DNA of 64,000 nucleotides from assembly GCA_023663185.1 (NCBI GenBank), contig JAMPHY010000008.1:62001-126000 (forward strand), in the 5' to 3' direction. The notes beneath the pieces are model-generated. The model worked only from the letters and a program-made list of their open reading frames with translations. It did not search any database and had not been told where the DNA came from. Source of the stretch: Clostridiales bacterium. GTDB taxonomy: Bacteria > Bacillota > Clostridia > Lachnospirales > Lachnospiraceae. Made by a program: the position numbers and the translations under genes. This document shows positions 1-64,000 of the stretch, in pieces (position 1 is the first letter of the stretch; the number at the start of each line of letters is the position of its first letter).

Positions 1-381
1 TTCCTTATATGCGCTGAGCGACAAGTCAAAACCACGGATTCGCGGCGTCAAATTCTTAAATAGCTCCTGCGGATTTAGAAACAGATAAGACCAGTGGCTT
101 TGCGTATTCGGAGTACTGTATGTGGTATGCGGGATATTTCTTGGGATACAGGTGATATCCCCTTCTTTAAAAAAGAGTCGTTCTTTTCCATTAAATTCCA
201 TATATCCGCTATCGGAGTGGCACACGCCGATTTCCAGACAGTTGTGGAAATGCAGGCGGTTGCTGGGAATATCTGAAATCTTCCAATGCTCGCCTGATAA
301 GAGCAGCACGGGAAAGTCAGAAGGCAGATAGTAACTGCGGTATTCGGTGATATTTTTGGCGGGGGGGGCTTTTTTTGGCAT
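1..381 (-). CDS. AraC-family transcriptional regulator, N-terminal part (cut by window edge)
   Basis: The reverse strand is open from an ATG at 381 to the window edge (127 codons), so only the N-terminal sensor half is visible. An early His-Phe-His-Asn-Cys followed by Glu-Ile-Gly and, later, IPRNIPHTTYS resembles the cupin-like arabinose-binding domain of AraC regulators. The C-terminal helix-turn-helix would lie outside the window. A good ribosome site (GGAGG) precedes the ATG. It is divergent from the sugar ABC transporter and rhamnose genes, so it probably controls that locus, perhaps in response to rhamnose or a pectin disaccharide (inference). Codons 5-7 contain an eight-base C run on the coding strand, which is odd. 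Family fairly sure; ligand unknown. Confidence 0.8.
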   Translation of the reverse strand, partial: MPKKAPPAKNITEYRSYYLPSDFPVLLLSGEHWKISDIPSNRLHFHNCLEIGVCHSDSGYMEFNGKERLFFKEGDITCIPRNIPHTTYSTPNTQSHWSYLFLNPQELFKNLTPRIRGFDLSLSAYKE

Positions 382-519
382 CTTTATTACCTCCATTTTT
401 CAGTTAGACTTTATAACCATATAAGTTAAAAATAACCAGATCTTGCAAATTTATCCATATATATTTGTCCATAAAACAGGGAAGAAATTAGTTAAAACTC
501 ATAATAGAGAAGGTAAAAT

Positions 520-600
520 AAAATAAAAACTATGCAATTTAGCAATTTGTGTTTATAGCAAGTATAACACAAATGGTTGGAATTGCATAGTTTTTATTTT
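520..600. repeat. 81-bp inverted repeat in the divergent promoter region
   Basis: Perfect 20-bp arms (520-539 and 581-600; the right arm reads AATTGCATAGTTTTTATTTT) flank a 41-bp centre that is itself nearly palindromic (ATTTGTG...CACAAAT). It lies between the AraC-type regulator and the transporter operon, so it is not an end-of-gene terminator. It could be an operator, a leader hairpin or a small mobile-element relic. The rest of 382-700 is AT-rich leader with no convincing gene. Confidence 0.6.
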
Positions 601-700
601 TGCTTGCTTAGAAATAAATAACTAAATGTATGAAAATAAAACTACAAGTATAAATAGCTGTATTGAATATTAAAAGCTTAATTTGATTGGAGGGGGTACA

Positions 701-1651
701 ATGGCTAAGCCAAAAAAGCACGGCAAAGAGATTGTCGTGACTACGAGCTGGAAAAATGCTTTAAAAAGAGACTGGCAGTTATATCTGATGCTGTTAGTTC
801 CGGTTGCACTGGTCGTGGTATTTAGTTATGCGGCGTATCCGGGGCTGCGAATGGCGTTCATGGACTACAAGCCGATGAAAGGCTTCGCGGGCAGCGATTG
901 GGTAGGTTTTAAGGTGTTCCAGAAGATATTTAAGGATAGTGACTTTATCAGAGCGCTGAGAAACTCTATCGTATTTAACCTTCTGGATTTACTGGTAGGT
1001 TTCCCGATGCCGATTATTCTGGCGCTGATGTTGAACGAACTGCGGTTTATGAAATTTAAGAAGGTGACACAGACAATCCTTTATCTGCCGCACTTTCTTT
1101 CATGGGCGATTATTGGTTCCGTTGCATATACAATGTTCCGTCCGTCCACAGGTCTTGTGAATATCGTACTTACGAACATTGGCGCTATTTCAGAGGGAAT
1201 ACCATTCCTGAACGAGAAATGGCACTGGGCGGTTACATATCTGCTGGTAGGCGTATGGCAGGGCATGGGTTGGGGAACTATCCTGTACCTTGCGGCGATT
1301 ACGAGTATCAACGGTGAACTTTACGAGGCGTGTATCATTGACGGCGCTAACAAGTGGCAGAAGATGTGGCACGTTACGCTTCCGGGTATCCGCAGCACCA
1401 TAGTTACGCTGCTTATTATGAATCTGGGACGTGTAATGGGAAGTAATCTGGAGCGTCTGGTAGCTTTTGATAATACGCAGGTCAGGGATTTCCAATACCA
1501 GCTTGCCATCTACATATATGAAAAAGGTATGGGCGCAGGCAAATATTCGGAAGGTACTGCCGTAGGTCTGTTCCAGTCATTAGTCGGCGTAGTGCTGGTT
1601 TTGCTTGCTGATAAAGTCGCCAAGTCGCTTGGCGAAGAAGGCTTGTTATAG
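701..1651 (+). CDS. Sugar ABC transporter permease, LplB type
   Basis: Inner-membrane permease of 316 aa for a CUT1 carbohydrate importer. It shows about six hydrophobic segments and the EAA loop that contacts the ATPase (YEACIIDGANKWQKMW, then LPGI). I chose ATG 701 because AGGGGG lies just upstream; a longer TTG reading from 683 has no ribosome site. It is the first gene of the operon and is followed after 13 bases by a second permease, then the binding protein. No ATP-binding subunit is encoded nearby, as is usual for CUT1 systems that borrow a shared MsmK-type ATPase. Substrate is inferred from the neighbours to be a rhamnogalacturonan oligosaccharide. Confidence 0.9.
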   Translation: MAKPKKHGKEIVVTTSWKNALKRDWQLYLMLLVPVALVVVFSYAAYPGLRMAFMDYKPMKGFAGSDWVGFKVFQKIFKDSDFIRALRNSIVFNLLDLLVGFPMPIILALMLNELRFMKFKKVTQTILYLPHFLSWAIIGSVAYTMFRPSTGLVNIVLTNIGAISEGIPFLNEKWHWAVTYLLVGVWQGMGWGTILYLAAITSINGELYEACIIDGANKWQKMWHVTLPGIRSTIVTLLIMNLGRVMGSNLERLVAFDNTQVRDFQYQLAIYIYEKGMGAGKYSEGTAVGLFQSLVGVVLVLLADKVAKSLGEEGLL

Positions 1652-1664
1652 GGGGGTGGAGAAT

Positions 1665-2585
1665 ATGGCAAAGAGAAATATGGAAGCGACGGCTTCTGAT
1701 GGAAGTCGTGCAATAAGTAAATTTCATATCAGCGATGTGATTATTATCGCAGTGCTGGTTATCCTGTGCGCCACCTGTGTACTCCCGTTCTGGCATCTGC
1801 TGGTAAAATCTATCTCCGGCGATTTGCCGGTTATGATGAAGGAGGTTATGTTCTGGCCGAAGGAAATTACCTTTAGTGCATACAGCAAGGTATTCGCAGA
1901 TAAAGCAATGGTGCGCTCTATGGGCTACAGCGTAGTCGTGACACTGATTTTTACGGCGTTAGGTATGATTGTCTGTACCTGCGCGGCGTATCCGCTTTCT
2001 AAGAAGAGACTTAAAGGTAAAGGGTTTTTCACATTTATACTGATGGTTCCTATGTACTTTACGGCAGGTATGATTCCATCATTCATGCTGATGTATAACC
2101 TGCACCTGATTGATAATATGTGGGTGTTAATTCTGCCCTTGATTTATTCACCTTACAATATGCTGGTTATGAAGACTTATCTTCAGAGCAGCATTCCGGA
2201 TTCTCTTGAGGAATCGGCGTTCTTAGACGGGGCTACGAATTTCCAGATATTGACGAAAATCGTGCTTCCCTTAAGTAAGCCTATTATTGCAACATTATCC
2301 CTGTTTTACGCAGTTGGACGTTGGAACGCATATGCGGATCATATGTACTATATCAGGTCTGACAGCAAGCGTATGATCCAGTATAAATTGTCTTTGCTGG
2401 TGCAGGGCGCGGAAGCATCTATCTCTACTTCGCTTGGTGATACGGGCGGCGCTTCCAATATTACGACGCCTGAGGTATTGCAGGCAGCATGTATTATGTT
2501 CGTTTCAGTTCCTATCATCATTATCTATCCTTTCTTACAGAAGTATTTTGTAAAGGGCGTAATGGTAGGCGCTGTAAAAGGTTGA
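1665..2585 (+). CDS. Sugar ABC transporter permease, YtcP type
   Basis: Second CUT1 permease (306 aa), partner of the upstream LplB-like protein. About six transmembrane segments are visible, with the EAA motif EESAFLDGATNFQILTK followed by VLPLSKP. It starts at ATG 1665 behind GGGGGGTGGA. A longer TTG-initiated reading that overlaps the previous gene has no ribosome site. The C-terminus ends in the FVKGVMVGAVKG tail typical of YtcP/LplC proteins. Substrate is inferred only from the locus. Confidence 0.9.
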   Translation: MAKRNMEATASDGSRAISKFHISDVIIIAVLVILCATCVLPFWHLLVKSISGDLPVMMKEVMFWPKEITFSAYSKVFADKAMVRSMGYSVVVTLIFTALGMIVCTCAAYPLSKKRLKGKGFFTFILMVPMYFTAGMIPSFMLMYNLHLIDNMWVLILPLIYSPYNMLVMKTYLQSSIPDSLEESAFLDGATNFQILTKIVLPLSKPIIATLSLFYAVGRWNAYADHMYYIRSDSKRMIQYKLSLLVQGAEASISTSLGDTGGASNITTPEVLQAACIMFVSVPIIIIYPFLQKYFVKGVMVGAVKG

Positions 2586-2639
2586 TAGAATCCCGGCTAA
2601 CCGGGTATCTATAAATTATATATAAGGAGGATTATATTT

Positions 2640-4439
2640 ATGAAGAAGAAAAGTCTTCAGAAAGTACTTGCATTGGTACTTGCAAGTGTCATGGCGGTAG
2701 GCGCTTTGACTGCATGCGGCGACAGCGGCAATAGCGGCGATAGCAGCAGCACAGGCACATCAAGTACAACAGACACAACAAACACAACGGATAGCAGCAG
2801 TTCTTCCGACAGCAGCACGGATACTACATCTACTGATACTTCGGGGGGGGAAGCTACAGTTGCAGGCATTGACGGTTTTGTTCCTTTTGAGAATACCGTA
2901 ACCTTGAATATTCCTGTTTATCAGCGTGCAACACCGAACGGTGCGGCTGATGCGGGCGATAACTACTGGACCGCATGGATTCAGAAGGAATTTGGTGAGA
3001 AGTATAACATCGATGTAAACTTCAAGGATTGGGTTATTCCTCGTGGTGAAGAAAACGCGATGTATGCACAGTGGGCGTCTGTACAGAGCCTTCCGACAGT
3101 CTGCTTCGAGTATGACTATCCTGATTTGACACTGTATCAGAGTGAAGGATATCTGCAGGAGTATGATATCGACTGGTTCAAGCAGATTGCACCTACTTAT
3201 TGGGCAGCAATGGAAGAGAACGGATTAGATGAGTTTACTCAGATTAATGGCGAAAACGTTCTGTTAATCGGTACAAGACCTTATGGACAGACCAATTATC
3301 AGTTTGTAACCTTCTACCGCAAGGATTGGGTAGAGGCAGCAGGTTATGACTCATATCCTACCGATCCGGCAGAATTACTGGAAATGTATGCTAAGATTGA
3401 CGAACTTGGTCTTTGCACAGGCGATTATATCTTAGGCGGAACTAAGATTGAAGGAAACGGTGTAGACCAGAACTATGCTTACAGAACCTATCCTCAGGAT
3501 AAGGAACTCTGGGCAACCACAGGCGATTATGATGTTCCTGCTCTGCCTACCGAGGCACAGAAGAAATTATTAGAGTGGAACAATAAGTTGTATAACTTAG
3601 GTTATATCGACAAAGAGTACAACACAAAGACTGCTGACTATGCAATCAGTGATTTTGTATCTGGAAAGTGCTTCACATATAGCTGTTATTCAACTAACAA
3701 TGTTCAGGCGTTGGATCAGTTCTATGAGGCAAATCCTGATGGTAAGCTTGGCATTATCGTAAATCCGGGCCCTACAACTTATTCAGACGGTTCAAGTCCT
3801 GCTTTCCGTCCGAACAGCATTTTCGGACAGTACATCGGCTTCTCTGCTACGGCAACAGAAGATGAGATGAAAGCATTTGCTATGTATCTTGAATGGATGA
3901 GCCAGCCAGATGTTCTCTTCACATTACAGTGGGGCGAGGAAGGCGTAAACTTCAACTATGATGAGAATGGCACTCCTAAGGCTATTGCTGTAGAAGAGCA
4001 GCCTGCTGACAAGGTTATGAGCCATAACAACAACGTAGATATGTGGTGTCTGGTAACTGCTACCGCTTCTCAGGGCAGCGTTGATAAGGACATTCAGGCA
4101 ATCACACCTCTTGGTTATCCTGATTCAGACCAGTTCTTTGATGATATCAAGGCTAACTACGAAGGACAGCTTGCTTGCTATGAAGCTGGTTATGCTTCTC
4201 CTGACTGCTCATTTACCGTATCTATTGCGGCAAACGACGAGTACAAAGCTACACTGTATACCAAGTATGCAGAGCTGCGTGATAAGATTGTTATGGGTTC
4301 AGAGGCAGACTTTGAAGCTAACTATGAAGCTGCATGTCAGGAATATCTGGATGCAGGATATCAGGCAATCATTGATGAGAAGAAAGCTGCTTTTGACAAT
4401 GGCGACTATGTAGAACAGGCGGCACACTTCTTTAAGTAA
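2640..4439 (+). CDS. Sugar-binding lipoprotein of the ABC importer
   Basis: Extracellular solute-binding protein of 599 aa, in the long class (LplA/YtcQ-like) that accompanies LplB/YtcP permeases. The first 26 residues form a lipoprotein signal ending in the lipobox LTAC with Cys26. A Ser/Thr/Asp-rich linker of roughly 45 residues follows and then the globular domain. AAGGAGG precedes the ATG. An eight-G run (2843-2850) lies in codons just after the linker; a slip there would shift the frame before the ligand-binding domain. A terminator hairpin follows the gene. The ligand is inferred to be an RG-I oligosaccharide. Confidence 0.9.
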   Translation: MKKKSLQKVLALVLASVMAVGALTACGDSGNSGDSSSTGTSSTTDTTNTTDSSSSSDSSTDTTSTDTSGGEATVAGIDGFVPFENTVTLNIPVYQRATPNGAADAGDNYWTAWIQKEFGEKYNIDVNFKDWVIPRGEENAMYAQWASVQSLPTVCFEYDYPDLTLYQSEGYLQEYDIDWFKQIAPTYWAAMEENGLDEFTQINGENVLLIGTRPYGQTNYQFVTFYRKDWVEAAGYDSYPTDPAELLEMYAKIDELGLCTGDYILGGTKIEGNGVDQNYAYRTYPQDKELWATTGDYDVPALPTEAQKKLLEWNNKLYNLGYIDKEYNTKTADYAISDFVSGKCFTYSCYSTNNVQALDQFYEANPDGKLGIIVNPGPTTYSDGSSPAFRPNSIFGQYIGFSATATEDEMKAFAMYLEWMSQPDVLFTLQWGEEGVNFNYDENGTPKAIAVEEQPADKVMSHNNNVDMWCLVTATASQGSVDKDIQAITPLGYPDSDQFFDDIKANYEGQLACYEAGYASPDCSFTVSIAANDEYKATLYTKYAELRDKIVMGSEADFEANYEAACQEYLDAGYQAIIDEKKAAFDNGDYVEQAAHFFK

Positions 4440-4473
4440 GATGAATTAAACGATATTTTATGGTAGTTTGATT

Positions 4474-4518
4474 CAGCGGGGACTGCGGGCAATTATATCA
4501 CAGCCCCCGCTTTTCTTA
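4474..4518 (+). terminator. Rho-independent terminator after the binding-protein gene
   Basis: GC-rich arms (AGCGGGGACTG and CAGCCCCCGCT) around a short AT-rich loop are followed by TTTTCTT. It probably reduces read-through from the transporter genes into the enzyme genes. The rest of the 4440-4676 gap is AT-rich, contains GATAAAATTAAA-like direct repeats, and could hold a second promoter. Confidence 0.75.
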
Positions 4519-4676
4519 AGTAACTATGGGGCTTGATTTTATCAGCATATGGTTTAAGACAATCCATTTGTTGATAAAATTAAACTGCATTTCATGAAGA
4601 TAGGCATACAATTCGTGATAAAATCTGTCAAAAATTTTAAATTATGATAAAATTAAAATGCAAGGAGGACTCTGCG

Positions 4677-5729
4677 ATGTTGAAACTGGAATATGACAAA
4701 CAGGAGATTCTGGAGGTGATTGACAAAATCGTAAGGCGGACGATGCAAATGGACTTGACATGGGACTGGCCATGTGGGGTAGCGTACTTCGGAATTGCCG
4801 ATGCTTATGAAAAGACGGGTAATGAGGAATATCTAAAGTTATTAAAGGACAGGGTAGACGAACTTATTGGCTTAGGGCTTCCGTCAGTATGGACGGTCAA
4901 TGCCTGTGCGATGGGACACTGTCTGGTTTCAATTTACAAGGCGACAGGCGAACAGAAATATTGGGATATCGTGATGAGCAAGATAGATTATATCAGAAAG
5001 GACGCGCTTCGCTTTGGTGATAATGTTTTGCAGCACACGGTTTCCGCGAACAATGATTTTCCGGAACAGTGCTGGGCGGATACGCTTTTTATGGCGGCGT
5101 TTTTCCTGTTGCGGGTTGGCGTGGAGCTTAAAGACGAGGATATTATTGAAGATGCGCTGAATCAGTATTACTGGCATATCAAATATCTGCAAAACCCTAA
5201 TACCGGCTTGTATTATCACGGCTACAATAACATTACCAAAGACCATATGTCAGGCTTTTATTGGGGACGTGCTAATGCGTGGGCGGCGTTTACCATGTCG
5301 CAGGTCAGTGACATTCTTCCTCAATGTTATCTGTATCCGAAGTATATGGACGTGGCGGGTTCTTTGAATGAGCAGTTGTCGGCGATTAAACTGCTTCAAA
5401 CGCAGGACGGTTTGTGGCGGACGATTTTAAATGACGAGAGTTCTTATGAGGAAATCTCGGCTTCCGCAGGTATTGCCGCAGCGATGGTTACGCGCGCTAA
5501 TCCTTTGCATACGAAATATCTCAACAAAGCAATCAAGGGCTTGCTTGCTAATGTAAGCCCGGATGGCAGGGTGCTTAATGTTTCCGGCGGAACGGCGGTT
5601 ATGAATGATGCGGACGGATACCGTAAGATTTCACGCGACTGGATACAGGGCTGGGGACAGGGACTTGCACTTGCGTTTTTTGACAAGGTTCTGGTATCAG
5701 ACGAATTGGAGAAAGACGGAGCATTATAA
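4677..5729 (+). CDS. GH105 unsaturated rhamnogalacturonyl hydrolase
   Basis: 350-aa (alpha/alpha)6-barrel hydrolase that removes the 4,5-unsaturated galacturonyl residue left on rhamnose by pectate or RG lyases. Family marks seen are the N-terminal WDWPCGVAYFGI helix, the QCWADTLFMA segment with the presumed catalytic Asp, and FYWGRANAWAAF. No signal peptide is present, so it acts in the cytoplasm on imported fragments. ATG 4677 is preceded by AAGGAGG; a longer ATG reading from 4644 is less likely. It precedes the GH112 phosphorylase and is similar in length to B. subtilis YteR/YesR. Confidence 0.88.
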   Translation: MLKLEYDKQEILEVIDKIVRRTMQMDLTWDWPCGVAYFGIADAYEKTGNEEYLKLLKDRVDELIGLGLPSVWTVNACAMGHCLVSIYKATGEQKYWDIVMSKIDYIRKDALRFGDNVLQHTVSANNDFPEQCWADTLFMAAFFLLRVGVELKDEDIIEDALNQYYWHIKYLQNPNTGLYYHGYNNITKDHMSGFYWGRANAWAAFTMSQVSDILPQCYLYPKYMDVAGSLNEQLSAIKLLQTQDGLWRTILNDESSYEEISASAGIAAAMVTRANPLHTKYLNKAIKGLLANVSPDGRVLNVSGGTAVMNDADGYRKISRDWIQGWGQGLALAFFDKVLVSDELEKDGAL

Positions 5730-5754
5730 ATGGAATGGGGGACTGGGAGATAAA

Positions 5755-7908
5755 ATGGGAAGAGGAAGTTTTACGCTGCCGGGAGAGGCGGGATATGAGA
5801 AATTAACATTACAGCTTGCAGATAAATGGGGAGCGGATGTGATACGCGACAGCGACGGAACAGTGCTTTCCGATGAGATTACCAAGGCAGGCTATGGTAT
5901 TTATTCGACAATCTGCATTATCAGGGACCACAATGAATGGGCAAAACAGAACCAGGATAAGCTGCAGCAGACTTTTTTGATGACGAATCCTGTGACGGCA
6001 GCGAGCGAACAGCTTGAAATTGCGCTGATGGCGGATTTTTTCGAGGAACAATTTAAGGTAAATGACAGCGAAGAAGCTGTTAAATACTGGCAGGTTTATG
6101 ACAGGACTACAGACCTGCCGGTAGAAGCTTCAAAATGGCGTTATGATAAGGCAAAACAGTCAGTTATATTGGAAGGGATAACCCCATGGCATAATTATAC
6201 GGTGAGCTTTCTGGCGTACCGCATCTGGGAAGAGATTTCCATGTATAACCATACCACGAATAATTGGGATAAAGAGCATTTGATGCAGATTGACCCGGTT
6301 TATCCTGAGACACAGGAATATATGCTTGATTGGATGACAAACTGGTGCGAAACACACCCTGATACTACGGTGGTGCGCTTTACTTCGATGTTCTATAATT
6401 TTGTGTGGATTTGGGGAAATAGCGAGCGCAACAGAAGCCTGTATTCTGACTGGGCGTCTTATGATTTTACCGTCAGCCCGAAGATGCTTAATGATTTCGC
6501 GGCGAAGTATGGTTATAGCATGACGGCGGAGGACTTTATCAATCAGGGTAAACTCCATGTAACCCATATGCCATGCAATCAGAAGAAGATGGACTGGATT
6601 GACTTTGTAAATCGTTTTGTCATCGACTTTGGCAGGAAGCTGATTGACATAGTACATAAATATGGTAAAAAGGCGTATGTATTCTACGACGATAGCTGGG
6701 TTGGCGTTGAGCCGTACAAACCGACTTTCAAGGAATTTGGCTTTGACGGTCTGATTAAGTGCGTTTTCTCCGGCTACGAGGCGAGGCTTTGCTCCGGTGT
6801 AGATGTAAAGACGCATGAACTTAGGTTTCATCCTTATCTGTTTCCTGTGGGTCTTGGCGGTGCGCCTACTTTTATGGAAGGTGGCAATCCAACTTTAGAT
6901 GCCAAGAAATACTGGAACAATGTGCGTCGTGCGTTGCTTCGCTGTCCGATTGACAGAATCGGTCTTGGCGGTTATCTGCATCTGGTGGAAGGTTTTCCTG
7001 ATTTTGTGGAGTATATCGCTAAGATTTCCGACGAGTTCCGTGCTTTAAAGGAACTGCATAGCGCAGGAAAACCCTACAACTGCAAGACAAGGGTTGCAGT
7101 ACTGCATTTTTGGGGAAGCATGCGTTCATGGTCTTTGTCGGGGCATTTCCATGAGACGTATATGCACGATTTGATTCATATTAATGAGGCGCTCAGTGGA
7201 CTTCCGTTAGAAGTAAGCTTTATCAATTTTGAAGATGTGAAGAATGGAGCGTTAGAGAACGTAGATGTGGTAATCAATGCCGGTGCAGCGGGAAGCGCAT
7301 GGAGCGGCGGCGAGGCATGGAAAGATGTGGATGTGGTTGAGAAACTTACAAAGTGGGTTTATGAGGGCGGTACATTAATCGGCGTGGGCGAGCCTTCTGC
7401 AGTGGCGGGATATGACAGTTATTTCAGAATGGCGCATGTGTTTGGCGTTGATGAAGATATCGTTGACAGGGTATGTCATGGAAAATGGGCGTTTGAAGTG
7501 GATAAGGCGGCTGCGGATAAGGTAATGCCTAAGGGGGCGTCAATTCCTGAAGGTACAAAGTGCCATTTGACAGACGGAAAGGCTGTAGTGCTTGCCGCAC
7601 ATGATTCTAATCCATTATTGACTAGAAATTCTTTCGGCAAGGGAGAAGGAATTTATCTGTCCGGTTTCAGTTTGGATAATGCCAATACAAAGATGCTGCT
7701 TAATCTGATATTGGACGCAGGCGGCGAGGCGGCGGACGGACTTTATCTGACAGACAATGCGCAGATGGAGTGTGCTTTCTATCCGCAGAGCAGAACTTTG
7801 GTTGTAATCAATAATGCCGACACGACGCAGGAGTGCCATGTTAAGACAGAGTACGGTGTGGAGAATGTGAAGCTGGAAGCATTTGACACTGTGATTAAGA
7901 AGATATAG
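5755..7908 (+). CDS. GH112 phosphorylase, probably D-galactosyl-1,4-L-rhamnose phosphorylase
   Basis: 717-aa cytoplasmic protein recognised as family GH112 (lacto-N-biose / galactosyl-rhamnose phosphorylase) from its length and from stretches such as GRGSFTLPGE at the start, WGADVIRDSDGT, YNHTTNNWDKEH and VFYDDSWVGVEPY. GH112 enzymes use phosphate to split beta-galactosides and release galactose-1-phosphate. Two specificities are known: beta-1,3-galactosyl-HexNAc and beta-1,4-galactosyl-L-rhamnose. Because rhaM, rhaB and rhaD follow directly, the rhamnose-type specificity is inferred. ATG 5755 is chosen behind GGGAG; a longer reading that starts inside the GH105 gene is unlikely. Confidence 0.88.
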   Translation: MGRGSFTLPGEAGYEKLTLQLADKWGADVIRDSDGTVLSDEITKAGYGIYSTICIIRDHNEWAKQNQDKLQQTFLMTNPVTAASEQLEIALMADFFEEQFKVNDSEEAVKYWQVYDRTTDLPVEASKWRYDKAKQSVILEGITPWHNYTVSFLAYRIWEEISMYNHTTNNWDKEHLMQIDPVYPETQEYMLDWMTNWCETHPDTTVVRFTSMFYNFVWIWGNSERNRSLYSDWASYDFTVSPKMLNDFAAKYGYSMTAEDFINQGKLHVTHMPCNQKKMDWIDFVNRFVIDFGRKLIDIVHKYGKKAYVFYDDSWVGVEPYKPTFKEFGFDGLIKCVFSGYEARLCSGVDVKTHELRFHPYLFPVGLGGAPTFMEGGNPTLDAKKYWNNVRRALLRCPIDRIGLGGYLHLVEGFPDFVEYIAKISDEFRALKELHSAGKPYNCKTRVAVLHFWGSMRSWSLSGHFHETYMHDLIHINEALSGLPLEVSFINFEDVKNGALENVDVVINAGAAGSAWSGGEAWKDVDVVEKLTKWVYEGGTLIGVGEPSAVAGYDSYFRMAHVFGVDEDIVDRVCHGKWAFEVDKAAADKVMPKGASIPEGTKCHLTDGKAVVLAAHDSNPLLTRNSFGKGEGIYLSGFSLDNANTKMLLNLILDAGGEAADGLYLTDNAQMECAFYPQSRTLVVINNADTTQECHVKTEYGVENVKLEAFDTVIKKI

Positions 7909-7950
7909 AATATTTGTAAATTATGGGAATTTAGGAAAGGAGTCGGGGGT

Positions 7951-8262
7951 ATGGTAAAAGGTTTTAAGATGAAGCTTTTTGCAGGACAGGAGGAAGAATA
8001 TGAAAGGCGCCACAATCTGTTGTGGCCTGAAATGAAGGATATGATACATGAGTATGGCGGGAAAAATTATACTATTTTTCTGGACAAAGAAACGTTGACG
8101 CTCTTCGGCTATATCGAGATTGAGGACGAGGAGAAGTGGGCGAAGGGCGCTGATACGGCGATTAACCGTAAATGGTGGGATTATATGGCTGATATCATGG
8201 AGACTAATCCGGACAACAGCCCTGTTTCCATTGATTTAAAGACTGTGTTCCATCTGGACTAA
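7951..8262 (+). CDS. rhaM: L-rhamnose mutarotase
   Basis: 103 aa, the usual size of the YiiL/RhaM family, which interconverts alpha- and beta-L-rhamnose so that the isomerase receives the right anomer. Family marks are EEYERRHNLLWPEM with the presumed catalytic His near residue 21, NYTIFLD, WWDYMADIM and the ending NPDNSPVS. AAAGGAG precedes the ATG. It lies between the rhamnose-releasing phosphorylase and rhamnulokinase, which supports the assignment. Confidence 0.92.
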   Translation: MVKGFKMKLFAGQEEEYERRHNLLWPEMKDMIHEYGGKNYTIFLDKETLTLFGYIEIEDEEKWAKGADTAINRKWWDYMADIMETNPDNSPVSIDLKTVFHLD

Positions 8263-8323
8263 AAAGAACAACTGTTATTTTATATGCAGTTGCAGATAGT
8301 AACTAAGAATAGGGGGAAATCAC

Positions 8324-9766
8324 ATGGCGACCTATTATTTGGCGATTGATATCGGGGCTTCCAGCGGACGCCATATCTTAGCCTGTATGGAAGACGGTAA
8401 AATGAAGTTAGAAGAGGTTTACCGTTTTGATAATAAGCAGGTACAAAAAAACGGACATGTATGCTGGGATTTGGAAAATCTGTGGAACGGTATTCTGGAA
8501 GGGCTGAAAACCTGCGGCAAACTTGGGAAAATACCTAAAACCATCGGAATTGATACATGGGCGGTTGATTATGTGCTGCTTGATGAAAATAATAAACTTT
8601 TGGGAGATGCGGTAGCATACAGGGATAACCGTACAGACGGAATGGATACGGCGGTTGATAATCTGATATCTGAGAAGGAATTGTATGGACGTACCGGAAT
8701 CCAGAAACAGATGTTTAATACCATTTATCAGCTTATGGCGCATAAGAAGGAAGCGCCACAGCAGCTTGATGGGGCAAAATCACTGTTAATGATTCCCGAT
8801 TATTTTAATTTTCTTTTGACAGGAGTTAAAAAGCAGGAGTATACTAATGCGACTACGACCAATCTGGTCAATGCCGAAGATAAAGAGTGGGATTATTCAT
8901 TGATTGAGACATTGGGCTTTCCGAAAGAGCTTTTTGGACCGCTTTCTATGCCGGGAACGGTGGTAGGCGGATTGCTTCCCGAAATTCAGAAACAGGTTGG
9001 TTTCGTGACAGATGTTATTCTTCCCGCTACACACGATACGGGTTCTGCATACCTTGCCGTACCTGCCGGAAACGAGCAGTCGGTTTATCTTTCCAGCGGA
9101 ACATGGAGTCTGCTTGGTGTGGAAAATCAAGTACCGATTACCACAGAAGAATCCAGAAAAGAAAACTTTACAAATGAGGGCGGGGCGTGGTATCGCTACC
9201 GTTATCTGAAAAATATCATGGGGCTTTGGATGATTCAGTCCATACGCAGAGAACTTAACGGCACCGAATATGTGGCGGGGCGTGAGAGTAAGCATAAATC
9301 GGACATACAATGGGGCTTTGCCGATTTAGCTAAAGAGGCGGAGAAAGCAGAAGATTTTGCTTCTATAGTAGACGTAAACCATCAAAGTTTTCTTGCTCCG
9401 GAGAGCATGATTGACGCGGTGCGTGATTATTGTAAAAATACGGGGCAGCAGATACCGGAAAGTGTCGGCGAGCTTATGCAATGCGTTTATAAGAGTCTGG
9501 CGATTTGTTATAAAGACGCGGTTGCTAAACTTGGCAGTATCACAAATAAGTCTTACACAGATATCCATGTAGTAGGCGGCGGCTGTCAGGACGGGTATCT
9601 GAATAATATGATTGCTAAGACAACCGGACTTAAGGTATGGGCGGGACCGGTTGAGGGTACGGCAATCGGGAATTTGATTGTACAGTTTATTGCAAATGGC
9701 GAATTTAAGGATTTACAGAGTGCCAGAGATGTAATCAGGCAGAGTTTTGATATTAAAAAAATCTAA
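8324..9766 (+). CDS. rhaB: Rhamnulokinase
   Basis: 480-aa FGGY-family sugar kinase that phosphorylates L-rhamnulose to L-rhamnulose-1-phosphate. The N-terminal phosphate loop reads AIDIGASSGRH. The segments GIDTWAVDYVLLD, TGIQKQMFNTIYQL, HDTGSAY, YLSSGTWSLLG and VVGGGCQDGYLNNM match rhamnulokinases rather than glycerol or xylulose kinases. The ribosome site is AGGGGG. It is in one transcription unit with rhaM upstream and the putative isomerase and aldolase downstream. Confidence 0.93.
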   Translation: MATYYLAIDIGASSGRHILACMEDGKMKLEEVYRFDNKQVQKNGHVCWDLENLWNGILEGLKTCGKLGKIPKTIGIDTWAVDYVLLDENNKLLGDAVAYRDNRTDGMDTAVDNLISEKELYGRTGIQKQMFNTIYQLMAHKKEAPQQLDGAKSLLMIPDYFNFLLTGVKKQEYTNATTTNLVNAEDKEWDYSLIETLGFPKELFGPLSMPGTVVGGLLPEIQKQVGFVTDVILPATHDTGSAYLAVPAGNEQSVYLSSGTWSLLGVENQVPITTEESRKENFTNEGGAWYRYRYLKNIMGLWMIQSIRRELNGTEYVAGRESKHKSDIQWGFADLAKEAEKAEDFASIVDVNHQSFLAPESMIDAVRDYCKNTGQQIPESVGELMQCVYKSLAICYKDAVAKLGSITNKSYTDIHVVGGGCQDGYLNNMIAKTTGLKVWAGPVEGTAIGNLIVQFIANGEFKDLQSARDVIRQSFDIKKI

Positions 9767-9790
9767 TAGTTATAAAGGAGGAAGTATATT

Positions 9791-11209
9791 ATGTTAGTGA
9801 ACACGAAAGCAAAGATTGGCGTATTTTCAATTGCGTTAGGCGCATATTTGCCGCAGTTTCCGTCGCTGGTGCCGGAATTTGAAGCGCAGTATAAAGCCTT
9901 TAAAGCTACGCTTCCGGATACAGTAGAGATTGTAGACGGCGGAATGGTAACGACTAAGGAGCAGTCGCAGGAAGCAGGAAATCTTTTCAGGGCGGCAGAT
10001 GTTGACCTTGTATTTTTGCAGCTTCTTACTTATGCGACGTCCTATAATATGCTGCCTGCCGTAAAGGATTTAGATGTTCCGGTAGTACTTGTTAATGTGC
10101 AGAAACTTAAGGCTCTGGACTACGACCATACAGATATCGCCTCATGGCTGGGAGAAGGCTATGCCTGCGGCGCGGTAGGCGAGATGGTAGCGGATTTGGA
10201 ACGCTTCGGCAAAAGGCATGATGTTATCACTGGTGTTGTTGAAGGCGGAGATCCTTATGTTCAGGAACAGATAGAAGACTGGTGTCGTGCAGCACAGGTG
10301 CGCAGAAGATTCCGCGATACCAATATTGCACAGATAGGAAGACCTTATCCGGGCATGATGGATTTATATATTGATGAGTCAAATCTTTATAGAAGAATGC
10401 ACTTATATACCAAACAGTTTGATTGGGAGAAAATGTGGGCGATTGCCGACAATATTGATGATGAAGCGGCAATCCGCGAGAAAGCACAAAGCATTCTCGA
10501 TACTTTTGATATTGAAGGCGGCGGAAGTATTGAGGAAGTATGGGAGATGGCGAAGTATGTCGTAGCTTTTGAACAGTGGGTAAAAGAAGAGAAGCTTGGA
10601 CTGATTGCCTCTCATTATGATGGCTATGCGCAGGGCAAGGCAGGTGTTCTTGATAGTATGCTGATTCCCGCCTTTTCCATGTTAATTAAGCAGGGGACGG
10701 CTTGCGCAGTAGAGGGCGATATGAAGGTAGCTATGGCAATGAGTATCTTAAAGACGATTTCGGGAACAGGCCAGCTTGCAGAGATGTATTCGATTGATTT
10801 TAATGACGATATCGCGATTATCGGACACAGTGGTTCGGGAGATGCCGATATTTCCGATAAAAAACCGACGATGAAGATTGTAAAAGTATTTCATGGAAAG
10901 ACTGGCGGCGGCTATCTGACACAGTTCTATCCCTATACGGGACCTGTTACCTATCTTGCTATCACTCAGGACGGTGACGGACACTTTAAGTTTGTTGTGG
11001 CGGAAGGAATTAACGAAGAGGGTAAAATTCTTTCGTTTGGAGATACGAATATGAGGACGCGCTTTACCTGCGGAGCAAGAGAGTTTGTAAGCCGTTGGAG
11101 CGAGTGCGGACCGACTCATCATTTTGCGGCGGCGACGGGACGGTATATTGATACTATCTTAAAGGTGGCGAAGATTTTTGATGTGCCGGTTGAGATTGTT
11201 ACAAGATAG
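9791..11209 (+). CDS. FucI/AraA-fold sugar isomerase, candidate L-rhamnose isomerase
   Basis: 472-aa protein of the L-fucose/L-arabinose isomerase superfamily, not the RhaA TIM-barrel family. The N-terminal half has the Rossmann-like part (FLQLLTYATSYNMLPAV, DVPVVLVNVQ). The C-terminal half has GHSGSGDADIS, HGKTGGGYLTQFYPYTGPV and GPTHHFAAATGRY, where a His near the end resembles the metal- or substrate-binding His of AraA. It sits exactly between rhaB and rhaD, where rhaA is normally found, and no canonical rhaA is in the window. I infer that it converts L-rhamnose to L-rhamnulose. A role with another deoxy-sugar remains possible. The ribosome site AAAGGAGG is strong. Confidence 0.75.
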   Translation: MLVNTKAKIGVFSIALGAYLPQFPSLVPEFEAQYKAFKATLPDTVEIVDGGMVTTKEQSQEAGNLFRAADVDLVFLQLLTYATSYNMLPAVKDLDVPVVLVNVQKLKALDYDHTDIASWLGEGYACGAVGEMVADLERFGKRHDVITGVVEGGDPYVQEQIEDWCRAAQVRRRFRDTNIAQIGRPYPGMMDLYIDESNLYRRMHLYTKQFDWEKMWAIADNIDDEAAIREKAQSILDTFDIEGGGSIEEVWEMAKYVVAFEQWVKEEKLGLIASHYDGYAQGKAGVLDSMLIPAFSMLIKQGTACAVEGDMKVAMAMSILKTISGTGQLAEMYSIDFNDDIAIIGHSGSGDADISDKKPTMKIVKVFHGKTGGGYLTQFYPYTGPVTYLAITQDGDGHFKFVVAEGINEEGKILSFGDTNMRTRFTCGAREFVSRWSECGPTHHFAAATGRYIDTILKVAKIFDVPVEIVTR

Positions 11210-11221
11210 GGGGTATATATC

Positions 11222-12046
11222 ATGAAAGTATTAGAAGCAGAATTTGTACAGGGATTTATAAGAATGGCGACAGACGGCTGGGATCAGGGCTGGCATGAGA
11301 GAAACGGCGGTAATCTGAGCTACCGTGTTAAAGCAGAGGAAGTCGAAGCGGTAAAAGAGGAGCTTTCCCCGAAGGAATGGCAGCCGATTGGAACTTCGGT
11401 GCCGGAGCTTGCCGGAGAGTATTTTCTGGTTACGGGTTCAGGAAAGTATATGAGAAATATATCGCTTAAACCGGAGGACAATATATGTCTGCTTGAAGTA
11501 GATGAAAAAGGCGAGCAGTATCGGATTTGCTGGGGACTTGTTAATGGCGGCAGACCTACAAGCGAATTGCCTTCACATTTGATGAATCATGAGGTAAAGA
11601 AGAAAGTAAACGAGCGTTACAGGGTGATTTATCATGCGCATCCGGCTAATACGATTGCACTTACATTTGTGCTTCCATTAGAGGATAAAGTTTTTACAAG
11701 GGAGCTTTGGGAGATGGCAACCGAGTGTCCGGTGGTGTTCCCTGACGGTATCGGCGTGGTTCCGTGGATGGTTCCGGGCGGACGCGACATTGCAGTAGCT
11801 ACCAGTAAACTTATGAAGGAGTATGATGTGGCAATCTGGGCGCATCATGGCATGTTCTGCGCGGGTGAGGATTTTGATTTGACTTTCGGGCTTATGCACA
11901 CAGTTGAGAAGTCGGCGGAAATTCTTGTGAAGGTGCTTTCTATGACGTCGAATAAACGTCAGACCATTACTCCGCAGAACTTTAGGGATTTGGCAGTTGA
12001 CTTTAAGGTGACGCTTCCTGAGAAGTTTTTATATGAGAAGGATTAA
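11222..12046 (+). CDS. rhaD: Rhamnulose-1-phosphate aldolase
   Basis: 274-aa class II (zinc) aldolase that cleaves L-rhamnulose-1-phosphate to dihydroxyacetone phosphate and L-lactaldehyde. Zinc-ligand candidates are His138 and His140 in YHAHP and one His of the WAHHG motif near residue 208. Glu115 in PTSELPSHL fits the catalytic acid. The GGNLSYR and LVTGSGKYMRN segments bind the phosphate end in the family. Length matches E. coli RhaD. It starts 12 bases after the isomerase behind GGGGGT and is the last step of the rhamnose pathway here. Confidence 0.93.
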   Translation: MKVLEAEFVQGFIRMATDGWDQGWHERNGGNLSYRVKAEEVEAVKEELSPKEWQPIGTSVPELAGEYFLVTGSGKYMRNISLKPEDNICLLEVDEKGEQYRICWGLVNGGRPTSELPSHLMNHEVKKKVNERYRVIYHAHPANTIALTFVLPLEDKVFTRELWEMATECPVVFPDGIGVVPWMVPGGRDIAVATSKLMKEYDVAIWAHHGMFCAGEDFDLTFGLMHTVEKSAEILVKVLSMTSNKRQTITPQNFRDLAVDFKVTLPEKFLYEKD

Positions 12047-12148
12047 TTGTGGTTAGTGGCAAATTACATGTGTTATGCAATATTTTATGCAAACATTGGA
12101 AATGACTCAGGCGTAAACTCGTAAGCTGGGGAAGGATATGGTATTAAC

Positions 12149-12961
12149 ATGAAAATAGGCGTAAGGGCGCATGACTATGGCAAAATGGAAATAGAGAAGG
12201 CGGCGGAAGTATTGCACCAAGCTGGATATCAGGCGGCGCAACTGGCGTTTCCTAAAGTTTTTGCAGGGATTGACAGTTATGATGACATTACCTTAGAGCA
12301 TTTAGAGCGTGTGCGTAAAGCTTTTGAAAAATGGGAAGTTGAAATTCCGGTTTTTGGCTGCTATATGGATTTAGGCAATCCTGATGAAGAAGTCCGCGCA
12401 TATGCGGTTAAGACTTTAAAGAAATGCCTCGCTTACAGTAAAGAAGCAGGCGCAAAAGTAGTCGGAACCGAAACGGCATATCCTCATCTGAATACGGAGG
12501 AAAAGGCGAAATGGTATCCCTATATGCTGGACAGCTTACAGCGTGTGATGGAAGAAGCAGTACGTCTTGACGCAAAGCTTGCCATCGAGCCGGTATATTG
12601 GCACCCATTAGAAAGTTTAGAAGCGGTAACAGATGTTATTAAAAAAATCGGAGACAGCGACCATCTTCGTCTTATCTTCGACGCTTCTAATCTGCTGCGT
12701 TTTCCTGTGCCTGACGACCAGAGCGCATATTGGCGGGAATGGCTGGAAAATATCGGGCAATATATAGAAGCGATGCACATTAAGGATTTCTATTATGGCG
12801 AAAATGGGGAGTATTGCCCGACGCCTTTAGGAAAAGGAATAATCCAATATGAAGCAATCTCTAAATGGCTGCATGAGAACCGTCCCGATATGTATCTGCT
12901 GCGGGAGGAAATGAATCCGGAGATTGCAGCGCAGGAAATTGCTTTTATGAAAAAACTGTAA
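12149..12961 (+). CDS. Sugar phosphate isomerase/epimerase-like TIM-barrel protein
   Basis: 270 aa, resembling the xylose-isomerase-like TIM barrel (AP endonuclease 2 superfamily). Visible marks are the N-terminal MKIGVRAHDYGK strand, a conserved Glu in VVGTETAYPH, AIEPVYWHPL, LIFDASNLLRF and AMHIKDFYYGENGEY; the Glu, Asp and His residues at strand ends could bind a metal. It is not a close match to RhaA, which is longer. It lies between rhaD and the acetylesterase gene, so it probably acts on a sugar from pectin, but the reaction cannot be named. Confidence 0.7.
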   Translation: MKIGVRAHDYGKMEIEKAAEVLHQAGYQAAQLAFPKVFAGIDSYDDITLEHLERVRKAFEKWEVEIPVFGCYMDLGNPDEEVRAYAVKTLKKCLAYSKEAGAKVVGTETAYPHLNTEEKAKWYPYMLDSLQRVMEEAVRLDAKLAIEPVYWHPLESLEAVTDVIKKIGDSDHLRLIFDASNLLRFPVPDDQSAYWREWLENIGQYIEAMHIKDFYYGENGEYCPTPLGKGIIQYEAISKWLHENRPDMYLLREEMNPEIAAQEIAFMKKL

Positions 12962-12980
12962 GGGCGGCATAGAATTAATT

Positions 12981-14066
12981 ATGGTAAAATATCAAAATCA
13001 ACCGCTTAAATTACGATTTAATATTGCAAATGGCAATTATAAAGCGGATTTGAGCATAACGGCAAAAGAGGATACAATATATACCGTATATTCTCAAAAC
13101 AGGCGTTTTATGGCAAAAGATGTAAAAATAAATGCAGGTGAAACACAAACAATAACGTGTGTTATAAATGTCTGCGACTATATCCGCCGTGACGCCTCAT
13201 ATAAAGTAGAGGGAGTGGAAATTGAAATCGCCTGCGATAACGAACTGTCCGTCGAGATGTCGGTATCGCAGGTCGATGTTCCGACGCTCTATATCATAGG
13301 CGATTCTACCGTTACAGACCAGCCGTGCGAATATCCGTATGCGCCGGAGAGAACGTATTGTGGTTGGGGACAGGTTTTTCCTATGCTTCTGGACAATGGA
13401 ATTGCAGTCTCAAATCATTCTGAGTCGGGAGCAACAACCGCGGAGGCAATAGATATTCATTTTCGTGCCATCAAAGATAAAATCAAACCGGGTGATTACT
13501 TGATGATTGAATTTGGACATAATGACCAGAAACAACCGGAGCTGGCTGCATTTGACGGTTATGCGGGAAATTTGCGTAAGTTTGTCGAATATGCAAAGCT
13601 GCGAGGCGCTGCGCCTATTTTAAATTCATCTATCAACCGGATTATTTTTGATGAAAATGAAAAAATCCTCGACCTTTTAGGCGATTATCGGAATGCGGTA
13701 TGTTCTGTGGCAAAAGAATATAATGTTCCGTTTATAGATATGCTGGAAGCGACAACAGATTTTTTTGAACCGCTCGGCTTATATACTGCGAAGAAATATT
13801 TCAGATATGATGGAGAGGAACAGGATTATACACATACAAATGATTTAGGCGGAGAAATCGTGGCGAAGTTGTGCGCTAACTTAGTCAAAAAAGCGGATAT
13901 TGCAGGGTTATCCGAACATATTTTAACAGACAGAATTAATATTGAGAAGATAGAACCGGATAAAGACGCGCCGAAGGAAAGTAATGTAGGCGAATTTAAG
14001 CGGCTTAAATCCATCGGACTTGGTATGGTTCCAGCGGATTTGGACGCGGATATTTCAAACATCTAA
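12981..14066 (+). CDS. SGNH-family rhamnogalacturonan acetylesterase (CE12-like)
   Basis: 361-aa esterase. Residues 1-100 look like a beta-sandwich lead domain. The SGNH hydrolase follows with IIGDST (catalytic Ser109), NHSESGATTAEA, IEFGHNDQKQ and, near the end, DYTHTNDLGG supplying Asp and His. CE12 enzymes such as RhgT/YesY remove acetyl groups from rhamnogalacturonan. No signal peptide is present, so it would deacetylate imported oligosaccharides in the cytoplasm. It is the last gene of the pectin locus, and a foldback element follows its stop codon at once. Confidence 0.82.
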   Translation: MVKYQNQPLKLRFNIANGNYKADLSITAKEDTIYTVYSQNRRFMAKDVKINAGETQTITCVINVCDYIRRDASYKVEGVEIEIACDNELSVEMSVSQVDVPTLYIIGDSTVTDQPCEYPYAPERTYCGWGQVFPMLLDNGIAVSNHSESGATTAEAIDIHFRAIKDKIKPGDYLMIEFGHNDQKQPELAAFDGYAGNLRKFVEYAKLRGAAPILNSSINRIIFDENEKILDLLGDYRNAVCSVAKEYNVPFIDMLEATTDFFEPLGLYTAKKYFRYDGEEQDYTHTNDLGGEIVAKLCANLVKKADIAGLSEHILTDRINIEKIEPDKDAPKESNVGEFKRLKSIGLGMVPADLDADISNI

Positions 14067-14067
14067 A

Positions 14068-14204
14068 AATTGTGCAAAGTATAAAATCTATTGAAGGTGC
14101 TGTGCCGCCGTCGGTACTTAGCGAGGTGTTTTCGAGCTTAGTACCGCTACTGGCGGCAATGCAGCGGAAGCGTGCCTTCAATAGATTTTATACTTTGCAC
14201 AATT
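14068..14204. repeat. 137-bp foldback element (MITE-like) between convergent genes
   Basis: Perfect 30-bp terminal arms (14068-14097 and 14175-14204, beginning AATTGTGCAAAGTATAAAAT) enclose a centre that also folds (TGCCGCC with GGCGGCA; CGGTACTTAGC with GCTTAGTACCG). The predicted structure is a long, nearly continuous hairpin. It fills the gap between two convergent genes and could end both transcripts. The length of the arms suggests a small non-autonomous mobile element rather than a simple terminator. Confidence 0.75.
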
Positions 14205-14220
14205 CTATATCTTATTAATA

Positions 14221-15384
14221 TCAGTTCCGAGGCGTAATTTTCTGGTCGTCTACGATGAAAGAGTCTCCGTCCTCTACGATACATACCATCGTCTTTCCGG
14301 TGTTAAACTCAATTTCATTTCCATCATCATCATAGTATCTTGTTGCACCATAGTCAGAGGTCTTTTTCCAATTTACATGTATTCCCCTGCCGTTAGTAAA
14401 GAACCAGCCGTCCCGCGTGGTATCACTACATTGGAAGGCAAGATATCCTGAAGCGTCGCGGACTTCATGATAAGTATTCTGAATAATAATGTTCTTAAAG
14501 GTAAGCTGTTCGTTGTTAGCCTTATCAATATGCGGACCATCGGATTTATTAGACAAATGCTGATATCTGTCGTATAAGCCGGTTTCTTCATTATATATGA
14601 AATAACATCTTGTAACCGGATAGGTAGGCGACATATCGATTTTATTCGCAATTATTGAATCGCTATACTGCTCTAATGTATTCGGCTTATTAAAAGGTGC
14701 AAATATGTAATGCTGTTCATCGGCGTATCCGCTGCGGTAATTCAAATCATAACCGAGCTTTTCAATATCCTTTTTAATGCCTTCCGCGTCAACATAAGCG
14801 TTATCGGTTGTATTGCCGGTATCTTTGGCACGCCAGAAATTACTGCTGGATAAGCCGTCGATATCCTCTGTATCGGGACGATTAATAACTTCTTCAATAT
14901 AGAATGGTCCGCCGAAATGAATATAGAATGCGTCCCATTCAAAAGACCAGTACACATAATAGTCACGGCAGCTTCGGACGTTGCCAAGTCTCTCGAAATT
15001 ACCCCAGTCCTGATATACGCCCATTAATCTTGTGATACTTCCTTCAACGTTACATTCATATAAGACATCTGCTTTGGAAATGCCGTATTGTGCGGCGGTG
15101 CTGGTATTTGGTGTCATAACGCTGACTGGACGTGTATTATTTACTTCTTCCGTAACCCACTCATTAGTGATACGGCTGCGAACTAAGCCTTCGGCTGGCG
15201 GAATGTCCTCAACGACTTCTTCTTCCGGTGCGGGCTCAGGCTCCGGCTCTACTATGGGCTCCGGTTCTTCCTCGATTACCTCGACTACAGGTTCAATAAC
15301 CTCAACCTTTTTTCTATCTTCGCCGCAGCCTGATAATAGAAGCATGCAGGATAAGGCGGCAAAGAATATTTGTATCTTTTTCAT
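14221..15384 (-). CDS. DUF3048 (YerB-like) lipoprotein
   Basis: 387 aa. A lipoprotein signal ends in LLLSGC, followed by an acidic Glu/Pro-rich spacer (residues 25-65) that would hold the domain away from the membrane. The main domain reads TNEWV, NTRPVSVMTPN, YGISKADVLYE, ITRLMGVYQD, RLGNVRSCRDYY and a C-terminal GRGIHVNWKK, which match DUF3048 proteins such as B. subtilis YerB. The function of the family is not established. The gene converges on the pectin operon and is transcribed alone. Confidence 0.85.
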   Translation of the reverse strand: MKKIQIFFAALSCMLLLSGCGEDRKKVEVIEPVVEVIEEEPEPIVEPEPEPAPEEEVVEDIPPAEGLVRSRITNEWVTEEVNNTRPVSVMTPNTSTAAQYGISKADVLYECNVEGSITRLMGVYQDWGNFERLGNVRSCRDYYVYWSFEWDAFYIHFGGPFYIEEVINRPDTEDIDGLSSSNFWRAKDTGNTTDNAYVDAEGIKKDIEKLGYDLNYRSGYADEQHYIFAPFNKPNTLEQYSDSIIANKIDMSPTYPVTRCYFIYNEETGLYDRYQHLSNKSDGPHIDKANNEQLTFKNIIIQNTYHEVRDASGYLAFQCSDTTRDGWFFTNGRGIHVNWKKTSDYGATRYYDDDGNEIEFNTGKTMVCIVEDGDSFIVDDQKITPRN

Positions 15385-15518
15385 TTTAACTATAGCCTTC
15401 CTTTGAAAATATTGATAGCATATAAATAAATTAAAACCAATTTAAAATTATAACACAAAAGATAAAAATATCAATAGAATATGCTTAAAATTTACCGCGC
15501 TGAGTAATAGTTTGACCG

Positions 15519-15535
15519 CTGCAACCAATAGTTGC
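15519..15535. promoter_or_regulatory. Operator-like motif upstream of the XRE/DUF4097 pair
   Basis: CTGCAACCAATAGTTGC contains the inverted repeat GCAAC-5-GTTGC. The identical 17 bases occur at 53992-54008 upstream of the other membrane XRE gene. A further half-site (TGCAACTAT, 15561-15569) lies just upstream of a TATAAT at 15582-15587. It is probably an autoregulatory binding site (inference). Confidence 0.55.
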
Positions 15536-15651
15536 GGCAATTTCAAACCAGAGTTTATGGTGCAACTATCAAGGCAACCTATATAATCGGCTTATAAGGC
15601 ATGCCGAAAATGAAAACAGCCCGTGTGGGCGGAAAGAGAGAATAAAATAGT

Positions 15652-16431
15652 ATGAATATTGAGATTGCAAATCGACTTGTTAATTTGAGAAAGGCAAATA
15701 ATCTTTCGCAAGAAGCATTAGCGGAAAAACTTGGAATCAGCAGACAGGCGGTGAGTAAATGGGAGAGGGCGGAGGCGTCTCCGGACACCGACAACCTGAT
15801 TCTTTTAGCAAGGCTCTATAGGGTTTCCATAGATGAACTTCTTAAAACTGATGATGAAATTCCCAGACCGGATGTTGAGGAAGAGGATAAAAATGAACTG
15901 ACAGTAAATGATGACACCGGTGACGGTAAAGGGGAGTATGTACACGTAGGCTTAAAGGGAATACATGTGAAAGATGATGACGGCGAGGTACATGTCGGCT
16001 GGGACGGAATCCATGTGGTAGATGATACGGGAAAGGGTGACAATGTCCATATAGATAAAAACGGCGTATATGTGAATGGCAAAAGATATGATAAAGAATG
16101 GTTTGCGCACCGTCACCACAGCCATTTCCCTATGGGCTGGATAATTATAATTTTATATTTTGTTATTGGCATATTCTGGAGCGCGTGGCATCCGGGCTGG
16201 CTTTTGTTTTTGCTTATTCCGATTTGGGATTCTATTGTGGAGGTTATTTATCATAAGAACCTCAGGTGCTTTGCTTATCCTGTGTTCGCCGCTTTAGTAT
16301 TTCTCTGCCTTGGAATCTTTGGTTCTATGTGGAATCCAGGCTGGGTGTTTTTTTTAACTATTCCGTTGTTCTACGCCATTGTCGGCTGGGCAAGGGATAA
16401 GACGAAGGAGGACGATTATAATGAGCAATAA
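15652..16431 (+). CDS. XRE-family regulator with membrane domain
   Basis: 259 aa. Residues 5-60 form a Cro/CI-type helix-turn-helix (LRKANNLSQEALAEKLGISR, then QAVSKWERAEASPDTD). Residues 95-145 carry about three repeats of the form HVG-x-x-GIHV, and the C-terminal 110 residues contain three or four transmembrane helices with two copies of a W-x-PGW motif. This is therefore a membrane-anchored DNA-binding protein that may sense the envelope. The next gene overlaps it by 11 bases and encodes a beta-repeat membrane protein, so the two probably work together. Confidence 0.82.
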   Translation: MNIEIANRLVNLRKANNLSQEALAEKLGISRQAVSKWERAEASPDTDNLILLARLYRVSIDELLKTDDEIPRPDVEEEDKNELTVNDDTGDGKGEYVHVGLKGIHVKDDDGEVHVGWDGIHVVDDTGKGDNVHIDKNGVYVNGKRYDKEWFAHRHHSHFPMGWIIIILYFVIGIFWSAWHPGWLLFLLIPIWDSIVEVIYHKNLRCFAYPVFAALVFLCLGIFGSMWNPGWVFFLTIPLFYAIVGWARDKTKEDDYNEQ

Positions 16432-17335
16432 ACATGAAGTGTATGCGAGCGCTGCCGTAATTATAGTTGTTGCCGGCATAATATCGGTTTTTTCGATTTT
16501 TTATGCCAAAAACGGAAAGGCGTTGCTGCCAATGAGTGCAAAGCTGCGCAATACGATTGAAATACCGCTTTCGCAAGCGAATAGCTTAAAGGCGGATTAT
16601 GGCAGTAAAAATATAGAAGTGTATGTCTGGCAGGAAGACAAGATTGTAATAAAGGAGTATTTAATAAGTGGCAGCAATGACGCTAAGGCAACAGTTGATT
16701 TTGATGGAAATAAGGCGATTGTAACAGGCGGTAAATCGGAATGGAGTTTAGGAAATCTGTTCTGGGGAAATGGAAATCAAAGGATTGAAATCTATCTTCC
16801 GACTTCCAGCATTAATGAACTGGAATTAACGACAGGTTCGGGAAATATCCATACAAAAGGCGAGTTTGCCATCGAGATACAAAGAGCAGATATCCACACG
16901 GGAAGCGGCAATATTACTTGGGAAAATACTACGGCGCAGAGCAATACTTTTAGTGCTAACAGTGGAAATATCCGTATAGACAATATTATGGGAGATACGC
17001 AGCTACATACGGGAAGCGGCAACATTACGGTGGAAGAGCTTAGCGGTTCATGTATGGCTAAAGCCGGAAGTGGAAATATAAAGGTTAGTGCAGCAGAGAT
17101 AACAGGAGATGTAACGCTTGAGACCGGAAGCGGCAATCAACGGCTAGAACTTCCGGACAATCTTTCATTTTCACTGGAAGTTCATACCGGAAGCGGCAAT
17201 ATTTATACCGACTATGATGAAGTCTTAAGTTATAATAACAAAGGAGATATAGCCGCAACAAAAGTAGGAGATAATCCAATTTGCCGGATTAATCTTCAGG
17301 CAGGAAGCGGGAATGTGACACTGAGGAAGAGATAG
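16421..17335 (+). CDS. DUF4097 beta-repeat membrane protein
   Basis: 304 aa. One N-terminal transmembrane segment (residues 8-26) is followed by an extracytoplasmic domain with at least six near-regular copies of the strand-turn motif TGSGNI, spaced about 20 residues apart, as expected for a beta-helix or LiaG-like DUF4097 protein. ATG 16421 lies behind AAGGAGG inside the end of the XRE gene; a longer in-frame reading from 16379 is unlikely. Coupling to a membrane XRE regulator suggests an envelope-stress role, as for other DUF4097 proteins (inference). Confidence 0.82.
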   Translation: MSNKHEVYASAAVIIVVAGIISVFSIFYAKNGKALLPMSAKLRNTIEIPLSQANSLKADYGSKNIEVYVWQEDKIVIKEYLISGSNDAKATVDFDGNKAIVTGGKSEWSLGNLFWGNGNQRIEIYLPTSSINELELTTGSGNIHTKGEFAIEIQRADIHTGSGNITWENTTAQSNTFSANSGNIRIDNIMGDTQLHTGSGNITVEELSGSCMAKAGSGNIKVSAAEITGDVTLETGSGNQRLELPDNLSFSLEVHTGSGNIYTDYDEVLSYNNKGDIAATKVGDNPICRINLQAGSGNVTLRKR

Positions 17336-17345
17336 TATTATTTAG

Positions 17346-17373
17346 TTGACAATAGTGATAAATATGTTAAAAT
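17346..17373 (+). promoter_or_regulatory. Sigma-A-type promoter candidate
   Basis: TTGACA (17346-17351), 16 bases, then TAAAAT (17368-17373). It would transcribe toward the Rpn remnant and may be the original promoter of the once complete gene. Confidence 0.5.
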
Positions 17374-17498
17374 AAGTACAAAGCATATCACTTTCTAGAT
17401 TATTATATCAAATCAAACATTCTTATGTTTTTTCAGAAAATCTATGCTTTTATTCCAATTAATACTAATAATAAAAGCAGGAGATTTTCAAGTGTACT

Positions 17499-17927
17499 AT
17501 GGTGCTATACATTGTTCTTCTCCTGCGGAACAGGGGAGGACGGCTGTTTAATGCGGAAAGTGAGGAAGACCTTAAAATGATTAAATCAAAAAGTGCAGGA
17601 ATGATGGAAGCGATTAGGGAGCTTAAAACAATGAGTCTTGGTAAAACATTACGTTATATGTACGAAGAACATTTGAAAGCAGTAAGAGACCGCAGGGCAG
17701 AGGACGAATATGTGCATGATATTGGCAAGGCAGAAGGAAAAGCAGAAGGAATAGCATTTGGTAAAGCGGAAGCAGTTATACAACTTTTGAGTGATTTAGG
17801 CGATGTCCCCGAAGAATTATCGGAAAAAATCATGAACGAAAAAGACCTTGACGCCTTGAGCCATTGGCTGAAAATGGCTGCGAAATCTGAAAGCATACAG
17901 CAGTTTATCGCAGGAATGGAAAGCTGA
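17499..17927 (+). pseudogene. C-terminal remnant of an Rpn/YhgA-like nuclease gene
   Basis: 142 aa remain. The sequence EDLKMIKSKSAGMMEAIREL, the repeated GKAEGKAEG stretch and a helical end with DVPEELSEKI and LSHWLKMAAKSESIQQF match the tails of Rpn-family (PD-(D/E)XK, transposase-like) proteins that are frequent in Lachnospiraceae. The catalytic N-terminal nuclease domain is absent and the first residues (MVLYIVLLL) do not belong to the family. It is most likely a decayed gene; a short translated protein cannot be excluded. Compare the intact copy at 45744-46754. Confidence 0.6.
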
Positions 17928-17958
17928 CAAGTAAGATACGGATGCGGGGGAAAACCGA

Positions 17959-19026
17959 ATGATGAAAAACGGATTGCAGGAAAACGTAATGAGAAAAAGG
18001 CTGGTAGGAAATTACTTAAAGGCATATCCGCATGTTTATGAGGCGTATAAAATGCAGATAGCGTTGACGCATGTAGAAATATGGAGTTACATTCTCATGG
18101 CTGTAACAATGATTTTGGTGATTTTGCCGGTTATTTTGTTTGAAGATTGGAATGGAGTTAGGTTTATAAGCAACGGCATTTTCTGTACCATGTTTTTACT
18201 TTTTGCGTGTATTTTCCTCTTTTTGCTATATAGAAGGTTGAATGTCAAGGAGCTGATAAGTCAGGAAGAGTTGGAACTGATGGAGAAGGATTTGGCAAGT
18301 GGGAAAGAAGTGGTCGTGAAATCGTCGAAATCGGCGGTATATAGCACGAAGGACTCTTTTTTGATTGGCTTTTACCGTATTCCCAGAAAAGAACTGCATA
18401 CCGTATATATGGGCTGTGCTCGCGGTTATTACCGTCCACATATAAATAAATATGAATATGAGTTTTGCTATGAAGATGGCAGGCAAATTTCAATCTGTGT
18501 ATGGGGACAATCCATTTATTTTAATAATAAGGAAAAATTTGCGCAGATGATCCACAAATATGACGATAGTGTCAGAATATATAAATATCAGAAAATGAAT
18601 GGCTTAGGACTGTCCTATCCTTTTATAAGGCTTAAAAACGAAGTGCCTTTTGTGGATAAAGCAGCCATAGATGAGCTGAATATATTGTGCAGCGGTAATT
18701 CTCTATGGAAATTGAACGCGAAAATAAGTAATGGAGATATTGGCAATGATGAAGTAGAAATAGTCCTGCATGGAACCGTATGGACGTGGCTGTTATGGAT
18801 AGTATACCATTGCCTGTGGCTTGGCAGTATTTTTGGCGCTTGCTTTTTGCCCCTTAAATACGCAATTAATAATAGCGGTAATTTAGTAATTTTGGAATTA
18901 TTTTGGCCGTTTGTACCGTGGATTATGATTACATATGCGTTTTATGGTTCTCGGCTTTTTAGCAGGAACGCCAGAAAGATAACGGATAAGGCTGTAAGTA
19001 TCTTATACAGGAATTTTTCTGTGTAA
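17959..19026 (+). CDS. Unknown four-helix membrane protein
   Basis: 355 aa, not recognised. Two transmembrane helices (about residues 45-70 and 80-100) are followed by a cytoplasmic or exposed domain of roughly 170 residues containing STKDSFLIGFYRIPRKEL and YEYEFCYEDGRQISICVWGQ, then two more helices near the C-terminus (EIVLHGTVWTWLLWIVYHCL and LFWPFVPWIMITYAFYG). The layout suggests a regulatory or sensory membrane protein, but there is no firm evidence. The ATG lies about 30 bases after the Rpn remnant. It is separated from valS by the T-box leader. Confidence 0.65.
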   Translation: MMKNGLQENVMRKRLVGNYLKAYPHVYEAYKMQIALTHVEIWSYILMAVTMILVILPVILFEDWNGVRFISNGIFCTMFLLFACIFLFLLYRRLNVKELISQEELELMEKDLASGKEVVVKSSKSAVYSTKDSFLIGFYRIPRKELHTVYMGCARGYYRPHINKYEYEFCYEDGRQISICVWGQSIYFNNKEKFAQMIHKYDDSVRIYKYQKMNGLGLSYPFIRLKNEVPFVDKAAIDELNILCSGNSLWKLNAKISNGDIGNDEVEIVLHGTVWTWLLWIVYHCLWLGSIFGACFLPLKYAINNSGNLVILELFWPFVPWIMITYAFYGSRLFSRNARKITDKAVSILYRNFSV

Positions 19027-19079
19027 ATATATAGGCGTAATTATCCGCACTTGACAAACCCGACATAACCAACTATATT

Positions 19080-19350
19080 ATTAATAATATCAATATCAAA
19101 AGGTAATGACAAAGAGGAGTAGATAATGTCTGCCGCCAGAGAGAGCGTCTATTAGCTGGAAGGACGCTTCGGATAAGAGTTATTGAAGGTAGCTTTGGAA
19201 CCGGAACGCTGAACTAAGTTAAAGGAGTAAGCGTCCACGTTTTATCCACGTTACAGGATAGGATTCTGATAGGAATCAATGAGCGAAAAATCAAGGTGGT
19301 ACCGCGCAGTTGCGCCCTTTGCTGATATGAAGTCAGCAAAGGGCTTTTTT
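19080..19350 (+). ncRNA. T-box leader of valS
   Basis: A roughly 270-base 5' leader with the hallmarks of a tRNA-sensing T-box. An AGAGGAGTAGATAATG-like opening stem is followed by a GCTGGAAGG segment and the highly conserved antiterminator bulge AAGGTGGTACCGCG (19293-19306). A terminator hairpin then reads GCCCTTTGCTGA ... TCAGCAAAGGGC plus TTTTTT (19314-19350). Uncharged tRNA-Val would favour read-through into valS. A candidate specifier triplet is GTA at 19189-19191, stated with low certainty. Confidence 0.9.
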
Positions 19351-19398
19351 AACGCGGCGCGCGCGTTTTATTTGAATGAAGAGAGGAGCAGATAATTT

Positions 19399-22098
19399 AT
19401 GAGTAAAGAATTGGCAAAGACATATGACCCGAAGGGCATAGAAGACAGGCTCTATGAAAAGTGGCTGGAGAAAAAATATTTCCACGCTGAAGTGGACGAG
19501 ACGAAGAAACCGTTTACAATCGTGATTCCGCCGCCGAATATTACGGGACAGCTTCATATGGGGCACGCCCTTGACAATACCATGCAGGACATTTTGATTC
19601 GTTTTAAAAGAATGCAGGGATATAACGCCCTCTGGCAGCCGGGCACCGACCATGCTTCCATTGCTACGGAAGTGAAGATTATCGAAAAGCTCAAAGAGGA
19701 AGGCATAGAAAAAGAGGACCTCGGACGCGACGGTTTCCTTGAGCGTGCGTGGGAGTGGAAGAAGGAATACGGCGGGCGCATTATCGAACAGCTTAAGAAG
19801 CTTGGTTCGTCATGCGATTGGGACAGAGAGCGTTTTACAATGGACGAGGGCTGTAATAAAGCCGTAACGGAAGTATTCTGTAAAATGCACGAAAAAGGCT
19901 GGATTTATAAGGGCAGCAGGATTATCAACTGGTGTCCCGTATGTAATACGTCCATTTCGGACGCAGAGGTGGAATATGAAGAGCAGGCAGGGCATTTCTG
20001 GCATATCAAATATCCTTTGGTTGACGAGAACGGACGGCCGAGTAAGACGGAGTTCCTTGAATTTGCCACTACCCGTCCGGAAACAATGCTGGGCGATACT
20101 GCGGTTGCCGTTAATCCTAAGGACGAAAGATATACTTATTTAAAAGGCAGACAGGTCTGGCTTCCACTTGTAAATAAGCCGATTCCGGTTGTCGAGGACG
20201 AGTATGTTGATATGGAATTTGGAACGGGCGTAGTTAAGATTACTCCGGCGCATGATCCGAACGACTTTGAAGTAGGTAAGCGTCACAACCTTCCAGAAAT
20301 CAATATCATGAATGATGACGCGACCATCAATGCAAATGGCGGAAAATACGAGGGACTTGACCGTTATGAAGCGCGCAGACAGATTGTGGAAGAGCTGGAT
20401 AAAGAAGGACTTTTAGTAAAAATAGAGGACTATTCGCATAATGTAGGCACGCATGACCGCTGCGGAACCACAATCGAGCCGCTTATCAAAAAACAGTGGT
20501 TCGTTAAAATGGACGAGCTGATTAAACCGGCGGTTAAAGCGGTTAAGGACGGCGAGATAAAGCTTATTCCCGACAGAATGGAAAAAATATATTTTAACTG
20601 GACCGATAATATCAGGGATTGGTGTATCAGCCGCCAGTTGTGGTGGGGACACAGGATTCCGGCGTATTATTGCGATAAGTGCGGGGAGATAGTAGTAGCG
20701 GACAAAATGCCTAAAGTATGCTCTAAGTGCGGGGAGACACATTTTACACAAGATCCTGACACATTGGACACTTGGTTTTCTTCTGCGCTCTGGCCGTTCT
20801 CGACATTGGGCTGGCCTGAAAAAACTAAAGAATTGGAATATTTTTACCCTACTGACGTGCTTGTGACAGGTTATGATATTATCTTTTTCTGGGTTATCCG
20901 CATGATTTTCTCAGGATATGAGCAGATGAAGGAGAAGCCTTTTAAGACGGTGCTTTTCCATGGGCTTGTAAGGGATTCGCTGGGGCGTAAAATGAGTAAG
21001 TCGCTCGGCAACGGCATTGATCCTTTAGATATTATAGATAAGTACGGAGCCGACGCGCTGCGTCTTACGCTGATTACCGGAAATGCGCCGGGAAACGATA
21101 TGCGTTTCTATTATGAAAGAGTGGAAGCAAGCCGTAATTTTGCCAATAAGGTATGGAATGCGTCGCGTTTCATAATGATGAATATGGAGCAGGCGAAGGA
21201 GAAAACAGGCACATTTGGGTGGGAAATGTCATATTATGAAGTAAAAGACAGCTTAGAGCCGGCAGATAAGTGGATTATTTCCAAGTTGAATACGCTTGTT
21301 AAAGAAGTAACCGATAATATGGAGCATTTTGAACTCGGTATCGCGGTACAGAAGGTATATGACTTTATCTGGGACGAATTTTGCGACTGGTATATAGAGA
21401 TGGTAAAGCCGAGGCTTTACAGTAAGGACGATACGGGTGAGGAGAGCCGCAACGCAGCGTTATGGACGCTTAAGGCTGTTTTGATTGACGCGCTTAAATT
21501 ACTGCACCCTTATATGCCTTTTATCACGGAAGAAATCTTCTGTACCATTCAGTCTGAGGAAGAGTCAATTATGGTATCAGACTGGCCGATATATTCTAAG
21601 GAAAGATGTTATGCGGCGCAGGAGGGGGCGATTGAACTTATCAAGGAGGCTGTACGCGGAATCAGGAATGTCCGTACACAGATGAATGTCGCGCCTTCTA
21701 AAAAAGCGGCGGTATTTGTGGTAAGTGAGAAAGAAGAAGTAAGAAAGGTTTTTGACGACGGCAGACTGTTCTTTGCTTCATTAGCCGGTGCCTCGGAGAT
21801 AACGATACAGCAGGATAAGGCGGGAATAGCAGACGACGCGGTATCCGTTGTAATCCCGAATGCGACTTTGCATATTCCTTTTGAGGAGCTTGTCGATATA
21901 GGGAAGGAGATAGAACGTCTTGAAAATGAGAAGAAGCGCTTAGAAGGAGAACTCGCGCGTGTAAACGGTATGTTGAGCAATGAAAGATTTATGTCCAAAG
22001 CTCCGCAGGCAAAAGTCGAAGAAGAACGCGCAAAGCTGGAAAAATACACGCAGATGATGGAGCAGGTTGAGCTTCGTCTTTCACAGTTAAAGAAATAA
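19399..22098 (+). CDS. valS: Valyl-tRNA synthetase
   Basis: 899-aa class I synthetase that charges tRNA-Val. It has the HIGH-type motif [18 protein letters not shown] (HMGH at 53-56), KMSKS at 531-535, the editing (CP1) domain with [15 protein letters not shown], and the tRNA-binding and C-terminal coiled-coil arm (ending [20 protein letters not shown]). Length is normal for bacterial ValRS. The gene follows its own T-box, so expression should rise when valine-charged tRNA is scarce. Confidence 0.97.
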
Positions 22099-22208
22099 TT
22101 TTAAAAATTTAATAAAAAAACTGTGTAAGGACTGGAAAAGATAGCGCTTTTGTTATAAAATGTATTATAGGTATATATGCAGATAAAAATGGTAAGGAGG
22201 TGAGTCGC

Positions 22209-23726
22209 GTGAGTACACAGTTTTCTTCGGAACAATTAGACAGACTTAAAACTGCAATGGAAAGACTGAAAAATGTAGGAGCTCCGGAAGAAGCCGCAGC
22301 ACCGAAAGTAGAGCAGGAAGTTGAAATTCAGGATATAAACAGTGTCTTATCAGAAGGAACCTATGTTAAAGTTGACGACGACGAGATGGCAGCGTGGCTC
22401 TATCTGACGCCTCCTGAGGACGAAGTTGTATATAAGAAGAATGATTTAATTGATTATTTAGAGAAACATGGAGTGGTTGAAGGCTTACATCAGTCTAATC
22501 TCTCCGCTATGGTTAAGAAGAAGGTTTATAATAGGGAGATTTTGGTTGCCACCGGACGAGAAATACAGGACGGTGAGAACGGCTATTTTGAATATCTCTT
22601 TTCACCGGAGGAATATGGTACGCCTAAGATTAGGGAAGACGGCTCCGTAGATTATACTAATATAAACGCGCTTCCAAATGTGAGGACAGGAGAAAAGGTA
22701 GCAGTCTATCATAAGGCGATACAGTCGGTGGACGGCTGCACGGTATTAGGCAACGTATTGAAGGGGAAGCTCTATCATGACCTTCCGCCCATGCGTGGAA
22801 AAGGCATACGACGTGAGGAAGAGGAGTATTATGCTCAGAATGATGGTAAGATTGAGGTAAAAGACGGCAGGATAGATATACAGAACGTGCATGAAATTTC
22901 AGGCGACGTGGATATGATAATCGGGAAAGTAGAGTTTTTCGGTGATATCATTATCTATGGTAACGTGGAAGAGGGTGTAGTAATCCGTGCCGGAAGAAAT
23001 ATTGAAATTCATGGTTCCACCAGCCTTGCTAATCTATATGCGGGCGGCGATATTATTTTATCGCGCGGCATTCAGGGCGGCAATAAGTCCAAGATATCGG
23101 CAAGGGGCAATATTTATGCGGAATTTATCGAGCATACTACTGTCGAAGCAGGCGGAACGGTACAGGCAAATATTATTATGAATTCAAATGTATCAGCGAA
23201 GGAAAAAGTTATAGCGACCGGCAAGAAGGGCACTATTATCGGCGGTTATGTCCATGCGGTCAAAGGCGTGGAAGCGGCGAATGTGGGTAACGACGTAGAA
23301 CTGCGTACCATTGTGCATTGCGGCTATGAAGCGCAGACTCATGAACGTATGATAGCGGTAAGAAAAAGGGAGATTGAAATAAAAGGGAAGATATCGGAGT
23401 TGGTAGATTCCATGTCCGAAGCGCTGCGTGAGAAGCGTATGCGCGGAAACAATACATCGGAAAGCACTGAGAAGAAGTTAGTTGAATGGAATAAATTAAA
23501 GGATACTTATTTTGCAGAGCTGGATAAGGTCGAGTCCGATAAGACCAGTCTTGAAGAACTGGTGGAAGAGAGCAAGGGAAGCCAGATAAAGATAGACGGT
23601 AATGTTTTCAGGGGAGTAGTTATTTGTATAAATTCAGAGCAAATGCCTATTGAGCGCAATACTTGTTTTATGAAATACGTTGCTGACAAAGGAGTGATAG
23701 AAGGCAGTGTTATCATACATGATTAG
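22209..23726 (+). CDS. FapA (DUF342) family polymer-forming-like protein
   Basis: 505 aa of the FapA/DUF342 family. The N-terminal 170 residues contain TPPEDEVVYKKNDLIDYLEK. The long central beta-helix is Gly-rich (DIIIYGNVEEGVVIRAGRNI, ARGNIYAEFIEHTTVEAGG), and a C-terminal coiled coil is present (residues 385-450). Some relatives affect flagellar assembly or polar localisation, but the family also occurs in non-motile Clostridia, so the role here is open. GTG 22209 is chosen because AAGGAGG ends eight bases before it; the GTG at 22200 lies inside that site. Confidence 0.8.
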   Translation: MSTQFSSEQLDRLKTAMERLKNVGAPEEAAAPKVEQEVEIQDINSVLSEGTYVKVDDDEMAAWLYLTPPEDEVVYKKNDLIDYLEKHGVVEGLHQSNLSAMVKKKVYNREILVATGREIQDGENGYFEYLFSPEEYGTPKIREDGSVDYTNINALPNVRTGEKVAVYHKAIQSVDGCTVLGNVLKGKLYHDLPPMRGKGIRREEEEYYAQNDGKIEVKDGRIDIQNVHEISGDVDMIIGKVEFFGDIIIYGNVEEGVVIRAGRNIEIHGSTSLANLYAGGDIILSRGIQGGNKSKISARGNIYAEFIEHTTVEAGGTVQANIIMNSNVSAKEKVIATGKKGTIIGGYVHAVKGVEAANVGNDVELRTIVHCGYEAQTHERMIAVRKREIEIKGKISELVDSMSEALREKRMRGNNTSESTEKKLVEWNKLKDTYFAELDKVESDKTSLEELVEESKGSQIKIDGNVFRGVVICINSEQMPIERNTCFMKYVADKGVIEGSVIIHD

Positions 23727-25044
23727 TTCTGACGAGGATTGCGCGGCTGACAGTTATGAGGCGGCTGAAAAATATATATTTGAAATTCCTAAATTTACCA
23801 AAAAGAATAATATGGAATACACAAGCTGCTTTTTGGAATATTTGGGGAATCCTGAAGGAAAAATAAAGACTATTCATGTAGCAGGCACAAACGGAAAGGG
23901 TTCTGTTTGTGCTTATTTGCACTCTATCTTAAGGGAAGCGGGATTTTCGGTAGGCTTGTTTACGTCTCCGCACCTTGTAACAATGCGCGAACGGTTTTTA
24001 ATAAATGGAGAGATGGTTTCAGAAGAAGAGTTCTTATGGGCTTTTAATCAGGTGGCGAAGAAGCTTAAATCTATGCCGGAGCAGTTAAAGCGTATCTCAT
24101 ACCACCCGACATTTTTTGAATATCTTTTTTTTATCGCGATGGTACTTTTTGAGCGTCATAGAGTCGAGTATATGATTTTGGAGACCGGACTTGGCGGCAG
24201 GCTGGACGCAACCAACGCCATTGATACAAAGGAAGTCTGCGTTATTACGTCGATAGGCTATGACCATACGGAATATTTAGGGGAGACGCTTCCTGAAATT
24301 GCCGCCGAGAAAGCGGGAATTTTTCGTCGGGGAGTTCCGGCAGTATTCTTTGATAAAAATGAAGAAGTGACAAAAAAACTGCTTGAATGTGCTAAGAATG
24401 TTGGTGCTGATACCTGTTTGATATCCCCTAATGCGATAAAAGAAATAAATAGTATAAATAAAACTATTGATTTTTCTCTCCAATCAAATTATTATGGTTA
24501 TATTAGGTTTAATATGCCTACAATAGCATTATATCAGATAGAGAATGCAGCGCTTGCCGTTGCAGCAATAGAATGTCTTTCGGACAGAGCGCGTATTAGT
24601 ATAGAGCAGCTTAAAGAGGGCATTCGGAAAACCCGCTGGGAAGGCAGAATGGAAGAAATCGCAGCTTCAATCTATCTGGACGGTGCGCATAATACCGATG
24701 GGATACAGGCGTTTCTTAAGTCGGTTGAGCAAGATGGTTGTATAGGGAAGAGAAAATTGCTCTTCTCTATGGTAAAAGATAAACAGTATCAGGCAGTGAT
24801 AGACATGCTTGCAGGCTCTAAGCTGTTTGAGGTAGTAGGAGTAGTGGAACTGCAGGATAAAAGGGCGCTTCCACTGCAGACAATGGTAGATTATTTCAGA
24901 CAATATACAGAATTACAGACGTTTAAATACGACAAATTAGAATATGCGATACATGATATGACTATGAGTTGTGGGGATAAGGACAGAATGTATATTGTCG
25001 GATCATTATATTTAGCGGGCGAGGTAAAAGCCCTTTTAATTTAA
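23719..25044 (+). CDS. folC: Bifunctional folylpolyglutamate synthase / dihydrofolate synthase
   Basis: 441 aa, Mur-ligase-type ATP-dependent enzyme that adds glutamate to folates. Family motifs seen are HVAGTNGKGSVCAYL (ATP loop), GLFTSPHL, LETGLGGRLDATN, TSIGYDHTEYLG and YLDGAHNTDG. The start is uncertain: ATG 23719 overlaps the end of the fapA-like gene by eight bases, and GTG 23707 is an alternative. It is followed after 12 bases by a 48-aa gene with a very good ribosome site. Confidence 0.93.
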   Translation: MISSDEDCAADSYEAAEKYIFEIPKFTKKNNMEYTSCFLEYLGNPEGKIKTIHVAGTNGKGSVCAYLHSILREAGFSVGLFTSPHLVTMRERFLINGEMVSEEEFLWAFNQVAKKLKSMPEQLKRISYHPTFFEYLFFIAMVLFERHRVEYMILETGLGGRLDATNAIDTKEVCVITSIGYDHTEYLGETLPEIAAEKAGIFRRGVPAVFFDKNEEVTKKLLECAKNVGADTCLISPNAIKEINSINKTIDFSLQSNYYGYIRFNMPTIALYQIENAALAVAAIECLSDRARISIEQLKEGIRKTRWEGRMEEIAASIYLDGAHNTDGIQAFLKSVEQDGCIGKRKLLFSMVKDKQYQAVIDMLAGSKLFEVVGVVELQDKRALPLQTMVDYFRQYTELQTFKYDKLEYAIHDMTMSCGDKDRMYIVGSLYLAGEVKALLI

Positions 25045-25056
25045 GGAGGTCCTCAC

Positions 25057-25203
25057 ATGATTAATTTTGAAGAAGAACTGAAGAAATTCCACCCAAGTCT
25101 TGAAATAGAAGATGCAGAAGAAGCAATATACAATCAGGACATGACGGATATGGCGGATTTGATGGTTAAAATAGTAAAAGAATCTAAAAAAATAAGAGAA
25201 TAG
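25057..25203 (+). CDS. Small acidic protein, 48 aa
   Basis: A short gene with an excellent ribosome site (TTAAGGAGGT) seven bases from ATG 25057, placed 12 bases after folC and 50 before the zinc-ribbon/TPR gene. The product is helical and highly charged, starting MINFEEELKKFHPSLE and ending in a Lys-rich KESKKIRE. No membrane segment or signal is present. Its spacing, ribosome site and operon position argue that it is real; the function is unknown. Confidence 0.7.
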   Translation: MINFEEELKKFHPSLEIEDAEEAIYNQDMTDMADLMVKIVKESKKIRE

Positions 25204-25253
25204 CGCGATGCAGCGGCATGTAGGCGGCATAGTGTAATAGAGGATAATTATAG

Positions 25254-26672
25254 ATGAAATGTTATAATTGCGGTTGCGAGCTGTCTGAGCATGATTATTG
25301 CACCGGCTGCGGAGCTGATGTTTCCACATATAAGAAAATCATATATATATCCAACCGGTTCTATAACGACGGTTTGGAGAAAGCGGGCATCAGGGATTTA
25401 TCGGGAGCTATTTCAAGCTTAAGACAGTGTTTAAAATTTGATAAAAATAATGTAGAAGCAAGAAATCTGTTAGGATTGGTATATTTTGAAACCGGTGAGG
25501 TTGTGGCGGCGTTAAGCGAGTGGGTAATCAGTAAGAACCTGCGCCCGAAGAAAAATATAGCCGACGATTATATTAATATGATACAGACTAATCCGACAAG
25601 GTTAGATACCATTAACCAGACGATTAAGAAGTACAATCAGGCGTTGACGTACTGTAATCAGGAGAGTTTGGACCTTGCCGTAATACAGTTGAAAAAGGTA
25701 TTGTCGCTCAATCCTAAATTTATTCGTGCTCATCAACTTCTGGCGCTCCTTTATATAAATAACGAGGAGTGGGAGAAAGCCAAAAGGGAGTTGACTAAGT
25801 GCATTCAAATTGATACGAATAACACTACTACGCTCAGATATATGAAAGAAGTAGACGAAATGCTGATACCGGAGGAAGGGGTTAAGCAGGGCGGTAAGAA
25901 AAAATCGCGTTCGAGCGATGTCGTTAAGTATCAGAGCGGCAATGAGATGATAATTCAGCCGGTAGATATGAAGGAAGGCAAGGGAGCCGGTTCGCTAATC
26001 AATCTTGGAGTCGGGCTTATAATCGGTATTGCGATTGCCGTGGCACTGATTCTTCCCGCGAGGATACAGGAGGTTAGAGCGACGGCGACCGATGACCTTA
26101 AAAAAGTGAGCGAGCAGTCCGATGCTAAAACTGCGACGATTGAGGAGCTTGAGCAGCAGGCTAAGACTATGGAAGAAACCATTAGCGCTCTTAGGCAGGA
26201 CTTGGCGGCGTATGACGGTAAAGAGGGAGATGTGCAAAGCTACGATGTATTACTTAACGCGGCAGACGCATATTTGACCAATCCGGAAGATGTGATTACG
26301 GTAATTGATTATTTGGATCAGGCTAAAGCAGATTCCGAGATAGACGGAAGTGAAAATTCCGAAGCATACGATAAGTTGTATAATACACTACTGGCGTTGA
26401 CAGGACCGGTGGCTGCCAGTTCTTATTATGACGCAGGATATGAAAATTATAGGCAGAGAAACTTTGAAGAGGCGATTCCAGATTTGGAGATGGCGGCACG
26501 ATATGATACGACAAACGGCGATGCAATGTATTATCTCGCGAACTGTTATAGGAACGTGGGAAGAACAGAAGAAGCCGCAGAACTGTACAGACAGGTTATC
26601 GAGATGTATCCGGGAACCGTTAAAGCGACAAATTCAACAGATTTTCTGGCGCAGATGGAAGGCGGAGAATAA
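25254..26672 (+). CDS. Zinc-ribbon and TPR membrane protein
   Basis: 472 aa. A zinc ribbon (CYNCGC ... CTGCG, residues 3-23) is followed by TPR-like helices (about 40-210; LRQCLKFDKNNVEARNLLGL, LKKVLSLNPKFIRAHQLLAL), a basic linker, one transmembrane helix (about 245-268), a coiled coil (275-325) and more TPR units at the end (NFEEAIPDLEMAARYDTTNG, EEAAELYRQVIEMYPGT). It probably scaffolds a complex on both sides of the membrane; the partner is unknown. A terminator hairpin follows. Confidence 0.8.
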   Translation: MKCYNCGCELSEHDYCTGCGADVSTYKKIIYISNRFYNDGLEKAGIRDLSGAISSLRQCLKFDKNNVEARNLLGLVYFETGEVVAALSEWVISKNLRPKKNIADDYINMIQTNPTRLDTINQTIKKYNQALTYCNQESLDLAVIQLKKVLSLNPKFIRAHQLLALLYINNEEWEKAKRELTKCIQIDTNNTTTLRYMKEVDEMLIPEEGVKQGGKKKSRSSDVVKYQSGNEMIIQPVDMKEGKGAGSLINLGVGLIIGIAIAVALILPARIQEVRATATDDLKKVSEQSDAKTATIEELEQQAKTMEETISALRQDLAAYDGKEGDVQSYDVLLNAADAYLTNPEDVITVIDYLDQAKADSEIDGSENSEAYDKLYNTLLALTGPVAASSYYDAGYENYRQRNFEEAIPDLEMAARYDTTNGDAMYYLANCYRNVGRTEEAAELYRQVIEMYPGTVKATNSTDFLAQMEGGE

Positions 26673-26687
26673 TCACATTATGTACGA

Positions 26688-26719
26688 AAGAGAGCAGGGA
26701 TATTCCTTGTTCTCTTTTT
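26688..26719 (+). terminator. Terminator after the zinc-ribbon/TPR gene
   Basis: The hairpin AGAGAGCAGGGA-TAT-TCCTTGTTCTCT is followed by TTTTT. It separates the folC unit from the spoIIA operon. Confidence 0.75.
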
Positions 26720-26788
26720 GATTGCTTAAAAAAGGATAATGGTACAGGCACGAGTTTAGTCAAAATAATAGTATTAAGAAAGGGGAAA

Positions 26789-27097
26789 ATGATGGAAGAT
26801 GAGTTTAAGGTGATTGACAATTACTTAATGATAAGAATGCCACAGGAAATGGACCATCACAACTCGGTTTATATAAGTAAAGCGGCGGATAAATATATTC
26901 TGGATAAAAATGTAGGAAACGTAGTATTCGATTTTGAAAGGACAAACTTTATGGATAGTTCGGGAGTAGGCGTTATAGTCGGAAGATATAAGAAGATTTC
27001 CTGCTTTGGAGGTAAAGTTTTTATTGTTAATGCAGATGAGCGGATAAAAAGGATATTGTCACTTTCGGGTTTACATAAGATTGTGGAAATTATGTAG
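26789..27097 (+). CDS. spoIIAA: Anti-sigma F factor antagonist
   Basis: 102-aa STAS-domain protein. In the forespore it binds SpoIIAB and releases sigma F when unphosphorylated. The phosphorylation site is the first or second Ser in FMDSSGVGVIVGRY. The segments YILDKNVGNVVFDFERT and VFIVNADERIKRILSLSGL are typical of SpoIIAA. The ribosome site is AAAGGGG. It is the first gene of the three-gene spoIIA operon, with spoIIAB and sigF downstream. Confidence 0.95.
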   Translation: MMEDEFKVIDNYLMIRMPQEMDHHNSVYISKAADKYILDKNVGNVVFDFERTNFMDSSGVGVIVGRYKKISCFGGKVFIVNADERIKRILSLSGLHKIVEIM

Positions 27098-27166
27098 CAA
27101 GACGTGTTCTGATAAGTGATTTTTAAGCAGGATAATAGTTCTAATATTGTGTGAAAGGGGAAAAAT

Positions 27167-27655
27167 ATGATAGAAATAGTAGACGTGAAGCGGGATATAG
27201 ATGTGAAAAATGAAATGCGCTTGGAATTTCGGGCAATTTCCGAGAACGAGGCGTTTGCCAGAACAGCGGTAGCGGCTTTTGTATCGCAGTTAAATCCAAC
27301 GCTTGAGGAAATTTCAGATATTAAGACGGCGGTATCGGAGGCGGTGACAAACTCCATAATACATGGATATGAGGGAGAAGAGCTGGATAACAATTTGGTG
27401 TGGGTGAGCTGCCTTATAAAGAGCGATGTATTAGAAGTGGAGATACGGGATAACGGTATCGGAATTGAGGACGTTGAAAAGGCAATGGAACCGCTTTTTA
27501 CAACTAAGCCGGAATTAGAGCGTTCGGGAATGGGATTTGCCTTTATGGAAGCTTTTATGGACGATTTGGAAGTGACTTCCGAAGTAGGACAGGGGACCGT
27601 GGTACATATGGTAAAGAAACTCGGAACTACTTCATGGATTGATAACGAGGACTAG
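27167..27655 (+). CDS. spoIIAB: Anti-sigma F factor / serine kinase
   Basis: 162-aa GHKL-type ATPase that holds sigma F inactive and phosphorylates SpoIIAA. Visible motifs are the N-box ([15 protein letters not shown]), G1 ([10 protein letters not shown]), and G2 ([16 protein letters not shown]). Compared with usual SpoIIAB (about 140-146 aa) the protein has an N-terminal extension of about 12-15 residues. ATG 27167 has a good site (AAAGGGG), whereas GTG 27203, which would give the standard length, has a weak one. Four bases separate it from sigF. Confidence 0.94.
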
Positions 27656-27658
27656 CCT

Positions 27659-28432
27659 ATGGAAGAGACTGCCGCATTGATTGAACGTTCACAGGCAGGA
27701 GATAAAGAGGCAAGAGAGAGACTAATAGAAGAAAATTTGGGCTTGGTAAGGCACATAGTAAAACGTTTTCTGGACAGGGGATATGATGCGGAGGATTTGT
27801 TTCAGATAGGCTGCATAGGTCTGATGAAGGCGATTGATAAATTTGATTTAAGCTTTGACGTTAAACTGTCAACCTATGCGGTTCCGATGATACAGGGGGA
27901 GATAAAACGTTTCCTGCGCGACGACGGTATGGTGAAGGTGAGCAGGACGCTAAAAGAAAACGGCTGGAAAATCAAACAGGCGGCGCAGAAGCTTGCACAC
28001 GCTTATGGAAGGGAAGCGACTATTCAAGAATTGTCTAAGGAGACGGAACTTAGCGTTGAAGATATCGTGCTGGCGCTTGACGCTAACGTAGAAGTAGAGT
28101 CCATCTATAAGTCGGTCTATCAGTCGGACGGTAATGAAATCTATCTGGTAGACCAAGTAGTAGGCGAAGCCGGCGGCGTGGGACGCTCAGTGCTTGAAGG
28201 TTCATCGGGCGGAAGCGAGATATATGAGGATTTGGAAAAAGAAAAGCTGCTAAATCATATGCTGCTTGAACAGCTCCTAAACGGTCTTAATGAGAATGAA
28301 AGGGAGCTTATACGTCTGCGCTATTTTCAGGATAAGACTCAGATGGAAGTAGCTAAAAAGATGGGGATAAGTCAGGTTCAGGTGAGCAGAATGGAAAAGC
28401 GGATTTTGTTGCATTTGCGGAAGGAAGTGTAA
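27659..28432 (+). CDS. sigF: RNA polymerase sporulation sigma factor F
   Basis: 257-aa sigma-70 family protein that drives early forespore transcription. Region 2 reads EENLGLVRHIVKRF, YDAEDLFQIGCIGLMKAIDK and KLSTYAVPMIQGEIKRFLRD. Region 4 ends ERELIRLRYFQDKTQMEVAK and ISQVQVSRMEKR. The acidic insert between regions 3 and 4 (GEAGGVGRSVLEGSSGGSE) is Gly/Ser-rich and somewhat longer than in Bacillus. In Bacillus spoVAA follows directly; here it lies 18.5 kb downstream. Confidence 0.96.
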   Translation: MEETAALIERSQAGDKEARERLIEENLGLVRHIVKRFLDRGYDAEDLFQIGCIGLMKAIDKFDLSFDVKLSTYAVPMIQGEIKRFLRDDGMVKVSRTLKENGWKIKQAAQKLAHAYGREATIQELSKETELSVEDIVLALDANVEVESIYKSVYQSDGNEIYLVDQVVGEAGGVGRSVLEGSSGGSEIYEDLEKEKLLNHMLLEQLLNGLNENERELIRLRYFQDKTQMEVAKKMGISQVQVSRMEKRILLHLRKEV

Positions 28433-28463
28433 AGAGTATCGGCAGGCGCTATCTATGCCGGAA

Positions 28464-29876
28464 TTATCCGGTAGTGAGCACCATGCCGGTTCTTATACAT
28501 ATTGGTACGGTGCGGAAGATTACCATTTCTACGGTGCCGCCGATGATAAGTATGAAACAGAGCGACAGGCATATGTTAATAAGCGGGGTTGGTAACGTAT
28601 GTCCTTTAAGGCGTAATGCCGAGAGTTTTTCGAGCCCTTTTATGATGTAGAACATAAGCGGTATCAGGGAAGGAAGGATATACCTGCCTTGATTTTGATA
28701 GTCCATAGTATAGGCATAGTAAATCAGAAGTATGATAGGCATTATAATACAGAACAGCATATTTATATGGAAAAATATTTCTTTACCGCTAAGCGCTTTG
28801 CGGTTTTTATAGAAAAATTTTCTGTTCAGTCCCCAATAGATAACGCCGATAATGCCTGTGATAAAGAGAACCTTATAGGCAAAATACAGCCAGTCGCTAC
28901 TATATATTGCCATAGAGCCATATGCGGCGACGAAGCTTCTAAACGTCATTTCGACCATATTGCGCTCCTTTATCATCTGTAAGATAGAGTAGCCCATTTT
29001 CTGATAGGTCTGGCTTGTAAGCGGATTGACTTTGTCTACCGCGTATAACTCTGCAAGCTTGTTGTTGGTGGCGAAGCCCAAGAAATCTCCGTCAAGAACT
29101 ATATATTTATGGATAAACCACCAGCTAATGCCTAAAAGGACTATAACGCTGATAAAGATACCCTTTTTTAACATCTGTTTCCAATCATAGCTAAGGCGCC
29201 CTTCGTCTTTTTTGATAAAATATGCAATGAAGAGCATAATGCAGCTTAGGATATAACCGTAAGCATTATAATAAGAAAGGGCGCACAAAATAATTCCTGC
29301 GCACAGCCACAGGCAGTTTGTGGTCTTAAAGCCTTCTTTATAACTTTTTATCAAAGCGTATACCATCATCGATACGGCAAGCAGACAGCATGAATCCGTG
29401 TTGACGTAGCTGTGAATAAAAAGGTTTTGCGGCAGATACATAACTGCAAAGCAAAACAGCCACCTGAAACGTCTGTCTTTAAATAGCTGTATGGATATAA
29501 GGTACACCATAAAAGCCATAAATGTGCCGAAGCAGATATTCACTATTCTGGCGGTATATAGAAGCGCTATTTCCGAAGCTGTGAAAAGATTGACAAACCG
29601 CATAAGATACCCCTGCACGATATACGGAAAAATATTGTATAGCGCATATGACGTGCCATATCCCGGTATGCGAACCTCAGCCTCTAAGCCGGTCGGAAGC
29701 GTGCCATATCTGCATATATATTGCGGAATAAGATATCTGGCATATTCATCGGGCGGATTCGCATATAATGGCGGAGTGTCGGCAAGCGGCTGGAAAATCG
29801 CAAGCGACATGGCAAGAATAATAAATCCGAGTATATATATTGATAAAATGGGTATGTCTTTTTTGGGCTGCTGCAT
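28464..29876 (-). CDS. Multi-spanning membrane protein, DUF2142 / glycosyltransferase-like
   Basis: 470 aa with about eleven transmembrane helices. The first outer loop, FQPLADTPPLYANPPDEYAR, carries Asp-Glu after a Pro-rich stretch, as in DUF2142 and other GT-C-like membrane proteins that use polyprenyl-phosphate sugars. Later loops contain DTDSCC-like and SSDWLYF motifs. It probably modifies a cell-envelope glycan, though the substrate cannot be read. It starts 18 bases after the toxin gene on the same strand with its own site (CAGGAG), so it may be co-transcribed with it. Confidence 0.65.
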   Translation of the reverse strand: MQQPKKDIPILSIYILGFIILAMSLAIFQPLADTPPLYANPPDEYARYLIPQYICRYGTLPTGLEAEVRIPGYGTSYALYNIFPYIVQGYLMRFVNLFTASEIALLYTARIVNICFGTFMAFMVYLISIQLFKDRRFRWLFCFAVMYLPQNLFIHSYVNTDSCCLLAVSMMVYALIKSYKEGFKTTNCLWLCAGIILCALSYYNAYGYILSCIMLFIAYFIKKDEGRLSYDWKQMLKKGIFISVIVLLGISWWFIHKYIVLDGDFLGFATNNKLAELYAVDKVNPLTSQTYQKMGYSILQMIKERNMVEMTFRSFVAAYGSMAIYSSDWLYFAYKVLFITGIIGVIYWGLNRKFFYKNRKALSGKEIFFHINMLFCIIMPIILLIYYAYTMDYQNQGRYILPSLIPLMFYIIKGLEKLSALRLKGHTLPTPLINICLSLCFILIIGGTVEMVIFRTVPICIRTGMVLTTG

Positions 29877-29894
29877 ATAAATCTCCTGTTTTGC

Positions 29895-30413
29895 TTAAAC
29901 ATTTGTTCCATTTTCTAAACAATAGTCAAAATAAGCTTGCTCCAAAAGTTTAAAGTCGCAGGAATTAGAAACAAGTTTTTCATTTTTGGAGTTTGTTATA
30001 TCATTATACGTTTTTAGAGCATACTTTTCAATTTTATCTCTATTTTTGCGGCAAAAAGCCAATTCCTTGCTAACTCTTATTTTTTCATTATTATTAGGTA
30101 TATTTTTAATATCCAATCTAATTAGGCATTTTGAAGGAACGGGTATCATATATGGAAACCTTAACGAGCCTTTTATTCTGTTCTTTTTGTCATTGGTAAC
30201 AATATCTATATTATATTGAGGATTTTTTCCTGTTCTAGATGATACCGGAACAAAAAAATTAATTGAATTTATTTCTAAAACAGAACCATATACAAATTTA
30301 TCCCGATTAGCATATTTTACATTGGGAACACAAGTAAAATTTCTAATATTTTGTTCATATTGCTTTAAAAAGTCTATGTATTTACCATCTACATAATAAA
30401 ATTGAATTTTCAT
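29895..30413 (-). CDS. ToxN/AbiQ-like endoribonuclease, toxin of a type III toxin-antitoxin system
   Basis: 172 aa. The opening MKIQFYYVDGKYIDFLKQYE, then FVYGSVLEI, NFFVPVSSRTGK, the IPVPSKCLIRLDI strand and a helical end (ELAFCRKNRDKIEKYA, NSCDFKLLEQAYFDYC) match the ToxN/AbiQ fold. The Ser-Ser-Arg-Thr-Gly-Lys patch corresponds to the catalytic Ser/Thr-Lys loop of ToxN. These toxins cut RNA at A-rich sites and are held by a repeat RNA, which lies directly upstream here. I chose the ATG at 30413 because family members begin this way; an ATG at 30425 adds four residues but is only one base from GGAG. Related systems give phage abortive infection. Confidence 0.88.
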   Translation of the reverse strand: MKIQFYYVDGKYIDFLKQYEQNIRNFTCVPNVKYANRDKFVYGSVLEINSINFFVPVSSRTGKNPQYNIDIVTNDKKNRIKGSLRFPYMIPVPSKCLIRLDIKNIPNNNEKIRVSKELAFCRKNRDKIEKYALKTYNDITNSKNEKLVSNSCDFKLLEQAYFDYCLENGTNV

Positions 30414-30448
30414 ATTAATAGCCATGCTCCTTTTTTAGCCTGCATAAA

Positions 30449-30482
30449 ATAAAAGAGGAGAGGAAACCTCACCTCTTTTACT
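30449..30482 (-). terminator. Terminator between antitoxin RNA and toxin gene
   Basis: On the reverse strand the hairpin AAAAGAGGTGAGG-TTT-CCTCTCCTCTTTT (one mismatch) is followed by ATTTTA. Type III loci use such a leaky terminator to make much antitoxin RNA and little toxin mRNA. Confidence 0.8.
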
Positions 30483-30510
30483 TTAATTTAATATGATTGC
30501 TTTTAACTCA

Positions 30511-30660
30511 CGCTTTTTATGAGTGGTGAGAACTCCTATCGCAGTCCGCACTTTTTCATGAGTGGCGGAAACTCCTATCACAGTCCGCACTTTTTTCATG
30601 AGTGGCGGAAACTCCTATCGCAGTCCGCACTTTTTTCATGAGTGGCGGAAACTCCTAAAG
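30511..30660 (-). ncRNA. ToxI-like antitoxin RNA, tandem repeats of about 40 nt
   Basis: Four tandem units occur at 30511-30546, 30547-30585, 30586-30625 and 30626-30660 (36, 39, 40 and 35 nt; the outer two are degenerate or partial). On the transcribed reverse strand a unit contains GATAGGAGTTTCCGCCACTC followed by ATGAAAAAAGTGCG. GGAGT can pair with ACTC, with room for a pseudoknot, and the AAAAAA stretch suits cutting by ToxN. Repeat length, copy number, orientation, and the promoter and terminator on either side fit a type III antitoxin. Confidence 0.87.
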
Positions 30661-30700
30661 TGAGCAATCAAACACTTAAAGCTACACAGCTTCCACCTTC

Positions 30701-30729
30701 ATTGTGCGCTAAAAAATTATACATGTCAA
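30701..30729 (-). promoter_or_regulatory. Promoter of the antitoxin-toxin operon
   Basis: Reverse-strand TTGACA (30729-30724), 17 bases, then CACAAT (30706-30701), which places the transcript start near 30694, just before the first repeat. The perfect -35 fits strong antitoxin expression. Confidence 0.7.
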
Positions 30730-30839
30730 GCGTTTTTTCTAAAATCGTTTGTGCAAAAAAGTGGAAATATAGAGAGAATTATGGTAAGCTTAAATCTAAA
30801 AAAACAAATCGATGTTTAGGGAAAGGTTGTTATAAAAAT

Positions 30840-31436
30840 ATGACACAGAAGAAAATACCGACGGCTGCGGAGTTAAGAGAATATCATGAGAAAAAGGAAG
30901 CATATCGCAGGGATTGTATTGAAAATAATAAAACCTATGTGGTTACAGGACCTAAATTTCCCGGCGAGTCAGTCTGGCTGAGCAAAGGGACTTTGCCATT
31001 ATTGGAAGCCGCAGAAGCGGTGGGAACACCGAGAGAGGAAATATGGGAACTGTGCAGTAAGATAGCAGGCACAACGCATGCACCAGTAACCAAAAAGGAA
31101 TATGAGAGAATGATACCTTTTGCGGAAAAACCGGCTATTGTTGATGCGGTACTTAAGTTTCTTGAGATATATAGACCGCCGTTTGATGATAAAACATGGA
31201 GTTTAAAGTTTGACATTCGGGCATATTATTACTGTCTTGCTTTGATTTCCCTGTCAGATTATAGGCATGAGGATTGTGAAAAGAAGCTTTGGGATACGAC
31301 TAATGATTTCATTGAAAATGACAAGGATAGAGGAATTGTTTTACTCAGAAATATGAAGGTATTAGAGCGTTCGCGTCCGTTTCTTACTCCGATGAAAGAG
31401 AAGTTGGAAGAGGCAAAAACAACAAGGTTTGAATAA
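30840..31436 (+). CDS. Unknown soluble protein
   Basis: 198 aa, not recognised. The start at ATG 30840 follows AGGGAAAGG. A longer GTG reading begins inside the antitoxin repeats and is rejected. The sequence is hydrophilic and mostly helical, with KKIPTAAELREYHEKKEAYR at the start, TGPKFPGESVWLSKGTLPLL and a C-terminal half containing TWSLKFDIRAYYYCLALISL. There is no signal peptide, membrane segment or evident catalytic motif. It is divergent from the toxin-antitoxin operon and about 70 bases upstream of a methyltransferase gene. Confidence 0.6.
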   Translation: MTQKKIPTAAELREYHEKKEAYRRDCIENNKTYVVTGPKFPGESVWLSKGTLPLLEAAEAVGTPREEIWELCSKIAGTTHAPVTKKEYERMIPFAEKPAIVDAVLKFLEIYRPPFDDKTWSLKFDIRAYYYCLALISLSDYRHEDCEKKLWDTTNDFIENDKDRGIVLLRNMKVLERSRPFLTPMKEKLEEAKTTRFE

Positions 31437-31505
31437 GACCTAATTGACAGTAAAATTAAATGATGTTACACTCAAGTGCAATGAAATCTGCGTGGGGAGA
31501 GGGAA

Positions 31506-32387
31506 ATGTTTGGACTTGGTATTTTGGACAAAATTCGTATAAAGGCAGAGCGTCGCAATCATTTCGATAAGATGTTGGCTCATATTTCAAAGGAACAGTA
31601 CGGATTGGAAATCGGTCCGTCGCTTCGGCCATGCGCACCTAAAAGCGAGGGCTATAATGTAGAGACAATAGACCATTTAAGCAGGCAGGAGCTTACAGAG
31701 AAGTATGAGTCAATGGGGCTTGATACAAGTAAAATTGAAGATGTTGATTATATTTGGCAGGGAGGCTCATATTCTGAGTTGACAGGTAAGAAAGACAGCT
31801 ATGATTATATACTTGCTTCACATCTTATAGAGCATGTCCCCGATTTCGTAGGTTTTCTGAACGATTGTTCACAGATGCTTAAGATGAACGGTATTTTGTC
31901 GCTTGCAGTACCTGACAAGCGGTATTCTTTGGATCATTTTCGCATGGCGACGACAACAGGGAAAGTTATAAACGATTATCTGGCGGGGGAGACATGTGGT
32001 TCAATGGGCTCGCTGACAGACTACTGGAATCATGCTGTAATGCGGAAAAACCTGACTTCATGGGATAAGTGGAGAGATATTTTCATGGCAAGAAGTTATA
32101 GCTTTATTCATGATGAGGAGTATAATTTAAAGGGATACAGGGAAAGCGTGGGAAATCCCTGCTTTAGAGATTTTCATCATAATGTGTTTACTCCCGCTTC
32201 TTTTGAACTGCTTATATATGAATTGTGGGAATACAGACTGATTAACTTAAAAATAGAAGCTATGTACAGAACAAATATCGGAGAATTTATTGTGGCTATG
32301 AAAAAGACTGATACGCCGCCGGTCATGACTGAAAAAGAGCGTATGTCGCTTTTGCGCAAGGCTTCACGCGAAAACAGAATTACATAA
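31506..32387 (+). CDS. Class I SAM-dependent methyltransferase
   Basis: 293 aa. The SAM-binding motif appears as YGLEIGPSLRP (motif I), followed by YNVETIDH, YDYILASHLIEHVPD (motif IV region) and MLKMNGILSLAVPDKRYS. The remaining C-terminal part (FHHNVFTPASFELLIYELW) is a lid or substrate domain as in sugar- or glycan-linked methyltransferases. The substrate is unknown. The ribosome site GGGGAGAGGG is good. Closeness to the DUF2142 and DUF5722 genes suggests a surface-glycan role (inference). Confidence 0.78.
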   Translation: MFGLGILDKIRIKAERRNHFDKMLAHISKEQYGLEIGPSLRPCAPKSEGYNVETIDHLSRQELTEKYESMGLDTSKIEDVDYIWQGGSYSELTGKKDSYDYILASHLIEHVPDFVGFLNDCSQMLKMNGILSLAVPDKRYSLDHFRMATTTGKVINDYLAGETCGSMGSLTDYWNHAVMRKNLTSWDKWRDIFMARSYSFIHDEEYNLKGYRESVGNPCFRDFHHNVFTPASFELLIYELWEYRLINLKIEAMYRTNIGEFIVAMKKTDTPPVMTEKERMSLLRKASRENRIT

Positions 32388-32482
32388 ACGGTAAGATATT
32401 ATTGCGCAGAATATTAATAAATGATACAATGAATAAGCTTAATATTTTATACATAATTTTATATAATGGAGGAAAACATAAA

Positions 32483-33937
32483 ATGAAAAAATGTATTTAT
32501 GGTGCGCTTGCTGCCGCGTTGCTTCTGATGTCAGGCATAATGTTTGGAATGCAGGCAAATGCCGCCGACGCACTGAACCAATCGTTTGCTAAGTCTGCAC
32601 AAAGTAAACTTGTGGACAAGGCGACGATATCTTATTCGGCGCAACTCCCTAAAGTGCCTTCAAGCGATGACGGTATGCTTTATCTGTACGAGATGCAGCC
32701 GTTTGAATACTCAATATCGGCTTCTGCAACGCCCGTAGCGTCGGCGTCTGCAACAGCCAACCCTCAATTTACAATAGCCTATACAGGCACCAGACTTTAT
32801 ACTAAGCTTGGTCTTGCTGTAAAAGTAGGTGGACAGAATGTGTTGATAGCGAATCCGCAGTATATTTCTAATCCGGAATTACTTGCGACTCATACGAAGG
32901 CACGTAAGAACAGACCGTTAAAATCATTAGCCAGCAAGGATTTCTGTAATCTTCTCATACAGAGTGATTCAAATATAAACGGGGTTATCAGGGACGGTTA
33001 TACTACAGTGCAGGTTATAAGCGATATGACTGCGGGCACCAATGAAGGATATAAAAACCCCTATGCAAGAGCGGCGGCGATGGCTTCTGATACGCACCCC
33101 GTAACGCCTCTGCGTTATATGCTCAACGCTTCAGATGTGAACGGAATAAATGCCATGACGCAGCTTCTTACAAGATGTGCCGCGGAGTCCTCGGCAGAGA
33201 ATTATATAATAGGAAATGAAGTGAATGTGCGTAAATGGAATTACATGGTTTGGCAGGATTGGGATTCATATGTCAGGGAATATGCTCAGGTATTCAGGGT
33301 TGCATATAATGCAATAAAGAGTCAGAACGCAAATGCCAGAGTATTCATATGTCTTGATCAGAACTGGGACAGGAACCGTGCGTCGAGTCATGCGGAATAT
33401 TATGAATATATTGATGGAAAAGACTTCCTTGACAAGTTCAATGCACTGATTTCAAGGGAAGGAAATATTGATTGGGGCGTAGCTCAGCACCCATATCCTG
33501 TACCGCTTACTTATGCTAAATTCTGGGATATGTCAGGTTGTCCGGACGGAAACTATATGAAGAATCAGGTGTCGTCAGGAAAGATGGTGACATTCCAAAA
33601 TCTGTCAGTCCTTACTAATTACTTACAGAGAAAAGAAATGCTGTCACCAGATGGCAAAGTAAGACATGTAATATTGAGCGAGATAGGCTTAACAAACGCA
33701 CAGGGAGTAGATGTGCAGGCAGCCGCTCTTTATGCTTCATATGCCGCTGCCAAAGCAAATCCGTATGTAGAAGAGATTATATATTTGTGTGACTATAGTG
33801 AACTTCAGCTTGATTGCAGGCTTTCCGGACAGTCACAGTTAGTATTTAACAGTCTAGGAACTGCGGACGAGGCAACATATGAAGCATGGGCAAAAAGCTT
33901 TATTGGAATAAGCAACTGGTCGCAGGTTATAAAATAG
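32483..33937 (+). CDS. DUF5722 secreted protein, candidate glycoside hydrolase
   Basis: 484 aa. A signal peptide (MKKCIYGALAAALLLMSG, with ANA-A as a likely cut) directs export. A Ser/Ala/Thr-rich stretch follows near residues 80-95, then a TIM-barrel-like domain. YIIGNEVNVRKWNY and, about 170 residues later, HVILSEIGLTNAQ each supply a Glu at the places used as acid/base and nucleophile in clan GH-A glycosidases. WGVAQHPYP is also typical of such barrels. I recognise it as DUF5722, a family without an established activity as far as I know. ATG 32483 lies behind TGGAGG. Confidence 0.78.
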   Translation: MKKCIYGALAAALLLMSGIMFGMQANAADALNQSFAKSAQSKLVDKATISYSAQLPKVPSSDDGMLYLYEMQPFEYSISASATPVASASATANPQFTIAYTGTRLYTKLGLAVKVGGQNVLIANPQYISNPELLATHTKARKNRPLKSLASKDFCNLLIQSDSNINGVIRDGYTTVQVISDMTAGTNEGYKNPYARAAAMASDTHPVTPLRYMLNASDVNGINAMTQLLTRCAAESSAENYIIGNEVNVRKWNYMVWQDWDSYVREYAQVFRVAYNAIKSQNANARVFICLDQNWDRNRASSHAEYYEYIDGKDFLDKFNALISREGNIDWGVAQHPYPVPLTYAKFWDMSGCPDGNYMKNQVSSGKMVTFQNLSVLTNYLQRKEMLSPDGKVRHVILSEIGLTNAQGVDVQAAALYASYAAAKANPYVEEIIYLCDYSELQLDCRLSGQSQLVFNSLGTADEATYEAWAKSFIGISNWSQVIK

Positions 33938-33946
33938 CAAAAATGT

Positions 33947-33990
33947 AACAGTTCAGTCCCAGTTGATAGGCTGAGCTGTTATAAAAAAAT
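33947..33990 (+). terminator. Terminator after the DUF5722 gene
   Basis: The hairpin AACAGTTCAG ... CTGAGCTGTT (one G-T pair) is followed by an AT-rich ATAAAAAAATAAAAAC. The T-run is missing on this strand, so its efficiency is doubtful. Confidence 0.45.
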
Positions 33991-34092
33991 AAAAACTTGT
34001 CGGCTTTATGGTTGAAAAAAACCAAAGCTTAATGTAAAATATAATGTATGTGAAGTAACATCGAGATACAAATGGAGAAAGGGGATTGTAAT

Positions 34093-34224
34093 ATGAATTC
34101 AGGCGCTGGTTTCTTATTGTTGGCAGGCGGTTTAGTGGTTGTTATTATTCCTGTAGTGATTTCTGTTGTATCCGCTGTTGTATCGGGAATAGCAGCAGCG
34201 GTCGATGACGAGGACTCAGAATGA
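34093..34224 (+). CDS. Small membrane protein, 43 aa
   Basis: Starts MNSGAGFLLLAGGLVVVIIP and continues hydrophobic (one transmembrane helix of 25-30 residues), ending in an acidic AAAVDDEDSE tail. AAAGGGG lies about nine bases before the ATG. It overlaps the next small gene by four bases (ATGA), the usual sign of translational coupling. Function unknown. Confidence 0.62.
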   Translation: MNSGAGFLLLAGGLVVVIIPVVISVVSAVVSGIAAAVDDEDSE

Positions 34225-34400
34225 TGATGGATACATTTCAATATCGGGTGGAGAGCATCGACGGTGATTATGCGAATTTGAAGCGCATTGATATTGAGAG
34301 CGATGAAACTAAGCTGGTAGCAAGGGCGTTGCTGCCGCCCGATATTGCGGAAGGCACTAAGCTTATCTATGAATACATGCAATATCAGGTGGCTGAGTAA
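34221..34400 (+). CDS. Small soluble protein, 59 aa
   Basis: Begins with three successive Met codons and reads DTFQYRVESIDGDYANLKRI, then RALLPPDIAEGTKLIYEYMQ. It looks like a compact beta/alpha domain, perhaps OB- or S1-like (DGDYANLKRID resembles a strand-turn-strand with a valve-like loop). The start overlaps the 43-aa gene. A longer reverse-strand open frame over the same DNA lacks a plausible start and is taken as a shadow. Function unknown. Confidence 0.62.
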   Translation: MMMDTFQYRVESIDGDYANLKRIDIESDETKLVARALLPPDIAEGTKLIYEYMQYQVAE

Positions 34401-34469
34401 TTTCATATACCGTTTATGCTTATTTAGTTTTAATATGTTGTTTTATGTCCATTTTGTCTTTTTATATGC

Positions 34470-37400
34470 CTATAGCTTACCGCAGAGGTAGGCGTAGGCA
34501 TTTATTATTGTTTTTTGCTGCCTGCCTGCTATAAAATAGAAATCTATCTGCGTTTTATCTGTCTGTGAGCTGTTTTCTGTGCATATATATGAGCCATATG
34601 CCGATATGTCACAGCATATCACCGGATTGTCCGTGGCGACAAGAATGCCGTATCCTTTGTCGGAGAGAATAAAGGGCAGTTCGTCTGCATTCTTTCCGTG
34701 GGAGATATATCTTGCCGTATTGCGTAAGCTTAGTCCGCTTACCTCAGATGTTCCCATTACGTATATGTTTTCGCCTTTATGCCAGTCAAAAAATAACCAT
34801 GACTTGTTGAGTGCGGAAACGTCGTCAATCTGTCGGCATTCTTTGTTGCGTTCCGCAAGCAGTAGTTTCTTATCGCGCGTCATATATCGGATTGCCCCGC
34901 TTGTTCTATCCACTTGTATGCAAAGTTCATCGGTCATAAGCTCTACAGCAGAGCTTGATTCTTTATAAAGCCATGCGTTTTCTATGTGATTAATGGCAAT
35001 CTTGGAATGAACCGTTGTATCAGGCTGCTTTCCTTTGGCAAAAGTGACGCGGACAATCGCGCTGCCTATGGGAGATAAGCGGAGTACGCCATACCGACTC
35101 TGCATATACAAACCGTCTTTTTGCTTAGATATCCAGCGAATAGCAAGGTCGATTTTGGAATGACCTGTAGGGCGCAGCTTTTCGGTTGCCGGCATGTCGC
35201 CGAACTTGATTTCGGGAAGCTCTGTATTTGGAACGGAGGGTTCTAACTTGGCGGCTTCATCTGGTTCAATAGGCTTGTTGGATTCAAGCTTCCTGTTCTG
35301 TGCAATTACTATCCTTCTTTGAGATGAACTTCCTGCATTTAAGGTGGAAGGCGTTGCATAGAGCCGGGCATTTGTATCTTTGGTTTCTTCATTGGTAACA
35401 TGTGTGTCATAAATATCAGCGCTGTAATCTTGTCTGATATTGTCGGTAAGTTTGGCATTGCCGTTTAGGTCAGAGCTTTTCTTAGAGTCGCACTCCGGTT
35501 CATCTTTCTCCGGAATAGGCTCTGTTATAAGCCCTGTAAGATTTCCCATATGCAGAATACATAATTCATGTAGGGCGCGGGTAACTGCGACGTATAATAA
35601 CTTGGCGTGTCCATCGTCTATAGGATAATCTTCTTTTGTCGGATTAAAAATCAACACCGCGTCAAATTCCAGTCCTTTTGTATATTCTACTGGAAGCACC
35701 ATGACGCCGTTGCCAAAGACCGCATTATCAAGGCTGCTGTCAACTATGTCAAGATATTTACCAAGTTTCTTAGCAGTCTCGGCTGCATGTTTACGGTCGC
35801 GGCATATTATGGCGATGGTTTCAAGCCCCTTTTGCTGCCAAGTTCTGCATATAGAAGCAGTTCTTTCAAAGAGAGCATGAGAACCCGCAGCTTCCTCTAT
35901 CTGCACGGGTAAGCCGTGGCGGATAATCGGTTCCACCGGATATGTGGAAAACCGTCCGTGCTTGAGAATTTTAGTGGCAAATTCAGAGATTTCTATGGTG
36001 TTGCGGTAGCTCTTTTTTAAGATGGCGAAGCTGTCCATTTTATCGCTTAAAATCAGCTTTTTCAATTCTTCCCAATCGCTTAATCCATATCCGAAATGTA
36101 TATTCTGGGAAATATCCCCCATGATTGTATAGGTACAGTCCTTGATACAGAAATTCAGCACACTGTACGCCATCATGCCGAAATCCTGCGCTTCATCAAT
36201 TACAATATGGTGTGCCTCGCTGATTACTTCGGTTTCTTTTATCCGTTTATAAATATAGGCAAGCGCCGCTAAATCGTAGACGTCGAATCCATCAGACAGA
36301 ATGGAGATATTAAGCCCCTTTAGCGTCTGAGACGCGATAAAATCATGGTAAATATCAAAAATTGATGTTGTAAAAATACCTTTGCCAAATTTTCCACGGT
36401 AATATTTAAGTATAGCTTTTCGTTCTTTTTCCGTAAAAGAAATGTCCTTGCCGAGAAACTCGTCTTTTACCTTATTAATAAGCCTGTCGTTTAGCATATT
36501 TATTTTACTCTGCATTGAAACCTTCGGGTTTTGCATTATATAACGCTCGATTGCTTCTTTGGATAAAAGCTCGGTTAAGTCTTTTGCAGGCGCCGTTTTT
36601 CCGTCCGTCTCATCAAAAACGCCTGTTTTGCCATTTCGTATACCTTCCACAAACTGTCTGCGGTTAAGACAGATACTTTCACGGGGAATGCTTTTCCACT
36701 CTAAATCTGTGCAGTATTTCTCTAAATCATAAAACCATTGGAGCGTGCCCTTGACAGCGCTTAGAGGATTTAGTTTATCGGTTTCTGTTATATGGTATTT
36801 CTGCTCGTTCCAGTCTTCATACAGAAGTCTTGTGAATAGCTGTTCCATAGTCATCTGCCTTATGCCGTGCACGTCCAAATCGGGCAGCACGCTTGTGATA
36901 TAGTTAAGCAGAATATGGTTGCTGCCGACGATGTAGAAGTCATCGGGCTTGATGCGCTCTTCGTAATTATATAAAATATATGAAATTCTGTGCATGGCGA
37001 CGGTGGTTTTGCCTGAACCGGCGGCGCCTTGCACTATTACGTTATGATAGGGAGACTTCCTTATAATGTCGTTCTGCTCTTTTTGAATAGTCGCGATGAT
37101 TTCACCCAATACCGCCTGTTTGTTTTTTGCCAGATACTTTGTCAAAAGGTCGTCATTGGAAACAACTTCCGTATCGTAATAGTCAATAAGCTTACCGTCG
37201 TTGATTTCATAAGTACGCTTAAGCTTTAAATCAATAGAGACGTTTTTTTCATTGGGAGCCGCATAGCTGCATTCTCCGAGACCATTTTCATAATATACAT
37301 TGGCAATCGGAGCGCGCCAGTCGATGACGATTTGGTGCGTGGCGTCTTTTGCAATGCCGCCTTTGCCGATATAGATGGACTCGTCTTCGTTTACCGACTT

Positions 37401-37697
37401 ATCGCGGAATATGATTCTGCCAAAGTATGGCTTGTTTAACGCCTTTAAGTTGCGCTTAAGCGCACGTTTCATATGCTCATTCAATGTGATTGTGTTACTT
37501 AGCATTGTATAAATTTCCTCATCATTGTCGTGATATCTCTTAAGCATTTCTTCGATATCTTCGCTCATTCGCGCGACTTCCCTTTTGTAGTTTTCCACGT
37601 TGCCACGCACTATTGCGAGGGTATTGGTAAGGTTCTCTTCCTCGTCATGTCTGGATATGGCTTTAAAAATGTTTTCGTCAGAGGTTTTATTACTCAT
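34470..37697 (-). CDS. HelD-type helicase fused to a GH31 N-terminal-like domain
   Basis: 1075 aa in one unbroken frame. Residues 1-718 are HelD, the UvrD-like ATPase that frees stalled RNA polymerase. Seen are an N-terminal coiled coil (20-60), the family mark IDWRAPIANVYY, Walker A GAAGSGKTT (224-232), Walker B HHIVIDEAQDF, SYRNTIEISEF and VTRALHELCILHMG. Residues 719-828 form a polar linker. Residues 829-1075 do not belong to HelD: YGVLRLSPIGSAIVRVTF, EVSGLSLRNTARY, LPFILSDKGYGILVATDNP and IDFYFIAGRQQKTIINAYAY follow the order of the N-terminal beta-sandwich of GH31 alpha-glycosidases. No catalytic barrel follows. AAAGGAG precedes the ATG. The fusion is unusual; the HelD call is firm and the tail call good. 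Confidence 0.85.
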   Translation of the reverse strand: MSNKTSDENIFKAISRHDEEENLTNTLAIVRGNVENYKREVARMSEDIEEMLKRYHDNDEEIYTMLSNTITLNEHMKRALKRNLKALNKPYFGRIIFRDKSVNEDESIYIGKGGIAKDATHQIVIDWRAPIANVYYENGLGECSYAAPNEKNVSIDLKLKRTYEINDGKLIDYYDTEVVSNDDLLTKYLAKNKQAVLGEIIATIQKEQNDIIRKSPYHNVIVQGAAGSGKTTVAMHRISYILYNYEERIKPDDFYIVGSNHILLNYITSVLPDLDVHGIRQMTMEQLFTRLLYEDWNEQKYHITETDKLNPLSAVKGTLQWFYDLEKYCTDLEWKSIPRESICLNRRQFVEGIRNGKTGVFDETDGKTAPAKDLTELLSKEAIERYIMQNPKVSMQSKINMLNDRLINKVKDEFLGKDISFTEKERKAILKYYRGKFGKGIFTTSIFDIYHDFIASQTLKGLNISILSDGFDVYDLAALAYIYKRIKETEVISEAHHIVIDEAQDFGMMAYSVLNFCIKDCTYTIMGDISQNIHFGYGLSDWEELKKLILSDKMDSFAILKKSYRNTIEISEFATKILKHGRFSTYPVEPIIRHGLPVQIEEAAGSHALFERTASICRTWQQKGLETIAIICRDRKHAAETAKKLGKYLDIVDSSLDNAVFGNGVMVLPVEYTKGLEFDAVLIFNPTKEDYPIDDGHAKLLYVAVTRALHELCILHMGNLTGLITEPIPEKDEPECDSKKSSDLNGNAKLTDNIRQDYSADIYDTHVTNEETKDTNARLYATPSTLNAGSSSQRRIVIAQNRKLESNKPIEPDEAAKLEPSVPNTELPEIKFGDMPATEKLRPTGHSKIDLAIRWISKQKDGLYMQSRYGVLRLSPIGSAIVRVTFAKGKQPDTTVHSKIAINHIENAWLYKESSSAVELMTDELCIQVDRTSGAIRYMTRDKKLLLAERNKECRQIDDVSALNKSWLFFDWHKGENIYVMGTSEVSGLSLRNTARYISHGKNADELPFILSDKGYGILVATDNPVICCDISAYGSYICTENSSQTDKTQIDFYFIAGRQQKTIINAYAYLCGKL

Positions 37698-37825
37698 TTT
37701 CTGCTCCTTTCGTGTGTAGTCTATGTATAATCATTTCTGTATGGCGGAACTGTTACTGAACTATTACAATTTTACTGGAAAAAATAAAAAAATTGTAGAC
37801 TTTTATTTTTGATTGTGTTAAACTA

Positions 37826-37831
37826 TATAAT
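37826..37831 (+). promoter_or_regulatory. -10 element candidate of the LprI-like lipoprotein gene
   Basis: TATAAT in an AT-rich region with no clear -35. It lies about 15 bases upstream of a terminator-like leader hairpin. Confidence 0.4.
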
Positions 37832-37842
37832 GAAGTGTGGGT

Positions 37843-37874
37843 AAAAGCGTTGGCGGGTAGCCGACGCTTTTTTT
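37843..37874 (+). terminator. Leader terminator-like hairpin
   Basis: AAAGCGTTGGC-GGGTA-GCCGACGCTTT is followed by seven Ts (37868-37874). It sits between the putative promoter and the lipoprotein gene, with no forward-strand gene upstream, so it may be an attenuator rather than an end-of-gene terminator. Confidence 0.6.
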
Positions 37875-37922
37875 GAAGTTAGGAAGAGAGATGTATCTTA
37901 TAAAGGAGTATGAGGATAAAAT

Positions 37923-39005
37923 ATGAAAAAGCGTTTAACTCCGGCACTGGCAATCATAATGATAGGCTTGCTATCGGGCTGCGGAAATGCAGACGAGAAA
38001 AAAGTGGAAGTGCCGGAAATTGAAATAATTACTGGTGAACAGACAGAAAATGAGCAATCGGAAAGTGAGCAATCAGGAAATGGACAGTCAGATGGCACTC
38101 AGTTAAGCGACGAGACATTAAATACCAGTGAGTCTGACGAAGCGCAATTCAGTTTTGCAGATATAACAGATAGAACCTTTTATTTTAGCAGCGGTGCAGG
38201 AGGCTGGCGTACTGAGCTTAGTATTAATGCGGACGGAGGTTTTGAAGGGGTTTATTCGGATTCAGATATGGGAGTCTGCGGGGACGCTTATCCGAACGGA
38301 ACTTTATATTATTGTGAATTTTCAGGTATGTTCGGCGATATAGAGAAGGTAGACGAGTATACTTATAAGATACGGCTAAAGTCTATCGAATATGCCAAAA
38401 CGCCGGAAGAGGAAGAAATCATAGACGGAACCCGTTATAGATATTCGACTGCATATGGATTAGACGGCGGTGAAGAATTTTATATATACCTTCCGGGCAT
38501 AAAGATTGACGACCTGCCGGAATCCTATAGGAGTTGGGTGGGCTATTATAATTTGGAATCTGTTTCAGGAGAAGAACTTTCGTATTATGGGCTTTATAAT
38601 ATAAATGAAGAAGAAGGTTTTTCAAGCTATGTGTATGAAAAAGAAATGAGCCTTGCCGGAAAAATAGAAATGAAGATTGCTTCCGCCGAAGAGAAAAATG
38701 CGGAATTGGAGGCTAAACTGGAGAAGGATATTACGCAGCTTGATATGAATGAGACTGCGAAGGAAATTTTTCAGTTATGGGACGATACTTTAAATGCTGT
38801 GTGGAAACTTTTTGAGAACACCTTGATTGAAGAGGATATGGAAGCCCTTAGAGTAGAAGAGCGAGAGTGGATTGCGCAAAAAGACGCTAAAGTTAAGGAA
38901 GCCGGAGCAGAATATGAGGGCGGAAGCATACAGGAGATGATAGAACTTTTGGAAGCGGCGAGACTGACGAAAGAAAGGGTGTACGAGCTGGCGGAAATTT
39001 TCTAA
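37923..39005 (+). CDS. Lipoprotein with LprI-like (DUF1311) C-terminal domain
   Basis: 360 aa. The lipobox is IGLLSGC with Cys21. A Glu/Ser/Gln-rich spacer follows (residues 35-80; repeated SEQSGNGQS-type units). A middle domain (80-255) has FYFSSGAGGWRTELSINADG. The end (265-360) matches the helical DUF1311/LprI pattern (FQLWDDTLNAVWKLFENTL, LRVEEREWIAQKDAKV), a family that includes lysozyme-inhibitor lipoproteins. Function is inferred only loosely. It converges with the PfkB kinase gene and the two overlap by four bases. Confidence 0.72.
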   Translation: MKKRLTPALAIIMIGLLSGCGNADEKKVEVPEIEIITGEQTENEQSESEQSGNGQSDGTQLSDETLNTSESDEAQFSFADITDRTFYFSSGAGGWRTELSINADGGFEGVYSDSDMGVCGDAYPNGTLYYCEFSGMFGDIEKVDEYTYKIRLKSIEYAKTPEEEEIIDGTRYRYSTAYGLDGGEEFYIYLPGIKIDDLPESYRSWVGYYNLESVSGEELSYYGLYNINEEEGFSSYVYEKEMSLAGKIEMKIASAEEKNAELEAKLEKDITQLDMNETAKEIFQLWDDTLNAVWKLFENTLIEEDMEALRVEEREWIAQKDAKVKEAGAEYEGGSIQEMIELLEAARLTKERVYELAEIF

Positions 39006-39859
39006 AATCCGCCCATATGTGTAAGTGTGCGTGACGCTTGCAGACTGCCTGCGTTCATAGCGGATAATATGGTATGGGCGGTATCGATGCTATCAGACAT
39101 TGCGGCGGACTCAAACAAGCCCGCATTATTGCGGTTTGTGACATATGAGGTGAGGAATGCGGCATGATAATTGTCTCCGCAGCCCGTAGTATCGACTATT
39201 TTTTCTACGGGAACGGCTTTTACTCTGTATTCTTCTCCTTTATGGTAGGAAATGCTTCCTCGTTCTGCGAGGGTTGCGTTAAAAATTCCCTCATACAGTT
39301 TAGACCATTCTTCTATAATCGGAAGCATGTCGTCATTGCCGCTGAAAAAGTTAAATTCTATGCTGCCTATGATGTTTTCAATTTCATCATAGTTTGCAGC
39401 CACATCAAAATCAACGGCTAACTTGTAGCCGTATTCTGATTTTAACGCCAGTATTTCTGCGAAATTAGGACAGGAATAATTAATAAAGACGACGTCCGTT
39501 TTGCGCAGCTTCGCCCTGTCAATCTCAGAGAGCGTGAAATCCTGATAAACCCCGCCGTCCCAAGAGTCTTCTTTAAAATATCTGTCGCCGCCTGCGTCGT
39601 GATAAATTCTGTTTGAGGCGGTTTTGCCACCGTCAATGACATGCACGCAGCTCATATCAATACTGCTGTTTCTGATACATTCAATCGCTTTTCTTCCTAT
39701 TTCATCATTTCCGACGGCACCCATAAGGCTTATATTGATATCAGGATAAGAGGAAGATATTGCCATCGCAAAATTAAGCGCTTCCCCGCCAAGCAGGATT
39801 TCGCCGCTGTCCTCGAATATATCCGCACATATTGTAGTCATTGCCGTTATGTTTATCAT
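39002..39859 (-). CDS. PfkB-family sugar kinase
   Basis: 285-aa ribokinase-like enzyme. Seen are the N-terminal substrate strand with LLGGEALNFAMAISS, the turn LMGAVGNDEIGRKAI, and near the end VDTTGCGDNYHAAFLTSYV, where the usual GAGD anion hole reads GCGD and the Asp is kept. It resembles fructoselysine-6-kinase or fructokinase types, but the substrate cannot be decided. No kinase partner gene is adjacent. A longer-than-usual gap to the next forward gene suggests its own promoter. Confidence 0.8.
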   Translation of the reverse strand: MINITAMTTICADIFEDSGEILLGGEALNFAMAISSSYPDINISLMGAVGNDEIGRKAIECIRNSSIDMSCVHVIDGGKTASNRIYHDAGGDRYFKEDSWDGGVYQDFTLSEIDRAKLRKTDVVFINYSCPNFAEILALKSEYGYKLAVDFDVAANYDEIENIIGSIEFNFFSGNDDMLPIIEEWSKLYEGIFNATLAERGSISYHKGEEYRVKAVPVEKIVDTTGCGDNYHAAFLTSYVTNRNNAGLFESAAMSDSIDTAHTILSAMNAGSLQASRTLTHMGGF

Positions 39860-40062
39860 TATAATTCCTCGTTTTTACTCAAGCAGTAAGTTTGTGATTT
39901 TGGAACTGTTTATATTATATAGCGGGGATTAACTTTTGAAAATAGGAAATTTAGAGGATTTCCTTGCAGAAACTATACCTGTAAAGTAAAATTATATTAT
40001 TAGCAGGTAAATATTCATAAAATAGTAGGAAGATAGTATTTGCTTAATAATGGGGGTGTAAA

Positions 40063-40869
40063 ATGAACTTCTTACCTAAAGTGGCGATTTTCGTTGGCAT
40101 AATTTTTATTTCCAATTATCTTGTCAGCCTTGTTTTTAATTATTTATCGAAGAAAACTAAGGCGGTCCATCTGCGTATTTCCAAATGTGCGATTAACGTG
40201 ATTATTGATATTATTGCAATTTACAGTTTAGCGCAGCAGTTTGAATTGACTAAAGATATCAGTAAGGTTTTATTACAAAGCGGCTCATTAATTCTTGCGA
40301 TAGCTACCTTTGCTGCACAGCAGGCGTTAGGCAATGTCATAAGCGGAATTTCGTTGTCAATTTCCAAGCCGTATAAAGTAGATGAAAAAATCAGGGTAAT
40401 TCAAGGGGGGACCGTAATTGCGGAAGGGCTTGTCAAAGATGTTACATTGAGGCATACGCTTATTTACCAGTTTAACGGGGAAACATGTATCGTGCCCAAC
40501 TCTGTTATGGATTCGGCGGTTGTCATTAATACTAATTATACGGAAAATATAGGAAATTATGTGGAGATAGAGATTAGCTATAGGGCGGACGCAGAGAAGG
40601 CAATTTCTATTATGCGGAAAATATGTGCGGAGCATGAATTGACATTAAACACAGAGGAAAATGCTGTGACTGCAAGCGGATATACGCAGAATGGAGTTGT
40701 TTTAAAAACTATTATATGGACGCAGAATCTTAATGACAGCTTCCGCGCGTGCAGTGATATTCGAGTCGCCCTTATTAAAGAGTTTGGCAGGAATGGCATC
40801 GAAATACCTTATCAGACAGTGACGATATCCAATTACAGTCCTGATAAAGAAGATGATTGTGAGAGATAG
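40063..40869 (+). CDS. Small-conductance mechanosensitive channel (MscS family)
   Basis: 268 aa. Two or three transmembrane helices (residues 5-27, 43-62, 73-100) are followed by the pore-lining and beta-domain segment (ATFAAQQALGNVISGISLSI, SKPYKVDEKIRV, VTLRHTLIYQFNGETCIVPN). Then comes the C-terminal alpha/beta domain ending FGRNGIEIPYQTVTI, which is the standard MscS tail. It protects cells from hypo-osmotic shock. It stands alone and is followed by a terminator. Confidence 0.9.
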   Translation: MNFLPKVAIFVGIIFISNYLVSLVFNYLSKKTKAVHLRISKCAINVIIDIIAIYSLAQQFELTKDISKVLLQSGSLILAIATFAAQQALGNVISGISLSISKPYKVDEKIRVIQGGTVIAEGLVKDVTLRHTLIYQFNGETCIVPNSVMDSAVVINTNYTENIGNYVEIEISYRADAEKAISIMRKICAEHELTLNTEENAVTASGYTQNGVVLKTIIWTQNLNDSFRACSDIRVALIKEFGRNGIEIPYQTVTISNYSPDKEDDCER

Positions 40870-40947
40870 AGTTTTGTCTATACATATCATGAAATTCAGC
40901 AAAGAAGAACGTTGTTTAGATAGTGATAATATTAAGGTTTATAGTTT

Positions 40948-40988
40948 ATGGTTAGATTTCAATATTAGGAATCTAACCATATTTTTAT
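40948..40988 (+). terminator. Terminator after the MscS gene
   Basis: ATGGTTAGATTTC ... GAATCTAACCAT hairpin with a short loop, followed by ATTTTTATAT. Confidence 0.75.
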
Positions 40989-41051
40989 ATATGAAAGATA
41001 AAAATATTGCATATGGGAAAATATTTTGAACCTGAAAATTAGTGAAATTAA

Positions 41052-41080
41052 TGAAACTTTTTTCCGGTAAAATACGAATA
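41052..41080 (+). promoter_or_regulatory. ECF-type promoter candidate of the sigma factor operon
   Basis: TGAAAC (41052-41057), 17 bases, then CGAATA (41075-41080), resembling the AAC / CGT-type signature of ECF sigma promoters. It would give self-control of the operon (inference). Confidence 0.5.
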
Positions 41081-41103
41081 TATAAGTGGAAGGGAGAGAA
41101 CAG

Positions 41104-41682
41104 GTGAATACGACGCAGGAAACGAAATTGATTCGCAGAATAAAACTATTTGGTTCATCTAAGGATGCTGACGCGCTCGTCCGGCTTTATTATGACGAGA
41201 TTTATGGTTTTGTGGCAAAACAGATAGGCGATATGGAGCTTTCTTATGATTTGACACAGGAGATTTTTATTTCCATGCTGCGCTCGATTGCTTTCTATCA
41301 GGAAAAGCTTGCTTCTTTCCGCACATGGCTTTATAGGATTGCAACAAATAAAATAATTGATTTCAGACGAAAGACTCTGCAAAATGCAATTCCATTGGAA
41401 GAACTTGACGAAACGGAAATTGCGGATTATGTATGTGGGATAGATTATGAAAATAATATCGTCCAGGCGGAATTTTTGGAGAAGATAGAGCATTATGTAA
41501 GCGGTTTTCAGGCAGATATACAGCAAATCTTCCGTCTGCATATTTACGGCGGACAGACATTTAAAGAAATTGCTTTGTTTATCGAAATGCCGGAAGCGTC
41601 GGTGAAATCGAAATATTATCGCCTGATAAAGCAGATAAGGAGGGAGTTTTATGACGAATATACACAAATTATCAGAGAATGA
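41104..41682 (+). CDS. ECF-type RNA polymerase sigma factor
   Basis: 192 aa. Region 2 is YDEIYGFVAKQIGDMELSYD, LTQEIFISMLRSI and FRTWLYRIATNKIIDFRRK. Region 4 is FRLHIYGGQTFKEIALFIEM, then PEASVKSKYYRLIKQIRRE. I chose GTG 41104 because AAGGGAG is eight bases upstream; GTG 41086 is a longer option. The following membrane-protein gene overlaps it by 32 bases, as in sigma/anti-sigma pairs, and an ABC exporter follows. It probably responds to envelope stress or an antimicrobial agent. Confidence 0.88.
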   Translation: MNTTQETKLIRRIKLFGSSKDADALVRLYYDEIYGFVAKQIGDMELSYDLTQEIFISMLRSIAFYQEKLASFRTWLYRIATNKIIDFRRKTLQNAIPLEELDETEIADYVCGIDYENNIVQAEFLEKIEHYVSGFQADIQQIFRLHIYGGQTFKEIALFIEMPEASVKSKYYRLIKQIRREFYDEYTQIIRE

Positions 41683-42409
41683 AAAGGACATAGCTATCAG
41701 TGAAATTGTGAAAAAAGGCATTATTAAACCAAGTGATAAATTGCGGGAAATACTTGATGTAAAACATATATGTACATTTCATACGATATTTTTCGGTGTA
41801 GAGGACTGCCTTTTTTTAGGACTTTTAATAGCCGCGTGCCTATGGTTTTTCTTAATTCAGGCGGATTCACAGGTGATTGTGTGTCTGATATTTGCCTTTT
41901 CACCATTTGCATATATAGTATCCTATCTGCTGACGGCATGGAAAGAACATCTTTTACAGTTATATGAGGTAAAAATGACTTGTAAATATACAATCAGACA
42001 GATATCCGCTTTCCGCATGATATATTTTAGCGGTTTTAATATATTTTTGAATGTGTTGTTATTGTCTGCGCTTATCAAATTTTGGTTTTCGGCAGTTATT
42101 TTTTGGAAGATATTAGGACTTTCATTTTCGGCAGTTTTTTTATATGGGGTGATTATGCTGGTATTTCAAATAAAAGGCAAGCTGTATCTGACAATTATAT
42201 TTCCGCCTGCATTATGGGGGATAGTTAATGCGTGGGTGATTGCTTTTTATGGAGAGAAGCTTGAAGGGGCGCTTCTTAACCTTGCGGGAGGTCTGTTAAT
42301 AGCTATTATGGCTGCTGTATTTATGATATATCTTATTACATTGTTTACTTTTTTAATCTCAACAAGTCAAATATCCGGCAGCCGCTTAACTGGCTGCTTA
42401 CGGAAATAA
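41651..42409 (+). CDS. Multi-spanning membrane protein, possible anti-sigma factor
   Basis: 252 aa. A hydrophilic N-terminus of about 40 residues (HKLSENEKDIAISEIVKKGI) precedes six transmembrane helices. It overlaps the sigma factor gene by 32 bases with its own site (AAGGAGG), the usual arrangement for an anti-sigma factor whose cytoplasmic N-terminus binds the sigma factor. No zinc-binding anti-sigma motif is seen, so this is inference from position. Confidence 0.6.
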   Translation: MTNIHKLSENEKDIAISEIVKKGIIKPSDKLREILDVKHICTFHTIFFGVEDCLFLGLLIAACLWFFLIQADSQVIVCLIFAFSPFAYIVSYLLTAWKEHLLQLYEVKMTCKYTIRQISAFRMIYFSGFNIFLNVLLLSALIKFWFSAVIFWKILGLSFSAVFLYGVIMLVFQIKGKLYLTIIFPPALWGIVNAWVIAFYGEKLEGALLNLAGGLLIAIMAAVFMIYLITLFTFLISTSQISGSRLTGCLRK

Positions 42410-42423
42410 AGCGGAGGGGAATT

Positions 42424-43281
42424 ATGCTATCGGTTAATCATGTAACAAAAAAATATAATCAGTTTACGGCGCTTAGCGATATTACGCTGGAATTTCACAA
42501 TGGGGTGTACGGGCTGTTAGCGCCTAACGGGGCAGGAAAAACTACTTTAATGAAGATGCTTGCCACGCTTTATTTCCCGACAAAAGGTGAGATTACATGG
42601 AATGGGACGAATATTATAGATTTGGACGAAAAATACCGCGACGTCATAGGCTATCTGCCGCAAAAATTCGGCTATTATAAAAACTACACGCCAAAGCAGT
42701 TCTTAAAGTACATGGCTAGGTTAAAAGGTTTAGACGGCGCCTTAGCTGATAAGCGTACCCAAATGTTGATGGAAAAGGTTGGTTTGTCAGATGTAATCAA
42801 TCAAAAAATGAAGAAATTTTCAGGCGGTATGATTCAGCGCGTGGGGATTGCGCAGGCGTTGTTGAATAATCCTGAAATCATCATTCTGGACGAACCTACG
42901 GCGGGGCTTGATCCGAAGGAAAGAGTCCGCTTTAGGAATATGCTGCGGGACTTGGCGGGTGAGCGTATCATTATTTTATCTACACATATAGTTTCTGATA
43001 TCGAAACAATAGCTGATAAGATTATTATGTTAAAAGACCATAAAGTATTTTGCTGTGAAACGCCGGAGGAAATTTGTGGACGCTTGAATGGAAAGATATA
43101 TGAACTGCCCATAGGCTCTGTGCTTCCGGTAAAGCATGACATTTTGTATGAACGTCAAAGCCCGCAGGGGACGAAAATCCGCATTTATTGTGATGGACAT
43201 TGTGACGGTGCGGCAGAAGCCGCACCTAACTTAGAAGATGTCTTTTTAACTGTATACAGGGACGAAAGGCAGCAGGTTTAA
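42424..43281 (+). CDS. ABC transporter ATP-binding protein
   Basis: 285-aa ATPase subunit of an ABC-2-type exporter. Walker A is LLAPNGAGKTTLMKML, the signature KFSGGMIQRVGIAQALL, Walker B IILDEPTAGLD, and the H-loop STHIVSDIE. A C-terminal extension of about 70 residues follows, as in bacitracin- or lantibiotic-export ATPases. It lies in the sigma factor operon, 14 bases after the membrane protein, and precedes two membrane subunits that would form the channel. Confidence 0.9.
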   Translation: MLSVNHVTKKYNQFTALSDITLEFHNGVYGLLAPNGAGKTTLMKMLATLYFPTKGEITWNGTNIIDLDEKYRDVIGYLPQKFGYYKNYTPKQFLKYMARLKGLDGALADKRTQMLMEKVGLSDVINQKMKKFSGGMIQRVGIAQALLNNPEIIILDEPTAGLDPKERVRFRNMLRDLAGERIIILSTHIVSDIETIADKIIMLKDHKVFCCETPEEICGRLNGKIYELPIGSVLPVKHDILYERQSPQGTKIRIYCDGHCDGAAEAAPNLEDVFLTVYRDERQQV

Positions 43282-43340
43282 TAAGAGTGGCTAAACATGG
43301 TTATGGAGAAATTTGGCGATAAGAGGATGAGAGGGCTATT

Positions 43341-44408
43341 ATGCAGTATTGCTTGTTTGAAATGAAGAAACTGTTAGAAGAAAAACTTTTTATTGTATTT
43401 ATCATTTTTTGTCTGTGCCTGAATACAGGAATATGTTTCAGCGCTCCTAAGGTGAGGGCGGCGGTTAATCAGGGGTCAAAAGAGGAGACGCTTTTACGGG
43501 GCAAAAAAATATATGATACGCTGGATACAGATATAATCGGCTCATATTATTACAATGAGCGGTATATTAATTCGTCCGTCTTAAATCGCCTGATAAAGTC
43601 GAAGTATGAGAAGCTTCAGGCATCTGTTAATCAGCTTGATGGGCAAGATGCGGATTTATCGTATTTTGCAGGAGAGATTACGCCGCTTGTGCATCAGGCG
43701 TTGTTTGCTTATCAGATAAAGATAATAATGTTAGAGTGTATTATCATGATATTGCTGTTGGGGCTTAGGTCGTTTTCAATGGAGCAGCAGGCGCAAACGG
43801 CGTCGCTTATTTTCTGTTCACGCAGAGGCAGAAAAATTGCTAGGGATAAAATTATTGCAAACGGAATCGTTAGCGCGCTGTATTGCCTGTTTCTTATTGT
43901 TATTTCACTGACGGTATTTTTTGCCGCTTGGAATTTTAAAAGGTTATGGCATGAAAACATGTCAAGCAGTTTTAATTATGTCATTGATTCTGCTGAGCCC
44001 ATTTTAGCAAAACCTTTTATTACATGGACAAGTTTTACGCTGAAAAGATATTTCCTGTGTGAAATGCTGCTGCTTATGGGAGTCCTTATTGCGTGGTGGC
44101 TGCTTACGAATATAGCGGCGGTTCTTATCAGTAATAGCCTGTATTGTGGAATTGTGCTGGCTTTGGCGTTGTGCCTGCCTGTATTTGCGCTTATATTATT
44201 TCCCAAGTTTAAACTTTCCAGATTGTTTTATTTGAATACATTGACATTGTCCGCTGTGATTTATTGCAATCAGTGGTGGTTTACTGATTTGGGAAATTAT
44301 TCTTTATTTGCTTATCAGGAAGTATGGACGGTTGTAGTTCATATAGCGGTTATGACGTTTAGTTTAAAAGCCGGTCTTAGATATTTTAGGCGAAAGGAGC
44401 TTATGTAA
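43341..44408 (+). CDS. ABC exporter membrane subunit, first
   Basis: 355 aa. One N-terminal transmembrane helix, an extracytoplasmic domain of about 100 residues (AAVNQGSKEETLLRGKKIYD), then five to six helices with the cytoplasmic stretch SLIFCSRRGRKIARDKI, which resembles ABC-2 permeases of the bacteriocin-immunity type. It ends one base before the second membrane protein starts. The substrate is unknown. Confidence 0.72.
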   Translation: MQYCLFEMKKLLEEKLFIVFIIFCLCLNTGICFSAPKVRAAVNQGSKEETLLRGKKIYDTLDTDIIGSYYYNERYINSSVLNRLIKSKYEKLQASVNQLDGQDADLSYFAGEITPLVHQALFAYQIKIIMLECIIMILLLGLRSFSMEQQAQTASLIFCSRRGRKIARDKIIANGIVSALYCLFLIVISLTVFFAAWNFKRLWHENMSSSFNYVIDSAEPILAKPFITWTSFTLKRYFLCEMLLLMGVLIAWWLLTNIAAVLISNSLYCGIVLALALCLPVFALILFPKFKLSRLFYLNTLTLSAVIYCNQWWFTDLGNYSLFAYQEVWTVVVHIAVMTFSLKAGLRYFRRKELM

Positions 44409-45569
44409 ATGTATTTTGCGGAAATGCGGAAGATATGGAGATTTAAAACGATTTTGTTTATTGTAGCTATTTCGGTTCTGTTTTTCGCTTCATTTATGTA
44501 TCAGTGGATAAAACCGTTTATGTGGGATAAAGAAAGTATTGGCAGCACGGATAGTTTACATGAAAAAATGAGTATACTTTCAACATGGGTTAGTCAGTAT
44601 GGGAATAGTATTGATGAAGAAGAGTTTAAGGAAATAGAAGATAAGTATAATAATATTTTAAGTCAGGCATATTCAATTATTGCCGCGGGCAACGAGCCAA
44701 GTGGCTGCCGTGAGAGTCAAGATGATTATTTTAAGGCAAATGGCGTAAACAGTTATGAAGACTATCTGAATTATGGACAAAAAGCTATTAGCGGTTATGA
44801 TGGGTATGATTATGGCGTTTACTCCCAAATGAGAAACCTGATTTTGCAAAACACGGGACATTCTTCTATTTATTTTCAGGAGTATGAAAACCTTATACAA
44901 CAATATAAAATATCGGGAGATGTACGGAGTAGTATCCTGCCGTTTGAAGTTTTGGTATACACAAATAATTACTTGGTAAATTTAATGACTTTGTGCCTGA
45001 TTTGCGTATTTTTTGTTGCCGCTCCCGTCATGGTGGGCGATAGGGAAAATAATGTGATAGACGCGCAGCATTCCAGTAAAATAGGGAAGAAGATATATAG
45101 GATACAATATATCTGCATGATGATTTCGTCCGTTATCGTGGTTAGTTGGGTTATTATTATTGCAATGATGATGTGGGGAATGACAGGAACATATATATTT
45201 GCAAAATCTGATATGGCTTCGTTTCTTAATACGGAGAATTTTGCTGTGGCGCTTAGTTATAAGAAATATATTGTATTCTTTATTATAATGACTTACCTTT
45301 TGACGCTTGGGATTAGCAGCATGATATTTTATTTATCAGCGCGCAGTTCTAATGGCATTTCCATGATGCTAAAGGCAATTCCGGCACTGATTGTCGGGTA
45401 TTGTCTGGTACTGATATTTAAAAATTCCTTTTGTGAGAGTAATCTGATTTATGGTTTATTAGGTCAAAGGTATTGTGAGATAATGGCGGCGATTGTGGTT
45501 TTGATGGCGGGGGTATTTGTGAATGTGGGGAATTATAAGTTTTGTGTGAGAAAGTATAAACAAATTTAA
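44409..45569 (+). CDS. ABC exporter membrane subunit, second
   Basis: 386 aa with the same overall design as the upstream protein: one N-terminal helix, a large outer domain (about residues 35-185; rich in Tyr, Asn and Asp) and six helices at the end. The cytoplasmic segment VGDRENNVIDAQHSSKIGKK precedes the channel helices, much like the corresponding segment of the first subunit. The two probably form a heterodimer with the ATPase at 42424-43281. Confidence 0.7.
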   Translation: MYFAEMRKIWRFKTILFIVAISVLFFASFMYQWIKPFMWDKESIGSTDSLHEKMSILSTWVSQYGNSIDEEEFKEIEDKYNNILSQAYSIIAAGNEPSGCRESQDDYFKANGVNSYEDYLNYGQKAISGYDGYDYGVYSQMRNLILQNTGHSSIYFQEYENLIQQYKISGDVRSSILPFEVLVYTNNYLVNLMTLCLICVFFVAAPVMVGDRENNVIDAQHSSKIGKKIYRIQYICMMISSVIVVSWVIIIAMMMWGMTGTYIFAKSDMASFLNTENFAVALSYKKYIVFFIIMTYLLTLGISSMIFYLSARSSNGISMMLKAIPALIVGYCLVLIFKNSFCESNLIYGLLGQRYCEIMAAIVVLMAGVFVNVGNYKFCVRKYKQI

Positions 45570-45743
45570 ATATTTTTTGATATTTATTTTTGATATTTAT
45601 TGTAATTTCTGCTTTACAGAATTACAACAACTATGCTATGATTAATAAAACATATCTGGGAGTCTTAAATTCTGGAAAATCTTTTTTCACATCATAGAAT
45701 CTGAATCCCTTATATGATTAATAAAATTAAGGGAGGATAACTG

Positions 45744-46754
45744 ATGGGAAGAAAAGACGATTATCAGTTTGATTATCTGGACGACAACACAAGGTTTGCA
45801 GACCAGATAAACGGAGCATTATTCAAGGGAAAACAAGTTGTAAAACCGGAAGAGCTGGAGCCGGAGGACTCACAGATTGTAAGCACAGGAAGCATTGACG
45901 GCGGTACAGGGCAAGAAGGAAAAAGTAGTAATCGAAAAGACAGGAAGCGGAGAGAAGGAAGCGGCGGTATTAGGACGGTCGTGGACAAGGCACGACTATG
46001 GAAGGGCAGGAAGTTACACATACTTGTAGTTGAAAACCAGAACTATGTCGATTACCAGATGGTGTTGCGGAATATGCTTTCTGAAAGTAACGGATACCGT
46101 AAACAGTGGAAGCAGAAGAAGCGGTTACATACTGCGGCAGGTGATTTAAAAGATAAAGACGAATACCTGTCTGGAATTAAGAAGGACGAAAAGTTTGCAC
46201 CTATTATTACGCTTGTTGTATATTTCGGAGACGAGCATAAGTGGAATGGGGCAAGGTGCTTGTATGACTTATTGGATATCGATGACGAGCTTAAAGAGTA
46301 TGTGACGAACTACAAGCTTAATTTGTATGACTGTCAGGAACATGATACTTTTAACGAATACCGCACAGGACTGCGACAGGTATTTGAAGCAGTCAGGTAT
46401 TCAAAGGACAAAGAGAGGCTTAAAGCGGTTATGGAAGAGAACAAAGAGGTGTACAGCCATATAGACAGCGAAACAAAAGATATGCTTGAAGTAGTAGCGA
46501 ACATAAGGATACCTGAAAAATTTAAGAGCGAAGAAAATGGAGAGGAGAGGTATAATATGTGTAAGGCGTTTGAAGATATGAGACTGGAAGGATATGAAGA
46601 GGGTATAGCAACTGAAATGGCGGCTGGCATAGAAAAGTTAATAAAGACTGTCAGAAATCTTGGAGCTTCCAAAGCAGCGGCATGCGAGCAGTTGATTCAG
46701 CAGTATGCCTTGAACGAGAATGAAGCCAATGAAAAGATAGAGTTGTACTGGTAA
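45744..46754 (+). CDS. Rpn/YhgA-like recombination-promoting nuclease family protein
   Basis: 336 aa, apparently full length. The N-terminal 110 residues hold FADQINGALFKGKQVVKPEEL and the nuclease core LHILVVENQNYVDYQMVLRN, where Glu-x-Gln replaces the usual Glu-x-Lys of PD-(D/E)XK enzymes, as in this family. Then come APIITLVVYFGDEHKWNGAR and a C-terminal helical region ending in an EGIATEMAAGIEKL segment. Rpn proteins promote recombination and are often called transposase-like. The ribosome site is AAGGGAGG. It is a likely source of the truncated relatives at 17499 and 61114. Confidence 0.8.
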   Translation: MGRKDDYQFDYLDDNTRFADQINGALFKGKQVVKPEELEPEDSQIVSTGSIDGGTGQEGKSSNRKDRKRREGSGGIRTVVDKARLWKGRKLHILVVENQNYVDYQMVLRNMLSESNGYRKQWKQKKRLHTAAGDLKDKDEYLSGIKKDEKFAPIITLVVYFGDEHKWNGARCLYDLLDIDDELKEYVTNYKLNLYDCQEHDTFNEYRTGLRQVFEAVRYSKDKERLKAVMEENKEVYSHIDSETKDMLEVVANIRIPEKFKSEENGEERYNMCKAFEDMRLEGYEEGIATEMAAGIEKLIKTVRNLGASKAAACEQLIQQYALNENEANEKIELYW

Positions 46755-46780
46755 TCTTTAAAAATTTTATATTAAATAAT

Positions 46781-46826
46781 AAAGCAGGGGAATAACTGAT
46801 TGTTTAGAGTTGTTCCTCTGCTTTTT
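46781..46826 (+). terminator. Terminator after the Rpn-family gene
   Basis: AAAGCAGGGGAATAA ... TTGTTCCTCTGCTTT pair and are followed by TTTT. The remaining gap to spoVAA is AT-rich with no gene seen. Confidence 0.8.
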
Positions 46827-46975
46827 TATCATATAGGCAAATAATTGCGAAGCAATTTTCTTGTTTTATCAAAGTTAAATCTTCAGTCTGCTTAAATGTA
46901 TAAAATTACCGTAAATCATAAATAATAGAATTAAAGCAATGGAAGAATTATAAGAAGTAGATGGAAGGTAAAGTT

Positions 46976-47611
46976 ATGTCAACTAAAAACGTAACCATAT
47001 ATCTGAAAGCCGAACAAAACGTAGAATTGCAGTCAGAGGACGTATATCTGAAAGATATCGGAAAAATGACATGCGCAGACAAACATACTTTAGCAAAAGC
47101 AAAAACTATCAAACTGCACCATTTCAAAGAAGGCGAGCAGAAAAGAACGGTAATAAGCATATTAAAGGTTATTGAGGAGATTGAAAAGACCTGTCCGAAT
47201 GTAAGCGTAGAAAATCTGGGAGAGTCGGATATCTTAATTGAACAGATTAATGTAAATAAGCATAAAGGGGCGGTGCAGGCGCTTAAAATATTTTTTGTCT
47301 CATTGGTAAGTTTTTTCGGAACGGCTTTTACAATTATGGCTTTTCATAATGATATCGGCATAAATGAAGTTTTTTCCAAAGTATATGAAATGGTGATGGG
47401 GTATAAAAGCGATGGTTACAGTATCTTGGAGCTTTCCTATTCGATAGGTCTGGCGGTCGGAATTATAGTCTTTTTTAATCATATAGGCGGAAGAAGGATT
47501 ACCAAAGATCCGACGCCGATTGAGGTGGAAATGCGCGTCTATGAAACTGATGTAAATAAGGCTTTAATAGAAACAGCGGATAGAGAAGGGAAAACTATAG
47601 ATGTTAATTAA
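46976..47611 (+). CDS. spoVAA: Stage V sporulation protein AA
   Basis: 211 aa. An N-terminal soluble domain (TKNVTIYLKAEQNVELQSED, VYLKDIGKMTC, DILIEQINVNK) is followed by two transmembrane helices (about residues 115-135 and 155-175) and the cytoplasmic ending KDPTPIEVEMRVYE, all typical of SpoVAA. The SpoVA channel moves Ca-dipicolinate into and out of spores. I chose ATG 46976 behind GGAAGG; an ATG 15 bases upstream is possible. The next gene overlaps by 11 bases. It should be expressed from a sigma G promoter. Confidence 0.92.
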   Translation: MSTKNVTIYLKAEQNVELQSEDVYLKDIGKMTCADKHTLAKAKTIKLHHFKEGEQKRTVISILKVIEEIEKTCPNVSVENLGESDILIEQINVNKHKGAVQALKIFFVSLVSFFGTAFTIMAFHNDIGINEVFSKVYEMVMGYKSDGYSILELSYSIGLAVGIIVFFNHIGGRRITKDPTPIEVEMRVYETDVNKALIETADREGKTIDVN

Positions 47612-48101
47612 GCAGATTTTTATGGCAATTCTGGGGGCGTCTTTTGGCATGGTTGTGTCTGGCGGTGTATTTACGGTTTTGATTTCCGTAGGGTTGATAC
47701 CGAGGTTTGCAGGGAAGATGCATATAGCGAGGAATATTTTTATTCTGGAAGAAATGGTGGTCTTGGGGACTATTGCCGGCGACTTTATGAGCATATTCAG
47801 CGATTATGGGAATATTGGCGAATGGGTGCATTCTAATCTGATATTCGGAGCGGGTAATACGGCGGCGTCATGGCATACGATAGGTGATATTATACTTATT
47901 CTTTTTGGTGTTTTTTCGGGGATTTTTGTAGGGTGTCTGGCGCTTGCCATTGCGGAGATGTTAAATACAATCCCGATTTTTTCAAGAAGAATCGGGTTTA
48001 GGCACGGGCTTGGACTCGCTATTCTTGCCGTCGCGCTTGGCAAGCTGGTTGGCAGCCTAATTTATTTTACGCAGAGTGTGTATCTGTATGGCGGGGTGTA
48101 A
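47601..48101 (+). CDS. spoVAB: Stage V sporulation protein AB
   Basis: 166 aa with four or five transmembrane helices. GGVFTVLISVGLIPRFAGKM, EEMVVLGTIAGDFMSIFS and the C-terminal HGLGLAILAVALGKLVGSLI match SpoVAB. It overlaps spoVAA by 11 bases, and spoVAC follows after 114 bases. Confidence 0.92.
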   Translation: MLIKQIFMAILGASFGMVVSGGVFTVLISVGLIPRFAGKMHIARNIFILEEMVVLGTIAGDFMSIFSDYGNIGEWVHSNLIFGAGNTAASWHTIGDIILILFGVFSGIFVGCLALAIAEMLNTIPIFSRRIGFRHGLGLAILAVALGKLVGSLIYFTQSVYLYGGV

Positions 48102-48215
48102 GGCGGAGCGTTATGCAAAAGTCATGCATAGTGATATATATTGGGTTGAGTGATATAAAGCCGAATATTATGAATAAGTATAGATAAATTATGAGGAAAG
48201 GCATGGTAATTAATT

Positions 48216-48764
48216 ATGGAAGGAAAAACACAGAGTTTACAGAAGGAAAACATGCAGCATAACGAAAACATACAGCAGAAGGAAAGTGCGCAGCAGAATG
48301 AGCAGACGCAAAAGGATAAAGCGGAGCAGAGCAAGGAGTACAGTGAGCGTGTGAAAGCGGTAACGCCTACGCACAATCTTTTCCTGCAAATGCTAAAAGC
48401 GTTTATAACGGGCGGCGTTATCTGCTGTATCGGACAGGTAATCATTAACTATGCGACAAATAGCATGGGGCTTGATAAAGAAACGGCGGCTTCATGGTGT
48501 TCTATGCTGCTTGTGCTTTTGAGCGTACTGCTTACAGGATTTAATATTTATCCTAAGCTGGTTGAGTGGGGCGGCGCGGGAGCGTTGGTGCCTATTACGG
48601 GCTTTGCCAATTCCGTATCTGCGCCTGCGATTGAATATAAGAAGGAAGGACAGGTATACGGAATCGGAGCGAAAATCTTTACGATTGCCGGACCGGTAAT
48701 TTTATACGGAATCTTTACAAGCTGGGTGCTAGGGTTGATATATTGGGTGGTTTCGCTTGTGTGA
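48216..48764 (+). CDS. spoVAC: Stage V sporulation protein AC
   Basis: 182 aa. The C-terminal 130 residues are a standard SpoVAC membrane domain (FLQMLKAFITGGVICCIGQV, GAGALVPITGFANSVSAPA, GQVYGIGAKIFTIAGPVI, YGIFTSWVLGLIYWV). Before it lies an unusual 45-residue Gln/Lys/Glu-rich head (NENIQQKESAQQNEQTQ). spoVAD, which normally follows, is not found here: the next gene is a cardiolipin synthase. Confidence 0.92.
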   Translation: MEGKTQSLQKENMQHNENIQQKESAQQNEQTQKDKAEQSKEYSERVKAVTPTHNLFLQMLKAFITGGVICCIGQVIINYATNSMGLDKETAASWCSMLLVLLSVLLTGFNIYPKLVEWGGAGALVPITGFANSVSAPAIEYKKEGQVYGIGAKIFTIAGPVILYGIFTSWVLGLIYWVVSLV

Positions 48765-48854
48765 GAAAATCGGGGGGTTGGCAAACCGGTCATAAATCTG
48801 TCACAATCTTAAAAATCCTGTTGATTTTTCTGCAAGAACTTCATATAATATCTT

Positions 48855-48885
48855 TCGGGGAGATAGGGGCTTATCTCCCTGTTTT
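48855..48885 (+). terminator. Terminator after spoVAC
   Basis: The GGGGAGATAGGGGCTTATCTCCC hairpin region is followed by TGTTTTG. It separates spoVAC from the phospholipase-D-family gene. Confidence 0.6.
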
Positions 48886-48919
48886 GATATGATGATGGAT
48901 TATATGGAGGGCGTGTTAA

Positions 48920-50476
48920 ATGAACGAAGAACTTCACTTGCTTAAAAAGCAGAAAAAAGGCGTGCTGCGCATTATATTCAGCAGGGTGGGAATTATTATG
49001 CTGCTGCTTATTTTAGCTGTATGCTGTTTCCTGATAACAGAGATATTCTTTGCGGCTATGATTGACAAGATTTTGGGCGGGATTGGACTCTTTAACCTGT
49101 GCGTAGTCGTGTACCTAATTAATACTGATATGGACAGCTCCGCCAAGCTGACGTGGATATTGATAATTTCCGTAACGTCATTTTTCGGCACGCTGTTTTA
49201 TATTTATACCAAGTCTGATATCGGCAGCCGTGCGCTTGGTACGGGCTGTAACTGGCTGATTAAAGAACATAAGAATGATATACAGCAGGATAATGCCGTT
49301 ATGGACGAACTTAAAAGTGCCAGCAACGAAACGGCGGACCTTGTGCATTATCTTAACAGAAGCGGGGCTTTTCCTGCGACTACGGGGAATAAAGTTACAT
49401 ACTATCCTGTGGGTGAGAAGAAGTGGGAAGCTGTGCTTGAGGAACTAAAGAAAGCCGAGAAGTTTATCTTTATGGAGTATTTTATAATAGAAGAGGGAAA
49501 AATGTGGGGGAGTATTCTGAATATCCTTGCGCAGAAGGCGAAACAGGGCATAGATGTGCGGGTGATGTATGACGGTACCTGCGCGATTGCTCTTTTGCCC
49601 TATAATTATCCGAAGATGCTTGAAAAATACGGAATTAAATGCAAGATGTTTTCACCTGTCACTCCGTTCCTTTCGACTCACTATAATTACCGCGACCATA
49701 GGAAGATACTTGTAATCGACGGCAAGGTAGGCTTTAACGGCGGTATTAATCTTGGCGACGAGTACATAAACCATGCCAAGCCTTATGGACACTGGAAAGA
49801 TACTGCGGTAAGAATAGAGGGAAAAGCAGTGGACAATCTGACGCTGATGTTTCTTAACATGTGGTCATTGGGTGAGAGGAATCCCGATTATAAAAGCTAT
49901 CTGGGGATTGCCGATAAGTACGATGAAAAAGGATATGTGGTTCCTTACGGGGATAATCCGTTCGATGACGATAAGGTCGGTGAAAAGGTCTATATGGATA
50001 TCCTGAACCGTGCAAACAGTTATGTGCATATAATGACGCCGTATCTGATATTGGACGACGAACTGCTGACAGCATTAAAATATTCCGCCGAAAGAGGCAT
50101 AGATACGAAGCTTATATTGCCCGGAATACCGGATAAAAAGCCGGTATACGCCCTTGCAAAGACTTATTTTAAGACGCTGCTGGATTCCGGTGTGGAAATA
50201 TATCTCTACACGCCGGGTTTTGTTCATGCGAAGGTCTTTGTCTCCGATGATGTAAAGGCAGTAGTTGGCACGATAAATCTTGATTACAGGAGCTTGTATC
50301 ATCATTTTGAGTGCGGCACATATCTTTATGGCACAGACTGCGTGGCGGATATCGAAGCCGATTATAAGGATACGCTTGCAAAGTGTGAAAAGGTTACTTA
50401 TGAAAGTATTAAAAAAGAAAAAGTATTTACAAAGATAATGGGACGATTTATGAGACTGATTGCACCGCTTTTATAA
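48920..50476 (+). CDS. cls: Cardiolipin synthase
   Basis: 518-aa phospholipase-D superfamily enzyme that joins two phosphatidylglycerols into cardiolipin. Two N-terminal transmembrane helices (residues 17-40 and 45-65) are followed by two HKD motifs: HRKILVIDGKVGFNGG with FMEYFIIEEGKMWG upstream, and HAKVFVSDDVKAVVGTINLD. Both catalytic His-Lys-Asp sets are complete. Length is normal for ClsA-type proteins. It stands alone after a terminator, and its ribosome site is GGAGGG. Confidence 0.94.
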   Translation: MNEELHLLKKQKKGVLRIIFSRVGIIMLLLILAVCCFLITEIFFAAMIDKILGGIGLFNLCVVVYLINTDMDSSAKLTWILIISVTSFFGTLFYIYTKSDIGSRALGTGCNWLIKEHKNDIQQDNAVMDELKSASNETADLVHYLNRSGAFPATTGNKVTYYPVGEKKWEAVLEELKKAEKFIFMEYFIIEEGKMWGSILNILAQKAKQGIDVRVMYDGTCAIALLPYNYPKMLEKYGIKCKMFSPVTPFLSTHYNYRDHRKILVIDGKVGFNGGINLGDEYINHAKPYGHWKDTAVRIEGKAVDNLTLMFLNMWSLGERNPDYKSYLGIADKYDEKGYVVPYGDNPFDDDKVGEKVYMDILNRANSYVHIMTPYLILDDELLTALKYSAERGIDTKLILPGIPDKKPVYALAKTYFKTLLDSGVEIYLYTPGFVHAKVFVSDDVKAVVGTINLDYRSLYHHFECGTYLYGTDCVADIEADYKDTLAKCEKVTYESIKKEKVFTKIMGRFMRLIAPLL

Positions 50477-50619
50477 TTGTAAACTGAGATTTCCACATAC
50501 AATTCGTACCATAAAAAGTGCGAAGTGTGCCGGTGCACTTGCTTTGTGAACTTTATCTGATTAGTATATATTATAGCTGGAAAGATAAAAATATGTCATA
50601 GTAAGGAGATGCACACAAG

Positions 50620-52620
50620 ATGTTAAAAACAATCAAAGGAAGGCTTACAATCAGTGTGATTGGAATTGTGGTAGCCAGTATTCTGCTGACTACTGCGGGA
50701 ATTATGACGATTGCAGGAAGGCGTATGATTCAGGAAAAAACGCAGGCTCTGCAGCTCAATGCGGATAAGTACGCGGAAGAGATTAATACATGGATTGAAA
50801 ATGAGAAAATGTTAGCGTCCGGAACGGCGTCTGCAATAGAATCAGGTGGCAGGACAGACGTGGACTTCATTCAATCTGTGGTGGATATTTATGCAAACGG
50901 CAGGGAAGAACTTTTGAATCTATACTGTGGGACAAAGGACAGCGACTTTATTCAATCCAACCGCGAAGCAGAAATCCCCGAAGGATATGATCCGACAGCA
51001 CGCGGCTGGTATCAACAGGCGGCTAAAGAAGGAAAAGTTATTGTAACCGATCCTTATTGGGACGTACTGACAAATCAGATGTGTACTACTATTGCAGCTC
51101 CGGTTTACATAAATAGTGAGCTTGTGGGCGTAATCGGTCTTGACGTGACGCTGGGAACGGTGACGGATTTGACCGGAAGCATTAATTATGAAGAGGGCGT
51201 GTACGGCTTTCTTGTAGATAGCAGCGGTCAATATGTGGCGCATGAGAATAAGACCTATGAACCCACGGAAGAGACAGTGACGGCGGTTGCGGATATTCTG
51301 CCGGACGTTGCGGAAATGATTAGCGGGGCAAATAGCGAAGTAAAGAAGTTGGCGGATTACGATGGAGAAAACAGCTATTTTGCGGTGTCCAAGATAGAGG
51401 GAAGCAGTTGGAGTCTGGGAGTTGTATCGCCTACTGCTAATGCGACTGCTTCGCTGACGGCAATGATTGCAGTAGCGATATTGATTGCCTTTATAGTTAT
51501 TGTTTTTGTGGCTGTGTTTATGGCAGGGTTAATCGGAAGAATGCTTGCGCCCATACAGATGCTGAAACAATTTGCGTCCGGAGATTTTTCAGAAAATGTA
51601 TCTGTGGATAAGACGATTCCCGCTGAATATAAAAACGAGACGGAACAAATTCGGACTGCCACGGCAGGAGTAAAGAAGCAGATTCGGGAAATTATTTTGA
51701 ATACTAAGCAGGAAGCGGGAGCGATTAGCACGATTGCCGAAGGGACTTCCGATAAAATGACGGTGCTTAATAAGGACATTTCCGGTATTTCCGGTCTGGT
51801 GGGACAGGTTATGGACCAGACGAAGAAAGCGCAAGGGTTGGCGGAAGGAATCCGCGGCAACGGTCGAGAGCTGGGAGAGTCCATAGAAAAAGTGGCTATG
51901 AAGGCAACGGAGGCAGCGGAGCAGTCGGGCGGTATCATGGAGCGTGCAGGAAAACAGCATGAAAGCTCTAAAGCGTCTGCGCAGGAAGCTGTAGCGATTT
52001 ATCAGTCAACGAGAGGGGATTTGGAAAAAGCTATTACGGACGCGCAGAGAGTAAATGAAATCGATACCTTGACGGAAGAAATTCTTGCCATCAGCTCGCA
52101 GACAAATCTCTTGGCGTTGAATGCTTCAATAGAGGCGGCAAGAGCAGGCGAGGCAGGAAGAGGATTTTCTGTTGTAGCGGACGAAATCAGGCAGCTTGCG
52201 GACAATTCTAAACAAGCCGTAGATAAGATTAGGCAGGTAACAGAGGGCGTGGTGCAAAACGTCGCATTTTTGTCTGAGAGTTCGGGAAAATTGTTGGATT
52301 TCATGAACGGAAAAGTTATGGAAGATTATGAGAAAATGACAGAGCTTGCCAAGATGTATCAGAAAGATGCAGAGTTCTATAATGATATCTCCGGCGAGCT
52401 GGGTATATCTTCTAAAGAAATGAGCGCTAGTATGGTTGAAATCAATGATTCCATCATCGCGATTACAGGATTGGTGGACGAGATTGCGGAGTCCATGCGC
52501 GGTATGGAGCAATCGGCAGATGATTCCAATAGCAATTCCGAGGCTGTTGTTGAACAGATGAAAGAATTATTCCGTTTGAGCGAACTTCTTAATCAGACTG
52601 TGGCTTCGTTTAGGGTATAA
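50620..52620 (+). CDS. Methyl-accepting chemotaxis protein
   Basis: 666 aa. A transmembrane helix (residues 10-30) is followed by a dCache-type extracytoplasmic sensor (about 35-280; [54 protein letters not shown]), a second helix (283-310), HAMP and the cytoplasmic signalling coiled coil. The hairpin tip reads [20 protein letters not shown], then [20 protein letters not shown]. It senses a small ligand, probably an amino acid or an organic acid as in other dCache receptors (inference), and implies that the organism may be motile. A hairpin follows. Confidence 0.95.
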
Positions 52621-52635
52621 AATAGATGTATATAG

Positions 52636-52706
52636 TTCGGTATGAACAGCTTTGTGGCTTGACAGTTATGTGGGGCAGGCAGGAGGCTGATCATACCGAA
52701 TATTTA
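52636..52706. terminator. Bidirectional hairpin between the receptor and the minus-strand operon
   Basis: Arms TTCGGTATGAACAGC (52636-52650) and GCTGATCATACCGAA (52686-52700), with one mismatch, enclose about 35 bases and are followed by an AT-rich stretch. It lies between convergent genes. Confidence 0.55.
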
Positions 52707-52708
52707 TA

Positions 52709-53017
52709 TTATTTGCTTATCCAGCAGATTATAGTGATGATAGCTTCAATAATAAGGCGAATAATATGGTGGTGAATGTGAATATTGTTCTGTCGATAGC
52801 CGTTTATAAGCGTACCAATAGAAATACTTATCATTCCGATAATCAGAAAAATAATTAAATTTCTACACCAGACGATATCGATTAAACTATATATGCCAAT
52901 CAATATACCGCCAATGAATATAAGTATAGAAGAAATGCTTTTTGATTTCTCATTGCATACTGCAAATATCATTAATCCTGCATAGAATACAGCGAGAATA
53001 ATTCCGACAATTTTCAT
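52709..53017 (-). CDS. Small membrane protein
   Basis: 102 aa with about four transmembrane helices and short loops; a His-rich NNIHIHHHIIRLI segment lies near the end. It directly follows (two bases) the small HTH gene on the same strand, so it belongs to the DUF2975/HTH operon. Function unknown. Confidence 0.62.
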   Translation of the reverse strand: MKIVGIILAVFYAGLMIFAVCNEKSKSISSILIFIGGILIGIYSLIDIVWCRNLIIFLIIGMISISIGTLINGYRQNNIHIHHHIIRLIIEAIITIICWISK

Positions 53018-53018
53018 T

Positions 53019-53240
53019 TTAACTTTTTTCTCCTTTATCCCTTGTATATTCTAAAATATCTCCCGGTTGACAATCGAGGACATCGCATATTGCTTCTAAA
53101 GTAGAAAAGCGGATTGCGCTTATTTTTCCTGTTTTTATTTTAGATAAATTCACGTTGGCAACGCCTACTTTTTCGGATAGTTCTTTTAACGACATTTTTC
53201 TATCCGCCATAACTCTGTCTAGTCTCATGATTATTGGCAT
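53019..53240 (-). CDS. Small XRE-family (YozG-like) regulator
   Basis: 73-aa helix-turn-helix protein: LDRVMADRKMSLKELSEKVG, ANVNLSKIKTGKI, FSTLEAICDVLDCQPGDIL. This size and the neighbouring DUF2975 gene match the common YoaS/YozG pair, in which the DNA-binding protein controls its own operon. It starts nine bases after the DUF2975 gene with an AGGTGAT site. Confidence 0.85.
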   Translation of the reverse strand: MPIIMRLDRVMADRKMSLKELSEKVGVANVNLSKIKTGKISAIRFSTLEAICDVLDCQPGDILEYTRDKGEKS

Positions 53241-53249
53241 ATTATCACC

Positions 53250-53792
53250 TCACAAAGTTTCATCATATTCCTGCTGCAAATCACAGCCATAGTCGAAGAT
53301 TAAAGAAATACAGTAAATAATTGTGCCGATTATCAGTCCGGCAATATTGACTCTCCATGTGAGTTCTCCAATGGTATAATAGTCAACTAAAGCATCGGAA
53401 TAACTCCCTACTATACTTAAAATAATAGCAATAACTGCAATGCTTTTAATCCGTATAGTATTCTTATGTAGAAAAGGAGTATCTTTTTCTTTTATATCAC
53501 GGAAAATAGCATGAACAAAGAATATCATGGCTGATATAAGTAATGTATCTATCAGCATAAAAACAAACATAATTAAAAGTGATTGCGGGGCAATATTTAT
53601 TATAGTTCCGTTATTGGCTGTAACTGCAAACGCCGCAATAAAAGACAGCCGGATATCTTCACTTGAAAATATTAAAATGCTGATTGCGATTAGCGATAAT
53701 ACTGTTGCAATAATGGATATAATAAATCCTAATTTGAGAATGACGGTAATTTTTTGACTTGCATTTCTTATTTTTTGCTGGCTGGGTTTCAT
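53250..53792 (-). CDS. DUF2975 membrane protein
   Basis: 180 aa with four transmembrane helices, matching DUF2975 (YoaS-like) proteins: VILKLGFIISIIATVLSLIA near the N-terminus and a characteristic FVHAIFRDIKEKDTPFLHKN loop ahead of the third helix. It is the first gene of a three-gene minus-strand operon with the YozG-like regulator. The role of the family is unknown; it may hold the regulator at the membrane. Confidence 0.85.
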   Translation of the reverse strand: MKPSQQKIRNASQKITVILKLGFIISIIATVLSLIAISILIFSSEDIRLSFIAAFAVTANNGTIINIAPQSLLIMFVFMLIDTLLISAMIFFVHAIFRDIKEKDTPFLHKNTIRIKSIAVIAIILSIVGSYSDALVDYYTIGELTWRVNIAGLIIGTIIYCISLIFDYGCDLQQEYDETL

Positions 53793-53991
53793 GCTATGCT
53801 ATTGCCCCTTTCGTGAATTATAAATTCTAGGTAATTACAAATTTAAGTTTGAGTGATGTTATTTGCCTGACTGAATTGATTATATGGTAAAAATAAATGT
53901 ATGTCAATAATTTATTTTATGTTTATCGTTAATTTATTTATAATAAAGGTTTAATAATAGAATTTGGGGCATATTTGTGATAAAATAATAA

Positions 53992-54008
53992 CTGCAACCA
54001 ATAGTTGC
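53992..54008. promoter_or_regulatory. Operator-like motif upstream of the second membrane XRE gene
   Basis: CTGCAACCAATAGTTGC, identical to 15519-15535. It lies in the 288-bp divergent gap between the DUF2975 operon and the XRE gene, 35 bases ahead of a TATATT (54043-54048). No other feature was seen in this gap. Confidence 0.55.
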
Positions 54009-54080
54009 CGTATAGTTGGTAGAGTGTAGCTGAAGAAATCGGTATATTATTGCTATCAAAATTAAACGGGGGTTAGTAAT

Positions 54081-55049
54081 ATGAACGAGAACCAACTGGC
54101 TGAAAACCTTAAACACTATCGTAAAAAGAAGGGGCTATCACAGGAAAAAGTTGCTGAATATATGAATGTCAGCAGACAGGCTGTGACTAAATGGGAAGCT
54201 AATTCTTCCAGACCAAGTTCCGACAATCTAATCAAATTGGCGGCATTACTTGAAGTTAATGTTGATACGCTGTTAGGAAACGAAGAAGAAAAATTACAAA
54301 CCGAGTCGTCAGTGGGAAAAATGTCGTGGTTTTTTATAGGGATATCAGCATTGTGCGTAATTATATATATAATCAGCAGCGTTTTAACGGATACTTTTAG
54401 CAGCGAAACGCTAATCTGCATGTTTATTTCATTTGTTCCGATACAGTTATTTCTGCATATTTATTTTTTCAATGCAATAAAAAATAATTCTTTCAGTGGT
54501 ATTGCCGGATTTGATGACAAGATAGATTATGATATTGCCGAAGTAAAAAAGCTGCTGATACAGATTGATTTGCATATAGGAGTTATATCTACCGTATATA
54601 TTTTTTTGCTTTGCGCGCTAAGTCAGATTGATTTGAAAATAAAGTGGTTTGGCGGCGTTTTGTTTATGATATATTTTATTAATTTTGTCGCGGGCATAGA
54701 AATGAATAACTATAAAATGATAGATAAAATATATCGTGATGAGGACGATAAGAAACGTGCAAAGCGTAGTATTCCGATAACTGTAATATATACAGCAATA
54801 TTATGTATAGGAGTAGGAATAGCAGGTATAGTATTTGAAGTAAAAGGAATTGAGAACAATACCCTGCCTGCAATAAAAATATGTGGACTGCTGCTGTTGG
54901 GTATAATAAGTGTGACGACAGGGTTTTTGCTGGAAAATGGCAGAATAAAAAAGTGGAATCCAACAAGTACGGATTATAGAATAAGTAAATCAAGTGTAGT
55001 TAGTGTATGTATTTGTCTGGTAATGTATGGGCTTATGTGTGTTGTGTAA
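54081..55049 (+). CDS. XRE-family regulator with membrane domain
   Basis: 322 aa. The helix-turn-helix at residues 5-60 (LKHYRKKKGLSQEKVAEYMN, VSRQAVTKWEANSSRPSSDN) closely resembles that of the regulator at 15652. After a linker come six or seven transmembrane helices. Unlike the other copy it lacks the HVG repeats and is not followed by a DUF4097 gene. It is monocistronic and ends in a terminator shared with the minus-strand ABC operon. A regulatory role at the membrane is inferred. Confidence 0.8.
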   Translation: MNENQLAENLKHYRKKKGLSQEKVAEYMNVSRQAVTKWEANSSRPSSDNLIKLAALLEVNVDTLLGNEEEKLQTESSVGKMSWFFIGISALCVIIYIISSVLTDTFSSETLICMFISFVPIQLFLHIYFFNAIKNNSFSGIAGFDDKIDYDIAEVKKLLIQIDLHIGVISTVYIFLLCALSQIDLKIKWFGGVLFMIYFINFVAGIEMNNYKMIDKIYRDEDDKKRAKRSIPITVIYTAILCIGVGIAGIVFEVKGIENNTLPAIKICGLLLLGIISVTTGFLLENGRIKKWNPTSTDYRISKSSVVSVCICLVMYGLMCVV

Positions 55050-55074
55050 GGGGGAATTTCCCCCTTTTGTTTTG
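55048..55074. terminator. Terminator between convergent genes
   Basis: AAGGGGGAATTTCCCCCTT is nearly a perfect palindrome and is followed by TTGTTTT on the forward strand. Confidence 0.8.
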
Positions 55075-55083
55075 GCTGCTCTA

Positions 55084-55728
55084 TTAATACTCCTTCCTGC
55101 CATAAATACTGACTGTCAATGGATAAGAGATACAGAAAGCCAACAGGGAACAGATAATTAATATGCCTGCTCCAAACAGGGCGGTATATGTCCCCGGCTC
55201 TAACAGTGTATTAGTGATACTGACAATCACTTCGTCAATGACAAATGCACAAATTAGAGTAATCACTAAAAATACATCGCATTTATCTGTGCCGCCTAAA
55301 TAGAAGAGTGGGAAAAACATCGCCCCCATAAAAAGACTTACGCTAATCCCAAGCGCAGTTACTGTAAGCGCGTCAGTAGGAATATCAAAAGGACAGCCGT
55401 GTAAAAGCCATGACAGGCTTATGGCTGCGCCGGTAAAGGCAATCCCTGCGATTAGCCATATTAACTGGCTGATAAAATAGCTTTTTATAATATTTTCCCT
55501 TTTTACCGGTAGTGTTAATTTATACTTTCCCCATTTGGAAATAAATTCTTTCTTTATGCCGGTAATTGCAATAACAGAAAATCCAACCGTGCTAAGCAGG
55601 GCATAGCCAATCAAAAGTGATGGGCTGATTACTGCAACAACAAAGATTCCCAACATAAACATAAAAGCCATGAAAACTTTCACATTTGAATATACAGCAA
55701 AAAAATTGTTTTTAATGAGTCCTTTCAT
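55084..55728 (-). CDS. ABC-2-type transporter permease
   Basis: 214 aa with six transmembrane helices. It is a paralogue of the protein at 58983-59621: both start MKGL-x-KNNFF and share SKWGKYKLTLPVKR and a LSWLLHG/LSFLLHG element. The ATG at 55728 follows GGGGGAG; a longer reading through 55764 would overlap the end of the FtsX-type gene. It has no ATPase of its own beside it and may use one of the operon's ATPases. Confidence 0.82.
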   Translation of the reverse strand: MKGLIKNNFFAVYSNVKVFMAFMFMLGIFVVAVISPSLLIGYALLSTVGFSVIAITGIKKEFISKWGKYKLTLPVKRENIIKSYFISQLIWLIAGIAFTGAAISLSWLLHGCPFDIPTDALTVTALGISVSLFMGAMFFPLFYLGGTDKCDVFLVITLICAFVIDEVIVSITNTLLEPGTYTALFGAGILIICSLLAFCISYPLTVSIYGRKEY

Positions 55729-55760
55729 ACTCGCTCCCCCTTTTTTATTCCTATATAATT

Positions 55761-58271
55761 TCATTCCTGCCTAATTCGTGCTATCACTGAATCTTTGGTT
55801 ATCATCTGCTTGCTAAATACAGGAACTATTATTGATACAATAAAATACAACAGCCAGATTGCTATCATTGGCGCCACTGTGATATGTCCAGAGTAATATT
55901 CTACCATTCCGGCAAAAACATCAGAGACTAATGGTATTAGGATAGTTCCTAGCGCAAGAGAACCTAATAATGCCAATAGAGAAAAAATAGTTCCTTCCAT
56001 GCAGAGCATTTTCTGTAACTGCTTTCCTTGCATGCCGATACTCTGCATGGTAGCAATTTCTTTTCTCCTGCTTATTATGGACGTTAATATTACGTTGATG
56101 AAATTTATAACCCCAATTATTCCGATAATTGCACTCATAAAAATACCAATAATCCAAAATTCTGATTTCAGACTATCATAAGAGTCATAGTATATCTTTG
56201 CAGACACATAAGAGGTATTTGAACGCCCATTGTTGCAATATCCCTCAATATATTCTTCCATCGGTTCAATATCTGCCACATCAAAAGAATAATTCATCAA
56301 TGTTGGACTGCTGATTCTTTTCAGTTCATCACTCCCTAAATAAAAACAAAATCCATTGGTAGTAAACTGACAGTATTCAGTTCTTCCCTGACTTATCTTT
56401 GACAGAAGTGTATATTGGTATTGTTGTCCATCTAATACCATTGTTACTTTATCCCCGATAGCAAATTCGGAAGAACCTTCCGCATTCATGATAATGTATT
56501 CTCCTGAACCCATCTTATGTAGCAATTCTTCGGTATTCGTTGTACCTTCTGTTATCTCAAAATTGGACAACACATAATCATCTGCTCCGTATAACTGGCA
56601 GCTAAGCATACCATTACTGGCTTTGTACCTGCCGCCTGTGCTGGTTCTGATATATTGATTGCCTTCCTTATCGGTATCGCTGTGCTGCTCCCAGTGCGGA
56701 TACTCAAATAATGAATCACCTATCGGCGTATAGGCATACAACGCCCCGCCTTGTATGAAGCCTTCTTTATTGACGATTTCATTTATAATAGTTTCATTCA
56801 GGGCGTCGTCATTTGTCCGAAAATGTTTGTTTACATTAAAATAATTACTATTGCCTATGACAAAATCCGATTTTATTTTGCTCTGCAAATACTTCTCTTT
56901 ATCTATTCCGTTCGCCAGTATAAATGTACAATTAAAGAGAATCAGGCTAATGCTTAATGAAACTACTACTAAAATCATTCTTTTTTTATTTCTGCCAACA
57001 TTAGCTGCCGCAAGTTTTCTTAAACTGCCTTTTTTTACCCTTCTTTTCTTTTTATAAATTGTTACTTCCCCATCTGCATGTCGCAATGCAGCTACTGGTG
57101 AGACTCGGATAGCTGTCTTAGCCGACTTTTTGGCACTGTAATATACGGTTATGGCAACAAAAATCACAGTAAACAATATCGCATATGCTCTAATCCCATA
57201 TTGATAAAATCCTTCGCCGATTGTTGTTGTCTTTGCTATATACGGAAACAAAATATTTCCTAATATGACGCCAACCGTAATACCTATCGGGATTCCTATT
57301 ATCATTAACATAGACGCCTGATGTCTTACAATCCTGATGATTGTCTTTTTGTCTGTCCCTATCATTCTAAGCAATGCCCAAAAGTGAATATCTTGTGTAA
57401 TAGATATATCAAATATGTTGTAGATAACTAAATACCCCGTGAACGTTATTAGGAAAACAATCATAAGCATTCCTATTATGGTCGAGATATCCATAGATGT
57501 CTGCATTTCAAATGCCGGATTGATGCTTATATCAAGAAAGCTCCCTGTCTGGCTTTCCAAGTTATAACCATTCTCAGCCATCTTGTTTGTGAAATATCGG
57601 GCTGGAAATATTTTATTATCAATCTTAACGTCCATCATGCGAATGCCGGAATACTCGCCGTCTACCAGAAAAGTATTCTCCAGTTCAGCAGAATATTTGT
57701 CAACAAAGGCTTTAGAAACAATAATATTTTGCCTGCTGTACTCATCAGAATGTATAATTCCTGCGATTTCAAAATCCATTTTATATGGCTGGTTCCTCAT
57801 AATAAATTCCAACGATACTGTGTTGCCAAGTTCAGCATCTATCCCAAGTTCCTCTAAAGTCCTGCTGTCACATAAAATTTCATTCTCCTTAACCGGCGCT
57901 GTTCCCATAGACGAAGTGCAAAAATGCGTTGCCATGTAATTACTATCCATATAAGATATTTCAACTGACTGACCTGATAAGGCTTCATTATTTATCTGCG
58001 ATGATATAAACACGCGGTATCCCACATTTTCACTTCCAAAAGCCTGCTTCAGCAATTCGTAATCACTATCCGAAATATATCTTATGGTTGCAAATGATTC
58101 TGAACCGCTCACCCGCATTTCTTCTTGCCGCCAGGAGTCTGATATACTGCTAAACAATGTCATCAGCACTGTAAACATAACGGTGGTTAATGCGATTGCA
58201 GTCACCAATATTACATTTCTTATTTTATTCTCCATTATTTTTTTATTGGATAGTTTTCTTTCTATTTTCAA
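55761..58271 (-). CDS. FtsX-type ABC permease (MacB/BceB-like)
   Basis: 836 aa. One N-terminal helix is followed by a large outer domain (about residues 45-245), three helices with ALLRMIGTDKKTIIRIVRHQ, a second outer domain (about 445-690), and three helices near the end with IISRRKEIATMQSIGMQGKQ. These are the two FtsX repeats of antibiotic-efflux or lipoprotein-release permeases. It begins with TTG behind GAGG. Its ATPase is the gene immediately upstream on this strand (58285-58950). Confidence 0.85.
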   Translation of the reverse strand: MKIERKLSNKKIMENKIRNVILVTAIALTTVMFTVLMTLFSSISDSWRQEEMRVSGSESFATIRYISDSDYELLKQAFGSENVGYRVFISSQINNEALSGQSVEISYMDSNYMATHFCTSSMGTAPVKENEILCDSRTLEELGIDAELGNTVSLEFIMRNQPYKMDFEIAGIIHSDEYSRQNIIVSKAFVDKYSAELENTFLVDGEYSGIRMMDVKIDNKIFPARYFTNKMAENGYNLESQTGSFLDISINPAFEMQTSMDISTIIGMLMIVFLITFTGYLVIYNIFDISITQDIHFWALLRMIGTDKKTIIRIVRHQASMLMIIGIPIGITVGVILGNILFPYIAKTTTIGEGFYQYGIRAYAILFTVIFVAITVYYSAKKSAKTAIRVSPVAALRHADGEVTIYKKKRRVKKGSLRKLAAANVGRNKKRMILVVVSLSISLILFNCTFILANGIDKEKYLQSKIKSDFVIGNSNYFNVNKHFRTNDDALNETIINEIVNKEGFIQGGALYAYTPIGDSLFEYPHWEQHSDTDKEGNQYIRTSTGGRYKASNGMLSCQLYGADDYVLSNFEITEGTTNTEELLHKMGSGEYIIMNAEGSSEFAIGDKVTMVLDGQQYQYTLLSKISQGRTEYCQFTTNGFCFYLGSDELKRISSPTLMNYSFDVADIEPMEEYIEGYCNNGRSNTSYVSAKIYYDSYDSLKSEFWIIGIFMSAIIGIIGVINFINVILTSIISRRKEIATMQSIGMQGKQLQKMLCMEGTIFSLLALLGSLALGTILIPLVSDVFAGMVEYYSGHITVAPMIAIWLLYFIVSIIVPVFSKQMITKDSVIARIRQE

Positions 58272-58284
58272 TGGTGATTCCTCA

Positions 58285-58950
58285 CTAAGCTACGATTTTT
58301 CCGTCTTCTATTGTAATTATACGGTCTGCCAATGCAGCAATTTCATTGTTATGGGTAATCAGGAGAATCGTCTGGTTAAATTTTTTGCTTGTCATTTTAA
58401 GCAGCGCCATCACATCTTCGCTTGTCGCACTGTCCAAATTTCCGGTCGGCTCATCGGCAAGGACAATCTGAGGTTTGGCAATCAGCGCCCTAGCGATAGC
58501 AACCCTCTGTTGTTGTCCGCCTGATAAATTATTAGGCAGTTCATACATCTTATCACGGATTCCCAAAAAGTCTATGATTTCCGATAAATATTGTTCATCA
58601 ACTTTCGCGCCGTCTAATTCTACTGGTAGAGTAATATTTTCCAATACATTTATAACAGGAATAAGGTTATAGCTTTGAAAAATGAACCCGATATGTTTTC
58701 GCCTGTAAATAACCATATCTTCGCTATCCATCTCGGATAGTTTTGCACCATTCAAAATAATTTCCCCTAAGGTAGCTTGCTCTAAGCCCCCTATCATATA
58801 TAAAAGCGTGGATTTTCCACTTCCGCTCTTTCCAACAAGAGCTACAAACTCTCCCTGTTTGATACATAAATCCACCCCGTCAATAGCTTTTACTAAATTA
58901 TTTTCATTTCCATAATGCTTATGTAGGTTTTGCACTTCTACAATATTCAT
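58285..58950 (-). CDS. MacB/LolD-type ABC transporter ATP-binding protein
   Basis: 221 aa. Walker A is LVGKSGSGKSTLLYMI, the signature NLSGGQQQRVAIARALI, Walker B IVLADEPTGNLD, and the switch His in LLITHNNEIAA. The pattern LYMIGGLEQATLGEIILNG matches LolD/MacB/BceA-type ATPases that partner FtsX-like permeases. It is 13 bases upstream of the FtsX-type permease gene and forms one exporter with it. Confidence 0.92.
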   Translation of the reverse strand: MNIVEVQNLHKHYGNENNLVKAIDGVDLCIKQGEFVALVGKSGSGKSTLLYMIGGLEQATLGEIILNGAKLSEMDSEDMVIYRRKHIGFIFQSYNLIPVINVLENITLPVELDGAKVDEQYLSEIIDFLGIRDKMYELPNNLSGGQQQRVAIARALIAKPQIVLADEPTGNLDSATSEDVMALLKMTSKKFNQTILLITHNNEIAALADRIITIEDGKIVA

Positions 58951-58982
58951 TTTACGTTTTCCCCCATACTGCTAAATAGTTA

Positions 58983-59621
58983 TCAATATTCTCTATGTTT
59001 AAAAATACATAGAGTTAATGGATAAGATAAAGCAAAAACCAATGCAGAACAAATAATGCTCAAGGCAATTCCAAACAAAGCAGTTATACCTGCTATGCCA
59101 AAAACAGTTATGTTAAAAAGCACCGAAGCAATAGCAAATGAGCAGACTAATGTAATCACCAGAAATACAATGCTTTTTTCTTCACCGCCTAAATAAAGCA
59201 GGGGAATGAACATCGCCCCCATAAAGAAGCTTATACAAATTCCCAATGCAAACATGCCGAGCATACCAATTAATTGGTCATAAGAATAGCCATGTAAAAG
59301 AAAAGATAAAGATATTCCGATTCCGGAAAAAAGCAATCCTATAAGCAGCCATATAATCTGATTTAGAAACAGGCTTTTTACAATATCTGTACGTTTTACC
59401 GGCAGAGTAAGCTTATATTTTCCCCATTTTGATGTATATTCATTTCCGATGCCGGAAGCTGCGTTTATGGAGAAACCAACGATTCCAATCAGTACATACC
59501 ACATTTGAAATGTGTCATTGGGTATAATAATAACCCCAATTCCCCATACAAACATAAAAATAGAGAATACCCTTGCATTTGCCCATACTGTGAAAAAATT
59601 GTTTTTAAGTAGTCCTTTCAT
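58983..59621 (-). CDS. ABC-2-type transporter permease
   Basis: 212 aa with six transmembrane helices; paralogue of the protein at 55084-55728. It overlaps the upstream ATPase gene by 17 bases, which points to a tight complex with that ATPase. Segments KNNFFTVWANARVFSIFMFV and YTSKWGKYKLTLPVKRTDIV are shared with the paralogue. The substrate is unknown. Confidence 0.83.
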   Translation of the reverse strand: MKGLLKNNFFTVWANARVFSIFMFVWGIGVIIIPNDTFQMWYVLIGIVGFSINAASGIGNEYTSKWGKYKLTLPVKRTDIVKSLFLNQIIWLLIGLLFSGIGISLSFLLHGYSYDQLIGMLGMFALGICISFFMGAMFIPLLYLGGEEKSIVFLVITLVCSFAIASVLFNITVFGIAGITALFGIALSIICSALVFALSYPLTLCIFKHREY

Positions 59622-60483
59622 ACCTACTCCCCTTTACCAATAACAACATGATTTCATCGACAGAAACATGGTCTATAACGGCATTTTGGTATTTGCGCTG
59701 TGCTGCTTTTCCATCGGCAACTAAAACGTCGGTCCATAAATCGCGTTTGCGGTAGGCAATAATATCACTGTGGTCTAAGGCAAGAAACTGGCTTTCTTTG
59801 CAGCGCATAACGGCATAATTATATACCAAATCATTTTTGGATACGGTCATAATCAGCTTTCCGCCATGGATAAAAGTGATGTAATCGGCAACCTTTTCCA
59901 AATCGCTTGTGATATGGGACGATAAGAGAATGGAATGGTTTTCTTCCTGAACAAATTCAAGGAAAATATCCAGCATTTCGTCGCGCATAATGGGGTCCAA
60001 GCCGCTAGTTGCCTCGTCTAAAACCAGTAATTGCGGGTGGTGTGACAAAGCGGCGGCAATGGCTAACTTCATCGTCATTCCGCGGGAATAATTTTTGATT
60101 TTTTGTCTCGGCGATATATGAAAATCTTCCAAATATTTTTGAAATAGAGCATTATCCCATTTAGAATAAAAACCTTCCATGACTTGAGATAACTGTGTAG
60201 CCGTCCAGAAGCTAGGGAAATTATCGCCGTCATAGACCACGCCGATTTTCTCCCTCATATCTGTATCGCTATCAGACATTTCTTTGCCGAATAATTTTAT
60301 CGTTCCGCTGTCTTTATTGATTGTATTCAAAATACAGCCGATGGTTGTGGTCTTGCCCGCGCCGTTTTCCCCGACAAATCCCATAATGGAGCCATACGGC
60401 AATGAAAAAGAGAGCTTATCCAATGTAAAATTTGATTTGGGAAATGCTTTAGAAATCTGCTGTAATTCTAAAATGTTTTCCAT
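59605..60483 (-). CDS. ABC transporter ATP-binding protein of a YtrA-type cassette
   Basis: 292 aa. Walker A is FVGENGAGKTTTIGCIL, the signature NYSRGMTMKLAIAAALS, Walker B LLVLDEATSGLD and the switch His in LSSHITSDLEKV. The modified signature (SRGM in place of SGGQ) is the same type as in the second cassette (SKGM). It begins one base after the GntR regulator gene ends, so all the genes down to 55084 may be one GntR-controlled operon. Confidence 0.92.
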   Translation of the reverse strand: MENILELQQISKAFPKSNFTLDKLSFSLPYGSIMGFVGENGAGKTTTIGCILNTINKDSGTIKLFGKEMSDSDTDMREKIGVVYDGDNFPSFWTATQLSQVMEGFYSKWDNALFQKYLEDFHISPRQKIKNYSRGMTMKLAIAAALSHHPQLLVLDEATSGLDPIMRDEMLDIFLEFVQEENHSILLSSHITSDLEKVADYITFIHGGKLIMTVSKNDLVYNYAVMRCKESQFLALDHSDIIAYRKRDLWTDVLVADGKAAQRKYQNAVIDHVSVDEIMLLLVKGSRYERTT

Positions 60484-60484
60484 G

Positions 60485-60862
60485 TCAATCGTCCTCCTGA
60501 TAAAATAGGGTTAGCAGTTCCGTCAATTTTTCAAGTGAAATATTACTTGTGCGCCCGATTTCAGCGGCAGCCTGCAAATGCTCCTCCGCTATACGCTGTT
60601 GTTCTTCCTGATAAAATTCCTTGTTTTGCGCAGAGACAAAACTTCCTCTGCCGATGGTGGTTTCGATAAAACCGTCTCTTTGCAAATCTTCATAGGCTTT
60701 CTGGACCGTAATGACGCTTACATGGATAGACTTCGCCAAAGACCGCATGGAAGGAATAGCGTCGCCCGCTTTAAGCTCGCCGCTCATTATCATTGCCTTG
60801 ATTTGCGATGTGATTTGTTCATAAATCGGTTTGTTGGCGTTGTTGCTGATAATGATTTCCAA
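60485..60862 (-). CDS. GntR-family (YtrA-type) transcriptional regulator
   Basis: 125 aa. The winged helix (KPIYEQITSQIKAMIMSGEL, AIPSMRSLAKSIHVSVITVQ, KAYEDLQRDGFIETTIGRGS) and the short helical tail identify the YtrA subfamily, which represses adjacent ABC transporter genes. The start is taken at TTG 60862, six bases after AGGGGTG and aligned with the ATG start of its paralogue at 63680; the longer reading to 60907 would run through the operator. It probably binds the palindrome at 60892-60909. Confidence 0.88.
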   Translation of the reverse strand: MEIIISNNANKPIYEQITSQIKAMIMSGELKAGDAIPSMRSLAKSIHVSVITVQKAYEDLQRDGFIETTIGRGSFVSAQNKEFYQEEQQRIAEEHLQAAAEIGRTSNISLEKLTELLTLFYQEDD

Positions 60863-60891
60863 GTGCGTCACCCCTGTTTTGTGAGTGTACT

Positions 60892-60909
60892 TAATGTACA
60901 AGTACATTA
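60892..60909. promoter_or_regulatory. Palindromic operator of the first GntR-ABC cassette
   Basis: TAATGTAC-AA-GTACATTA, perfect 8-bp arms, 29 bases upstream of the chosen GntR start. YtrA-type repressors bind such sites. Confidence 0.65.
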
Positions 60910-61113
60910 TAACATGGTGAGGTGATTAGTCAAGTGGATTATTTTATATTATTGAGTTGGAATGCAAAGCTGCAAACAATAAATATATTGTAAATGTAGG
61001 CATTTTTATGTATAATTAAGGTGTGACAGGAGTAATCTATATTATTGAACATTAGCAGTTCAATAATCATGTATTATCTTTTGTTACAAAATATAGAAAA
61101 ACGAGGTAACATA

Positions 61114-61781
61114 TTGCAGGCTAATACAAATCAGACACTGGAAATTATCGCAAAACGCACAGCTAAAAATAGCGTGTTTTTAGACCTTTTTAAAGATAAA
61201 AAGAATTGTATCTGGCGCAAAGCTACCACGAATATTTTCAACGTACCAGCCAAGACTATTACAAGAGCCGGAAAGTAAAAATGCCAAAACCGGAGCTGTA
61301 TGTGATATTTACAGGGAACAAAGGGAAAAAGCCGGAAAAAATCTTTTTATCAAAAGAATTTTTTGATGGAGCCGATATAGATATTGAGGTCAGAGCCAAA
61401 GTTATCTATGAGAGTGATACGGAAGATATTATTAATCAGTACATCATTTTTTGCAAAGTATTTAACGAGCAAACTAAGCAGCACGGAATGACGCGCGAAG
61501 CGGTGGCAGAAACAATCCGCATATGCAAAGACAGGAATGTTTTAAGGGATTACCTGCATAACAGGGAAAAGGAGGTAGTTACTATTATGATGAGTCTATT
61601 TGATGAAGAAGAGATATTGAAATCTTATGTTAGAAGTGAAAAATATGATTTAGCTAGAGAAAAAGCAGCGTTGATGTTAAAAGATGGAAAAATCACAATA
61701 AACGAAGTTGGTATATATTTTCCGGAATTGATAGAAAGTGATATAAAAGAACTTGAAACTGAACTTATCCAATTAGCATAA
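61114..61781 (+). pseudogene. Rpn-family gene with internal deletion and frameshift
   Basis: The first part (TTG 61114 to about 61205) reads NQTLEIIAKRTAKNSVFLDL and ends FKDKKN. The second part continues in another frame from about 61206 with LYLAQSYHEYFQRTSQDYYK, MPKPELYVIFTG, ETIRICKDRNVLRDYL and DEEEILKSYVRSEKYD. Both match Rpn-family proteins of Lachnospiraceae, but the roughly 90 residues that normally lie between DLFK and YLAQ, including the catalytic core, are gone and the join is out of frame. A remnant protein from the second frame may still be made. It separates the two GntR-ABC cassettes. Confidence 0.75.
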
Positions 61782-61806
61782 TAGAAAGAATAACCCAGTA
61801 TCAAAA

Positions 61807-62439
61807 TTATCTCTTTCTATTATACCCCGCCACGCTTATCGGCATTGAAAAAAGAAAGAGAACAATAGTTACAATACCTGCGGCGGCAGCGTAAGAGAAT
61901 ACGGAGTGAGTCATAGCAGAAAATCCGGCTCCGTCCTCAAAATATTTGATAAAATAGAACATGGGAATTACTGCAATCAGTCCCATCGTCTGTGCAGAAC
62001 GGAACCCGAACCAGTAAGTTAATGGCAGGCATACTCCGGTCCAAAGCAGCGGAACAATGACGGCAACGGTAATAGAAACTCCCCAGACTACAATATCAAA
62101 ATTATGAAAAGCCAGACTTGACAGAAGATTGAACAAAACGCTTCCTGCAAGGCTGATTGCCAGAGTTAAGATGACGGAAGCATATTTGCTTGCTACTACC
62201 AAGACCGCATTTACAGGCATTGCCAACTGATATTTTTTCCAGCATATTTTTTCATCACTTACAAAACTCATAATATTCTGCATGCCTATCGTTATTGCAA
62301 GCATTATAGAGGCAAACATTCCCGCATAAACGCCGGTATTAAACATAAGTAGTATGATTGTGCCAGTCGCTATAAAAATCAGTTTTTTATCAATACTCTT
62401 GAAGAAAATGGTAATGTCTTTATAAATTAATCCTTTCAT
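61807..62439 (-). CDS. ABC-2-type permease of the second YtrA-type cassette
   Basis: 210 aa with about six transmembrane helices. SFVSDEKICWKKYQLAMPVN occupies the same place as the KWGKYKLTLPVKR segment of the other permeases, and MSFV upstream is hydrophobic. It overlaps the ATPase gene by four bases (ATGA), so the two are translationally coupled. Confidence 0.82.
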   Translation of the reverse strand: MKGLIYKDITIFFKSIDKKLIFIATGTIILLMFNTGVYAGMFASIMLAITIGMQNIMSFVSDEKICWKKYQLAMPVNAVLVVASKYASVILTLAISLAGSVLFNLLSSLAFHNFDIVVWGVSITVAVIVPLLWTGVCLPLTYWFGFRSAQTMGLIAVIPMFYFIKYFEDGAGFSAMTHSVFSYAAAAGIVTIVLFLFSMPISVAGYNRKR

Positions 62440-63293
62440 GCTGCTCCTCCTTTGATGTAAAAAAGCATAATATCTTCCAATGTCGCGTTATCAACGACGA
62501 TATCCTTGTATTTACGTTTAATTTCGTCTTTATCGCGGACAAGGCATTCCATACTTGTATTGGTGGCTCTGTGAATAATATAATCATTTGGGGAAATGGT
62601 CTCAAACTTTTCTTTCCCGCATTTAATAATGCCATAGTTATAAATAAGGTCGTCCTTTTGCTCTTCAAAAATAATTTTTCCCTGATGAATCAGAATAACA
62701 TAGTCCGCAATTTTCTGGATATCTGATGTAATGTGTGAAGAAAAGAAAATGGAACATTCCTCGTCCTGTATAAACTCTAAAAATAAGTCTAACATTTCAT
62801 CACGTACCACAGGATCAAGTCCGGTAGTTGCTTCGTCTAAAATCAACAGTTTGGGCTTATGAGCCATAGCGCAGATAATCGACAGTTTCATTTTCATTCC
62901 TTTTGAAAATGAGCTTATCGGCTTCTTTGCGGGGATTTTGAACTTTTCCAGATATTGTCTGTATAGTTCGCTATCCCATGATTTGTAGACGCCGGACAAG
63001 ATTTTTTCAATATCCGATGTGTTAAATACGTCATGAAAGTTACATTCATCAAATACAACGCCTATATTTTCTTTGACGACAGTAGCGGTATTTTCCCTGC
63101 CAAAAATCTGTATCTGCCCGTTGTCTTTTTTCAATTCATTAAGAATCAGGTTAATAGTTGTACTCTTACCGGCTCCGTTCTCACCAATAAAGCCGACAAT
63201 CCTTCCTTTAGGAACCTGAAAAGAAACGTGGTCTAATAAAAAGCCGTCAAACTGTTTGCATAAATCCTTAACTAAAATGTTGTTTTCTTCCAT
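62436..63293 (-). CDS. ABC transporter ATP-binding protein of the second YtrA-type cassette
   Basis: 285 aa. Walker A is FIGENGAGKSTTINLIL, the signature SFSKGMKMKLSIICAMA, Walker B LLILDEATTGLD, and FFSSHITSDIQKI supplies the switch His. It resembles the ATPase at 59605-60483 along its whole length, so the two cassettes probably arose by duplication. It starts 15 bases after the GntR gene. Confidence 0.92.
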   Translation of the reverse strand: MEENNILVKDLCKQFDGFLLDHVSFQVPKGRIVGFIGENGAGKSTTINLILNELKKDNGQIQIFGRENTATVVKENIGVVFDECNFHDVFNTSDIEKILSGVYKSWDSELYRQYLEKFKIPAKKPISSFSKGMKMKLSIICAMAHKPKLLILDEATTGLDPVVRDEMLDLFLEFIQDEECSIFFSSHITSDIQKIADYVILIHQGKIIFEEQKDDLIYNYGIIKCGKEKFETISPNDYIIHRATNTSMECLVRDKDEIKRKYKDIVVDNATLEDIMLFYIKGGAA

Positions 63294-63308
63294 AATTCTT
63301 CGCCCCCT

Positions 63309-63680
63309 TTATTCTTCATAAAAAAGCTTTAAGATGCTTGCCATTTGCTCATAACCGATTCCATGCGCCCTGCCGATTTCTGCGACCTTTTGCAGCAGTT
63401 CTTCCGCTATGCGCAACTGTTCTTCTTGTATAAATTCTTTATTTTGGGCGGCGACAAAGCTGCCTTTTCCTGATACGGTTTCTATGAAGCCGTCGCGAGT
63501 CAAATCTTCATAGGCTCTTTGTACGGTTATGACGCTTATATGCAAATCTTTGGCTAACGCCCTCATAGAAGGTAAAGACTCCCCAGCGGATAAAGTCCCA
63601 TTCATAATTAGATTTTTAACCTGAATGCAAATCTGTTCGTAGATGGGTTTATCGCTGCTGTTGCTTATAATTATCTCCAT
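63309..63680 (-). CDS. GntR-family (YtrA-type) regulator of the second cassette
   Basis: 123 aa, close paralogue of the regulator at 60485-60862 (KPIYEQICIQVKNLIMNGTL, SVITVQRAYEDLTRDGFIET, GKGSFVAAQNKEF). The start is an ATG at 63680. It probably represses its own operon through the palindrome at 63715-63733. Confidence 0.9.
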   Translation of the reverse strand: MEIIISNSSDKPIYEQICIQVKNLIMNGTLSAGESLPSMRALAKDLHISVITVQRAYEDLTRDGFIETVSGKGSFVAAQNKEFIQEEQLRIAEELLQKVAEIGRAHGIGYEQMASILKLFYEE

Positions 63681-63714
63681 TTACTTATCTCCTTGCGTAC
63701 ATTCTGATATGAGC

Positions 63715-63733
63715 GTACTTATACGGTAAGTAC
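63715..63733. promoter_or_regulatory. Palindromic operator of the second GntR-ABC cassette
   Basis: GTACTTA-TACGG-TAAGTAC, perfect 7-bp arms, 35 bases upstream of the GntR start. It differs from the first cassette's site but shares the GTAC core. Confidence 0.6.
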
Positions 63734-63841
63734 AGTATATGCGATTCGACTGCTGTTGTCAATACCTGATTTTATTTTTTTCTGAGTGTGGTATTGGTAT
63801 CTTTTATTTGGCGTATGCAATATTTTTTATTTATGTGAGCA

Positions 63842-63871
63842 TTGACATAAAGGCAGACGGCGTGGTAGTAT
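63842..63871 (+). promoter_or_regulatory. Sigma-A-type promoter candidate near the window end
   Basis: TTGACA (63842-63847), 18 bases, TAGTAT (63866-63871). It points out of the window. Downstream, ATG 63911 behind AAGGGAG opens a 15-codon frame (MDKRCGHRDSLLLIA), possibly a leader peptide; nothing else is seen in 63734-64000. Confidence 0.5.
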
Positions 63872-64000
63872 ATATGAGTATTAAAAAGAGTGGCAGATTG
63901 AGAAGGGAGCATGGATAAGAGATGCGGACACAGAGATAGTTTACTTTTGATTGCATGAAGATTTGGGCTGTATGAGTAGATGTACTTATATGGTTTGTCA

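Follow-up and report, generated by a model that had tools for sequence, protein, structure and literature searches.

An open reading frame of 1,075 aa in the window, the 64,000-nucleotide stretch of Lachnospiraceae DNA analyzed here, joins a HelD-type motor to a C-terminal domain of the type found at the N terminus of GH31 glycosidases. The frame occupies 34470..37697 on the minus strand, with its ATG at 37697 and its stop at 34470. The original prediction had placed a HelD motor and a barrel-less GH31 N-terminal-type domain in a single reading frame at these coordinates, and profile matches and ORF coordinates bear this out. HelD presumably removes polymerases that have stalled, and in Bacillus subtilis it presumably protects against rifampicin; the class of the window's HelD, an RNA polymerase recycling motor, is predicted from homology. 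As judged from phylogenies of core and tail, the tail was shown to have been gained once in the history of Lachnospiraceae. With slightly less than even confidence, we propose that a HelD-type motor gained a whole GH31 N-domain in a single event and that this domain was exapted as a tethered protein-docking module.

Components of the fused reading frame

The motor core (residues 1 to 720; 35538..37697, minus strand) matches NCBIfam HelD_BACSU (E 1.1e-101), and its matches to PDB 6wvk (HelD; E 1.7e-72) and 6yxu (E 3.8e-25) point to homology over the ATPase core. Because its score of 341 bits is under the cutoff of 419 bits for the HelD_BACSU equivalog (NF041464), the motor is classed as a relative of HelD_BACSU outside the formal B. 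subtilis equivalog. Like the class I HelD of B. subtilis (PDB 6wvk and 6zfb), the core has Walker A, DEAQD, and C-terminal helicase motifs, but the B. subtilis protein has 774 aa and no added domain, whereas the window's protein adds a linker and a GH31-N-type tail. In an alignment of 79 relatives, every column from residue 222 to 233, around Walker A (residues 224 to 232; 37002..37028, minus strand), is 100% conserved except 225 (94%), DEAQD (Walker B; residues 501 to 505; 36183..36197, minus strand) is invariant, and later helicase motif residues are likewise conserved; both motifs lie at the residues originally assigned to them. The N-terminal coiled coil aligns only partially with B. subtilis HelD, starting at residue 66, and a conserved acidic YHDND.E (residues 55 to 61) is a candidate for the tip of the class I secondary-channel arm. 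A Shine-Dalgarno-like AAAGGAG (37704..37710, minus strand) is found upstream of the ATG.

The motor is followed by a polar, fast-evolving linker rich in A, P, S, and K (about residues 721 to 828; 35214..35537, minus strand), which ranges from 72 to 184 aa over 79 relatives (median, 117) and has about 105 in the window. Between linker and sandwich lies a conserved, fusion-specific segment of 38 residues, FGDMPxTExLRPxGHxKIDLAxRWxxKQxDGLYxQS (residues 829 to 866; 35100..35213, minus strand), which is mostly gapped or unconserved in 21 GH31 enzymes compared. Window residues 828 to 868, searched alone, matched nothing in Pfam or the PDB.

The remainder of the frame (residues 867 to 1075; 34473..35099, minus strand) is a homologue of the GH31 N-terminal beta-sandwich and ends at the N-domain/barrel boundary. 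The window's tail alone matches the NCBIfam alpha-xylosidase PRK10658 over positions 55 to 259 (E 3.5e-8); as a single sequence it has no Pfam match, and the six PDB matches found with phmmer are weak (best E 0.012) and are all to GH31-type proteins. An hmmsearch of the PDB with a profile of 79 tails retrieved 17 sequences at E <=1 (16 at <=0.01), all GH31-type, a few of which we take to be GH31 members, and the best of which was BoGH31A (E 5.3e-16). Pfam Gal_mutarotas_2 matches 57 of the 79 tails at E <=1 (best 6.4e-9; the window's tail is not among them), and PRK10658 matches 53 of 79 at E <=0.01. A profile of 21 GH31 N-domains matched 101 of 103 tailed HelDs at E <1e-3 and none of a no-tail set of 38, which comprised 37 tailless HelDs and one HelD ORF (in L211) with its tail in another frame; the two misses (L107 and L256) are tails cut by contig ends. 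Alignment of the tails to the 21 GH31 N-domains with hhalign gave a probability of 100 (E 4.6e-48). These profile comparisons put homology between the tail and the N-terminal beta-sandwich of GH31 enzymes far beyond chance. The closest enzymes run on past the matched region into the start of the barrel (e.g., LPKWAFG), where the fused ORF stops, and the catalytic (beta/alpha)8 barrel is absent from the ORF by comparison with related GH31 enzymes.

Residues were compared between 100 tails and 21 GH31 proteins, with duplicates between collections kept and at least two of the 21 belonging to other families of the order. Residues common to both (R883, L947, E949, E976, Y997, P1008, S1012, G1015-Y1016-G1017, G1035, D1052, Y1054, G1058, and L1071) look like the core of the sandwich. 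Conserved in GH31 and lost in the tails are D961, G980, L981, Q983, E985, G987, L998, Q1000, N1002, I1005, S1024, R1069, T1072, and A1075; the GH31 loop motif GLGQxEEG..NxRG..YLxQxN is mostly lost, and a loop of ~40 aa present in GH31 is absent. In the enzymes, the loop that the tails have lost lies toward the barrel. Conversely, F832, G833, P836, L841, G845, H846, W855, S867, Y869, L872, F886, W909, R955, K974, A995, S999, C1029, and Y1034 are conserved among the tails and infrequent in these GH31 proteins, and the best-conserved tail block is 851 to 875. The tail resembles GH31 alpha-glycosidases and alpha-xylosidases (BoGH31A, 5jou; CjXyl31A, 2xvg; YicI) in its N-terminal beta-sandwich, by sequence profile, but differs from them in having no barrel, and hence no catalytic residues, in the loss of most of the loop motif, and in its new front segment.

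Distribution, history, and selection

A pattern-based scan of the contigs of 84,980 genomes yielded 280 relatives, the best 80 of which were analyzed. The original prediction had allowed for HelD lacking this tail in all close relatives; instead, the tail is present in all of the best 80 of 280, and its occurrence in other Lachnospiraceae, for which a search had been proposed, was found both there and in 23 of 299 genomes of the family. Seventy-eight of the 80 reach the tail end (48 to 83% identity over their best segment); in the other two, L107 and L113, the contig stops inside the tail. Sequence titles of the 80 give Lachnospiraceae, its genera, a higher taxon, or nothing, and never another family. 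Named isolates with the tailed architecture include Eisenbergiella tayi, E. porci, Acetatifactor muris, and Parablautia intestinalis; CE91-St56 is listed with them, and one of these records is a complete genome.

In the window's genus, HelD was found in 13 of the 37 genomes searched and the tail in the same 13; a 38th genome (G115) has neither, and the reading frame in G026, one of the 13, is interrupted. In a family sample of 299 genomes from 298 genera, at least 99 have a HelD-like match, a lower bound with three candidates scored per genome, and the tail was detected in 23 at E <1e-40 with up to nine candidates scored per genome. The tailed gene of G103 is split over two contig ends. In G201, also among the 23 (L211:4779-7887), a HelD ORF of 750 aa and a tail ORF of 323 aa overlap in different frames, and this break in the linker is either real or a sequencing error. 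At least eight tailed genomes (G083, G097, G144, G156, G168, G172, G251, and G297) have a second HelD-like gene. In a class sample of 291 genomes (E <=1e-15), the tail occurs only on the window's own HelD; the other eight class genomes with a tail match have frames of 412 to 839 aa, which are taken as GH31 enzymes. Because the genome collections share members, the samples are not independent of one another.

Among plasmids there were six matches, and the five of them listed are annotated TIM-barrel proteins. A sequence from human feces labeled “Bacteriophage sp.” (MT836747.1; L282:964-4212) contains a tailed HelD in a frame of 1,083 aa, and its neighboring frames resemble ABC transporter and permease genes by eye; it is probably mislabeled bacterial DNA. 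In an 8.6-kb stretch of another phage record, MT835808, a 798-aa frame that matches the tail lacks a HelD match.

A single branch (SH-aLRT, 98) separates all 39 tailed rows from the rest in a tree of 76 HelD cores; the tailed clade contains no tailless row, and one change suffices. This tree, of 39 tailed and 37 tailless cores, contains two or more duplicate pairs (among them G308/L092 and G085/L098) and was built by a quick method with a midpoint root, and some of its tailless branches are long. The four nearest tailless HelDs end 4 to 7 residues past the core, where the linker would begin. Set against 23 GH31 N-domains, the tails group as a single clade (98/92, with duplicates among the 42 tails). 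Furthermore, core and tail distances are correlated over 79 proteins (Mantel r 0.74; none of 2,000 permutations as high). Based on the core tree, the tail clade, and this correlation, one fusion followed by joint descent of motor and tail is the simplest history. The best-matching enzymes are mostly GH31 frames of 660 to 860 aa; the best single-segment enzyme match in the class sample belongs to a different family (G586; E 9.9e-34) and is about as strong as the best within Lachnospiraceae (G212; 4.1e-30). In two genomes in which HelD is tailless (G212 and G169; L196 and L198), tail-related GH31 genes show frameshifts or decay.

In 14 close pairs, some of which share a member, dN/dS is 0.04 to 0.12 for the core and 0.05 to 0.23 for the tail, which is higher than the core in 11 pairs, equal in one, and lower in two; linker values are 0.22 to 0.76 (computable in 13 of the 14 pairs). 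Judged by these ratios, the tail is clearly constrained, somewhat less so than the motor, and the linker only weakly. Median tail identity to the window is 55%, and that of four core blocks is 64, 85, 70, and 54%. Since the dN/dS of the tail is mostly above that of the core and its identity is lower than in three of the four core blocks, a partner may constrain the tail less than RNA polymerase constrains the motor. The conserved tail probably has a new job, because the enzyme part has been stripped away and the tail kept under selection.

This pattern bears on two simple explanations. A chance fusion with a GH31 relic, proposed at the outset, would make the tail a neutral passenger, and the weakly constrained linker, the different frames of motor and tail in L211 (G201), and the interrupted frame in G026 would fit such a history. 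Nevertheless, it is very improbable given the dN/dS of 0.05 to 0.23 and the near-invariant residues of the tail, which is present in 39 of 39 clade rows with none tailless inside; conservation, single origin, and purifying selection do not bear out a relic. An assembly or annotation artifact might be suspected in a genome of 54 contigs, as the window's is, but the architecture recurs in isolates that have been named and in a complete genome, which makes the probability of an artifact negligible.

Locus and upstream region

Comparison of 792 neighbor ORFs from 79 loci (flanks of 6 kb, 10 kb for the window, and shorter near contig ends) revealed no conserved neighbor of helD, the largest neighbor cluster being present at 18 of 79 loci, on both sides and both strands. 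A sugar-operon context was considered and rejected, since no neighbor cluster exceeds this number of loci. In the window, a gene for a DUF5722 protein (32402-33937, plus strand; E 7e-71) faces the 3′ end of helD.

Upstream of helD, a promoter-like TTAACA-18-TACAAT (37792..37821, minus strand) agrees at 10 of 12 positions, which is at chance level (2 sites found versus 2.1 expected in the scan). Convergent promoters are described for B. subtilis helD (PMC12802891); at the window's helD, the two sites found by a simple scan of 37200-38100 for such an arrangement both lie on the minus strand. An inverted repeat flanked by runs of A and T (37843-37874; AAAAGCGT..ACGCTTTT) sits between helD and a divergent LprI-domain gene at 37923; it appears terminator-like on either strand by eye and is absent from the output of the promoter-region scan.

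Possible roles of the tail

In the proposed mechanism, the freed GH31 N-domain would act as a flexibly tethered module for docking to proteins, with the new segment (residues 829 to 866) probably helping to cap the face once covered by the barrel. As the core pushes its arms in and strips off nucleic acid, the module would keep the motor attached to RNA polymerase or to a further complex of HelD with RNA polymerase. GH31 accessory domains pack on the barrel (PMC4967831), and in a GH31 hexamer the beta-sheet of the N-domain contacts the adjacent protomer (PMC9061262). An interaction surface is likelier than a sugar-binding module because the barrel and loop residues are gone, and we favor docking over sugar sensing. 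The earlier label of sugar-binding domain is not supported: in the GH31 enzymes consulted (PMC9061262 and PMC4967831), the N-domain packs with the barrel, aids oligomerization, and can supply a residue to a subsite, and loop residues conserved in GH31 are gone from the tails. The lack of a conserved neighbor would fit an ever-present partner, such as RNA polymerase or HelD itself. A precedent is PcrA. Its C-terminal Tudor domain, at the end of a linker that is long and apparently disordered, binds RNA polymerase, and tight binding to the elongation complex depends on it (PMC8318588). The PcrA/UvrD Tudor tail is likewise a small C-terminal domain behind a long variable linker on a helicase-like motor that acts on RNA polymerase (PMC8318588), but its domain and origin differ by sequence, and polymerase contact by the window's tail is inferred only. 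A Tudor domain was not matched in the tail, as the 79-tail profile hits GH31-type sequences only (17 of 17 PDB sequences). The broken frame between motor and tail in two genomes (G201 and G026) counts against docking.

The tail could instead act within HelD, folding back on the motor or pairing two HelDs to control ATPase activity or polymerase release. The long tether, the conserved fusion-specific segment, the lack of a conserved gene partner, and the N-domain contact with a neighboring protomer in the GH31 hexamer (PMC9061262) all suit this arrangement, and the present data do not tell it from docking to another protein; we regard it as rather unlikely. A cytoplasmic ligand sensor, in which a sugar, sugar phosphate, or glycosylated inhibitor tunes RNA polymerase rescue, would follow naturally from descent from a carbohydrate enzyme, and a GH31 N-domain can supply a residue to a sugar subsite (Tyr99 of LlGH31_u1; PMC9061262). 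However, GLGQxEEG..NxRG..YLxQxN is mostly lost and the ~40-aa loop missing, no gene is conserved beside helD, and the barrel of BoGH31 houses its active site, with extended-substrate binding credited to the PA14 domain (PMC4967831), leaving a sensor improbable. That the tail still binds a small ligand (a sugar, a sugar phosphate, or the sugar moiety of a glycosylated polymerase inhibitor) and so gates RNA polymerase recycling is a long shot; if true, the ligand-gated tail would be a direct metabolite-to-transcription-rescue switch in gut Lachnospiraceae.

The delta subunit of RNA polymerase is the partner of HelD in B. subtilis. A HARE-HTH search, positive in 3 of 14 control genomes (B. subtilis included), found a match in one of 20 tailed and one of 19 tailless genomes (37 of 39 without), and delta thus seems to be missing from most of these genomes, tailed or tailless. 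Replacement of delta by the tail was rejected, as HARE-HTH matches do not separate tailed from tailless genomes; seemingly missing from most of both groups, delta does not explain the fusion. Deleting the tail would be an easy means of finding out what HelD requires beyond its motor in these bacteria, most of which seem to lack delta.

Among the titles and abstract starts listed, a literature search blunted by “held” as a common word yielded no description of the HelD-GH31 tail architecture. The main text of a HelD survey (PMC8655204) does not mention a C-terminal, extension, fusion, or additional domain, and the longest HelD among the entries inspected in its list has 872 aa. A HelD lineage that took up a glycosidase domain and has kept it in at least 23 of the family genomes sampled would represent exaptation into the transcription machinery. 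A second, unrelated HelD fusion occurs in L280:2257-5352 (G087:C53), a 1,032-aa frame with a ketopantoate reductase (ApbA, E 3.8e-26; ApbA_C, E 8.5e-24) in frame before a HelD-like motor, which could be a join or a frameshift.
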